The position numbers were made by a program, and so were the translations under genes. From assembly GCA_019135865.1 (NCBI GenBank), contig JAGVVD010000056.1, positions 1-38,618 on the forward strand: 38,618 bases of DNA. The letters are read 5' to 3'. Origin of the DNA: Elusimicrobiota bacterium. Lineage in GTDB: Bacteria > Elusimicrobiota > Elusimicrobia > Elusimicrobiales > UBA9959. Positions 1-38,618 of this stretch are shown here, piece by piece. The first letter of the stretch is position 1; each line of letters starts with the position of its first letter. The notes beneath the pieces are model-generated. The model had not been told where the DNA came from. It made no database searches and saw only the letters and a program-made list of their open reading frames with translations.

Positions 1-1
1 G

Positions 2-160
2 GCCGGGTACCTGGCCGGACGCACCACGGCGGAGGACGACAACCGGGGTTTTTCCGCCGGCGCGGGGGTCAACCTGGCCGGCGCCTCGCTCGACTACGCG
101 CTTACGCCCTACGGCGAGCTGGGCAGCGCGCAGAGGATAACGCTGAGGAAGCGTTTCTAA
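2..160 (+). CDS. C-terminal end of a PorV/UPF0164-type outer-membrane barrel protein (partial)
   Basis: Only the last 52 codons lie in the window; the gene enters from the left. The visible residues include LDYALTPYGELGSAQRITL and end in a terminal Phe, as many outer-membrane beta-barrel proteins do. The D-Y-A-x-x-P-x-G-x-L-G-x-x-x-x-I-x-L pattern also occurs near the C-terminus of the complete PorV-like protein at 24121-25173 (DYAFVPMGDLGTTHNISL), so the two are probably paralogues. PorV-family proteins are outer-membrane barrels; in Bacteroidota one acts as a shuttle in type IX secretion. A terminator follows 38 bases after the stop. The family call is reasonable on the C-terminal motif alone, but the specific role is unknown. 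Confidence 0.6.
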   Translation, partial: AGYLAGRTTAEDDNRGFSAGAGVNLAGASLDYALTPYGELGSAQRITLRKRF

Positions 161-197
161 AGACCGGAAAGACCGCTCCGGTTCCCGTTCCGACCAT

Positions 198-225
198 TCC
201 CGCCCGACCGGGCGGGAGTCTTTTA
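198..225 (+). terminator. Rho-independent terminator of the barrel gene
   Basis: A perfect 8-bp stem (TCCCGCCC at 198-205 and GGGCGGGA at 210-217) with a GACC loop is followed by a TCTTTTATT tract. It sits 38 bases past the stop of the partial barrel gene and just before the next promoter. Confidence 0.8.
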
Positions 226-231
226 TTCCTC

Positions 232-260
232 TTGAAAATACGGAGTCCGTCAGCTATACT
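232..260 (+). promoter_or_regulatory. Sigma-70-type promoter for the 566-aa anchored protein
   Basis: TTGAAA (232-237) and TATACT (255-260) are separated by exactly 17 bases. This is the best complete housekeeping promoter in the window. The predicted start near 267 gives a leader of about 48 nt that carries the GGAGG ribosome site at 302-306. Confidence 0.75.
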
Positions 261-314
261 TTTAAAAGCGGGCGGCGGGGACCGCTTCGTACCGCTTTTT
301 CCGGAGGATTATAT

Positions 315-2015
315 ATGAAGAACGCGCATGAGGCCGTGAACTGGAAGCTTGTACTGGTCCCCGTGGCGGCCCTTAGTGTGGCGTTCGCGGCCGGCACCAA
401 GTTCTTCTTCGGGGACTCCCGCGATACGGCGCCCGGGGACACGGGTACCGTCGCCTTCTCAGAAGCGGAGACCCCGTCCCCCGGGGACCTGCCGCAGGCG
501 GCCGGCCCGGCCCGCACCGCGCGGCAGGGTTCCTCCCTGGACATGTTCCTCGAAGTCAACAAAGGCGCACTGGACGGGAGCGGCGCGCGCCGGTCCGCCG
601 GGCGCGCCAGACTGGCCAAAGCCCCGTCCGCCGCGGCCGCCTCGCCCCTGGACGGGGCGGTGGAGGCCTACAGGAATTACGCGCGGGGAGAGATCGCCGC
701 GGAGGAGGCGGCCGCTACCCCGGCCGCGCCGCCGCTGCCTTCGGGACCTGCGCCGTGGATGAAAGGACCGGGGACGGGAGGGGAGGCGGACCCGGCGCTT
801 TCTTTGCGGACGGCTGTTTCTTCCGGCTCCCCTGAAAAGAAGCGCACCCTGTCCTCCGACAGGAATTTCGGCAAGTCGGCTTTCTCCTCCGACGGGGCTT
901 CCCGGGCGGGAGCGTCCGCTCGGGGCGCGACCGCCGGCTCCTCCTTCTCCGGCGGGTCCGGCGCCGCGGCGGGGGGACGGGGCTCTTCCCGCTCCGCCGC
1001 CGCCGCGGGCGGCTCCGCAGGACAGGCGGACGGCGGACTCGCCGCGGGGGCGCGGTCCGGCGCCGCCGGCGGCTCTTCGGCGGGCGACTCCGGCGGCGGA
1101 ATGGGGTCCAATCCCCTGGCTTTCCAGGACCAGAAGGAAAAACCTTTCCCTTTCCTGGCCATCTGGCCCAACCAGATCCGCTTCGGTGCCGTCAGCCGTT
1201 ATGAGACGGCCTACCGCACCGTGGCGGTCATGAACACCGGCGGGGCGGGGCTCAGGATAAGGAAAGTGACGAACCTGGACACCGACGCGCCCTTCCGCGT
1301 CTCGGACAACAAGTGCGACGGCAAGAGCCTGGCTCCCGGCGCCTCCTGCACGTTCCGCGTCAAGTTCAGCCCCTCGGGAATAAAGGACTACACTTCGGCC
1401 TTCGAGGTGGAGACCGACGACGAGGAGATCAATTCCTATTACAACGGCTACATCGAGGTCAAAGGCTCCTCGTCCTATTCCTACTGGGCCTATCTCCTGA
1501 ACTATTACCGCCTGGGCGGCCTGGTAGGCAAAGGCTCGTTCGGCGAGCTCGGCGCCGGGCTCTCGAACTCGCAGGACATCTACGCGATAAACGAAGGCGA
1601 TTCGGAATGGCGCGATATCAAGCTGGATACCAGCCAGCTGCCGGCCGCTTTCTCCGTGACTTCCGAGAACTGCAGCGGCAGGACCTTCTCGGGCTGGGGC
1701 TACTGCCGGCTGACGGTCAGGTTCGCGCCGACCGACGCCAACGCCGGCGCGCTCAATCCCAGGTACGGCAAGTACAACACGGTCGACATGTACACCAAGA
1801 GGACCGGCCTCGGCCGCCACCCGGTCTACCCCGAGGTGGTCGATTCCTTCAACTTCTCCGACATCAAGGGCACGATAAAGATAATGGGGAAAGCGGGGCT
1901 CTACACGCGGGAATATAAGGTGATGTCGTCGGTGAAGGTGGACGGGCAGGCCTGCTCCGCCTTCCCGGTGAAAGGGATCTACCGCTCGGGCCGGTACTGG
2001 TTCTTCAGGAATTAA
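315..2015 (+). CDS. Membrane-anchored or secreted protein with low-complexity linker and two ASH-like (choice-of-anchor D) repeats
   Basis: This is a 566-aa protein of unknown function. Residues about 11-28 form one hydrophobic segment (signal anchor or uncleaved signal). Residues about 57-265 are an Ala/Gly/Ser/Pro-rich, probably disordered linker. From about 278 there are two tandem immunoglobulin-like modules. The first has AVMNTGGAGLRIRKV, then FRVSDNKCDG, LAPGASCTFRVKFSP; the second has FSVTSENCSG and CRLTVRFAPT. The paired Cys and the x-x-C-x-x-x-V-x-F-x-P pattern match choice-of-anchor D / ASH domains, which often occur in surface or periplasmic proteins. The start at 315 has GGAGG 8 bases upstream and follows the promoter at 232-260. 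It is a single-gene unit closed by the terminator at 2052-2082. I infer a structural or adhesive cell-envelope role; the domain call is fairly good and the function is unknown. Confidence 0.7.
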   Translation: MKNAHEAVNWKLVLVPVAALSVAFAAGTKFFFGDSRDTAPGDTGTVAFSEAETPSPGDLPQAAGPARTARQGSSLDMFLEVNKGALDGSGARRSAGRARLAKAPSAAAASPLDGAVEAYRNYARGEIAAEEAAATPAAPPLPSGPAPWMKGPGTGGEADPALSLRTAVSSGSPEKKRTLSSDRNFGKSAFSSDGASRAGASARGATAGSSFSGGSGAAAGGRGSSRSAAAAGGSAGQADGGLAAGARSGAAGGSSAGDSGGGMGSNPLAFQDQKEKPFPFLAIWPNQIRFGAVSRYETAYRTVAVMNTGGAGLRIRKVTNLDTDAPFRVSDNKCDGKSLAPGASCTFRVKFSPSGIKDYTSAFEVETDDEEINSYYNGYIEVKGSSSYSYWAYLLNYYRLGGLVGKGSFGELGAGLSNSQDIYAINEGDSEWRDIKLDTSQLPAAFSVTSENCSGRTFSGWGYCRLTVRFAPTDANAGALNPRYGKYNTVDMYTKRTGLGRHPVYPEVVDSFNFSDIKGTIKIMGKAGLYTREYKVMSSVKVDGQACSAFPVKGIYRSGRYWFFRN

Positions 2016-2051
2016 AGGCCGGGCCGGCGCGGACCGCGGGGCCGACTTATT

Positions 2052-2082
2052 GGCCGTCCGCCGTAAGGCGGGCGGCCTTTTT
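2052..2082 (+). terminator. Terminator between convergent genes
   Basis: An 11-bp stem (2052-2062 with 2067-2077, one G-T pair) has a GTAA loop and is followed by TTTTT. It lies 37 bases after the upstream plus-strand stop and abuts the stop of the minus-strand DUF192 gene. The U-tract suits only plus-strand transcripts well. Confidence 0.8.
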
Positions 2083-2540
2083 CATTCCGCCAGGAAGGCG
2101 AGGCGCGAACCGGGCACGACGCCGCAGGCGGCCGCGGAGCCGGAGGCTATCTCCAGGACATAGGTCCCGTAACCGGGAACCCTGGCGACCTCGGCGTCGG
2201 AAGCGCCCGGCCGGGAGCGGGGAACGCCGGACCCGACGGAGGTTACCCTGAGGGCGCCGTCCGCGAAGACCATGTCGAGGTCCACCCAGGTGTCCTTCAT
2301 CCAGAAGAACCGGTCGCCGTTGGAGGGGAAGACGAAGAGCATCCCCGAGTCCGGGGCGAGCGAGGTCCGCCGCATCAGCCCGCGCGCCTGTTCTTCCGGC
2401 GTCAGCGCCAGTTCCACGCTTATCTTCTTCCCGCAGGGCAGTACCACGTACTTTATCTCCGTGCCGGCGGACGGGGAGGCGGGGACCCCGCCGCATGCGG
2501 AGAGCGCGAAAAGGAGCAGAAGGGGGAGCGCCGGTCTCAC
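2082..2540 (-). CDS. DUF192 family lipoprotein
   Basis: This is a 152-aa protein with a lipoprotein signal: a hydrophobic run ending in LSAC, with Cys16 as the likely lipidated residue. The mature part fits DUF192: LTPEEQARGLMRRTSL, MLFVFPSNGDRFFWMKDT, LDMVFADG and, near the end, YVLEIASGSAAACGVVPGS. DUF192 is a small beta-barrel domain, typically exported, whose biochemical role is not established. The start is GTG at 2540, overlapping the TGA of the preceding gene by 4 bases, so translation is probably coupled. It is the last gene of a three-gene minus-strand operon (3285 down to 2082). Length and motifs are complete. Confidence in the family is high; function is unknown. Confidence 0.85.
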   Translation of the reverse strand: MRPALPLLLLFALSACGGVPASPSAGTEIKYVVLPCGKKISVELALTPEEQARGLMRRTSLAPDSGMLFVFPSNGDRFFWMKDTWVDLDMVFADGALRVTSVGSGVPRSRPGASDAEVARVPGYGTYVLEIASGSAAACGVVPGSRLAFLAE

Positions 2541-3040
2541 GGGAAGGTCCCCTCGCCGGCGAACGCGGCGCTGGAGGTCGAGACTTCCTCCGGCGGCAGG
2601 GCCGCTTCGGCGGCGTCAAGCATGGTTTTCAGCCCGCCGGCCCGTCGCCAGTAGAAAGGCAGGTCCAGGCCGTACACCCGGAAGACCCCTTCGAGGCCGC
2701 CGGTCTTCACGGACAGCGAGGCGGCCTCCTGCAAGGTCAGCCCTCTCTCCCGCGCCAGTTCCGCCAGCGTCAGGAGCTCCTGCCTGTGAAAGCCGCGCTC
2801 GCCGAGCGAGAGCAGTTCCCTGACCGGCTCGCTGCCGCCGAAGAGGGAATAGGCCGCGGCCGTGCCCAGCTGCACGGCGTAGACCCCGGCGAAGCGCCGC
2901 AGATGGTTCTTGGGCGGCGGGTCGCCATCGCCGCGCAGCAGCCCGCCGGGCGAAGCCTCGGCGCCCATATAGACCTGGGCCGCGGCGGGCGCGGCGCAGA
3001 GCGCCAGGACCGTCAGGGCGAAGGCCAGGGTGTTCTTCAC
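2537..3040 (-). CDS. Secreted protein of unknown function
   Basis: This 167-aa protein starts with a Sec signal peptide (residues 1 to about 21, ending AAPAAAQ) and has no further membrane segment. I recognise no family. The mature part looks mostly helical, with a segment LLTLAELARERGLTLQEAAS that resembles a short helix-turn-helix in shape but would be outside the cytoplasm. The start is GTG at 3040 with GGGAGA 7 bases upstream. It lies 11 bases after the stop of the Lrp-like gene and overlaps the DUF192 lipoprotein gene by 4 bases (GTGA). Being between a cytoplasmic ligand-binding domain and a lipoprotein suggests an envelope role, but that is only context. Confidence 0.6.
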   Translation of the reverse strand: MKNTLAFALTVLALCAAPAAAQVYMGAEASPGGLLRGDGDPPPKNHLRRFAGVYAVQLGTAAAYSLFGGSEPVRELLSLGERGFHRQELLTLAELARERGLTLQEAASLSVKTGGLEGVFRVYGLDLPFYWRRAGGLKTMLDAAEAALPPEEVSTSSAAFAGEGTFP

Positions 3041-3051
3041 CGCCGGTCTCC

Positions 3052-3285
3052 CTAGATGGAGGTGGTGACCAGCGTCTCGGTGCTGAGCACGCCGGGGATG
3101 GGGCGTATCTCCTGGACCACGGTATTGGAAAGCGCGGGGAGATCGTCGGTCTCCATGTCGAGCACCAGGTCCCAGCGGCCGAAGACGGCCGACATGTGGA
3201 CTACGCTCTTGAGAGCCTTGAGCCTGGAGAGCGCCTGCTTCTCCTTGCCGGGAGTGAGTTTGACCAGAACAAGACCTGTGACCAT
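3052..3285 (-). CDS. Stand-alone Lrp/AsnC ligand-binding (RAM) domain protein
   Basis: This 77-aa protein is the C-terminal effector-binding domain of Lrp/AsnC regulators without the N-terminal helix-turn-helix. Visible features are VTGLVLVKLTPGKEKQAL, then VVHMSAVFGRWDLVLDMET (the G-x-x-D-x-x-L core) and IRPIPGVLSTETLV (the end of the fold). Such small proteins form ring-like oligomers and may bind amino acids; a DNA-binding role is not possible from this chain alone. The start at 3285 has AGGAG about 7 bases upstream; a longer upstream extension in the same frame covers the dtd gene antisense and lacks any sign of coding. It heads the operon with the 167-aa protein and DUF192. A strong hairpin lies in its leader. 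Confidence 0.85.
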   Translation of the reverse strand: MVTGLVLVKLTPGKEKQALSRLKALKSVVHMSAVFGRWDLVLDMETDDLPALSNTVVQEIRPIPGVLSTETLVTTSI

Positions 3286-3307
3286 TTTTCGTCTCCTGTG
3301 TCGGGGC

Positions 3308-3340
3308 CCGGTCCGGCCTAAGATCTCGGCCCGGGACCGG
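3308..3340 (-). other. Stable leader hairpin upstream of the Lrp-like gene
   Basis: CCGGTCC (3308-3314) pairs with GGACCGG (3334-3340), with a second inner GGCC/GGCC pairing. It lies between the Lrp-like start (3285) and a minus-strand TAGAAT at 3380-3385, so it would be in the 5' leader. No T-run follows. Any regulatory role is inference. Confidence 0.4.
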
Positions 3341-3383
3341 AACTCGGGAGGCCGCGCCGGGCGGCCCTTCCGTCCGTTTATTC

Positions 3384-3389
3384 TATAAT
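3384..3389 (+). promoter_or_regulatory. -10 box (TATAAT) 10 bases before dtd
   Basis: A perfect TATAAT ends 10 bases before the dtd ATG, so transcription would start about 4 bases ahead of the start codon. No clear -35 is seen at the expected distance, and CCTCCC just before the ATG is not a Shine-Dalgarno sequence. Confidence 0.5.
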
Positions 3390-3399
3390 ATAACCTCCC

Positions 3400-3846
3400 A
3401 TGAGAGCACTTATACAGCGCGTGAGCAGGGCCTCGGTCTCCGTGGACGGGGTGGAAGCCGCCGCCATCGGGCCGGGACTTCTCGTCCTGCTCGGCGTGGC
3501 GGGAGGGGATTCGGAGGACGACGCCGCCGCGCTGGCCGCCAAGACGGCCGTGCTGCGCGTCTTTTCCAACGAGGCGGGCAAGTTCGACCTCTCGCTGCTG
3601 GACACCGGGGGCGAGGCCCTGGTAGTCTCCCAGTTCACCCTTTACGCCGACGCCTCCAGGGGCAGGCGCCCCGATTTCACCGCCGCGGCCGGGCCCGAAA
3701 AAGCGGAGGCTCTCTACCTGGCCTTCGCCGACGCGCTGCGCGCGAAAGGCGTGCGGGTAAGCACAGGGGTCTTCGGGGCGCACATGAAAGTGGAACTGGT
3801 CAACGACGGACCCGTCACGATCTGGCTGGACACGGAGGCCTCATGA
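3400..3846 (+). CDS. dtd: D-aminoacyl-tRNA deacylase
   Basis: This 148-aa cytoplasmic enzyme hydrolyses D-amino acids from mischarged tRNAs, preventing their use in translation. It has the full family length and both signature motifs: [17 protein letters not shown] in the middle (about residues 77-93) and NDGPVT near the C-terminus (about 136-141), which together make the active site across the dimer. The N-terminus [17 protein letters not shown] is typical. The start at 3400 has no Shine-Dalgarno sequence and lies just after a TATAAT, suggesting a near-leaderless mRNA. It is the first gene of a four-gene operon and overlaps the M20 peptidase start by 4 bases (ATGA). Confidence 0.95.
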
Positions 3847-5015
3847 AAACCCCTCCCGTCGACCGCTCCCGCCTCAAACGGCTCTTCATGGAACTGGCGC
3901 GCGTACCTTCGCCGTACGGCAGGGAGGCCGCTCTGGCCGGGAAACTGGCCGGGATCCTGCGCGGCATGGGGGCGAGGGTCATGACCGACGGGGCCGGAAG
4001 CAGGACCGGCGGGGATTGCGGCAATCTGCTGGCCTTTTTCCCCGGCACCGTCCCCGCCGAGCCGCTGCTGCTCTCGGCCCACCTGGACACCGTCGGCCCC
4101 TGCGCGCGGGTCACGCCGCTGGAGAAGGGGGACAGGATAGTCTCCGACGGGACCAGCGTGCTCGGGGCGGACTGCAAGGCGGGCATAGCGGTCATAGTGG
4201 AGACCGTCAGGGCCCTGCGCCTGGCCGGGGTCCCGCTGCCGCCGCTGGAACTGGTCTTCACGGTCAGCGAGGAGACCGGCCTGCTCGGCGCCAGGCACCT
4301 GGACTATTCCCGCCTCTCCGCCAGGTACGGTCTGGTCCTCGACAGCGAGCGGCCGCTCGGCGAGGTGACGACCAATGCCCCGGCCGCGGACAGGGTCGCG
4401 ATAAAAGTGTACGGCGTGGCCGCCCACGCGGGCGTGTCGCCCGAGAAAGGCCTGTCGGCGATAAAACTGGCCTCGGAAGCCCTCGCCATGATGCGCCTGG
4501 GCCGGATAGACCCGGAGACGACGGCCAATATCGGCGTCATCCGCGGCGGGGACGCCGTCAACGTCGTCGCCCCGCTGGTCGAACTGGAAGGAGAGGCGCG
4601 CAGTCACCGTCTCTCGAAACTGGAGAGGCAGACCGGCCACATGGAGAACTGTTTCAGGAGGGCGCTGAGCGGCAGGTCGGTCGGGTCGGGCGCCGGCCGG
4701 CTGCGGCCTTCCTACGAGTTCAGGGTGGAGCGGAAATATCCCGGTCTCAGGATACCCGCCTCCAGCCCCGTGCTGCGGCTGCTCGCCGGGGCCCTGCGCG
4801 CGAGAGGGCTCAGGATGAAGACCATCGCCTCGGGCGGGGGCACCGACGCCAACATAATGTGCGGTCACGGGATAGAGGCCCCCGTCCTGCCTACCGGCAT
4901 GCGCGAGGTCCACACCACGCGGGAATACCTGCTGCTGGAAGAGTTCTTCTCCTGCGCCGACATCACGGCCGAGGTCATAACCGGCTGGGCCGCGCGCGGG
5001 ACGGGGGCAGCGTGA
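3843..5015 (+). CDS. M20 family zinc peptidase, PepT-like
   Basis: This 390-aa cytoplasmic metallopeptidase resembles the peptidase T (tripeptide aminopeptidase)-like branch of M20. The dinuclear zinc ligands are visible: His80 and Asp82 in SAHLDT, bridging Asp110 in LGADCKAG, general base Glu143 and ligand Glu144 in SEET, Asp167 in LVLDSE and His357 in [10 protein letters not shown]. The inserted dimerisation (lid) domain, about residues 184-295, contains [17 protein letters not shown]. The likely role is recycling small peptides; the exact substrate cannot be told from sequence. ATG at 3843 overlaps the dtd stop by 4 bases, and its own stop overlaps the lnt start. No signal peptide is seen. 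Confidence 0.88.
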
Positions 5016-6433
5016 AACAGCCGCTGCCGCTGCCCCTGCTGGCCGCCGCTCTTTCCGGCGTACTGCTGGCCGCCTCCTTCCCGCCGCACGGCCTCTGGCC
5101 GCTGGCCTGGACGGCCCTCGTACCGCTTTTCTTCGCGGCGCTCCGCTCGGACTCGCCGGGCCGGGCCGCCTTCCTGGGGGCCGTGACCGGGGCGTTCTTC
5201 TACCCGGCGGCGCTCAGCTGGATGACCAACATCTTCAACCCGGCGGTCGCGCTGCTCTTCTGGGCCATCTTCGCCCTCTGGCTGGCGCTCCACGCGGCGC
5301 TGCTGAAATTCCTCTGGGACCGCGTCGGCGCGGCGGGCCGGGGACGATGGGGGGAACTGCTCTGGGCGCTGCTGGCCGGCGTCACCTGGGCCGGGCTGGA
5401 GTATTTCCGTTCCGAAGCCTGGCCGCTGGCCTGCCCCTGGCTCGGCCTGGGCTACAGCCAGATGGCGGCCGCGCCCGTCCTGCAGACGACGAGCGTCTGG
5501 GGCGTGTACGGCCTCTCCGCCTTCATCGCTTCGGCCAACGCGGCGTGGACGCTGCTGCCGCAAAGGCGATACCTGGCGCCCGTCCTGGCCGTCTTCCTCT
5601 GCGCGCTCGTCTCCGCCTGGGGCCGGGACCGCCTGGCGTCCTTCGACGCCGAAGCGGGCCGCCCGGTGAAGGCGGCGCTGCTCCAGGACGAGACGCTCGA
5701 TCTTGAAAGTCTGCTTGAACTGAGCCTCTCGCCGGCGGCCGCGGGCGCGGACCTGCTGGTCTGGCCCGAGTACGCCTTCTACATGAAGGGCGGGGAAGAG
5801 GGGAAGTATTCGGCGCTGATAGCGGAACGCCTCGGGCCGCGCTTCCCGGTGAGCCTGATAGCCTCGGGCGTCCAGGACCCCGGCGAGGTCGCCGCAGGCC
5901 GCGGCGCCAACTTCGTCCTGGCCCTCGGGCCCGGCGGCGAGGTCTTCGGCCGCTACGACAAACTGCACCCCGTGCCCTTCGTAGACGACGGCCTCACCCC
6001 CAACCCCGCGCCGGCGCCGGTAAGCACCCCGCTGGGCAGGCTCGGCGCGCAGATCTGCTACGACCTGGCCTTCGAGGACGGACCGCGCAAGGTCGCGGTC
6101 GGGGGAGCGGAGATACTCATCAGCCCGACCAAGGACCCGCTGCGCTGGGGCCTCAAGCAGCATCTGCAGCATTCCGACATGTCGGCCGCGAGGGCCGTGG
6201 AGACCGGGCTCTGGATACTCCGTCCCGCCACCTCGGGGATCTCGCAGATCATAGACCCGCTCGGCGAAGTGCGCGCCGCGCTGGCCGCCGGTGGACGCGG
6301 GGTGCTGGCCGGCGCGGCCAGGCTGCGCGAGGGCGGGACCTTCTACACCGCTTACGGCTGGCTCTTCGGCCCGCTCAGCATGGCGCTGACGCTGGGGCTG
6401 GGGCTCTGGGCCCTCTTCCCGCGCCGCCGATGA
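5012..6433 (+). CDS. lnt: Apolipoprotein N-acyltransferase
   Basis: This 473-aa inner-membrane enzyme adds the third acyl chain to the N-terminal Cys of lipoproteins. The N-terminal half holds about seven hydrophobic segments, including FPPHGLWPLAWTALVPL and the ACPWLGLGYSQ segment. The C-terminal half is a nitrilase domain with the catalytic triad in place: Glu253 in VWPEYAF, Lys317 in GRYDKLHPVPF and Cys349 in GAQICYDLAFED. A last membrane segment lies at about 452-468. The start is GTG at 5012, overlapping the peptidase stop (GTGA); the reading frame is open further upstream but that part is antisense-like shadow of the peptidase. The stop overlaps the MATE gene (ATGA). Its presence supports an outer membrane with triacylated lipoproteins. 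Confidence 0.93.
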   Translation: MKQPLPLPLLAAALSGVLLAASFPPHGLWPLAWTALVPLFFAALRSDSPGRAAFLGAVTGAFFYPAALSWMTNIFNPAVALLFWAIFALWLALHAALLKFLWDRVGAAGRGRWGELLWALLAGVTWAGLEYFRSEAWPLACPWLGLGYSQMAAAPVLQTTSVWGVYGLSAFIASANAAWTLLPQRRYLAPVLAVFLCALVSAWGRDRLASFDAEAGRPVKAALLQDETLDLESLLELSLSPAAAGADLLVWPEYAFYMKGGEEGKYSALIAERLGPRFPVSLIASGVQDPGEVAAGRGANFVLALGPGGEVFGRYDKLHPVPFVDDGLTPNPAPAPVSTPLGRLGAQICYDLAFEDGPRKVAVGGAEILISPTKDPLRWGLKQHLQHSDMSAARAVETGLWILRPATSGISQIIDPLGEVRAALAAGGRGVLAGAARLREGGTFYTAYGWLFGPLSMALTLGLGLWALFPRRR

Positions 6434-7797
6434 CCACCGCCCGCGCCCATGAGCCGGGGGGGATGAGGGAGCTGGTCTCCACCGCCTACCCGCTGATCCT
6501 CTCCACCGCCTCCTCGACGGTGATGCAGTTCGTCAACCGCGTCTTCCTGGCCCATTACGGCCCCGACGAGCTGGCGGCCTGCGTGCCCGCCGGCCTGCTG
6601 TCCTTCGTCTTCGCCTGTTTCTTCGTCGGTACGGCCTCCTACACCAACGCCTTCGTCTCGCAGTACCACGGCAGAGGGAAGTTCGCCAGCGTCTCGGTGG
6701 CGGTCTGGCAGGGCGTCTGGCTGGCCATAGCCGCCGGGCTGGGACTGCTGGCCCTGACGCCGCTCGGCTACTGGATGATCTCCGCCTCCGGCCACCCGCC
6801 GGCCGTGATAGAGCTGGAGAAGAAGTATTTCCTGATACTCAATTCCACCGGCATCATCTTCCTCTGCAACGTAGCCCTGTCCTCGTTCTTCACCGGCCGC
6901 GGGCTGACCAAGGTCCCGATGGCCGTGAACATGGCCGGCAACGCGCTGTGCGTGCTGCTCTCCTGGACGCTGATCTTCGGCAAAGGGCCGCTGCCGGAGC
7001 TGGGCATCGCGGGCGCGGCCTGGGCCATGGCGGGCGGGCAGCTGCTGATGCTGGCCCTCTACCTTAAACTCTCGCTCTCGCCGTACAACCGCGCCCGCTA
7101 CCGCACCAGCCGGCTCGTGACCTTCCACCGCTCGCTGTTCCTGCGGCTGATAAAGTACGGCGCCCCCAACGGCGTCGGCTTCTTCCTCGACATAGCGGCC
7201 TTCGCCGCGTTCATCTTCATCGTCGGCGCGATGGACAAGGTCTCGCTGGCGGCCAGCAACATCATCGCCTCCATAAACCAGCTGGCCTTCATGCCGATGA
7301 TAGGTCTCGGCATGGCCGCGCTGACGCTGGTCGGCAGGTACATAGGGATGCGCAAGCCGGACCTGTCGGTGAGGGTCACCGCGAACGCGGCGCGGCTCGC
7401 CGCCCTCTACGGCGCCGCGCTGGGAGCGCTGTTCTTCGCCGTCCCGGGCTTCTTCGTGAACATCTTCGGCTCGGGACAGGAGGCGGCCTACTCGGCTATA
7501 CTCGCCGAGAGCCGGCCGGTGATGCGCGTGCTGGCGGTCTTCATCTTCTTCGACGCGATAGGAATAGTCTACGCCGACGCGCTGCGCGGGGCCGGGGACA
7601 CGCGGTTCCAGATGCTGGGCGCCAGCGCCGCGGCGTGGATCCTGTTCGTGCCGGGGATCTGGTACATCACGCACGGCGGCGGCGAACTGATCCACGCCTG
7701 GGCCTGGGCCGCCTTCTACATCTTCCTGCTCGCGCTGTTCTTCCGGCTGCGCTGGCGCTCCGGCCTCTGGCGCCGCATCGACATCCTTAAGAAATAA
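6430..7797 (+). CDS. MATE family multidrug/toxin exporter
   Basis: This 455-aa polytopic membrane protein has about twelve hydrophobic segments in two six-helix bundles, as is usual for MATE antiporters that export cationic compounds using H+ or Na+. Typical stretches are VSTAYPLILSTASSTVMQFV at the N-terminus, FLAHYGPDELAA, IGLGMAALTLVGRYIG in the second half and YADALRGAGDTRFQM (the GAGDT motif). It is the last gene of the dtd-peptidase-lnt operon, coupled by ATGA to lnt. The coupling ion and substrate cannot be read from the sequence. No terminator with a T-run follows; the palindromic region from 7809 begins only 12 bases after the stop. Confidence 0.9.
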   Translation: MTTARAHEPGGMRELVSTAYPLILSTASSTVMQFVNRVFLAHYGPDELAACVPAGLLSFVFACFFVGTASYTNAFVSQYHGRGKFASVSVAVWQGVWLAIAAGLGLLALTPLGYWMISASGHPPAVIELEKKYFLILNSTGIIFLCNVALSSFFTGRGLTKVPMAVNMAGNALCVLLSWTLIFGKGPLPELGIAGAAWAMAGGQLLMLALYLKLSLSPYNRARYRTSRLVTFHRSLFLRLIKYGAPNGVGFFLDIAAFAAFIFIVGAMDKVSLAASNIIASINQLAFMPMIGLGMAALTLVGRYIGMRKPDLSVRVTANAARLAALYGAALGALFFAVPGFFVNIFGSGQEAAYSAILAESRPVMRVLAVFIFFDAIGIVYADALRGAGDTRFQMLGASAAAWILFVPGIWYITHGGGELIHAWAWAAFYIFLLALFFRLRWRSGLWRRIDILKK

Positions 7798-7808
7798 GGA
7801 ATAACCAT

Positions 7809-8005
7809 GCCGGGGGCATGGCGTGCCCTCACCTCGCAAAAACAGGGTCGCGCACACCGTGCGCGCCCTTCCCGTTCTCGCCGCTCGCGCTCGTCCGCGT
7901 CTCCGCTTCCTCAGGATAGTGATTCCACCGGCCAGCTGCGACGCGGACTCCGTAAGCGAGCGGCTCCGAAGGGTTTTGCTCCGGTGAGGGCACGCCTCCC
8001 CCGGC
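7809..8005 (+). repeat. Long imperfect palindrome 1 of a composite intergenic element
   Basis: Nested inverted arms span this 197-bp block. GCCGGGGG (7809-7816) pairs with 7998-8005; GCGTGCCCTCACC (7821-7833) pairs perfectly with GGTGAGGGCACGC (7983-7995); GCCGCTCGC (7880-7888) pairs with 7956-7964; GTCCGCGTC (7893-7901) pairs with 7940-7948. GCGCAC/GTGCGC around 7850-7863 makes a side hairpin. With the second palindrome it fills the 471-base gene-free gap between the MATE and methyltransferase genes. Short open frames here show no family features. Confidence 0.7.
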
Positions 8006-8017
8006 TGTCTCCTTATG
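7961..8017 (+). repeat. 57-bp intergenic repeat, copy A
   Basis: The block begins with CGGCTCCG, continues with a GGTTTT(T)-CTCCG core and a C-rich stretch, and ends in TGTCTCCTTATG. Copy B at 38403-38458 shares both ends and the core in the same order and orientation, with about 70-75% identity by eye. In both copies a GC-rich hairpin built on GCTCGCG precedes it. It overlaps the right arm of palindrome 1. Confidence 0.65.
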
Positions 8018-8033
8018 GGACGCTAAACGGGGC

Positions 8034-8235
8034 GGCTTCCCCCGGGGACACGCGGCGAGTCACATGAGGAAGTTTTTCCCCGAGCGCAGTGAGGGCACCG
8101 GCACTGCCGGACGACCAAGAATGTCTGAGGCCCGAGGCGCTATGCGCCCGGGCCGAGTTCTTGGTCGGCCGAACGAAGCGACGGTGTATCCCGGAAAAAC
8201 TGAACCGTGACGAGCGTGTGTCCCCGGGGGAAGCC
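8034..8235 (+). repeat. Long imperfect palindrome 2 of the composite element
   Basis: A perfect 18-bp inverted repeat (GGCTTCCCCCGGGGACAC at 8034-8051, partner at 8218-8235) encloses further arms: AGTTTTTCC (8071-8079) with 8193-8201, CGACCAAGAA (8112-8121) with 8158-8167, and GGCCCG (8129-8134) with 8149-8154. The whole 202 bp could fold into one long stem with bulges. No transposase is nearby. A structured RNA, a MITE-like element or an unusual protein-binding site are all possible. Confidence 0.75.
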
Positions 8236-8268
8236 CAACCATCCCGATTTTGCTAATATTGAGGTCCA

Positions 8269-9429
8269 ATGAAGCTGCCGAGAGTGAAACTGTCCAGCGC
8301 GCCGGCCGGCCCAAACGCCTTCCGCCGCATGATAGAGTCCGCCGACCGCGAACTGCGCCCCGGCGACCTGGCAGCCGTCTACGACCGCAACGGCCAGCCC
8401 TACGGCCTCGGCCTCTTCAACCCGCGCAGCCAGATAGCCCTGCGCATCTTCACCCGCGACAACCCCGAGACCTTCGACCTCGACGCCTGGCTGGCCGCGC
8501 GCGTGGGCCGCGCCGTGGAGTTCCGCCGCGAAGTGCTGCGCCTGCCGCGGACCACCGACGCGTACCGCATGGTCCACGATTACGGCGACGGCCTGCCCGG
8601 CCTGACGGCGGACATCTACGGGAACCACATAGTCCTGGAGTTCTACTCGCTGGGCATGTTCAGGATGGCCTCCTCGATAGAGAAGGCCTTCCGCCTCCAT
8701 TACCCGGACGCCGTCTTCCATCACCGGGCCAGCTCCTTCACCCAGGAGATGGAGGGCTTCGAGATAAAGCCGGAGATGATGCGCCCCCGCGTGAAGATAA
8801 AGGAGAACGGCGTCCTGTTCGAGGTCAGCCCGTCGGGCGGCTACAAGACCGGCTTCTTCTGCGACCAGCGCGAGAACCGCCTGCTGGCCGCCTCTTTCGC
8901 CGCCGGCCGCAGCGTGGTGGACCTCTGCGCCTATACCGGCGGCTTCGGCGTCTACGCCGCCAAGCTCGGCGGCGCGAAGGACGCGACCTGCGTCGAGCTG
9001 GACCCAGAGGCCTCGGCCCAGTGCAAGCGCAACGCCAATCTCAACAAGGTAAAGGTCGATTCCGTCTGCGTGGACGCCTTCGCCTACCTGCGCCAGATGC
9101 AGGCCAACAAGAGGAAGTTCGGCCTGGTCGTGCTGGACCCGTACAAGGTGGTCTCCTCGCGCGAGGAGAAGGAGCGGGGCCTCTACAAGTACAAGGATTT
9201 CAACCGCCTCGCGATGGCCCTGGCCGAAGAAGGAGCGGTGTTCGTCACCTGCTCGTGCAGCGGCATGGTCTCGATGCAGGAGTTCTCGCAGGTCGTGCGC
9301 GCCGCCGCGGCCTCCTCGGGCAGGCGTCTCCAGGTCTTCAAGAAGACCGGCGCGGGCTCCGACCACCCGGTCGCGGCCGACTACCCGGAAGGGGAATATC
9401 TCAAGGCGATCTGGGCCAGGGTCTATTGA
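8269..9429 (+). CDS. Class I SAM-dependent rRNA methyltransferase, RlmI-like
   Basis: This 386-aa cytoplasmic enzyme resembles the RlmI/YccW group that makes 5-methylcytosine in 23S rRNA. Residues about 1-75 look like the PUA RNA-binding domain (LRPGDLAAVYDRNGQPYGLGLF). A linking EEHD-like domain follows, with DGLPGLTADIYGNHIVLEFYS. The Rossmann part has KTGFFCDQREN (193-203), SAM-binding VVDLCAYTGGFGVYAAKLGG (216-235), and a CSCS motif (328-331) with the catalytic Cys. Motif IV reads DPYK (290-293) where DPPxF is usual. The ATG at 8269 has GAGG 4 bases upstream and follows palindrome 2 by 33 bases. It is followed after 10 bases by the HD-GYP gene. The target nucleotide is inferred from family only. 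Confidence 0.88.
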   Translation: MKLPRVKLSSAPAGPNAFRRMIESADRELRPGDLAAVYDRNGQPYGLGLFNPRSQIALRIFTRDNPETFDLDAWLAARVGRAVEFRREVLRLPRTTDAYRMVHDYGDGLPGLTADIYGNHIVLEFYSLGMFRMASSIEKAFRLHYPDAVFHHRASSFTQEMEGFEIKPEMMRPRVKIKENGVLFEVSPSGGYKTGFFCDQRENRLLAASFAAGRSVVDLCAYTGGFGVYAAKLGGAKDATCVELDPEASAQCKRNANLNKVKVDSVCVDAFAYLRQMQANKRKFGLVVLDPYKVVSSREEKERGLYKYKDFNRLAMALAEEGAVFVTCSCSGMVSMQEFSQVVRAAAASSGRRLQVFKKTGAGSDHPVAADYPEGEYLKAIWARVY

Positions 9430-9439
9430 AGGGAAAAGG

Positions 9440-10432
9440 ATGAACAGGGCCTGCCGCATACTCTGCGTCGACGACGAGGACTTCAACCTGGACCTGCTGG
9501 AAAGCCTGCTGGTCCCCAACGGTTTCGAGGTCTTCACCGCGCAGGACGGCAAAAAAGCCCTGGAGATCATCGCGCAGAAGAACATAGACCTCGTCCTGCT
9601 GGACATCAATATGCCGATAATGAACGGCCACGAGGTCTGCAGGGCCATAAAATCCGACCCCGAGACCAGCCATATCCCGGTCATCATGATCACCTCGCTC
9701 GATTCCAAGGAGAACAGGATGAAGGGCATGGAGGCCGGGGCCGAGGAGTTCCTGCCCAAGCCGATAGACCTGCCCGAACTGCTCCTGCGCGTGAAGAACA
9801 TCCTGCGCGCCACCGAGTTCGAGGACGCCTTCAACTACGTCATCCGGGCGCTGGCGCGCGCCGCCGAGGCCAACGACGTGGACACCGGCAACCATATCCT
9901 GCGGGTGGGGGAGTTCGCCGCGCTGCTGGCGCGCGAGCTGGGCCGGTCGGAAAAGTTCATCGAGGACATACGCTCCCAGGCCACGCTGCACGACGTGGGC
10001 AAGGTCCATATCCCCAGCCATATCCTGAAAAAACCCGGAAAACTCGACGACGCCGAGATGACCGAGATGCGCAAACACCCGACCTTCGGCGCGATGATAA
10101 TCGGCGACCACCCTCACCTGGAGATGGGCAGGAAGATAGCGCTCTGCCATCACGAAAGGTGGGACGGCACGGGCTATCCGAACGGGATAAAGGGGGAGGC
10201 CATACCGCTGGAGGCGCGCATCTCCGCCGTGGCCGACTGCTACGACGCGCTGCGCGCCTCGCGGGTCTACAAGCCCAACTACGACCACGCCGGCGCGGTG
10301 AAGACGCTGCTAGAAGGCGACGGCCGCATGCTGCCCTCGCACTTCGACCCGAAAGTGCTGGAGGCCTTCGCCCGCCTGGCCCCCCAGTTCGAAGCCCTCT
10401 ACGACAAAATGAAGGACGGGGACGTTGTTTAG
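9440..10432 (+). CDS. Response regulator with HD-GYP phosphodiesterase output
   Basis: This 330-aa protein joins a receiver domain (1 to about 122) to an HD-GYP domain (about 130-325). The receiver has acidic residues DDED at 11-14, phospho-acceptor Asp55 in LVLLDINMP and Lys107 in LPKPID. The output has His184-Asp185 in LHDVGK, metal-site His residues in RKHPTFGAMIIGDH and CHHERWDGTGYPNG with Gly-Tyr-Pro at 245-247. HD-GYP proteins of this type hydrolyse cyclic di-GMP (some cGAMP), so phosphorylation probably controls second-messenger turnover. No sensor kinase is adjacent. AAAGGA precedes the ATG at 9440. The stop overlaps the stop of the convergent P-type ATPase by four bases with no terminator between them. 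Confidence 0.93.
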   Translation: MNRACRILCVDDEDFNLDLLESLLVPNGFEVFTAQDGKKALEIIAQKNIDLVLLDINMPIMNGHEVCRAIKSDPETSHIPVIMITSLDSKENRMKGMEAGAEEFLPKPIDLPELLLRVKNILRATEFEDAFNYVIRALARAAEANDVDTGNHILRVGEFAALLARELGRSEKFIEDIRSQATLHDVGKVHIPSHILKKPGKLDDAEMTEMRKHPTFGAMIIGDHPHLEMGRKIALCHHERWDGTGYPNGIKGEAIPLEARISAVADCYDALRASRVYKPNYDHAGAVKTLLEGDGRMLPSHFDPKVLEAFARLAPQFEALYDKMKDGDVV

Positions 10433-13074
10433 TTCTTTAGCCGCCTGAACCACTTGTCCAGCTCCACCACCAGGAACACCGACGAAGCCGTCAGGATTAT
10501 CCTTATCCACTGCGCCTCGTGCAGGTCGGTGGTGTGGAAGAGCTTCTGCATCGTCGGTTCGTAGACCACCGCGATCTGCGCGATCAGCGCCGCCAGCATG
10601 CTGAAGGCCAGGAACGGATTGGAGAGGGGGTTTATCCGGAAGATGGACCTGGTCTCCGAGCGGGAGTTCCAGAGCTGGAAGAACTGGAAGAACACCATCG
10701 TGGTCACGGCCACGGTCCTGGCCTCCTCTATGGACAGGCCCTCCGCCAGCGCCGCTTTGAAATTGAAAAGCACTCCCATGGCTATCAGCGCGCCCACCAG
10801 CAGCGTCCGCTGCAGCATGACCCGCGAGAGTATGCCCTCCTTCGGGTCGTTGGGCGGCCGGTTATAGACCGCGGGCTCGGCGGGTTCAAAGGCCAGCGCC
10901 AGGTCCTGCAGGCTGTTGGTCACCACGTTTATCCAGAGCAGCTGTATCGCCGTGTAGGGCAGCGGCAGGCCCGCGAACATGGTCACGAATATGGACAGGA
11001 CCGACGCGAGCCCCGTCGGGATGAGGAAGAACACCGCCTTGCGGATATTGTCGAACACGACGCGTCCCTCGACGACGGCGTTGTAGATGCTGGCGAAGTT
11101 GTCGTCGGTGACTATCATGTCCGCCGCCTCCTTGGAGACGTCGGTGCCGGTGATGCCCATGGCCGCCCCTATGTGCGCGGCTTTCAGCGCCGGCGCGTCG
11201 TTGACGCCGTCGCCGGTCACGGCGGCTATCTCGCCGCGCTTTATCAGCTGGCTCACGATGCGCAGTTTGTGCTCGGGCGCGACGCGGGCGTAGATCGACA
11301 CGTCCTTCACGGTCCCGTAAAGGTCCTCGTCGGTCATCGTCGAGAGCTCGCGCCCGGTGACCACCCGGGGGTCCTCCCCGCCTATGCCCAGCTCGCGGCC
11401 GATGGCGCGCGCGGTGACGGCGTGGTCGCCGGTTATCATGACCGCCCTTATCCCCGCTTTCCGGCAGCCCGCTATGGCCTCGACCGCCTCGGGCCTGGCC
11501 GGGTCTATCATGCCCTGCAGGCCGGTGAATTCCAGTCCCTTGAGGTCCTCGCGCCCGAGTTCCGCGCCGCCGGGCAGAGCCTTCTGGGCGGTCATCAGGA
11601 CGCGCATGCCCGAAGAAGCCAGGTCCTCGGCGGCGGCCATTATCTCCCTGCGCCGCGTCTCTTCGAGCAGGCACATCTCTGAAACGAACTCCGGCGCGCC
11701 TTTCACCAGGAGCAGGGCGCCCTGGCCCGCCCCGTGCAGGGTGGCCATGTAGCCGTACTCGGACTCGAAAGGGAGTATGCCGGTCTGCGGGTAGTTCTTC
11801 CTCTCCTCGTCCGCTTTCAGCCCGCCCTTGGCCGCGGCCACTATCAGCGCGGCTTCGGTGGGATCGCCGGTGACCTTCCAGGAGCCGCCTTCGCGGTAGA
11901 CCGAGGACTCGTTGCAGAGCAGCCCGGCGCGCAGCACTTTATCGAGCTTCTCCCGGCGGCCGCCCTCGCAGGCCTCCCTGCCGCAGAAGACCTCGCCCTC
12001 GGGCGAATAGCCGGTGCCCGAGACCTGGTAAAGTTCGTCGCCGTCGTAGACGGCCTTCACGGTCATCTCGTTGCGCGTCAGCGTGCCGGTCTTGTCGGAG
12101 CAGATGACGGTGGTGCTGCCCAGGGTTTCCACGGCCGGCAGCTTGCGCATGATGGCGCCGCGGCGGGCCATCCGGGTCACGCCTATGGACATCGCGATGG
12201 TGACGACTATCGGCAGGCCTTCGGGGATAGCGGCCACTATGACGGCGATGACCGTCATGAACATGTCGCGCAGCGACTCGCCGCGCGCCACGCCCAGCGC
12301 CAGGATGACGACGCCGACGCCCAGCAGGCCCAGGCCGAGGACCTTGGAAAAACGCTCGAATTTGTCCTGGAGGGGGGTCTTCACCGACGCGGTGTCCTCC
12401 ATGAGCCCCGCTATCGCGCCTATCTCGGTGGCCGTACCGGTGCCGGTCACCGCCGCCTTCGCGCGGCCGGAGACCACGGCCGTGCCCATGTAGAGCATAT
12501 TGTGGCGGTCGCCTATCTGCGCCTTCCCGTCCGCGACCGGGGCGGTATCCTTGGAGGAGGCCACCGACTCGCCGGTCAGCATGGCCTCCTCGACCCGCAG
12601 GGAATTGGCCTCCAGCAGCCTGGCGTCGGCCGGGACCTTGTCGCCGGAGGCGAGCAGTATGATGTCGCCTGGCACCAGCCCGGCGGCCTTTATGACGGAT
12701 TCGGAGCCGCCGCGCAGCACCCGCGCCGAGGCCACCACCATCTTCCTGAGGGCGCGCACGGACCGCTCGGCCCGGTACTCCTGGTAGAAACCGATGGCGG
12801 CGTTGACCAGCACGATGAAAGCGATGACCCCGGCGTCGGAAACCTCGCCGAGCAGCAGGCTTATCAGCGCGGCGCCCAGCAGGATCCAGTTCAGCGGGCT
12901 GCCGAACTGGGACAGGAAGATCTTCAGCGGGCCGGCGCCCTCCTTCTCGGGCAGCGCGTTGGGACCGTACTCGGCCAGGCGCCGCTCCGCCTCCGCGGCC
13001 GTCAGGCCTTTGGCCGAGGAGCCCAGCCCGGCGAGGGTCTCTTCGGCGGTCTTCAGATGCCAGTCTTTCTTCAT
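10429..13074 (-). CDS. P-type cation-transporting ATPase (P2-like) of uncertain ion specificity
   Basis: This 881-aa membrane pump has the full domain order: N-terminal cation ATPase segment (SAKGLTAAEAERRLAEYGPN), TM1-2, actuator with TGES, TM3-4 with Glu285 in IPEGLPI, phosphorylation site Asp327 in SDKTGTLT, nucleotide domain with KGAPE, then MITGDH, VTGDGVNDAPAL and six C-terminal helices. It looks like the PMR1/SERCA group, but the transport-site residues differ: TM5 reads IPTGLAS where SERCA has ISSNVGE, and TM6 reads NVVTNSLQD where SERCA has NLVTDGLPA. The ion is therefore uncertain. I chose ATG 13074 because GGAGGGAAGG lies just upstream; a longer in-frame start at 13113 lacks this. 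It is transcribed alone, divergently from the acyl-CoA ligase. Confidence 0.92.
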   Translation of the reverse strand: MKKDWHLKTAEETLAGLGSSAKGLTAAEAERRLAEYGPNALPEKEGAGPLKIFLSQFGSPLNWILLGAALISLLLGEVSDAGVIAFIVLVNAAIGFYQEYRAERSVRALRKMVVASARVLRGGSESVIKAAGLVPGDIILLASGDKVPADARLLEANSLRVEEAMLTGESVASSKDTAPVADGKAQIGDRHNMLYMGTAVVSGRAKAAVTGTGTATEIGAIAGLMEDTASVKTPLQDKFERFSKVLGLGLLGVGVVILALGVARGESLRDMFMTVIAVIVAAIPEGLPIVVTIAMSIGVTRMARRGAIMRKLPAVETLGSTTVICSDKTGTLTRNEMTVKAVYDGDELYQVSGTGYSPEGEVFCGREACEGGRREKLDKVLRAGLLCNESSVYREGGSWKVTGDPTEAALIVAAAKGGLKADEERKNYPQTGILPFESEYGYMATLHGAGQGALLLVKGAPEFVSEMCLLEETRRREIMAAAEDLASSGMRVLMTAQKALPGGAELGREDLKGLEFTGLQGMIDPARPEAVEAIAGCRKAGIRAVMITGDHAVTARAIGRELGIGGEDPRVVTGRELSTMTDEDLYGTVKDVSIYARVAPEHKLRIVSQLIKRGEIAAVTGDGVNDAPALKAAHIGAAMGITGTDVSKEAADMIVTDDNFASIYNAVVEGRVVFDNIRKAVFFLIPTGLASVLSIFVTMFAGLPLPYTAIQLLWINVVTNSLQDLALAFEPAEPAVYNRPPNDPKEGILSRVMLQRTLLVGALIAMGVLFNFKAALAEGLSIEEARTVAVTTMVFFQFFQLWNSRSETRSIFRINPLSNPFLAFSMLAALIAQIAVVYEPTMQKLFHTTDLHEAQWIRIILTASSVFLVVELDKWFRRLKN

Positions 13075-13132
13075 AAGCCCTTCCCTCCGTAACAGCGGAG
13101 AATATTCTACCACAGCCCGCCGCCGCCTTTGA

Positions 13133-13138
13133 TATAAT
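13133..13138 (+). promoter_or_regulatory. -10 box (TATAAT) 8 bases before the acyl-CoA ligase
   Basis: A perfect TATAAT ends 8 bases before the ATG at 13147, so the predicted transcript would begin within about 2 bases of the start codon. No Shine-Dalgarno sequence fits and no good -35 is seen. A minus-strand TAGAAT (13104-13109) could serve the divergent ATPase. Confidence 0.55.
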
Positions 13139-13146
13139 TATTCCTT

Positions 13147-14730
13147 ATGAACACCCATTTCAAGGACCTCTACTCCAGCCTGGCCCATACGGCCTCGCAG
13201 GAGCCGGAGAACACGGCCTTCATAACGGGGGACAAACGCACCACCTACCACGAGCTGCTCTATTCCGTGGACAGGGGCGCGGACATGTTCTGGCAGCTGG
13301 GCGTGCGCAAGGGCGACCGGGTGGCCATAGCGCTGCGCAATTCGGTGGAGTTCGTCGTCTCCTATTACGCGCTGGCCAAGCTGGGTGCGGTGGCCGTGCC
13401 GATAAATTTCATGGTCTCCAAGGCCGAGGAGCTGTTCTTCATCCTGGACAATTCCCGCGCGAAAGGCGTGGTCACCGAGAAAGAGTTCGCGAAGAACTAC
13501 CTGCGCGTCCGGCCGCGCCTGCCGGAGCTGAAGTTCATCCTCTCGGCCGATTTCACGGGGCTGGACGGGGTGGAGGAGTTCTGGCAGCGCCTCAAGAAGG
13601 CGAATTACCATCCCCAGACGCAGAAACCCTGGGCCGACGAACACGACATCATCTCCGTCCTCTATACCTCGGGCACCACGGGCGATCCCAAGGGGGTGCT
13701 GCTCTCGCATCATAACCAGCTGGAGAACGCGAGAGCCGCGATAGACGGCCTCAAACCGGTGCGCAAGGACGTCTTCATGTGCCTGCTGCCGATGTTCCAC
13801 ACCTTCGCCTGGACCGGCAACGTCGTGACCCCGCTGCTGATAGGAGCCAGGACGCTGATAGTCAGGGGCCTGACGCCGCCCAAGCCCTGGCTGCAGGCCA
13901 TGGGCCGCGAAGGCGTCACCATCATGATAGCGGTCCCGCAGATCTACGCCGTGCTGGCCAAGGAGGCCAAGGGCCTCAAGAAGTTCTTCCTCAAGTACTG
14001 GGCCTTCCGCCGCGTGCGCTACTGCCTCTCCGGCGCCGCGCCGCTGACGCACAGCACCAGGAACCTCTTCGAGGAGGCCTTCGGCCTGCCGATACTCGAG
14101 GGCTACGGCCTCACCGAGACCAGCCCCGTCGTCTCCATCAACCTGCCGGACGCGCGCAAGCACGGCTCGGTGGGGCGCCCGATATCGGGGGTGAAGGTCA
14201 AGATAATAGACGAGCGGGGCCGCGAGCTCTCCTGCGGAGAGGAGGGGGAGATCTGCGTGCACGGCCCCAACGTGACGCGCGGCTACCACGCCAACGAGGA
14301 CGCGACGAAAGCCCTCTTCACCGGGGACGGCTGGCTGCGCACCGGCGATATCGGGGTCGTGGACCAGGAAGGCTTCATCTTCATACGCGACCGCAAGAAG
14401 GACATGATCATCGTGAAAGGGCTCAAGGTCTTCCCGGCACAGGTGGAGCAGGTCATCTGCCACCACCCCAAGGTGCAGGAGGCCGCCGTCATAGGCATCC
14501 CCGACGAGTTCGGCAACGAGACCATCAAGTGCTTCTGCGTGGTCAAGGCCGGGGAGACCCTGGAGCGGAGCGAACTCAACCAGTACATGAAGGCCAACCT
14601 CGACGGCTACAAGCGCCCGCGCGACGTGGAGTTCGTAGAGTCGCTGCCCAAGAACAGCCTGCAGAAGGTGCTCAAGCGCGAGCTGATACGCCTGGAGCTC
14701 GAGAAGCGCCTGAAGACCAGGCTCGCGTGA
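13147..14730 (+). CDS. Acyl-CoA synthetase (long-chain fatty acid-CoA ligase family)
   Basis: This 527-aa adenylate-forming enzyme activates a carboxylic acid, probably a fatty acid, to its CoA thioester through an acyl-AMP. Visible motifs in order are the P-loop-like YTSGTTGDPKGVLLSHHN (about residues 176-193), CLLPMFHTFAW, the A5 motif EGYGLTETSP, the TGD of DGWLRTGDIG, hinge DRKKDMIIVKG and the C-terminal catalytic Lys in SLPKNSLQKVLKREL. The relation of helix and length matches long-chain acyl-CoA ligases; acid chain length cannot be settled. It is a cytoplasmic or peripheral membrane enzyme. The mRNA is predicted near-leaderless. Its stop overlaps the GTG of the nucleotidyltransferase gene (GTGA), so the two are coupled, although they share no obvious pathway. 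Confidence 0.9.
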   Translation: MNTHFKDLYSSLAHTASQEPENTAFITGDKRTTYHELLYSVDRGADMFWQLGVRKGDRVAIALRNSVEFVVSYYALAKLGAVAVPINFMVSKAEELFFILDNSRAKGVVTEKEFAKNYLRVRPRLPELKFILSADFTGLDGVEEFWQRLKKANYHPQTQKPWADEHDIISVLYTSGTTGDPKGVLLSHHNQLENARAAIDGLKPVRKDVFMCLLPMFHTFAWTGNVVTPLLIGARTLIVRGLTPPKPWLQAMGREGVTIMIAVPQIYAVLAKEAKGLKKFFLKYWAFRRVRYCLSGAAPLTHSTRNLFEEAFGLPILEGYGLTETSPVVSINLPDARKHGSVGRPISGVKVKIIDERGRELSCGEEGEICVHGPNVTRGYHANEDATKALFTGDGWLRTGDIGVVDQEGFIFIRDRKKDMIIVKGLKVFPAQVEQVICHHPKVQEAAVIGIPDEFGNETIKCFCVVKAGETLERSELNQYMKANLDGYKRPRDVEFVESLPKNSLQKVLKRELIRLELEKRLKTRLA

Positions 14731-16214
14731 AAAAAGACGCCGCGGCCGCGGTCGAAAAGGTCTTCGGCCCTTCCTACCTGGTCGGCGGGGCGCCGCGCGA
14801 CCTGCTGCTGCGCCGACCCGTCAAGGACCTCGACTTCGCCGTGCCTCCCTGCCGCGGCTTCAGGGGCCGCGCCGCCGCCCTGGCCCGCCTGCTCGGCGCG
14901 GCCGTCTTCCCGCTCGACGAAGAACGCTCGATCTACCGCCTCTCTCCCCGCGGCGCCGAAGGCGCTCAGATAGACCTCGCGCCCATGGAGGGCGGCTCGA
15001 TACTCCCCGACCTGGGCCGCCGCGACTTCACGATGAACGCCATGGCCGCCCCGGCCTGGAAACTGAAAACCCGCTGGACCGGCGCCTCCTTCGCGGTGTC
15101 CGGCGTGAAACCGGACGCGCTGATCGACCCTTTCGGCGGCCTCAAGGACCTGCGCGTCCGCCGTCTCAGGCTGGTCTCGCCTTCGGCGGTGCAGGACGAC
15201 CCGCTCAGGATGCTCCGCGCCTTCCGCTTCGCCGCCGAGCTGGGCTTCGCCCCCGACCGCGGGCTACTGGCCGGGATCTCCGCCCGCGCGGCCCTCATAA
15301 AGTCCGCCGCGGCCGAAAGGGTCCACGAAGAGCTCTCGCGCATCTTCGCCACGCCGGTCTCGGCGGAGACCCTGCGCGCCATGCACAAGGCCGGGCTCCT
15401 GCCGGAGATCTTCCCCGAACTGGTCCCGCAGGAGAAATGCGCCGAGGTCTATTACGGGAAAGGCGGCGTCCTGCGCCACACCTTCAACGTGGTGGAGAGG
15501 ATGGACTACCTGCTCTCGCACCTGCCCTCCGCGATATCCGGGGGGAAGGAGATAGCGGCCACGAAGCCGCCGGAGCGCGCGCTCAAGACCGCGGCGCTGC
15601 TCCACGACATAGCCAAGCCGGCCCGCGCCAAAGTCATGGGCGACCGCCTGCGCTTCTTCGGCCACGAGGAGCACGGCGCGGAGATGGCGGAAAAGGTCAT
15701 GGAGCGGCTGCGCTTCTCCCGCGCCGACATCCGCCTGGTCTCGGCCGTGACCGCCCAGCACCTGCGCGTCGGCAACCTGGCCCATAACGACGAGATCTCC
15801 GACCGGGCGATCTACCGCTTCTTCCGCGGAATGGGGGAATACTCCCTGCCGCTGCTGCTGCTCTCCTGGGCCGACCATTCCAGCTATGTGCGCAAGCCGG
15901 ACCTGCTGCGCGCCCTGCCGGTCACGAAGAAGCCTCCCTTCCGGATCCCCGCTAAAGGCCTTCCCCGCACCGGCCTCAGGAAAACGCTGCGCTTCCTGCA
16001 GACCGTCAATATGCTCTTCAGGACCTACCTGTCCAGGGGCATGGCCCGGCGCACCGACCGCCTGCTCGACGGCAACGAGGTGATGAAGGCGGCCGGAATA
16101 CCGGAGGGGCCCGAGATAGGCCGCCTGCTGGACCAGGTCAACCTGCTCCATTTCGAAGGCCGCCTGAAAACAAAAAAAGAAGCGCTCGCCTGGCTCAGGA
16201 AAATCCGGAAGTAG
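14727..16214 (+). CDS. cca: CCA-adding enzyme / poly(A) polymerase family nucleotidyltransferase with HD domain
   Basis: This 495-aa class II nucleotidyltransferase adds or repairs the tRNA 3'-CCA, or adds poly(A); the two activities cannot be separated by sequence alone here. The catalytic head has YLVGGAPRDLLL with the two metal-binding acids in KDLDFAV, then RRDFTMNAMA and DPLRMLRAFRFAAELGF, which contacts ATP. The neck and body follow, with an HD phosphohydrolase domain bearing His293-Asp294 in LLHDIAKP and later TAQHLRVGNL. I chose GTG 14727 because it sits exactly at the acyl-CoA ligase stop (GTGA); the open frame upstream is a shadow of that gene. The only tRNA in the window already encodes CCA, so a repair role is plausible. 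Confidence 0.87.
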   Translation: MKKDAAAAVEKVFGPSYLVGGAPRDLLLRRPVKDLDFAVPPCRGFRGRAAALARLLGAAVFPLDEERSIYRLSPRGAEGAQIDLAPMEGGSILPDLGRRDFTMNAMAAPAWKLKTRWTGASFAVSGVKPDALIDPFGGLKDLRVRRLRLVSPSAVQDDPLRMLRAFRFAAELGFAPDRGLLAGISARAALIKSAAAERVHEELSRIFATPVSAETLRAMHKAGLLPEIFPELVPQEKCAEVYYGKGGVLRHTFNVVERMDYLLSHLPSAISGGKEIAATKPPERALKTAALLHDIAKPARAKVMGDRLRFFGHEEHGAEMAEKVMERLRFSRADIRLVSAVTAQHLRVGNLAHNDEISDRAIYRFFRGMGEYSLPLLLLSWADHSSYVRKPDLLRALPVTKKPPFRIPAKGLPRTGLRKTLRFLQTVNMLFRTYLSRGMARRTDRLLDGNEVMKAAGIPEGPEIGRLLDQVNLLHFEGRLKTKKEALAWLRKIRK

Positions 16215-16254
16215 AGACCCCGCCGGAGAGCCCCTCCCTGCCCCAAAGTCCTAT

Positions 16255-16286
16255 CCCCCGCTGGGCCTTTTTAAGGCCCGCGGGGG
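16255..16286 (+). other. Very stable 14-bp hairpin downstream of cca
   Basis: CCCCCGC-T-GGGCCTT (16255-16269) pairs with AAGGCCCGCGGGGG (16273-16286) with one bulged T and a TTT loop. Flanking GTC-TA/TA-GAC bases may extend it. No T-run follows on either strand, so it is not a typical intrinsic terminator, although it may block exonucleases or act as a weak terminator. Confidence 0.5.
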
Positions 16287-16299
16287 GGAAGTATGACCC

Positions 16300-16328
16300 C
16301 TGAAAGTGCACGCCGGGAAGGCTAAACT
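16300..16328 (+). promoter_or_regulatory. Putative promoter for the 209-aa secreted protein
   Basis: CTGAAA (16300-16305) and TAAACT (16323-16328) are 17 bases apart. The ATG at 16359 is preceded by GGAGGAG (16351-16357 region), so this gene has a normal leader of about 25 nt. Confidence 0.45.
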
Positions 16329-16358
16329 ATATACGCCTTACCCCGGCGGCGGAGGAGC

Positions 16359-16988
16359 ATGATGGAACCGAAAAAAGAATTTATCATGGCGATCATGGCG
16401 GCGGCTTTGACTTTTCCGTCCTTCCCCGCCTTCGCCGGCGGAGCCGCCCAGGAGGCCGCCGGCCGGGACATAACCTCCGCGGCGGCGGACGACACGGCCG
16501 GCCTCAGGGACATACTCACCAAGCTGATGCGCCAGGACGAACTGCTCGACGAGGCCGTCGAGAACCTCCAGGGCGCCAACGGCCCGGTCACCGTCAAGGA
16601 CCTCTCCGCGGTAAGGAACGCGCTGCGGGTGGTCCGCAAGAACCTCGACCATATTTCCTGGCTCAATAAGGAACATTTAGCCGCGGTGAAACCCGGCTCC
16701 GAGACCGGGAAGTACGCCCGAGCCATACTCAGCTACAGCGGCAGGATAAGCCGCAAATCCGCCGCCATAAGCGCCATAGCCGCCCGCGCCGCCGCCGGGA
16801 ACAAGCCGGCCCTGCGCGACGCTCCCTCCTCCAAAACCCCGGGGAAGCGTGCCGGCGGAAAGAGCGTCAGGCTGATCCTGGCCGAGAAGGACGCGTGGGC
16901 GGGCATAGCCGCCGAAACGAAGGGCCTCAAAAGCTCCTCCCGCAAGCTCAACGCCGCCAGCCGCTGGCTCCACGTGGTTTCCAGGTAA
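16359..16988 (+). CDS. Small secreted helical protein of unknown function
   Basis: This 209-aa protein begins with a Sec signal peptide (hydrophobic part AIMAAALTFPSFPAFA, likely cut after AFA near residue 26). I recognise no family. The rest is Ala/Lys/Arg-rich and looks helical, with segments LRDILTKLMRQDELLDEAVE and VRNALRVVRKNLDHISWL. A basic linker (about 145-165) divides two halves. The calculated impression is of a basic periplasmic protein. GGAGGAG directly precedes the start codon; the second codon is also ATG, so 16362 is an alternative start. It is a single-gene unit between the promoter at 16300-16328 and the terminator at 17013-17042. Confidence 0.65.
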   Translation: MMEPKKEFIMAIMAAALTFPSFPAFAGGAAQEAAGRDITSAAADDTAGLRDILTKLMRQDELLDEAVENLQGANGPVTVKDLSAVRNALRVVRKNLDHISWLNKEHLAAVKPGSETGKYARAILSYSGRISRKSAAISAIAARAAAGNKPALRDAPSSKTPGKRAGGKSVRLILAEKDAWAGIAAETKGLKSSSRKLNAASRWLHVVSR

Positions 16989-17012
16989 GGCCGGGGGGAC
17001 TCTCCCCGCCGG

Positions 17013-17042
17013 AAAAGCCCGCCCGCAAGGCGGGCTTTTTTT
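17013..17042 (+). terminator. Intrinsic terminator of the 209-aa protein gene
   Basis: AAAAGCCCGCC (17013-17023) pairs with GGCGGGCTTTT (17029-17039), with a CGCAA loop and seven T residues (17036-17042). It is immediately followed by the folE -10 box. Confidence 0.9.
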
Positions 17043-17043
17043 G

Positions 17044-17049
17044 TAGAAT
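17044..17049 (+). promoter_or_regulatory. -10 box (TAGAAT) 11 bases before folE
   Basis: TAGAAT ends 11 bases before the folE ATG. The -35 position would fall inside the terminator and shows no consensus. There is no Shine-Dalgarno sequence (TTATCCCATAT precedes the ATG), so the leader would be about 5 nt. Confidence 0.45.
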
Positions 17050-17060
17050 TTATCCCATAT

Positions 17061-17624
17061 ATGGCTCTCAACATCGAACCCCTCGTCGAAAAGATACTGA
17101 AGGAAATAGGCGAAGACCCGTCCCGCGAAGGTCTGAAAAGGACCCCCGCCCGCGTGGCCAGGGCCCTGGAGGAGATGACCGCCGGCTACAAGGCCGACAT
17201 AGACGCTATCTTCAACGGCGCTTTCTTCACGGTCCCCTACCGGGAGATGGTGGTGGTGCGCGACATCGCCTTCCATTCCATGTGCGAACATCACATGCTG
17301 CCGTTCACCGGCAAGGTCCATGTCGCCTACATCCCCGACCACACCATAGTGGGCCTCTCCAAGATCCCGCGGCTGGTGGACGCCTTCGCGCGGCGACTGC
17401 AGATCCAGGAGCGCCTGACCATACAGATAGCCGAGACGCTGGAGCGGAAACTCAAGCCCAAGGGCGTGGGCGTGATAATAGAGGCCAGGCACATGTGCAT
17501 GACGATGAGGGGGGCTAAGAACGAGACCTCGCTGGCGGTGACCAGTTCCCTGCTGGGCTGTTTCGGCAGCGACCCTAAAGTGCGGCAGGAATTCCTGGCG
17601 CTGGCGGGCCCGGACGGACATTAA
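17061..17624 (+). CDS. folE: GTP cyclohydrolase I
   Basis: This 187-aa cytoplasmic enzyme converts GTP to 7,8-dihydroneopterin triphosphate, the first step to folate and other pterins (in some bacteria also to queuosine). The zinc ligands are present: Cys75 and His78 in [10 protein letters not shown] and Cys146 in [10 protein letters not shown]. Other signatures are [20 protein letters not shown] and [16 protein letters not shown]. The length matches the family's catalytic core with a short N-terminus. It lies between a terminator and the tRNA promoter, so it is probably monocistronic; no other folate gene is in the window. The start at 17061 lacks a ribosome-binding site and follows a -10 box closely. 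Confidence 0.96.
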
Positions 17625-17643
17625 GGGGCCCGCTCCGCGGCGG

Positions 17644-17671
17644 TTACAATATCTTTTATTTTTACTATAAT
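17644..17671 (+). promoter_or_regulatory. Promoter of the tRNA-Gly unit
   Basis: TTACAA (17644-17649) and a perfect TATAAT (17666-17671) are 16 bases apart in an AT-rich patch. The predicted start near 17678 is about 10 bases before the tRNA. Confidence 0.65.
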
Positions 17672-17687
17672 AGTTCTGCGGCAATAA

Positions 17688-17761
17688 GCGGGCGTAGTTC
17701 AATGGTAGAACGAGAGCTTCCCAAGCTTTAGACGTGGGTTCGATTCCCATCGCCCGCTCCA
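17688..17761 (+). tRNA. tRNA-Gly, anticodon CCC
   Basis: A complete cloverleaf can be drawn: acceptor GCGGGCG with CGCCCGC, D-arm GTTC/GAAC, anticodon stem AGAGC/GCTTT with loop TTCCCAA (anticodon CCC, reading GGG), variable AGACG-type segment, and T-arm with TTCGATT. The discriminator is T and the 3' CCA is encoded. A CBM48-like gene follows 31 bases later and is probably on the same transcript. Confidence 0.96.
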
Positions 17762-17792
17762 CCGCGAAACTTAATTAAAGGAAATCCTCTTT

Positions 17793-18296
17793 CTGCCCTC
17801 CCGACCGACCGACAGCAAAACCTTCTGGGCCCTCTCGGCCCTTATAAGTTTCTCGATACTGGGCGCGGCCGCCTGGTCCCTTTACGACCGCGTCAGCCTC
17901 TACTTCAGCGAGGACATGGTGAGCATCTCCCCGAAACCCGTCCCTTTGCCCGGCTCCGGGGAGGAAGAGAAGGAGCGCGTGACCGCGCCGGCCGCCGCGG
18001 CGCCCGAAAGACCGGCGGAAAAGCCGGGGGAAAAGGCGGCGGGAACCGCCCCGGCTAAAGCCAGGGCCGTAAAGACCGTCTTCGAGTACAGGGGAGCCGG
18101 GAAAAAGGTCGTCCTGGCCGGCAGTTTCAGCGTCTGGCGGGAACTGCCCATGTCGCGCAGGGACGGCGCCTGGAGGACCGAGGCCTATATCTTTCCCGGC
18201 ACCTACACCTACCATTTCATGGTCGATGGCAGAAGGACGGCGGACCCCGGCAAACCCAAGGCCCCGACCGGGGACTCCATAGTTACCGTTGAATAG
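17793..18296 (+). CDS. Membrane-anchored CBM48/AMPK glycogen-binding-like mini-protein, probable CTG start
   Basis: The C-terminal part (about 75 residues) looks like an isolated CBM48/E-set glycogen-binding domain: VVLAGSFSVWRELPMSRRDG, a Trp, then FPGTYTYHFMVDGRRTADP. Such domains bind alpha-glucans or serve as regulatory modules. The first in-frame ATG is at 17916, giving 126 aa with no anchor. The frame stays open upstream to a TAA at 17772 and encodes a convincing membrane segment (TFWALSALISFSILGAAAWS) followed by LYDRVSLYFSED. No ATG, GTG or TTG lies in that stretch. CTG at 17793, with AAAGGA at 17777-17782, is the best start and gives 167 aa. A Pro/Ala/Glu-rich linker joins anchor and domain. 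The domain call is good; the start is inferred. It follows tRNA-Gly by 31 bases. Confidence 0.7.
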   Translation: MPSRPTDSKTFWALSALISFSILGAAAWSLYDRVSLYFSEDMVSISPKPVPLPGSGEEEKERVTAPAAAAPERPAEKPGEKAAGTAPAKARAVKTVFEYRGAGKKVVLAGSFSVWRELPMSRRDGAWRTEAYIFPGTYTYHFMVDGRRTADPGKPKAPTGDSIVTVE

Positions 18297-18317
18297 GCGC
18301 CGAATTTTAAAAAATCG

Positions 18318-18349
18318 TTAACAATCCTGTAACAGGCTTTCGCTAGACT
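18318..18349 (+). promoter_or_regulatory. Weak promoter with a possible operator before the kelch gene
   Basis: TTAACA (18318-18323) and TAGACT (18344-18349) are 20 bases apart, longer than ideal. Between them lies a perfect palindrome CCTGTAACAGG (18326-18336), which could bind a dimeric regulator. The kelch ATG at 18368 has no Shine-Dalgarno sequence. Confidence 0.35.
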
Positions 18350-18367
18350 ATCCCCGGACGCGGCTAT

Positions 18368-21300
18368 ATGAATTTCAGGAAGACCCTGGCATTGTCCCTG
18401 CTGGCCCAGGCCCTTGCGGCCGCGGGCGCTTTCGCGCTTTCCACCCCGCGCCATAATCACGCCGTCACCCTGCTGCCCGACGGCAATATCCTGGTGACGG
18501 GGGGGAACACCGACGAGAACACCTATCTGGCGACGGCGGAAATGTACGACATGACCACCAACGCCTGGTCGGCGTGGGGCGGCGGGCTCGGGGTCGCGCG
18601 CTCCTCCCATACCGCCACGCTGATGTCGGACGGCCGCGTCCTCGTCGCCGGCGGCTTCACCACCGGCGGCACGCCGACGGGCGACCTGAGCATCTGCGAT
18701 CCCAGGGACAGGACCTGCGCCGACGCCGGCGTGGACATGGCGGCCCGCGGCGGCCACACGGCGACGCTGCTCTCCGCCGGTCCCAGGTCCGGACATGTGC
18801 TGCTCTGCGGCGGGCAGACCACCGTCTCCTCCGCCTCCATAACGACGGACTGCGAGACTTTCGACCCCGTGGCGGGCGCGCTTTCGCCCGCCGCCTCCAT
18901 GATAAGTTCCAGGATAGGCCATGTCGCCCTGCTGCTGCGCTCCGGTAAGATCTTCGTCAGCGGAGGCGGCAGGCCGGGCAAGCCCGGAACGGAGCCGTGG
19001 ATATTCGAGCCTACCAACGAGATGTACGACCCCGTCGCCGGCACCTGGACCCCGGTGGACGCGCTGCTCCGGGGCAGGATAAACCATACCGCGACGGTGC
19101 TCAACAACGGCAAGATCATGATAGCCGGCGGTTATAACGGCCTGGACAGCATGGTCTGTCTCCGTAATCCGGACGGTCTGGACGAGGACTGCTGGCATAT
19201 CGCCCACCCGGACGTCGCCCTGGCCCAGAGGGTAGGCAGCAAGGGGTACCTGGACGACGCCGAATTCTTCGACCAGGACAGCGGCGCCCGCGTCACCCTG
19301 ATGGAAGATGTCTTCAATCTCATGCCCTACCGGGCCGCCCATCACTCGGCGGTGCTCGAGACCGACGGCCGAGTGCGCATGCACAGGGGTTACGGCAATA
19401 TTTTCCCGACCTTCTTCAACTTTTCCCCCGGACTCGCCAAAGGCGGCGTGCTCCGCCTCGACACCACCGCCGATGAAAGGGTGGCGGACATACGGCCGGA
19501 CAGCACCATAGGATTCCCCCTGGATTTCAACCTGTCCCGGCCCGTGTCGGGACGCCTCGTGGACGCGGAGATCTTCTTCTCCCCGCCGGCCGAAAACACC
19601 GAACCGTCCATAAAACTGGCGGACGCCGAGTTCTACATAGGTTTCGGCACCGCGACGGCCGACGGTTACTCCGTGGGGAAACTCATAGACGAAACTTACG
19701 CTCACGGCCGCTTCAAGCACATAATCAATCTCACCCTGCCCCTCGGCACGGCTTCCTTCCTGCCCATTAGAGCGACCTCCCGGGGCAACACCGTAAGTTC
19801 CAACTTCACACTGGCGGCTCCCGTTTATCCCGAAAGCACCGGCGATATCACGGGCGGAACGCTCCAGACTTCGGTGCGCTTCTGGCTGCCCTATAATTAC
19901 CAGAACAGGGTGATCGGAACGGCCAGAATAGACAGCGCCGCGATCACGGACCCCGGCGAGCAGTTCAACATAAGCCTGACTTCCGGCTCGGCCCCCTTCG
20001 ACATACAGCAGTCCGGCTGCGACTACCTCGAAAAGCTCTGCCTGTTCACGGCCGCCGTCACCTTCTCCAACATAGAGGGGGAGATCACCAATCTTACGCT
20101 GCTGGACGAGGGAACGACTTTCTATACCGGCCTGAACATAGGCGTGAAACCGACCGATATAAGTCTCGAACTGTCCTTTACCGCGGACGAGGTCCACGTC
20201 ATGGAGGACTCCGAAACGACCTATGATTTCCACCAGTCCACCATGGTCGTCCGGGAAATGATATTCTCCAACAACCTGACTTACGTTCCCTCGACCAACC
20301 ACTGGGGGGACCTGAACGGGGGCGAAGAGGGGCTTGATGCCCCGCCGCCGACCTTCGACCATACCGCCATTTACACCCCGGCGGGTGATACCGTACTGCT
20401 GGGCGGCCGGAACTGCGAGGACGATCCGTTCGTCGACTGCCGCCGCGATACCAAGCATTTCCTGGCGATCGACCCTGACGGCGTACTGATCCCCGTGGTG
20501 GAGGGCTCCTGGATCCCGGGCCCCTCCCTCCTCTCCAACCGCGCCGCCCATACCAGCACGGTACTGGCCGACGGCAGCATCCTGACCTGCGGCGGCAGCG
20601 ACGGGATCCGGCCGCTGGATTCCTGCGAACGCATGGACCCCGAGACCATGCAATGGAAGCAGACCGGGCCCATGACCTCCCCCAGGTCCAATCACACGGC
20701 CACGCTGCTGCCCAACGGCAATGTCCTGGCGGCCGGCGGCATCGTCCCGGGCGGAACGGCGGTCGCCACGGCGGAGCTTTATTTCCCGGAAACGGGGACC
20801 TGGGTACGCACTTCGTCCATGACGCATATCCGCCAGCTGCACACCGCCACGCTGATGCCGGACGGCAATGTCCTGGTCACGGGCGGGGCGACGGCCAGCA
20901 CCTATTCGGCCACCGCCGAGATCTACATAACCTCCGCCGCCCACTGGGTCCCCGGCGGCGCGCTCGTCAACGGCAGGTCGCAGCACACCGCCACGCTGCT
21001 CAAGAGCGGGAACGTGCTGCTGGCCGGCGGCGTGAACGGCTTCGGCGCGATGAGGGAGACCGAGATCTACGACTACCTCGGCCGGACCTCGGCGGCCGCG
21101 GCCGACCTGGCGACGTCCCGCTACGGCCATACGGCCAGCCTGCTGCGGGACGGCCGGGTGGTGGTGGTGGGCGGCTCCGACAATATACAGAGCCTGAACA
21201 CCAGCGAGATCTTCGACGGCGCGAACTGGAGCCCGGGCGGCGCCCTGACATGGCACCGCGCCAATCACAGGGCCGCGCTGCTGCCCAACGGGAAACTGAT

Positions 21301-24124
21301 GCTCACCGGCGGCGAGGTCTCCGGCGCCGTACGCACCGTCCCGGAGGGCTACGATCCCGACTTCAATATCTGGTCCGAACAGGGTCAGACCTCCGGCCGG
21401 TCGCGCCACACGCTGGTGATGACCAGGGACAACAAGATCCTCAACATAGGCGGCTGGGACGGCTCGCAGTACCTGAACACCACGGAATACGTGGACTTCA
21501 ATTTCGACCCGGATTCCAAGGGCCTCGCGTCCGATACGACCAGGCAGGCGGTGATCTCCGACGCCACCCCCTATTTCAACCAGGGCTCCACCATCACCCT
21601 GCTCAGTGCGACGACCAATTTCCACGGCGTCACCGAGGCTTCCGGCGGCGGGGCGGGCCCCCGCAATTCCTCTCACAGCAATCCGCGCGTCTACCTGCAG
21701 CAGATAGACAATCCCAGCGGCTTCATGATCGACCTCTCCACGCGCATCTACTCCCTCTACATGAGCCCGGAGACCAACCCGGTCTGGAGCAGGACCACTT
21801 CCTCCATAACGATCAAGACCCCGGACCTGCCGGGCGAGATGCCGCACGGCTGGTACCACCTGCGCGTCGCCGCCAACGGCGTTTTTTCCATGCCCTACAC
21901 GGTACAGGTTACCACCCCGCGTCCCGCCGGCCTCCCCGCTTTCACCTCCCCGGCCGCCGAAGTGCTGGGGACCAGTTCCATCACCTGGACCTGGAACAGG
22001 GGGACCATCCCCGAATACGGGGCGGACGGCTTCGCGGTCTACGCCGCCAGCAACAGCGTCTTCATCACCACCCTGTCCTTCGTCAACGGCAGCGACATAG
22101 CGTCCTACACGCAGACCGGGCTGGCGCCGAACACCCCTTCCTCCGTCATGGTGGCCGCTTATAACCAGGGCGGCTACGGCGCCCTGGCGCGTTCCTCCAC
22201 CCATTACACCCTGGCGATGCCGCCGTCGGACCTCGAGATAACGGATTCCGGTTTCGAGAGCATAACGCTGGAATGGGACCAGCAGGACAATACCCCGCTG
22301 ACGCGTTACGAGCTCAGCATGCAGAAGTCCCTCAACGTCGTAGCCCCGGATTTCTCCGTCAATGTCTCGACCCCCGTCGCTTTCGAGGACGCCTTCACCG
22401 CCTCCAGTCACACGATCACCGGCATAGAGCCGAACTACAATTATTACGTCAGGGCGCGGGCGCGCAACGGCGACGGCGTGCTGACCGCCTTCTCGGACTA
22501 CGTCTCCACCATCACGGTGGGGCAGGTGCTCAACGTGCAGGGCATCCCGCTCAGCGGCCACGAGATCAACTGGTCCTGGATGCAGTCGGGCGGGGCCGAC
22601 TATTACGAACTCTTCGACATCAGCGACGGCACCGAGACCGCGGTGCTGGTCAGCTCGCCGGTCTACGCCAACAGTTACACCCAGACCGGCATCTCGACCA
22701 ACACCCCGGCGCAGGTGGTCGTCTACGCGGTGAAAACGGTAGGGGGCAACCCCGTCAAGGGGACGCCGGGCTTTTCGCCCGAGGTCTACACTCTCGCCAT
22801 AGCCCCGCTGCCCTGGACCTTCACGAGCATCTCCACCGGTTCCCTGGCGCTGAACTGGCTGCCCAACGGCAACCCGCCCGAGACCAACTACTGGGTGGAG
22901 CTGAGTTCCGCTTCCGACTTCGGCTCCTCTTTCGTGACCGAAGTCAAGGGACTCTCGACGGCCAAGTTCTACGGGCTGGTCCCCAACACGCGCTACTATG
23001 GCCGGGTCCGGGCCCGCAACGGCGACGACGTGCCCACCGCGATAGTTTCCCTGGGCTCCCGGTACACCCTGGCCCAGCCGCCGATCCTGGTGACCGCGCC
23101 CTCCATCTCGATGTCCGGCGTGACGCTGACCTGGAGCGGGGCGGACAATTCCGACGAGACCTTTTTCGAGGTGCGCAGCAGCACCAGCAGCGCTTTCGTG
23201 ACCGTCTCCACCCACGTCCCCTTCTCCGCCCTTTTCAACGGGGATAGCGCCTTCATCTCCGGCCTGCTCACCTCCACTTCCTATTATTTCGACGTCGCGG
23301 CCATCAACGGCGAAGGGGTCATCACTCCGCGGACGCAGTGCGTGCCCCTGGTCTACACCTCGGCCGGCCCCGCCGGCACGCCTTCCGGGGCGGTGGGCGG
23401 GACCAGCGACCCGAACGACGACACCACCATAGCCGGCACGCTGCCCAACGGCCACACGGTCTCCATCTTCGTCCCGCAGGGCTCCTTCCAGGCCAGGACC
23501 GGCATCGCCATCGCCTCCCATTCCGTGTCGCTCTACGGGAGCAATCCCTGCGGCCAGAGCGCCGCCGACCTTCCCACGCTGGTCTTCGACATATACAGCG
23601 AGGGGGGGTCACAGCCCTTCGAGCCGGTGTCGCTCACCATAGGCTACGGCAATCTCTCGTCCGCCCAGATAAGCCAGATCAACCAGAACATCTCGAAACT
23701 GGTGCTGGCCAGGTACAACCCGGTCTCGGGCCAGTGCCTGCCCCTGGAGACCGTGGTGGACCAGTACGGCTCCGTCAACGGTTACCCCAGGACCATACGC
23801 GCCTCGCTGAACCATTTCAGCGTCTTCCAGCTCATCATCAAGGAAGCCGCGGCCAACCTCGAAGGCACGCTGATCTATCCCAATCCGTTCTACCCCAACC
23901 GCGGCCAGGGTTTCGTGACCTTCACTAACATGCCGTCCCGCGCCAAGGCCACCGTTTACACCATCTCGGGCACCAAGGTCTGGGAGGGCACCGCCACCGG
24001 CTCCGGCGTGCTGGTCTGGCGCGGCGTCAACGAGAGCGGCGTGCCCGTGGGCAGCGGCGTCTATTTCGTCTCGATCAAGTCCTCTTCCGGCGACAAGATC
24101 TTCAAACTGGCGGTGGAGAGATGA
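18368..24124 (+). CDS. Giant secreted kelch-repeat / fibronectin III protein with C-terminal sorting-type (FlgD-like) domain
   Basis: This 1918-aa surface or secreted protein has a Sec signal peptide (1 to about 23). Kelch motifs of the form H-T-A-T-L-L-x-x-G-x-V-L-x-x-G-G form a first block (about five, residues 28-260) and a second (about eight, residues 660-1030), so two beta-propellers are likely. A non-kelch insert lies between (about 370-640). A galactose-oxidase-like C-terminal segment (about 1070-1185, ending MPHGWYHLRVAANGVFS) follows. Five FN3-like modules (about 1187-1660) show repeats such as NYNYYVRARARNGDGV. The last 85 residues start YPNPFYPNRGQG and contain VYTISGTKVWEG and GSGVYFVSI, the pattern of FlgD-like / type IX C-terminal sorting domains. 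It overlaps the PorV-like gene by ATGA. Ligand and function are unknown; adhesion or glycan binding is inference. Confidence 0.88.
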   Translation: MNFRKTLALSLLAQALAAAGAFALSTPRHNHAVTLLPDGNILVTGGNTDENTYLATAEMYDMTTNAWSAWGGGLGVARSSHTATLMSDGRVLVAGGFTTGGTPTGDLSICDPRDRTCADAGVDMAARGGHTATLLSAGPRSGHVLLCGGQTTVSSASITTDCETFDPVAGALSPAASMISSRIGHVALLLRSGKIFVSGGGRPGKPGTEPWIFEPTNEMYDPVAGTWTPVDALLRGRINHTATVLNNGKIMIAGGYNGLDSMVCLRNPDGLDEDCWHIAHPDVALAQRVGSKGYLDDAEFFDQDSGARVTLMEDVFNLMPYRAAHHSAVLETDGRVRMHRGYGNIFPTFFNFSPGLAKGGVLRLDTTADERVADIRPDSTIGFPLDFNLSRPVSGRLVDAEIFFSPPAENTEPSIKLADAEFYIGFGTATADGYSVGKLIDETYAHGRFKHIINLTLPLGTASFLPIRATSRGNTVSSNFTLAAPVYPESTGDITGGTLQTSVRFWLPYNYQNRVIGTARIDSAAITDPGEQFNISLTSGSAPFDIQQSGCDYLEKLCLFTAAVTFSNIEGEITNLTLLDEGTTFYTGLNIGVKPTDISLELSFTADEVHVMEDSETTYDFHQSTMVVREMIFSNNLTYVPSTNHWGDLNGGEEGLDAPPPTFDHTAIYTPAGDTVLLGGRNCEDDPFVDCRRDTKHFLAIDPDGVLIPVVEGSWIPGPSLLSNRAAHTSTVLADGSILTCGGSDGIRPLDSCERMDPETMQWKQTGPMTSPRSNHTATLLPNGNVLAAGGIVPGGTAVATAELYFPETGTWVRTSSMTHIRQLHTATLMPDGNVLVTGGATASTYSATAEIYITSAAHWVPGGALVNGRSQHTATLLKSGNVLLAGGVNGFGAMRETEIYDYLGRTSAAAADLATSRYGHTASLLRDGRVVVVGGSDNIQSLNTSEIFDGANWSPGGALTWHRANHRAALLPNGKLMLTGGEVSGAVRTVPEGYDPDFNIWSEQGQTSGRSRHTLVMTRDNKILNIGGWDGSQYLNTTEYVDFNFDPDSKGLASDTTRQAVISDATPYFNQGSTITLLSATTNFHGVTEASGGGAGPRNSSHSNPRVYLQQIDNPSGFMIDLSTRIYSLYMSPETNPVWSRTTSSITIKTPDLPGEMPHGWYHLRVAANGVFSMPYTVQVTTPRPAGLPAFTSPAAEVLGTSSITWTWNRGTIPEYGADGFAVYAASNSVFITTLSFVNGSDIASYTQTGLAPNTPSSVMVAAYNQGGYGALARSSTHYTLAMPPSDLEITDSGFESITLEWDQQDNTPLTRYELSMQKSLNVVAPDFSVNVSTPVAFEDAFTASSHTITGIEPNYNYYVRARARNGDGVLTAFSDYVSTITVGQVLNVQGIPLSGHEINWSWMQSGGADYYELFDISDGTETAVLVSSPVYANSYTQTGISTNTPAQVVVYAVKTVGGNPVKGTPGFSPEVYTLAIAPLPWTFTSISTGSLALNWLPNGNPPETNYWVELSSASDFGSSFVTEVKGLSTAKFYGLVPNTRYYGRVRARNGDDVPTAIVSLGSRYTLAQPPILVTAPSISMSGVTLTWSGADNSDETFFEVRSSTSSAFVTVSTHVPFSALFNGDSAFISGLLTSTSYYFDVAAINGEGVITPRTQCVPLVYTSAGPAGTPSGAVGGTSDPNDDTTIAGTLPNGHTVSIFVPQGSFQARTGIAIASHSVSLYGSNPCGQSAADLPTLVFDIYSEGGSQPFEPVSLTIGYGNLSSAQISQINQNISKLVLARYNPVSGQCLPLETVVDQYGSVNGYPRTIRASLNHFSVFQLIIKEAAANLEGTLIYPNPFYPNRGQGFVTFTNMPSRAKATVYTISGTKVWEGTATGSGVLVWRGVNESGVPVGSGVYFVSIKSSSGDKIFKLAVER

Positions 24125-25173
24125 GCGCCGTGAAGACCGTCCGCCGGTCCCGGCGCGCCGTCCTCCTGGCGGCCTGCGCCGCGCCGCTGCTCGCCGCGGC
24201 GGCCGCCGCGGCCCCGAACTATTTCACCTCCAAGGCCATCGGCATCACCTCGGGGGACTTCCTCAACCTGCCGGTCGGCGCCCGCGCCATCGCCATGGGC
24301 GGCGCCTACACCGCCGTCAGCGACGAGGCCTCGGCCATCTACTGGAACCCGGCCGGCCTCATCCAGATACCCAAGCTCTCCGCCATCTTCATGCGCTCCC
24401 AGTACGTGGCCGAGACCAACTACCAGTACGCCGCCTACGCGCACCGCATAGGCTTCGACTCGGTGGTCGGCGGCTCGGTCTTCATGACCGATATCGGCAG
24501 CATAGACCACACCGACATCTCCGGCACCAGGCTGGGCAGCTTCACCCCGCGCGACCAGGTCTACACCATCTCCTACAGCAAGGCCATACTCGAGTTCTCG
24601 GACAAGGACATGGACGTCTCCATAGGCGTCTCCGGCCGCTACATCTCCTCCAGGATCTACCACAGCGCCAAATCCTACGCGGCCGACGTCGGCGTGATGA
24701 CCTACAACTTCACGGCCATCCCCTACCGCCTGGGCCTCGTGGTCTCCAACCTGGGCAACGGCCTGCGCTACGACCAGGAATCCTCGCCCATCCCGCTGAC
24801 CGTGCGCATGGGCGGGGCGGTCAACCCCTTCCGCAACATGCTGGTCTCGGCCGACGCCGTGTTCTCCAAGAGCAACAGGCCGTACATGAACTTCGGCGGC
24901 GAACTGGCCACGGAGCCCAACGAGCTGACCCGCCTCTCGCTGCGGGCCGGCCTCAACACCGCCCGGCTCAGCGACGGCCTGAGCGGCTTCACGCTGGGCG
25001 CCGGCGCCACCATGCATTTCTTCAGCCTGGATTACGCTTTCGTGCCGATGGGGGACCTGGGGACCACCCACAATATCTCGCTGACCTTCGACTTCCCTTT
25101 CCGCAGTCCCATCTTCCAGCGCAGGGACCGCTCGGTCTTCACCAGGGTGGAGAGCCTCTCCATACAGAAGTGA
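24121..25173 (+). CDS. PorV/PorQ (UPF0164) family outer-membrane barrel protein
   Basis: This 350-aa protein has an Arg-rich, Ala-rich signal peptide (about 1-31) and then the family hallmark PVGARAIAMGGAYTAVSDE followed by ASAIYWNPAGL (about residues 57-86). The rest alternates as in a FadL/PorV-type beta-barrel and includes DYAFVPMGDLGTTHNISL near the C-terminus; a short basic tail follows. In Bacteroidota, PorV carries type IX cargo from the translocon to the attachment complex, while PorQ has a related role. Here it is coupled (ATGA) to a giant protein that has a sorting-type C-terminal domain, which supports a cargo-shuttle pairing. The family assignment is strong; the type IX-like role is inferred, because no other type IX components are visible. 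Confidence 0.87.
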   Translation: MSAVKTVRRSRRAVLLAACAAPLLAAAAAAAPNYFTSKAIGITSGDFLNLPVGARAIAMGGAYTAVSDEASAIYWNPAGLIQIPKLSAIFMRSQYVAETNYQYAAYAHRIGFDSVVGGSVFMTDIGSIDHTDISGTRLGSFTPRDQVYTISYSKAILEFSDKDMDVSIGVSGRYISSRIYHSAKSYAADVGVMTYNFTAIPYRLGLVVSNLGNGLRYDQESSPIPLTVRMGGAVNPFRNMLVSADAVFSKSNRPYMNFGGELATEPNELTRLSLRAGLNTARLSDGLSGFTLGAGATMHFFSLDYAFVPMGDLGTTHNISLTFDFPFRSPIFQRRDRSVFTRVESLSIQK

Positions 25174-25182
25174 CCCCCTCTG

Positions 25183-25210
25183 TTGATTAGCGGCTCCTTT
25201 TTTTTATAGA
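25183..25210 (+). promoter_or_regulatory. Putative speD promoter
   Basis: TTGATT (25183-25188) and TATAGA (25205-25210) are 16 bases apart, starting 9 bases after the PorV-like stop. The predicted leader of about 68 nt would contain the hairpin at 25233-25256. Confidence 0.5.
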
Positions 25211-25232
25211 TTCTCTAACCGGACCTGAGCGT

Positions 25233-25266
25233 AGGCGCCTGCCTTCGGAGGCGCCTGCCGGATTTT
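25233..25266 (+). terminator. Terminator or leader attenuator between the PorV-like gene and speD
   Basis: AGGCGCCT (25233-25240) pairs with an identical palindromic octamer at 25249-25256 around a GCCTTCGG loop that can form a C(UUCG)G tetraloop. GCCGGATTTTT follows. It may end the kelch-PorV operon; if the promoter at 25183 is real it would lie in the speD leader and could attenuate it. Confidence 0.5.
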
Positions 25267-25284
25267 TACGGACATTCGCGAGCC

Positions 25285-25638
25285 ATGAAATCTCTCGGAC
25301 AGCACCTCGTCGTCGAACTATACGATTGCCCTCCCGGGCGCCTTTCCGCCGTGGACGAAGTACAGGAGGCCATGGTGAAAGCGGCCAGGGCGGCCAAGTC
25401 GACCATAATCGACTCCGTCTTCCACCATTTCCACCCGCACGGCGTCTCGGGGGTGGTCGTCATAGCGGAGTCGCACTTCGCCATACATACCTGGCCGGAA
25501 CACGGCTACGCGGCCATAGACCTTTTCACCTGCGGGAACTCCACCAGGCCCTGGGAGGCCTTCAAAGTGGTGAAGCGGCTTTTCGGGGCCGGGCATTCCA
25601 GCGTGATGAAGATGGAGCGGGGGCTGCTGCCCCGGTAG
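25285..25638 (+). CDS. speD: S-adenosylmethionine decarboxylase proenzyme
   Basis: This 117-aa bacterial (SpeH-type) proenzyme decarboxylates S-adenosylmethionine to give the aminopropyl donor for polyamine synthesis. It self-cleaves between Glu62 and Ser63 in IAESHFAIHTWPEHG, the new Ser becoming the pyruvoyl group. His68 and Cys83 (DLFTCGN) are the conserved processing and catalytic residues. The N-terminus GQHLVVELYDCP is typical. Full length for the short bacterial class. ATG at 25285 has no strong ribosome site. It lies 13 bases before speE, forming a two-gene polyamine operon; no ornithine or arginine decarboxylase is seen nearby, so putrescine supply must come from elsewhere. Confidence 0.95.
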   Translation: MKSLGQHLVVELYDCPPGRLSAVDEVQEAMVKAARAAKSTIIDSVFHHFHPHGVSGVVVIAESHFAIHTWPEHGYAAIDLFTCGNSTRPWEAFKVVKRLFGAGHSSVMKMERGLLPR

Positions 25639-25651
25639 GCGGCGCGGACTT

Positions 25652-26623
25652 ATGAAGGCCGGAACTTTCTCCTGGATCAGGGATTCTCGCGACGGGCTGC
25701 CCGCGGGCCGCTGGTTCGTCGAATTCTTCTCCGCCGGCGAGATGCACGCCCACCGGCTGAGGAAAGTGCTGGCCTCCTCCAGCACCGCCTTCCAGGACGC
25801 GGTGCTGGTGCGCTCCGACGCTTTCGGCAAGATGCTGATCATAGACAGCGAGACCCAGTCCAGCGAGAAGGACGAGTTCATCTACCACGAGGCGCTGGCC
25901 GTCCCGCCGCTGCTCTTCCACCCGGACCCGGGCTCGGTGCTGATCATGGGCGGGGGGGAGGGCGCCACCGCCAGGGAATTCCTCAGAGGCCGCGGCATAC
26001 GCTCGGTCGTGATGGCCGACATCGACCACAAGGTCCTCCGCTTCGCCCGGAAGCACATGGCCTCCTGGCACCGCGGCGCTTTCGACGACCCCCGCCTGCG
26101 CCTGCTGGTGCAGGACGCGCGGCTGCCGGTGCTGCGCTCGCGCCTGCGCTTCGACATCGTCTGCGCGGACCTGCCCAGCCCCATCGAGGGCGGGCCGGCC
26201 TTCAGGCTCTACACCCTCGAATTCTACCGCCGCCTTAAGGAGCGCCTGGCCCCGGGCGGCCTCTTCGTGACCCAGGCCGGGCCCGGCCTGCCGTCGCAGT
26301 TCGGCCTGCACGCGGCCCTGGCCGCCACGCTGCGCCGCGTTTTCAGGCGCGTCTTCTCCTACTCCGCTTTCATCCCGTCCTACGACATGCCATGGACCTT
26401 CCTTCTCTGTTCGGACTCGGCCGGCCTCGACCCCCTGCGCGCCTGCGCGGGGGAACTCGACCGCAGGGCGGCCCGGAGGCTGACCGGGCGGCCGCTGTTC
26501 GCCGACGGACAGGCCATAGAGGGGATGTTCCGGACGCCGGTCCATTACAGGGAAGCGATGAAGAAGAACCGCAGGATAATCACGGAGAGGTCCCCCATGT
26601 ACTTCACGACCTCTCAAGGCTGA
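25652..26623 (+). CDS. speE: Spermidine synthase family aminopropyltransferase
   Basis: This 323-aa cytoplasmic enzyme moves the aminopropyl group from decarboxylated S-adenosylmethionine to an amine acceptor. The N-terminal beta-domain includes FGKMLIIDSETQSSEKDE, then YHEAL. The Rossmann part has IMGGGEGATAREFLR (about 98-112), the acidic MADIDHKVLRFARKH and the gate-region CADLPSPIEGG with the catalytic Asp. RLYTLEFYRRLKERLAPGG and the C-terminal tail fit the family. The acceptor (putrescine, or a longer amine as in thermospermine synthases) cannot be assigned safely. It follows speD directly, so the two act in succession. The next gene, a DksA-like regulator, is 21 bases downstream and may be co-transcribed. 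Confidence 0.9.
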   Translation: MKAGTFSWIRDSRDGLPAGRWFVEFFSAGEMHAHRLRKVLASSSTAFQDAVLVRSDAFGKMLIIDSETQSSEKDEFIYHEALAVPPLLFHPDPGSVLIMGGGEGATAREFLRGRGIRSVVMADIDHKVLRFARKHMASWHRGAFDDPRLRLLVQDARLPVLRSRLRFDIVCADLPSPIEGGPAFRLYTLEFYRRLKERLAPGGLFVTQAGPGLPSQFGLHAALAATLRRVFRRVFSYSAFIPSYDMPWTFLLCSDSAGLDPLRACAGELDRRAARRLTGRPLFADGQAIEGMFRTPVHYREAMKKNRRIITERSPMYFTTSQG

Positions 26624-26644
26624 TTCCGACAGGCAGGAGGAACC

Positions 26645-27127
26645 ATGAAAACCAGGAAGATCAGGCCGCCGAAGAAGTCCGTCAAGCCGCGCGGCAAGGC
26701 GGGTCCGGCGAAGACGAAGCGTCCCGCGAGGAAGGCCTCTCCCGCCGCAACGGCGCACGCCAGGGAGCAGGCGGGAATAGGCCGCAAGGAAGCGGAAACG
26801 ATAAAGAAGAAACTGCTCGCGCAGCGGGAGACCATCTCGCGCACGGTCGAGGCCAAGAAGAACCTGGACCTCAACGAGCCGGAAGTAGGCGACTCGATAG
26901 ACCAGGCCACCCAGAGCCTGGACAAGGAGATACTCTTCGAGCTCTCCGACAACGAGCGCCTCATGCTGGAGGATATCGAAGCCGCCCTGCGCAAGATAGA
27001 CCACGGCATCTACGGTCTCTGCGAGCAGTGCCAGAAGCCCATAGCCTCCAAGCGCCTCAACGCGCTGCCGTCGGCGCGCTACTGCCTGACCTGCCAGGCC
27101 GGCGCCGAGAAACGCCGCTCCTACTGA
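26645..27127 (+). CDS. DksA/TraR-family zinc-finger protein with basic N-terminal extension
   Basis: This 160-aa protein probably binds RNA polymerase through the secondary channel or acts as a related regulator. Residues 1-45 are a Lys/Arg/Pro/Ala-rich, disordered-looking extension. A coiled-coil helical hairpin follows (about 46-120). The zinc finger uses Cys126, Cys129, Cys147 and Cys150 (YGLCEQCQKPI and YCLTCQAG). The family pattern IDHGIYGLCEQC is clear. A DSIDQATQS stretch occupies the place of the coiled-coil tip, where DksA has its acidic DXXDXA motif; only part of that pattern is present, so ppGpp-linked activity is uncertain. AGGAGG lies 5 bases before ATG 26645. It ends in a bidirectional terminator. 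Confidence 0.9.
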   Translation: MKTRKIRPPKKSVKPRGKAGPAKTKRPARKASPAATAHAREQAGIGRKEAETIKKKLLAQRETISRTVEAKKNLDLNEPEVGDSIDQATQSLDKEILFELSDNERLMLEDIEAALRKIDHGIYGLCEQCQKPIASKRLNALPSARYCLTCQAGAEKRRSY

Positions 27128-27146
27128 GCGCGCGCAGGAAAAAGGA

Positions 27147-27181
27147 GGGAGGCCGCCCGCGCGACGGACGGCCTCCCTTTT
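27147..27181. terminator. Bidirectional terminator between the DksA-like and RDD genes
   Basis: GGGAGGCCG (27147-27155) pairs with CGGCCTCCC (27169-27177). TTTT follows on the plus strand, and on the minus strand the stem is followed by TCCTTTTT. It lies 20 bases past the DksA-like stop and about 25 bases past the RDD stop. A second hairpin (27186-27203) adjoins it. Confidence 0.8.
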
Positions 27182-27202
27182 ATGCGCCCCGCCGAGGCGG
27201 GG

Positions 27203-28051
27203 CTACTTTTTTTTGACGCTGGAAGCGCTGACCTCGGTCTTGCGCCAGTTCCTCGCCCTGGCCTTCACCAGGAAATTATCCCCGTCCGTGGCTATCTGCA
27301 GCGAGGGGGGGTCTATGCAGTCCAGCAGTTCCCGCCTGAACCGGGCCACGTCGCCGCTCAGCGCCGCCAGGCGCCGTATATCGTCGGTATATACGCCGTA
27401 CCTGTCCATGTGCATATCCTGCAGCTTCGCCACGGCGTTCACGCCGCGTCGCGCCTGGGCCACCTGCCTCTTTTCCGAGGGCGTCATGGAGAGGAAGGTC
27501 TGGTTCAGCCAGGTCACCCCGAAGAAGAGCATCAGCAGCCACGAAAAGGCGAAAACGACCCCCTGGGCCGCGTCGCCGCGCTCTTTCACGCTCACGACCC
27601 GGCTGCCGCCGATATAATCGTGCAGCGCCCGCTTCTGCCGGGTGAAGAGGGCCAGCAGGTAGCCCAGGTTGAGCGGGATGGAACTGGCGAAGTAACCGAG
27701 CGAGCGGAAGAAGGCCCTGGGAACGGAGAGAGGCGAACCGTCGGCCGCCCTGACCCGGATGCCCATTATCAGTTTTCCCACGGTGGCCCGGCCGCCGGAA
27801 GAGAGCCAGGTCTCGTAGACCAGATAGAGGATTATCCAGAGCAGTTTCCATTTCAACTGCCCCCCGGGAGAGTTCTCCAGCCGCCCGGCCGAGATCATCA
27901 GCCCCATGGTCCAGTAGGCCGCCAGCACGAAAGGCAGCGCGTCGATCACGTAGGCGATGAAACGTTCGTTGAATCCGGCCGGCCTGGGCCCGGTCTCCGC
28001 CGGGCCCGCGCCGATCGCGGCGGCGGCCGGCATGATATCGTCCTGCTGCAT
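27203..28051 (-). CDS. RDD-domain membrane protein with a pilin-like C-terminal domain
   Basis: This 282-aa protein joins two parts. Residues about 24-155 are an RDD domain with its characteristic GFNERFIAYVIDALPF, the GGRATVGKLIMGIRV signature and RQKRALHDYIGGSRVV; RDD proteins are three-helix membrane proteins, some linked to ion transport. A fourth hydrophobic helix (about 165-185) is followed by a segment that resembles the start of a type IV pilin globular domain: AQARRGVNAVAKLQDMHMDR, then YGVYTDDIRRLAAL, and a small beta part. The chain ends in a Lys-rich tail. I chose ATG 28051 because GGAGGAGGG lies just upstream; an in-frame ATG at 28159 is far less well placed. The RDD call is strong; the pilin-like reading is pattern-based. 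It converges on the DksA-like gene. Confidence 0.85.
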   Translation of the reverse strand: MQQDDIMPAAAAIGAGPAETGPRPAGFNERFIAYVIDALPFVLAAYWTMGLMISAGRLENSPGGQLKWKLLWIILYLVYETWLSSGGRATVGKLIMGIRVRAADGSPLSVPRAFFRSLGYFASSIPLNLGYLLALFTRQKRALHDYIGGSRVVSVKERGDAAQGVVFAFSWLLMLFFGVTWLNQTFLSMTPSEKRQVAQARRGVNAVAKLQDMHMDRYGVYTDDIRRLAALSGDVARFRRELLDCIDPPSLQIATDGDNFLVKARARNWRKTEVSASSVKKK

Positions 28052-28106
28052 AAGCCCTCCTCCCGCGGACGCGCGGCCGCAGGGGGCGGCGGGGCGTCCG
28101 GAATTG

Positions 28107-28112
28107 ATTATA
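28107..28112 (-). promoter_or_regulatory. -10 box (TATAAT, minus strand) for the RDD gene
   Basis: A perfect minus-strand TATAAT sits 56 bases upstream of the RDD start; a second copy is at 28148-28153. Neither has a clear -35. The spacing allows a normal leader carrying GGAGGAGGG. Confidence 0.4.
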
Positions 28113-28166
28113 TCAAAACGCGGCCCGGCCGGCGCAAGGACCCGCGAATTATATTTCAATGCCTCC

Positions 28167-28197
28167 TTGATGAGCCCGGAGAGAATTTGATTAAATA
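28167..28197 (+). promoter_or_regulatory. Putative promoter for the glutamine amidotransferase gene
   Basis: TTGATG (28167-28172) is followed 19 bases later by TAAATA (28192-28197). The ATG at 28209 is only 11 bases past this -10, with no Shine-Dalgarno sequence, another near-leaderless arrangement. Confidence 0.4.
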
Positions 28198-28208
28198 ATG
28201 ACGCTTCT

Positions 28209-29069
28209 ATGTGCAGAATGGCCGCTTACATCTCGTCGGGAAAGGGACCGGTCCCGGCCTGCCTGGCCGAAGGGCCGCGCTCGCTGACCGCGCAGGCCTC
28301 CGCGGACCCGTCGCGGCCGCAGGCGGACGGCTGGGGGGTCGGCAGGCTCGCCCCCGGCGGCCGGCCAGCCGCGCTGGTCCGCCGCTCCGCTCCGCTCGCG
28401 GAAGAACCCCGCGCTTTCTCCCGCGCCCTGCGCGCGGCGGCCGGGCCCGGCGTCCTCATCGCCCACGCCAGGGCGGCCTCCAACCCGCTCGGTCTCTCCC
28501 GCGCGCGCCTGGTGCGCCCGGAGAACAGCCACCCTTTCCAGGCCGAAGGCCTGCTCTTCGCCCATAACGGCACTCTCGACATCGCTTCCGAGATCCGCGA
28601 GAACCTGGGGTCCGGCGCGCTGCGCCTGCGCGGAGGGAGCGACAGCGAGGTGCTCTTCCGGCAGATAATCAAGATGCGCGACGCCTACGGCGACCTGGCC
28701 CTGTCCGTGGAAATGGCCCTCGACGAGATCTGGACGGTCTGGGGCTCCTGCTCCGGCGACAGGCGGGACCTGAAGGCCCCGTACCGCGGCCTCAACCTCT
28801 TCGTCTCGGACGGGAACCGCCTGTGCGCCCTGTGCCATTACCCCGGAGCCGGAAAGAAGCGGTCCCTTCTTACGCCGGGCTGGGGCTGGGGCAGGCTGGC
28901 CTGGCGGACGGTACCGGGCGGAGCGCTGTTCTCCAGCGAACCGCTCGACGCGGGACGCTGGCGGGGGCTCGGCGACGGGCAGCTGGCGGAGGCGGTGCTG
29001 GAAGGCGGCGCGGTCAAAATATCCGTGCGCGGGCTGGGCGCCGCGTCCGGCAAGGCGGCGGCCATATGA
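28209..29069 (+). CDS. Class II glutamine amidotransferase (YafJ-like)
   Basis: This 286-aa protein is a stand-alone Ntn-type glutaminase domain. Cys2 (MCRMAAY) would become the N-terminal nucleophile after Met removal. Other conserved pieces are QADGWGVG, IAHARAASNP, NSHPFQAEGLLFAHNGTLD and GSDSEVLF, the same order as in YafJ and in the glutaminase halves of larger amidotransferases. No synthetase partner domain is attached, so where the ammonia goes is unknown; homologues are mostly uncharacterised. The start at 28209 is fixed by the need for Cys2. It overlaps the HEAT-repeat gene by ATGA, and the MoxR/Bat operon follows. Confidence 0.88.
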   Translation: MCRMAAYISSGKGPVPACLAEGPRSLTAQASADPSRPQADGWGVGRLAPGGRPAALVRRSAPLAEEPRAFSRALRAAAGPGVLIAHARAASNPLGLSRARLVRPENSHPFQAEGLLFAHNGTLDIASEIRENLGSGALRLRGGSDSEVLFRQIIKMRDAYGDLALSVEMALDEIWTVWGSCSGDRRDLKAPYRGLNLFVSDGNRLCALCHYPGAGKKRSLLTPGWGWGRLAWRTVPGGALFSSEPLDAGRWRGLGDGQLAEAVLEGGAVKISVRGLGAASGKAAAI

Positions 29070-29683
29070 AATGGATACTCTTGCTCCTCATCTTCATCGG
29101 CGGGATCTATTACCTGGTGCAGCAGGACAAGCGGGAAAAGGTCCTCGTACAGCAGGCGGAGCTGCTCAAGAAGGACCAGCAGGCCGCGGGAACCCTTCCC
29201 ATAAAGACCGAGAAGCAGGTCACCCTCCGGTTCTCGGCCGATACGGTCCAGACCCTGCGCGGCCTGACCCAGGACGCCAATGAAAAGGTCCGTTTCGCGG
29301 CCGCGGAACTGCTCTGGCAGCTGCAGGACGAACAGGCCCCTTCGGTCATCAAGAAGATGCTGCAGGAGGAGACCGACCCGGCCACCAGGCAGGCGCTGAT
29401 CGCCCTGCTGTCGGCGGAAAAGACGAAGATCAGCCTGGCGCTCCTGGCGGAGGCCCTGAACGATTACGACAAGGAAACGCGGCTGAAGGCCGTGGACGCC
29501 ATCGGCGGCTTCACGAGCAAGGAGACCCTCCCCGTCCTGGGAAAAGCCCTGAAGGATTACGACGAGGACGTGAAGCTCAAGGCCCTGGAAGCCATAAACA
29601 AGGTGCGCAAGGACCTGGAAACACAGAAGGCCCAGCAGCTGCAGCAGCTGGAACCCGACCCTCTGTTCAAAGTCACCCCCTGA
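29066..29683 (+). CDS. Membrane-anchored HEAT-repeat protein
   Basis: This 205-aa protein has one N-terminal transmembrane helix (about 3-18, WILLLLIFIGGIYYLV) and then a helical solenoid of about four HEAT-like repeats. Repeat units include EKVRFAAAELLWQLQDEQAP, DPATRQALIALLSA, KETRLKAVDAIGGFTSKETL and EDVKLKALEAINKVRKDLE. HEAT solenoids are protein-binding scaffolds. The chain after the helix would face the periplasm if the positive-inside rule holds poorly at the short N-terminus; topology is uncertain. ATG at 29066 overlaps the amidotransferase stop. It lies just ahead of the MoxR gene and may belong to that envelope-associated system. Confidence 0.8.
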   Translation: MKWILLLLIFIGGIYYLVQQDKREKVLVQQAELLKKDQQAAGTLPIKTEKQVTLRFSADTVQTLRGLTQDANEKVRFAAAELLWQLQDEQAPSVIKKMLQEETDPATRQALIALLSAEKTKISLALLAEALNDYDKETRLKAVDAIGGFTSKETLPVLGKALKDYDEDVKLKALEAINKVRKDLETQKAQQLQQLEPDPLFKVTP

Positions 29684-29693
29684 AGTTTCACCG

Positions 29694-29717
29694 GCCGTCC
29701 GCCGGGCGGCGGACGGC
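29694..29717 (+). other. Hairpin directly ahead of the MoxR ribosome-binding site
   Basis: A perfect 10-bp stem (GCCGTCCGCC at 29694-29703 with 29708-29717) has a GGGC loop. It has no T-run and ends just before AAAGGAG (about 29719-29725), so it is more likely an intra-operon RNA structure than a terminator. Confidence 0.5.
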
Positions 29718-29732
29718 GAAAGGAGCGTTCGG

Positions 29733-30722
<990 letters not shown>

Positions 30723-30750
30723 GTCCGGCCGGCGGCGGCGCTCCCCCGAT

Positions 30751-31629
30751 ATGAATACCGCGGAGATACTCAGCAAGGTCCGCCAGATAGAGATCCGCAC
30801 CGGCAAGCTGGTCTCCGAGACCTTCGCCGGCGACTACCTGAGCGTCTTCAAGGGCCGCGGCATGGAGTTCGCGGAGGTCAGGGAATACACGCCCGGCGAC
30901 GATATCCGCTCGATAGACTGGAACGTGACGGCCCGCTTTTCCCGGCCTTTCGTCAAGCAGTTCATGGAGGAGCGCGAACTGACGCTGATGGTCCTCTGCG
31001 ACCTCTCGGGCTCCCAGTTCTTCGGCAGCCGCGGCCGGTTCAAGAACGAGGCCGCCGCCGACCTGGCGGCGCTCTTCGCCTTCGCCGCGCTCAAGAACAA
31101 CGACAAGACCGGGCTGATGACCTTCACGGAGCAGCCGGAACTCTACATCCCGCCGCGCAAGGGCCGGACCCACGCGCTGCGCATCATCCGGGAGATGTTG
31201 GCGCACGTCCCGAAAGGGCGCGGCACCGATATCACCGCCGCGCTGGACGCGGTCAACAAGATACTCAAGCACCGCAGCATCCTGATACTCATCTCCGATT
31301 TCGACGGCCCCGACTACGAGAAGGCCGCCCGCCGCGCCGCGCTGCGCCACGACCTCATCCCGGTCATGGTCAACGACGAACTGGAGAAGGAACTGCCCCC
31401 GCTGCCGGCCGTCCTGACGGCGCGCGGGCTGGAGGACGGGCTCCTCTACACGGCCGACCTCTCCGATCCCGCCGTGCGCCGGGCCTACGCCGGGGACCGC
31501 GCGCGCAGGATAAGCCGCGCGGAGCAGGTCTTCCGCCTCTGCGGGGTGGAACCCATCCGGATAAGCACCGGGGGGGAGATCTTCGACCCGGTGGTCAGGT
31601 TCTTCAAGAAACGCGAGAAGAGGACCTGA
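30751..31629 (+). CDS. DUF58 domain protein (VWA-like fold)
   Basis: This 292-aa protein carries the DUF58 signature GRGMEFAEVREYTPGDDIRS followed by IDWNVTARFSRPFVKQF (about residues 36-72), and a VWA-like part with VLCDLSGSQFFGS in place of a MIDAS and LILISDFDGPDYE later. No signal peptide or membrane helix is apparent, so it is probably cytoplasmic. DUF58 proteins nearly always accompany MoxR ATPases and are presumed to be partners or substrates. The gene is 28 bases after MoxR with no recognisable terminator and continues into the Bat genes. Confidence 0.92.
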   Translation: MNTAEILSKVRQIEIRTGKLVSETFAGDYLSVFKGRGMEFAEVREYTPGDDIRSIDWNVTARFSRPFVKQFMEERELTLMVLCDLSGSQFFGSRGRFKNEAAADLAALFAFAALKNNDKTGLMTFTEQPELYIPPRKGRTHALRIIREMLAHVPKGRGTDITAALDAVNKILKHRSILILISDFDGPDYEKAARRAALRHDLIPVMVNDELEKELPPLPAVLTARGLEDGLLYTADLSDPAVRRAYAGDRARRISRAEQVFRLCGVEPIRISTGGEIFDPVVRFFKKREKRT

Positions 31630-31632
31630 CCC

Positions 31633-32580
31633 GTGCCGCTCGGACCGCTCGCCGCTCTTTTCCTGTGCACGGCGGCCGCCGGGGCGGCTCCCGGCGTCTC
31701 CATCTCCGTTTCCAAACCTTCGGAAAAACCCGTGCTCGGCGAACCGTTCCGTCTCGAGTACGAGGTCTCCTGGCCGGCCGATTACGCCATAAGCCTCGAC
31801 ACGGCGGCCCTCCCCTCCGGCTCCGGCGACTTCGGCGTCCTCGAACATTCCTTCAAGGGGAAAGGGCCGGGCGGGGGGAAGTTCCTTATAAAAGCGGTCC
31901 CGTTCGCCATGGGGATCTCCACCTTCCCCCCGCTCTCCCTCCTTCTCTCCGGTCCCGACGGGGAGTTCTCCGCGAGCGCCCCGGATGTCCCGCTGGAGAT
32001 CGAGCCGTTCATAAAAGAGCGGACGCCTCCGAACCTCATCCGCGACATCTACCCTCCGTTCAGGTTCGGCGTACCGCGCTGGGTCTGGTGGCTGCTCGCC
32101 CTGGCGGCGGCCGCCGCCGCGGCCCTGTGGTGGAGGCGGCGCCGACGCGGGTTCCCGGCGGGGGGCGCGGCCGCCGGCGGGGAGCCCGCCCTGCCGCCCT
32201 ATGAGAACGCGCTCCGGGAACTGGACCGCCTGCTGTCCTCCGGGACCTGGGACCCGGCCGCGCCCAAGGCTTTTTACGTGCGTCTTTCCGCCATCCTGCG
32301 CGACTACCTGGACGGCGAGGGGGGGATGGAAGCGCAGCTGATGACCACTTCCGACCTGCTGAAGGAGCTCAGGAAGAAAACCCTCACGGCCTCCCTCCTG
32401 GCCGACTCCCGCGCCTTCCTGAACAAGGCCGACCTGGTCAAGTTCGCCAGGCTCCCCGTATCGGAACAGGAGAGGGACTCGGACGCGGACAAGCTGCGCG
32501 CGCTGCTCGGCGGCCTGCACGGCTTCTTCGCGCCGCCCCCGCCTCCTCCGCCGCCGCCCGGACAGGGAGGCGCGCGATGA
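31633..32580 (+). CDS. DUF4381-like / BatD-related membrane protein with C-terminal polyproline
   Basis: This 315-aa protein starts at GTG (31633), three bases after the DUF58 stop. A signal peptide (1 to about 19) leads to a periplasmic beta-rich domain (about 20-135), then IRDIYPPFRFGVPRWVWW leads into a membrane helix at about 152-168 followed by Arg residues. The cytoplasmic tail has a helical domain, YENALRELDRLLSS and FYVRLSAILRDYLDGEGGM, as in the DUF4381 proteins of MoxR operons. It ends in nine consecutive prolines followed by GQGGAR; such a run would be expected to need EF-P. It sits where DUF4381 genes usually do, between DUF58 and BatA, and overlaps BatA by ATGA. Confidence 0.72.
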   Translation: MPLGPLAALFLCTAAAGAAPGVSISVSKPSEKPVLGEPFRLEYEVSWPADYAISLDTAALPSGSGDFGVLEHSFKGKGPGGGKFLIKAVPFAMGISTFPPLSLLLSGPDGEFSASAPDVPLEIEPFIKERTPPNLIRDIYPPFRFGVPRWVWWLLALAAAAAAALWWRRRRRGFPAGGAAAGGEPALPPYENALRELDRLLSSGTWDPAAPKAFYVRLSAILRDYLDGEGGMEAQLMTTSDLLKELRKKTLTASLLADSRAFLNKADLVKFARLPVSEQERDSDADKLRALLGGLHGFFAPPPPPPPPPGQGGAR

Positions 32581-33566
32581 CGGACCTCTCCTTCCGCGAC
32601 CCGCTGTTCCTGCTGCTGGCGCTGCCGGCGCTGGCCGCGGCCCTTTACGCCTGGCGCGGCAGCCGCGCCAGGGGGGCGGCCATCTCCCTGCCGGCGCCGC
32701 TGCCCGCCGGGACCACGCCCAGGGCGCGGGCCGTCCTCCTCCTGCCGGTGCTCCTGCGCCTGATAGCGCTGCTCCTGCTGGTCCTGGCCCTCGCCAGGCC
32801 CCAGAAAGTAAAGCGCGGGGTCCTGCCGCCGGCCCAGGGCATAGACATACTGCTCACGATAGACACCTCCCTGAGCATGGCGGCCACCGACTTCAGCCCC
32901 AACCGCCTGGGGGCGGCGAAAAAGGCCGCGCTCGATTTCGTGGCCAGGCGCGCCAACGACCGTATCGGCGTAGTGGTCTTCGGCGGCACCGCCATGCTCG
33001 CCTGCCCGCTCACGCTGGACTACGAGGCCGTGACCGAGTTCGTGGAGGCGATAGATTTCAACATGACGCGCGTCGACGGCACTGCCATAGGGGACGCGAT
33101 AGTCACTTCCGTCAACCACATAAAGGACAGCAAAGCCAAGAGCAAAGTGGTCATACTGCTCACCGACGGGCGCTCCAATTCCGGGATGATAACGGACCCG
33201 GCGGCCGGGGCCAGGGCCGCCGCCGCCTACGGGATAAAGGTCTACACGATAGGCACCGCCGGCAAAGGCCCGGCGCAGATACCGACCGGCGACCCGGCCA
33301 TGCCCGTCGTGACCATAGAAGAGGACCTCGACGAGCCGACGCTGCTCGAAGTAGCGCGCCTGACCGGCGCGGAATTCTTCCGCGCCAGGGACCAGGCGGA
33401 ACTGCAGCGGATCTATTCGCAGATCGACTCCATGGAAAAGACGGAATTCCAGGCGCGGAGCCTTTCCTCCTATCACGACGCGCACATGACGCCCCTCGCC
33501 GCCGGGGCGCTGGTACTCGTCCTCTGCTTCGTCCTGGAGAAGACCTGGCTGAGGAGGCTGCCGTGA
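32577..33566 (+). CDS. batA: BatA-like von Willebrand factor A protein
   Basis: This 329-aa inner-membrane protein has hydrophobic helices at about 8-25 and 52-72, a VWA domain facing the periplasm or cytoplasm (about 87-300), and a C-terminal helix (about 305-322). The metal-ion-dependent adhesion site is complete: Asp95, Ser97, Ser99 in DTSLSM, a Thr in DGTAIGD and Asp in LLTDGRSN. BatA proteins, first named for aerotolerance in Bacteroides, act with MoxR. Start ATG 32577 overlaps the preceding stop (ATGA); the stop is overlapped by the next gene (GTGATG). Confidence 0.9.
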   Translation: MTDLSFRDPLFLLLALPALAAALYAWRGSRARGAAISLPAPLPAGTTPRARAVLLLPVLLRLIALLLLVLALARPQKVKRGVLPPAQGIDILLTIDTSLSMAATDFSPNRLGAAKKAALDFVARRANDRIGVVVFGGTAMLACPLTLDYEAVTEFVEAIDFNMTRVDGTAIGDAIVTSVNHIKDSKAKSKVVILLTDGRSNSGMITDPAAGARAAAAYGIKVYTIGTAGKGPAQIPTGDPAMPVVTIEEDLDEPTLLEVARLTGAEFFRARDQAELQRIYSQIDSMEKTEFQARSLSSYHDAHMTPLAAGALVLVLCFVLEKTWLRRLP

Positions 33567-35287
33567 TGGACCTGTTCCGCCAGCCGGGACTTTTCGCCTG
33601 GCTCCTGGCGGTCCTGGGCGCCCTCTTCTTCTTCCGTCTTTCGCAGGATAAAGTGCGGGCGGAGCTGCTCTCCCGGCTGGCGCGCACCGGCCTGGACCGG
33701 CTGGTCCCGCAGGCCGAACTGGCGCGGGCCAGGAGGCGCGACGGCCTGCTGCTGGCGGTCTTCGCCCTGCTCGCCCTGGCCCTGGCGGGTCCGCAGTGGG
33801 GCGTGGAACTCGAGACCGTGGGCGAGCTCAGCGGGAACGTCATGATAGCCGTGGACACCTCGCGGTCCATGGACGCCGCGGACGTCAAACCTTCGCGCCT
33901 GGAGAACGCCAAGCTGATGCTCAAGGCCCTTTCCGAGGACCTCTCCTCCTACCGCATAGGCATAGTGGCTTTCAGCGGCGAAGCCTTCGTGCAATGCCCT
34001 CTGACCACCGACACGGAGGCCGTGAAATATTTCGTGGACGCGCTGAGCACGCGCATGCTCATGACCCAGGGCACGGAGATAGCCGGCGCGGTGGAGACCG
34101 CGGCCGGGGCCATGCGGCGCTACCCGGGAGAGAAGACGCTCATCCTCATCACCGACGGGGAGGACTTCTCGGATTACATGGACCGCGCCATAGAGAAGGC
34201 GAAGGAGGCCAGCCTCCGCGTCTTCGCGGTCGGCATCGGCTCCCCGGAGGGGGAGCTTATCCCGGACCCCGACGGCGGCTACCGCAAGGACTCCTCCGGG
34301 CGCCCGGTCGTGACCCGGCTCGACGAGAACACCCTCATCAGGCTGGCCCAGGCCACCGGCGGGGAATATATGCGCTACACCGGCCCCGAGCGGGTCAGTT
34401 CGGAGCTCCGCAGGACGCTCTCGTCCCTCGAACTCGGCGGCGCCAGGCTCAAGGGACGCTCCTCCTTCAAGAACCGCTACCAGTTCCCGCTCGGGGCCGC
34501 CGTACTGCTTCTTTTGATAGAATTATCGGTCATGGCCCGGCCTTTCGGCTGGCGGGGATTACTGGGCGGGGCGGGCGGCCCTTCGGCGCCGCTGGCCGGC
34601 CTGCTCCTGCTCTGCCTGCCGGCCGGCGCGGCGGCCGGCCCGGCGGACAGGGAGGCGCGCCTCGGCAGCGGCCTCTACGAGAAAGAGGAATACGACAGGG
34701 CCCTGGAACATTTCAGCAGGGCCGGCGAACTGGCGCCGGACGACCCCCGGATGAAGTTCAACGCGGGCGCCGCCCTCTACCGCCTGGACGACCATGAGAA
34801 GGCGAGGGAGGCTTTCGAAGGCGCGGCCGGGGACGCGGAACTCAAACCCCGCGCGCTCTACAACAGGGGCAACGCCCTCTTCAAATCCGGGGATTACGCC
34901 GGGGCGGCCGAAAGCTACAAGCTGGCGATAATGGCCGACCCTTCCGACGACAACGCCCGGCACAATCTCCAGAAGGCGCTCGAGATGAAGAAGCTCGAAC
35001 AGCACGGCGGGGGGGGGAAGGACAAGAAGGACTCACCCGGGAGCGAAAAGAAGGACAAGCGGGAAGGCGGCGGTAACGACCCCAAGGACGGCCGGGAGAA
35101 GCAGCAGCCGAAAGGGGGGGACGGCGGGAAGGAGAAGAAGGAAAGGGAGAAACAGAACGCGGACAGACTGCTGGAACTCATGAAGGAAAAAGAGAAACAG
35201 AGCGCGCGCCCCGAGGTCCTGAACGCGCGCAACAAGCCCTTCTCCAAGTCGCCGGCCTCGCTGAAGAAGAAGGAGAAGGACTGGTGA
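33563..35287 (+). CDS. BatB-BatC fusion: VWA domain plus TPR domain with Lys-rich tail
   Basis: This 574-aa protein appears to fuse BatB and BatC. The N-terminal part repeats the BatA layout: helices at about 9-24 and 60-76, then a VWA domain with an intact MIDAS (Asp98, Ser100, Ser102 in DTSRSM, Thr in MTQGTEIAG, Asp in LITDGEDF) and a helix near 312-330. A second hydrophobic segment (about 346-361, GLLLLCLPAGAAAGP) resembles an internal signal and leads into a TPR region (about 367-480) with LGSGLYEKEEYDRALEHFSR and RALYNRGNALFKSGDYAGAA, as in BatC. A Gly-coding G9 tract follows and then a Lys/Glu/Asp-rich tail. GTG at 33563 or ATG at 33566 may start it. It overlaps BatD by GTGA. Confidence 0.88.
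   Translation: MMDLFRQPGLFAWLLAVLGALFFFRLSQDKVRAELLSRLARTGLDRLVPQAELARARRRDGLLLAVFALLALALAGPQWGVELETVGELSGNVMIAVDTSRSMDAADVKPSRLENAKLMLKALSEDLSSYRIGIVAFSGEAFVQCPLTTDTEAVKYFVDALSTRMLMTQGTEIAGAVETAAGAMRRYPGEKTLILITDGEDFSDYMDRAIEKAKEASLRVFAVGIGSPEGELIPDPDGGYRKDSSGRPVVTRLDENTLIRLAQATGGEYMRYTGPERVSSELRRTLSSLELGGARLKGRSSFKNRYQFPLGAAVLLLLIELSVMARPFGWRGLLGGAGGPSAPLAGLLLLCLPAGAAAGPADREARLGSGLYEKEEYDRALEHFSRAGELAPDDPRMKFNAGAALYRLDDHEKAREAFEGAAGDAELKPRALYNRGNALFKSGDYAGAAESYKLAIMADPSDDNARHNLQKALEMKKLEQHGGGGKDKKDSPGSEKKDKREGGGNDPKDGREKQQPKGGDGGKEKKEREKQNADRLLELMKEKEKQSARPEVLNARNKPFSKSPASLKKKEKDW
35009..35017 (+). repeat. Nine-base G homopolymer inside the BatB-BatC gene
   Basis: A run of nine G residues encodes three Gly at the junction of the TPR region and the charged tail (about residues 483-485). 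A seven-G run lies about 100 bases downstream. A slip of one or two bases would shift the frame and replace the tail. Confidence 0.6.
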
Positions 35288-37164
35288 AACCGGGCAAGGC
35301 GCTGCTGGCGCTCTCCCTGCTCTTCCTTTCCGCGCCCATCCGCGCGGGACTGACCGTGGCCGCCTCGGTGGACCGCCACGAGGTGGACATCGACGGCAGC
35401 GTGCGCCTCACCGTCACCGTCTCCGGCGACACCGCCAATGTTCCCGAGCCGGAGATCCCGCGGCTGGACGCTTTCAATGTCTACTCCTCGGGACGCAGCC
35501 AGAACATTTCCTTCATAAACGGCCGCGTCAGCAGTTCGGTCTCCTTCACCTACGTCCTGGAGCCCCGCTACATCGGCAAGGCCGTCATTCCTCCCATCTC
35601 CGTCTTCACGGGAAAGGAGAAGTTCCTGACCCGCCAGATAGAGATAGAGGTGCGCGGGACCGCGAAGAGGCCCCAACCCCAGCCCCGGCCAGCCCCGCGG
35701 CCCGGCGCGCCGGCCGCTCCTTCGGCCGGGCGGGGAGCGCAGGGCTCGTCCGGCGGGACCAAAGTCCCGCAGGGCGCGGAAGAAGCCCCTATTTTCATGG
35801 TGGTGGAGGCCGACAAGGATTCGGCCTACGTCAACGAGCAGGTCACCATGAGCGTCAAATTCTTCACCTCCGTGCCGCTCACCTCCAACCCGCAGTACGT
35901 GCCGCCGTCCCTCAAAGGGCTGCTGGCGGAGGACCTTCCTCCCGTGCGCACCGGCGAGACCGTGCTCAAGGGCCGCCGCTATTCCTACAGCGAGATCAGG
36001 ACGGCCCTCTTCGGCCTGCAGGACGGCCAGGCCGTCATCGGCCGTTCCAAGATCATCGCCCAGATCACCGGGGATAACTTCCTCGACCCGATGGACCCCT
36101 CTTTCTTCCAGAAGTTCTTCTCGATGAGCATGGGCCAGGGCCGCGCGCACGAAGTGACCAGCGAACCGCTCTCCCTCAGGATCCTGCCTCTCCCCGAAGG
36201 CGCGCCGCCCGGCTTCAAAGGCGCGGTGGGCAATTACATCGTCTCCGCGTCCGTCGACCGGAAAGAACTCAAGGCCGGGGAGGCGCTGACCCTCTCGGTC
36301 AGCGTCAGCGGCCGGGGCCATCTCAACACCGTGACGGCGCCGGACCTGCCCGGGACCGGGGACTTCCGCTACTACGACACCGCCAGCTCCTATTCGCTCA
36401 CCAAGCACGACGATATCGTCGGGGGGAAGAAGGTCTTCACGACGGTCATGATCCCCCGTTCCGAAGGGCGGCAGGTCATCCCCCCGGTAAAATTCTCTTT
36501 CTTCGACCCCGGGACGAAACGCTACCATACCGCGGAGACCAGGCCCATAGAGATAAACGTCCTCAAAGGGGACCCTTCCGCCAGGGCCTATTCCTTCGTG
36601 GGGGCCAACGGCGGGGGAGGGGAGATAAAACCCATCTCCAGCGACATCCGCTACCTCTCGCGCAGGGAGGGGCTCCCCGTGCCCGCGCGCCTGGCCCTGC
36701 TCCTGACCGCTTTCCCGGCCCACAACGCCGTCCCGCTCTTCCTCCTGCTGGGCGCCCTGGGCTACGCGCGCCTGCGCGACGGCGCCCTGGCCGACCCGCG
36801 GCGCCTCCGCTGGCGCAGGGCGTTCAGGGCCGCGATGAAGCGGCGCGACGAGGCCCTCAAGGCCATAGAAGCGGGCGACGATCCCAGGGCAGTCGGCGTT
36901 CTCTACGACGCCCTGACCCGTTATCTTTCCGACAAGAGCGGCGACGACATCGAGTCCTTCACGCTCAAGAGGACGCTCGAACACGTCCGGAAGCGTTTCC
37001 CCGCTACCGGCGAGTTCTCGCTCGGGGAGATACGCACGCTCTGGGAGCAGCTGGAGTTCTACCATTTCTCCTCCTCGTCGATAACGAAGGAGAACGCTAC
37101 GGACCTGGTGAACAAGTACACCGTGCTGCTGGAAATACTGGAAAAGGAGTTCGACGCCAAATGA
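35284..37164 (+). CDS. batD: BatD-like protein
   Basis: This 626-aa envelope protein has a signal peptide (1 to about 21), a periplasmic region of two beta-rich BatD modules (about 22-130 and 160-440), then a membrane helix (about 472-495, ending LFLLLGALGYARL) and a cytoplasmic helical domain (about 510-626). Family signatures are LTVAASVDRHEVDIDGSVRL, SFTYVLEPRYIGKAVIPPI and the second-module VSASVDRKELKAGEALTLSV. A Pro/Ala/Gly linker (about 120-155) joins the modules. BatD proteins are found in MoxR/Bat operons and are linked to stress or oxygen tolerance in some species, though the mechanism is unknown. GTG at 35284 overlaps the preceding stop; the end overlaps BatE by ATGA. Confidence 0.9.
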   Translation: MKPGKALLALSLLFLSAPIRAGLTVAASVDRHEVDIDGSVRLTVTVSGDTANVPEPEIPRLDAFNVYSSGRSQNISFINGRVSSSVSFTYVLEPRYIGKAVIPPISVFTGKEKFLTRQIEIEVRGTAKRPQPQPRPAPRPGAPAAPSAGRGAQGSSGGTKVPQGAEEAPIFMVVEADKDSAYVNEQVTMSVKFFTSVPLTSNPQYVPPSLKGLLAEDLPPVRTGETVLKGRRYSYSEIRTALFGLQDGQAVIGRSKIIAQITGDNFLDPMDPSFFQKFFSMSMGQGRAHEVTSEPLSLRILPLPEGAPPGFKGAVGNYIVSASVDRKELKAGEALTLSVSVSGRGHLNTVTAPDLPGTGDFRYYDTASSYSLTKHDDIVGGKKVFTTVMIPRSEGRQVIPPVKFSFFDPGTKRYHTAETRPIEINVLKGDPSARAYSFVGANGGGGEIKPISSDIRYLSRREGLPVPARLALLLTAFPAHNAVPLFLLLGALGYARLRDGALADPRRLRWRRAFRAAMKRRDEALKAIEAGDDPRAVGVLYDALTRYLSDKSGDDIESFTLKRTLEHVRKRFPATGEFSLGEIRTLWEQLEFYHFSSSSITKENATDLVNKYTVLLEILEKEFDAK

Positions 37165-37907
37165 GGACCGCGATCCTGGCGGCGTTCCTGTTCGCCTCGC
37201 CCGCTCCCGCGGCCGCCGCCGGCGCGGACGCGGTCGGCAGGGCCGGGGCCGACAAGCTCTATAACGACAGCCTCTACCAGCAGGCCGCCGACGCCTACGA
37301 GGAACTGCTGCGCGCCGGCCCCGGCGACCCTTACCTGCTCTACAACGCCGGCAACGCGCAGTTCCGCGTGAAGCGCCCCGGCAGGGCCCTGCTCTACTAC
37401 GCCAGGGCCTGGCGGACACTGCCCCGCGACGCCGACATGCGCTATAACCTGGACTTCGCCCTGAAGAGCACGGGGCAGTCGCTAGTCCCGGAGGGCGTGC
37501 CGCCCTTCCTGCACCGGCTATACTATTCGGCTTCGGACCGGGAGATAGCCGCGCTGGCCTCGCTGGCCTTCTGGGCGCTCTGCCTGCTCGGGGCCGGCGC
37601 GGCCCTGAGGCCGGCCCTGAAGGACCGGCTGCTGCCGGCCGCCGGCGCGGCGGCGGCCCTGCTGCTCTTCTTCTGCGCCTGGGGGGCGGCGCGCCTCTCC
37701 GCCCCGCTGCGCGGCGCGGCCGTCGTGGTGCAGCACGAGGCGACTCTGCGCAGCGGCCCCAACGAGACCTTCAACGCCTACGCCGCGCTGCCCGAGGGCC
37801 GCGTGGTAAAGATAATCGACGACTCGCGCGAGGATTTCTGGGAAGTCGGGGTCCAGAAAGAAGGCATCAAGGGCTGGATCACCCGCGACGAACTCGAAAG
37901 GATATAG
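37161..37907 (+). CDS. batE: BatE-like protein: TPR, two membrane helices and SH3-like domain
   Basis: This 248-aa protein has a signal peptide (1 to about 20), a pair of TPR-like repeats (about 28-110: LYQQAADAYEELLRAGPGDP and LLYNAGNAQFRVKRPGRALL), two hydrophobic helices (about 130-150 and 155-175), and a bacterial SH3-like domain (about 187-248) with ATLRSGPNETFNAYAALPEG and GWITRDELERI. This order matches BatE. SH3b domains often bind peptidoglycan, which fits an envelope role. It is the last of the Bat genes; rpiB follows after 8 bases and may be co-transcribed. Confidence 0.88.
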   Translation: MRTAILAAFLFASPAPAAAAGADAVGRAGADKLYNDSLYQQAADAYEELLRAGPGDPYLLYNAGNAQFRVKRPGRALLYYARAWRTLPRDADMRYNLDFALKSTGQSLVPEGVPPFLHRLYYSASDREIAALASLAFWALCLLGAGAALRPALKDRLLPAAGAAAALLLFFCAWGAARLSAPLRGAAVVVQHEATLRSGPNETFNAYAALPEGRVVKIIDDSREDFWEVGVQKEGIKGWITRDELERI

Positions 37908-37915
37908 GAGACTAA

Positions 37916-38371
37916 ATGAAAATAGCCATCGCCAGCGACCACGCGGGCTTCCCGCTCAAGGCGGCCCTCATCCACAAGCTCCGTATGCTCGGCCACGAGA
38001 TCTCCGACCTGGGCACCAGTTCGCCCAACGAGTCCGTCGACTATCCAGACTTCGCCGCCGCCGCGGCCCGCGCGGTGGCCGGCGGCCAGGCCCGCCGCGG
38101 CATAGTGGTCTGCGGCAGCGGCGTGGGCGCCTGCGTGGCCGCCAACAAGTTCAAGGGCGTGCGCGCCGGCCTCTGCCACGACACCTACTCGGCCCACCAG
38201 GGCGTGGAGCACGACGACATCAACGTCCTCTGCCTGGGCGCCCGCGTCATAGGCGAGAGCCTGGCGCTCGAGGTGGCCTCGGCCTTCCTGGGCGCGGAGT
38301 TCAGCAACGAGGAACGCCACGTCCGCCGCCTCGACAAGGTCAAAAAGTTCGAAGAAGGCCTCTCTTCCTGA
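37916..38371 (+). CDS. rpiB: Ribose-5-phosphate isomerase B family
   Basis: This 151-aa cytoplasmic sugar isomerase of the RpiB/LacAB fold interconverts ribose 5-phosphate and ribulose 5-phosphate in the pentose phosphate pathway. Visible signatures are [13 protein letters not shown] at the start, the [10 protein letters not shown] motif, [19 protein letters not shown] (catalytic Cys and phosphate loop), [20 protein letters not shown] followed by [10 protein letters not shown]. Length and order are complete. AGGAGA lies 6 bases upstream of ATG 37916. It ends the long MoxR/Bat gene cluster. A galactose- or allose-type substrate is possible in the family but less likely. Confidence 0.94.
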
Positions 38372-38382
38372 CAGCGGCCCCC

Positions 38383-38458
38383 GCTCGCGCTTCGCGAGCT
38401 CGCGGCTCCGGACGGTTTTTCTCCGCGAATCCGCCGCCACCCCCATTGTCTCCTTATG
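38383..38458 (+). repeat. Intergenic repeat, copy B, with its hairpin
   Basis: A 7-bp hairpin (GCTCGCG at 38383-38389 with CGCGAGC at 38393-38399) leads into a 56-bp block (38403-38458) that matches copy A at 7961-8017: CGGCTCCG, a GGTTTTT-CTCCG core, a C-rich stretch, and TGTCTCCTTATG. The hairpin also matches GCCGCTCGC/GCGAGCGGC of copy A, but with a loop of 3 instead of about 67 bases. Confidence 0.65.
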
Positions 38459-38462
38459 AAAG

Positions 38463-38490
38463 CGGGGCGATACCGCCCCGGCATAGTTTT
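38463..38490 (+). terminator. Possible terminator after rpiB
   Basis: A perfect 7-bp stem (CGGGGCG at 38463-38469, CGCCCCG at 38474-38480) with an ATAC loop is followed by GCATAGTTTT. It is 92 bases after the rpiB stop, beyond the repeat. The remaining bases to 38618 are less GC-rich and hold no gene I can identify; the minus frames entering from the right reach stops near 38585-38600. Confidence 0.55.
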
Positions 38491-38618
38491 CCCTTGCCAG
38501 GCGTCGTGTCAACTCATCTAAGAATGTTCCCCAAACAGTAGTGCGCTGTCCGTTCATTTTTTGAGTGATTTTGACGCTGTCGATCACATTATCAACCGAT
38601 CCCCAGCAACCTTTCCTT

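Follow-up and report, generated by a model that had tools for sequence, protein, structure and literature searches.

The window, i.e., the whole stretch of 38,618 nucleotides analysed here, contains a gap that opens behind a MATE-family gene (last position 7797) and closes at 8269, where a gene for an rlmI-like methyltransferase starts (both names were assigned by reading the translations). This gap is filled by two palindromic units, A and B (Table 1). The sequence-only reading had placed two successive long inverted structures in this gene-free gap, and both are present in the sequence, the start of the first being moved from 7809 to 7798, right after the stop codon TAA (7795–7797) of the MATE-family gene. 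The perfect 18-bp inverted repeat reported to bound the second structure lies inside arms of 21 nt (8034–8054/8215–8235, 95% complementary), while the reported arms of the first are found as 14 nt of 100% complementarity, together with an outer arm of 7–8 bp, CCGGGGG/CCCCCGG, read directly from the sequence. Folding of 7798–8250 gives z = -10.7 against 100 shuffles.

Table 1. Features of the two palindromic units and of the distant relative of A in the window.
Feature	Position	Strand	Remarks
Unit A, long form, branched imperfect palindrome	7798..8017	+	ends GGAATAAC... / ...CTGTCTCCTTATG
Outer arm of A	7810..7816	+	pairs with 7998–8004; sequence reading; helix 1
Variable arm of A	7820..7833	+	pairs with 7983–7996; helix 2, covaries most strongly
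Conserved core of A	7836..7979	+	GCAAAA...TTTTGC stem, three-way junction, two hairpin branches
Hairpin branch CGCGCACACCGTGCGCG	7849..7865	+	central CACACCGTG nearly invariant
Optional central domain of A	7892..7953	+	limits approximate; missing in short-form copies
Right arms of A	7983..8004	+	
A–B linker	8018..8033	+	in composites, lies within the nested palindrome
Unit B, second palindromic family	8034..8235	+	conserved core, copy-specific complementary arms
Truncated A relative after rpiB	38380..38458	+	left half lost

The distant partial copy that had been noticed beyond rpiB is real, with about 75% identity to A (49 identities, 11 mismatches, and 5 gap columns), and both copies end, as claimed, in the fixed sequence TGTCTCCTTATG. 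It is recovered independently by a covariance model of A (38281–38458, 43.6 bits, E = 1.5e-7), and the rpiB site of the genome G002 carries a full-length A. The recurrence thus stands, but the repeat has far more than the two copies first noticed. In agreement with the earlier failure to match a known family, an Rfam search returned nothing for the region beyond chance-level matches at gathering and permissive thresholds; its one hit in the window is a tRNA gene at 17688–17758.

The genome itself is an Elusimicrobiota MAG assembly of 2.95 Mb in 59 contigs, in which BLAST finds 72 pieces of A and 50 of B. The covariance model, which rests on 30 copies of A, gives 59 matches in this genome, 57 of them at E ≤ 1e-3 and 48 at 89 bits or more; the truncated copy beyond rpiB is one of the weaker matches. 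The proposal of a dispersed element family is therefore borne out, with some 50 or more copies of A and about 25 long copies of B. The variable internal loops that had been suggested are borne out as well. A has long and short forms, which differ by the optional central domain, about 7891 being joined to about 7954 in the short form. Several subfamilies of A can be told apart, whose arm sequences differ, yet pair within each copy.

Beyond this genome, BLAST with A is positive in 43 of 150 related genomes, all within the same family, and the covariance model, run over 295 genomes of the phylum, is positive in 40. Of these, 38 belong to that family and 2 to other families of the class, where the elements are clearly related to A but diverged. 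The many copies in the genome and its relatives clearly exclude a pair of chance matches. The conserved core is common to several genera of the family, and the copy number within this one family ranges from none to dozens per genome. A pattern scan of named genomes led, among the matches listed, to Elusimicrobia, Elusimicrobiota, or Elusimicrobiales MAGs wherever a group was named, some bins being titled merely "bacterium". All genomes carrying A are metagenome bins.

The placement of A was read relative to genes called by a simple codon-usage gene caller. The gaps holding A are tandem in 34 cases, convergent in 9, and divergent in none (0/43) in the own genome, and 54, 14, and 1 (1/69), respectively, in the named genomes, i.e., a single divergent context among 112, as compared to 40 of 238 for the other gaps at the same loci (176 tandem, 22 convergent, 40 divergent). 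The orientation of A to the genes is even (18:16 in the own genome and 28:26 in the named genomes). In merged composites, the distance to the stop codon is often 0–12 nt.

The pairing in A was examined in two alignments. In A1, composed of 30 copies with 35 predicted pairs, 96.3% of the pair cells are formed, whereas sliding the partner by 1–3 columns lowers this value to 37–52%. In A2, composed of 93 copies from other genomes that were aligned to the A1 structure by the model, a procedure that favours the structure, the corresponding values are 95.2% and 31–50%. Compensatory changes on both sides occur in 29 of the 35 pairs of A2, and the covariation score is 0.365, compared to 0.092 in shuffles; the effect is far beyond the controls despite the model-guided alignment. 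The many intergenic copies with compensatory changes that had been named as support for the family are thus found, and a lack of conserved pairing in relatives is excluded. In helix 2 of A, double changes are seen in 6 of 7 pairs. The unpaired loops CCA/GTC and AAC/TAA are conserved as well.

Structured RNAs keep G-U pairs but not A-C mismatches. At the pairs of A2 that are at least 80% Watson–Crick, the exceptions among about 2,700 cells are 34 G-T and 32 A-C. Because the copies lie in both orientations to the genes, the exceptions were also split by strand, which gives G-T:A-C ratios of 18:18 for sense and 25:10 for antisense copies, so that an excess of G-U is absent from the transcript-sense copies. 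The tRNA stems at the same loci, used as a control although ARAGORN itself selects pairs, have 23 G-U and 0 A-C. Since G-T and A-C are equally rare and the sense strand, unlike that of the tRNAs, has no G-U excess, the complementarity is probably maintained at the DNA level and not at the RNA level. The route is probably either hairpin-templated correction or selection acting on the DNA in its hairpin or cruciform form; correction alone is insufficient because the internal loops are conserved. An early strand argument from A1 (57 G-T vs 9 A-C) was dropped, because RNAalifold had picked the pairs on that strand and the independent set A2 is without it.

The site between the MATE-family and rlmI-like genes is occupied in all four species of the genus, the elements beginning alike after the stop codon, and their closing end is common to three of the four and lost in the own genome. 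The interiors differ: A and B in the own genome, a short element in G002, and, in G001 and G003, a B that is reversed or has another arrangement. The G003 element is a composite in which an end and a deleted A are followed by B and an inverted A, i.e., A-B-A'. The A–B linker is found in other composites too, and has an inverted counterpart in G003. About two-thirds of 20 sampled element sites of a sister species match element-bearing loci in the own genome, and in one orthologous pair between the two the element is inverted. In the genus g4, four species carry an element behind sdhB; its arms differ between them, and in one case the core is inverted. For one copy of G001, the corresponding site in the own genome (G000) is largely empty.

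The most unusual feature of the family is the decoupling of core and arms. In the genome GWA2_61_42, four copies with different arms are identical in the core (about 92 nt), and over all pairs of copies the mean identity is 0.89 for the cores and 0.48 for the outer arms (0.42 for random 10-mers). The arms nevertheless fit within each copy, the median complementarity score being 14 for a copy's own arms and 4 for arms swapped between copies. The copies of genus g4 likewise share the core and have no common ends. Such decoupling can arise in old copies from fast, complementarity-only evolution of the arms combined with gene conversion of the core, or it can mean that the arms belong to the site. 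Further palindromes are nested within some copies. The A copy at locus L268 is interrupted at about 605–676 within the element by a palindromic insert, GGGGACGCTGCACGATA...TATCGTGTAGCGTCCCC, and those at L277, L295, and L316 (isolate UBA11697) carry in the terminal loop of the core an extra insert with GTGTCGCT..GCTCCAC, apparently another small nested palindrome.

No transposase lies nearby, as the sequence-only reading had stated, and no recurring mobile gene was seen beside the copies, the recurrent neighbours being only housekeeping orthologues at shared sites. At the 32 best-scoring Y1-transposase loci, taken with their flanks, the A model has no match, and several genomes have many A copies and no Y1 gene. 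On the basis of this neighbourhood and co-occurrence, a Y1/RAYT enzyme was rejected as the present mobiliser. Y1 genes do occur in the own genome. One, RAYT-like (L062, G000:C44:11460-11792), has the palindrome GGGGACACAATACCTATTTCGGTCGAAATAGGTATTGTGTCCCC on both sides and represents a separate REP-like system. A second (L061, G000:C41:4450-4773) is flanked by the inverted repeat GGGGACGCTGATTACTAAATG and has GGGACGCTGA in common with the A–B linker of some composites, possibly by chance.

A separate observation concerns unit B. On five contigs of the own genome, the same 99 nt abut a B palindrome at one fixed position (L035:1-101, L036:1-101, L039:16-114, and the ends of L034 and L037), the other side of the junction being probably L058:1-104, while the body of the sequence is absent from the bin. 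The 99 nt probably belong to an insertion sequence that collapsed in the assembly and that targets the B stem. With one break point in B, and one common sequence beyond it, at all five contig ends, the B palindromes themselves appear to be an insertion target.

The sequence-only reading had offered a MITE, a REP/BIME-like element, or a structured RNA as possible identities; each fits partly and none fully. A functional RNA at mRNA 3' ends, such as a terminator, stabiliser, or processing signal that would act irrespective of orientation owing to the symmetry of the hairpin, is possible though rather unlikely. It would account for the many copies that start a few nucleotides past a stop codon, the avoidance of divergent gaps, the strong covariation with conserved internal loops, and the occupation of the same gene ends in diverged species. 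However, the copies are oriented at random to transcription although their conserved loops are strand-specific, the exceptions to pairing are DNA-like, with G-U not favoured in the transcript-sense copies as it is in the tRNAs, and an Rfam match is absent. Two small terminator-like matches lie inside A on the minus strand, but beyond the arms, T-runs after the stem (at least 6 T in 8 nt) are not clearly enriched, at 15 vs 7 of 176 ends, and an intrinsic terminator was rejected on this ground. Selectively maintained host sites for chromosome organisation or protein binding, related to the nucleoid, gyrase, or replication, would agree with the conservation of sites between species and of the core, but are highly improbable in view of copy numbers from none to dozens within one family and of the strand bias relative to GC skew, which is not significant overall (40:30); the ratio is 9:1 in the 10 loci with the strongest skew, which are too few.

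A MITE of a DDE transposon is suggested by the imperfect terminal repeats TAAGGAATAAC.../...GTCTCCTTA and by composite copies that terminate reproducibly in GGAATAACTATTCCGGGGGCATG and its inverse. This origin is very unlikely, because such repeats, imperfect in genus g1, are absent as shared sequence in g4, where the core alone is shared, and because no transposase was seen between A ends. The shared target duplication that had been proposed as support did not emerge either: none is reproducible in the flanks inspected by eye, the one candidate, ATAAGTCA/TATAGTCA at the site filled in G001 and largely empty in G000, being imperfect. REP/BIME elements work in a similar way, but the present ones are 5–10 times larger, have different ends, and show no RAYT link. 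A more specific variant, in which A is a giant branched relative of the CGTC-tagged REP superfamily, with (C/T)GTC as tag and CCA as tail on the two sides of the inner stem and the core replacing the REP loop, is improbable. In the A2 subfamily, and in further families too, the inner stem does have conserved unpaired CTGTC and GCCA beside it, and CGTC repeats too are without a linked transposase and may lie inside larger palindromes (PMC3733652, which does not mention Elusimicrobia). On the other hand, CGTC REPs have stems of 8–9 bp and loops of 4–5 nt, whereas the loop here has at least 90 nt and is branched, most g4 copies have the motifs in reversed order (CCA left, GTC right), and such short motifs may coincide.

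The explanation that we consider best, with a confidence that is evenly balanced, is that A and B, which together make up this composite region, are non-autonomous palindromic DNA elements from large dispersed Elusimicrobiota families. The families are BIME-like in organisation, apparently undescribed, and, by the tests made, outside the RAYT–REP system. The elements would spread, and still be exchanged, via a folded single-stranded or cruciform hairpin, the core of which would be recognised by a protein acting in trans. The complementarity of the arms may be kept by hairpin-templated repair or by selection on the hairpin, the cores may be homogenised among copies through gene conversion, and the small harm that an insertion would do at gene 3' ends may be the reason why the elements persist there. 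Against this explanation stand the lack of a mobilising gene at the loci searched and of a clear target duplication. Moreover, diverged species have long kept elements at the same gene ends, which would fit a host function just as well, and conserved unpaired loops are also expected of a functional RNA. A bolder and improbable version is a structure-directed exchange, in which the core would serve as a cassette for insertion, inversion, or swapping between docking stems that are complementary within each copy but specific to it; a putative Elusimicrobiota enzyme would recognise these stems by their shape rather than their sequence.

The phylum, known chiefly through metagenomes, would thus have a large family of palindromic repeats, and no paper on such repeats in Elusimicrobia was found. 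Identical cores with unrelated complementary arms, and interiors inverted or replaced at sites that are fixed between species, are features that the literature consulted does not report for REP, BIME, or MITE elements. The equal rarity of G-T and A-C provides a simple test to separate DNA palindromes from structured RNAs; covariation alone is not proof of RNA. If the arms regenerate on movement, hairpin-directed transposition or hairpin-templated repair becomes directly testable.

Among the known systems, CGTC-tagged REPs resemble A in the unpaired (C/T)GTC and CCA motifs around a stem, present in part of the A copies, and in lacking a linked transposase, and differ in having a short loop in place of the 90-nt branched core and in the motif order of many copies. 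Integron attC sites are similar to A in that structure is conserved above arm sequence and extrahelical bases are conserved, but A has no cassettes and its variable stem is outermost; the attC reading was rejected, as the boxes RYYYAAC/GTTRRRY occur in 0 of 88 A copies. ERIC, YPAL, and Correia/NEMIS elements are imperfect palindromes of 100–200 nt with dozens of mostly intergenic copies, in which the arm sequence is typically common to the copies. A differs in that copies with an identical core can have unrelated arms. The BIME/REPIN elements, finally, are like A and B dispersed intergenic palindromes at gene ends that avoid divergent gaps, and form mosaic composites of inverted units with linkers, as in A-B-A'. 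Their units are of 20–40 nt, whereas the units here measure 140–220 nt and have a branched core (about 92 nt); further differences are the absence of the GTAG tag at the ends, the copy-specific arms, and the lack of a linked RAYT.

Follow-up and report, generated by a model that had tools for sequence, protein, structure and literature searches.

A probable CTG start with a matching Shine-Dalgarno sequence for a membrane-anchored CBM48 protein in one genus of Elusimicrobiales

The window, the whole 38,618-nucleotide stretch of Elusimicrobiota DNA that was analysed, holds a gene for a small CBM48 protein with no standard start codon ahead of its membrane anchor. We consider it likely, at a probability of roughly 0.85, that a CTG at 17793 starts this gene as a 167-residue anchored protein, that a Shine-Dalgarno sequence places the ribosome there, and that an ATG start was replaced by CTG within the genus as the Shine-Dalgarno was gained. 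The predicted coding sequence (17793–18296, + strand, stop included) would encode a short basic N-terminus, one transmembrane helix, a linker rich in Pro, Ala and Glu, and a CBM48 domain.

The start codon and its conservation

The reading frame is open from 17775 to a stop at 18294–18296. An earlier note on this DNA had described it as open back to 17772; the frame is indeed open, but that position already belongs to the preceding in-frame stop, TAA (17772–17774). As that note had said, there is no ATG, GTG or TTG upstream of the in-frame ATG at 17916–17918 (a GTG follows at 17919), and AAAGGA (17777–17782) lies 10 bases 5' of the CTG at 17793–17795. A start at 17916 would, as also claimed, discard the anchor, since the hydrophobic segment WALSALISFSILGAAAWSL (17826–17882) falls 5' of it. 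Hydropathy (Kyte-Doolittle mean 1.61) and a model helix over residues 9–33 both agree with the transmembrane segment proposed for this upstream region.

To place the start, we aligned orthologues from metagenome-assembled genomes of Elusimicrobia, Elusimicrobiales and Elusimicrobiota, the closest three being Ess09-09, UBA11179 and X2_MetaBAT.4. The gene was matched in 60 of the 61 genomes searched, from which 30 loci were read, and scanning the GTDB collection added a set of 39; merging both sets by protein yielded 50 distinct orthologues, four from the genus (the 2.95 Mb window genome, G000, with G001, G002 and G003) and 46 from outside it. The earlier note had looked to such an alignment for an ATG at the matching position, and one stands directly before the same membrane segment in 46/46 orthologues outside the genus, mostly as MTKSK-x-FW. 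It had also named orthologues that start at the internal ATG, or a sequencing error, as findings that would overturn an upstream start. None of the 50 starts at the internal position, and the retention of the CTG and its ribosome-binding site in all four genomes of the genus rules out, for practical purposes, a sequencing error.

All four genus members lack ATG, GTG and TTG before the membrane segment (G002 has one TTG inside the segment itself) and share a start region of the form AAGGA-N9/10-CTG-CC, after which comes the counterpart of TKSK. In the alignment, the relatives' ATG falls four codons 3' of this CTG; the start would therefore have moved upstream as well as changed. In G001–G003 the frame meets a TAA four codons 5' of the CTG, and the CTG is the only near-cognate codon that all four members have at one homologous position; in G003 it is the only one in the start stretch. 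Taken together, these bounds would put the start at the CTG, provided that the anchor is translated at all. A different non-standard codon could in principle serve as the start of the anchor, since ATC 17784 and AAG 17778 are near-cognates in G000 and a second CTG in G001 and G002 aligns with the relatives' ATG. We regard this as quite improbable, because none of these codons is shared: the second position is CTT in G003 and CCG in G000, ATC and AAG are absent in G001–G003, and AAAGGA lies too near ATC 17784, which begins one base 3' of it, to act as its Shine-Dalgarno. The CTG reading of the start is thus well supported by the alignment. The four genomes share ancestry, and the conservation of the codon and of AAGGA represents few independent events; because CTG also serves as a normal codon for leucine, its conservation alone is weak evidence of a start.

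The sequence downstream of the CTG appears to evolve as coding DNA. For codons 2–12, dN is 0 at a dS of 0.33–0.59 among G001–G003 (dN is about 0.18 against G000), and for the anchor part dN is 0.10–0.18 at a dS of 0.43–1.1 among the four genomes. This purifying selection argues against a start at the internal ATG 17916 (or GTG 17919), which would yield a soluble CBM48 protein and leave the upstream frame as the remnant of a formerly anchored protein. ATG 17916 is the first standard start codon of the frame, but the aligned residues in the four genus members are M, V, T and T, and we therefore take it for a chance methionine; in G002, moreover, no ATG, GTG or TTG occurs from the TTG in the membrane segment to an ATG within the CBM. 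We give this reading very little weight.

The same data bear on whether the gene is decaying in the genus after losing its start. The ancestral ATG is gone from 4/4 genomes, but the reading frame is intact in all of them and whole-gene dN is 0.10–0.24 at a dS of 0.45–0.98 among the four, which contradicts decay and makes it scarcely credible. Equally remote is a normal start upstream or in another frame followed by a frameshift or stop readthrough, for which we found no support. A tRNA-Gly gene upstream is separated from the CTG by only 31 nt in G000 and by 29 nt in G003; the sole ATG of this upstream region in G000 lies inside the tRNA, in a frame that meets a stop before the tRNA ends.

Ribosome binding and the initiator tRNA

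The Shine-Dalgarno-like sequence TAAAGGA (17776–17782, + strand) is complementary to the 3' end of the window genome's 16S rRNA, GGATCACCTCCTTTA. Pairing between the two would place the ribosome at CTG 17793, where the initiator fMet-tRNA would read CUG as a weak near-cognate start; the first residue would therefore be Met and the protein level low. A Shine-Dalgarno-like word (AGGA, GGAG or GAGG) lies 5–18 nt upstream of the start in all four CTG genes versus 4 of the 46 ATG genes (Fisher 3e-4, with related sequences treated as independent), and so the Shine-Dalgarno seems to have been gained together with the start switch. The ancestral gene would have had an ATG start, mostly without a Shine-Dalgarno; in the genus the ATG would have been lost and the CTG four codons upstream would have taken over, with the gained Shine-Dalgarno compensating for the weak codon. 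Folding the four genus leaders revealed no shared hairpin in the start region.

Such compensation has a parallel. The parts of Belinky et al. (PMC5622118) that we draw on report that loss of AUG is accompanied by a stronger Shine-Dalgarno in compensated switches to GUG or UUG, and that leaderless mRNAs appear to require AUG. The CBM48 gene resembles those switches in its lost AUG and stronger Shine-Dalgarno but differs in its use of CUG and in the four-codon upstream shift. At two loci outside the genus (L012 in G035 and L020 in G034), the ATG of the gene lies only 6–7 nt 3' of a tRNA, without a Shine-Dalgarno, and the processed mRNA would therefore be nearly leaderless. The gain of a Shine-Dalgarno in the genus may have removed this need for AUG, so that CTG could take over. 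We also considered a leaderless start in the genus itself, from a TATAAT-like box just 5' of the CTG, and rejected it: TATNAT is present in G001–G003 and absent from G000, and the Shine-Dalgarno is present in 4/4.

The initiator-type tRNA-Met of the genus has the anticodon stem CAAGG/CCUUG and C33, giving an A29-U41 pair. The E. coli initiator tRNA has G29-C41. Across the family (L102–L105, L114–L138, L141 and L142), initiator-type tRNA-Met carries A29-U41, C33 and mostly U1-A72, rather than U33 and three G-C pairs. Of 30 loci taken, 28 yielded a tRNA with A29-U41 and C33, 27 with identical stems and one with a changed 28–42 pair; the search pattern did not read the two f2 loci L139 and L140. 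With an earlier sequence pattern for the initiator tRNA, none of the 12 hits examined (of 21) lay within ARAGORN tRNAs. A published study (PMC11497404, in the portion consulted) reports that, in vitro, CUG is discriminated against less when the neighbouring 30–40 pair is altered, and that the 29–41 pair is contacted by G1338 of 16S rRNA. It is conceivable, though in our judgement unlikely, that A29-U41 and C33 loosen start proofreading enough to make CUG usable, with the genus CTG as one result and further unannotated CTG starts elsewhere in Elusimicrobiales. The tRNA was rejected as sole cause of the switch, as the ATG-using genomes G017, G029, G033 and G036 carry one that is 100% identical; since ATG users share the variant, it is at most a permissive background for CUG.

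The neighbourhood of the gene

The tRNA-Gly gene (anticodon CCC, CCA encoded; 17688–17761, + strand, ARAGORN) is preceded by a promoter-like site, GTTACA-17-TATAAT (17643–17671, + strand), with 10/12 consensus matches; two such sites were found, against a mean of 0.2 in shuffles. On the + strand of the window, the stretch from the tRNA to the CTG yielded neither a promoter-like nor a terminator-like site. Transcription of the gene probably begins at the tRNA-Gly promoter, with the mRNA freed by 3' processing of the tRNA. Upstream lies folE, for GTP cyclohydrolase I (17061–17624, + strand; PF01227, E 3.2e-75), and directly downstream a gene for a large Kelch and fibronectin-III protein (18368–24124, + strand).

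This arrangement recurs among the relatives. The tRNA-Gly(CCC) lies 5' of the CBM48 gene in 28/30 and 37/39 loci of the two overlapping sets. Of the four loci without it, three have under 260 nt of contig upstream (L009 and L035, which are one record, and L047), and L023 has about 440 nt. In the GTDB set, FolE is matched in 35/39 loci, upstream in all 35, and the Kelch protein in 39/39, with all 12 listed positions downstream. The linkage of tRNA-Gly and the CBM48 gene is thus old and common in the order Elusimicrobiales, and the earlier note's description of it as unusual applies outside the order but not within it. The order of genes differs in L026 (G015), where the sequence, read by eye, runs tRNA, FolE-like frame, CBM48 gene; the tRNA would therefore have moved relative to folE.

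A separate observation in Elusimicrobiales concerns a short repeat with the core GCTCGCTGACGCTCGC, found directly 3' of tRNA genes (Gly-CCC, Gly-TCC, Gly-GCC, Trp and Thr). One of its arms repeats the 3' end of the preceding tRNA in inverted orientation, the other in direct orientation. The core had 12 matches in 7 of 41 genomes, 11 of them behind a tRNA (the exception is L070); the repeat loci, all outside the window, are L077 (G001:C7), L071 (G002), L072–L076 and L078–L081. The repeat looks like a mobile element that copies tRNA ends. Among the matches listed in a literature search on tRNA-downstream palindromic elements, we found no counterpart.

The anchored protein and the rarity of its start

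The C-terminal part of the protein (18069–18263, + strand) matches the Pfam family AMPK1_CBM, a CBM48-type domain (PF16561; E 7.9e-13, 48.9 bits versus a curated cut-off of 26.8). Beyond the single helix, the predicted structure comprises a low-confidence linker (residues 52–86) and a beta-sandwich, with pLDDT 78–91 over residues 91–167, that superimposes on the CBM of AMPK beta2 (4yee; VIA-align Z 14.1, rmsd 1.4, 79 residues). The protein is thus like the glycogen-binding module of AMPK beta in sequence family and fold, and differs in being a lone CBM48 domain on a membrane anchor. Trp100 and Trp133 of AMPK-beta1 are the glycogen-stacking tryptophans. The equivalent of the former, W115, is invariant (13/13 aligned), and that of the latter is K, Q or R in 48/50 orthologues, the other two not being read. 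Because one of the two stacking tryptophans is missing, glycogen binding is doubtful; for the glycogen-binding-like domain of the earlier note, the family and fold are supported and glycogen binding itself is not. A search of the literature for 'elusimicrobia' with 'glycogen-binding' found nothing.

The basic N-terminus suggests an N-in, C-out topology, in which the protein would be anchored in the inner membrane with its CBM48 on the outer, periplasmic side and would therefore not meet cytoplasmic glycogen. The catalytic domain of glycogen/starch synthase (Pfam Glyco_transf_5) was matched in 9 of 11 genomes, the window genome included, and the same genome has a second, distant CBM48-like match at G000:C49:23108-23374 (E 8.4e-7, in a 190 aa frame). 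Our best guess, weakly supported, is that the protein belongs to the envelope and that its CBM48 recognises a different glycan or a partner protein.

Natural CTG starts are already known. As cited in the part of PMC11983097 used here, CTG starts 20 of nearly 85,000 annotated genes, and the portion of PMC5622118 on hand counts 2 AUG-to-CUG switches among 61,358 reconstructed AUG starts, a rarity that weighs against our reading. The rep gene of FIB plasmids (PMC11983097, same part) has a CTG start that N-terminal analysis and mutation both confirm, and it resembles our case in its good ribosome-binding site, its conservation within a group and the usual mis-annotation at a downstream codon. It differs in that it encodes a plasmid replication protein limited by a proven CTG start, whereas the CBM48 gene is chromosomal, from Elusimicrobiota, and argued from comparison. 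On that footing, the CBM48 gene would add a conserved, genus-wide case gained together with a Shine-Dalgarno.

A codon-usage scan of 173,618 of the 2.95 million bases of the genome (the window and seven further stretches, 110 gene calls), which detects only CTG starts well upstream of the next ATG, GTG or TTG, gave this gene the top coding score upstream of its first such codon (25.1 bits across 36 codons). The runners-up, at 11.9 and 8.3 bits, both fell in 60–80 aa frames resembling antisense artefacts. The CTG start thus appears to belong to this gene and not visibly to the whole genome.

Standard gene finders, which allow only ATG, GTG and TTG, would annotate the CBM48 protein without its anchor and so suggest a soluble glycogen-binding protein. 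Read as we propose, the gene would represent a clean natural change from AUG to CUG that became fixed across a genus, accompanied by a matching Shine-Dalgarno gain, in a phylum for which, to our knowledge, hardly any experimental translation data exist. It may offer a system for testing how CUG starts are made possible by a strong Shine-Dalgarno and perhaps also by an unusual initiator tRNA.
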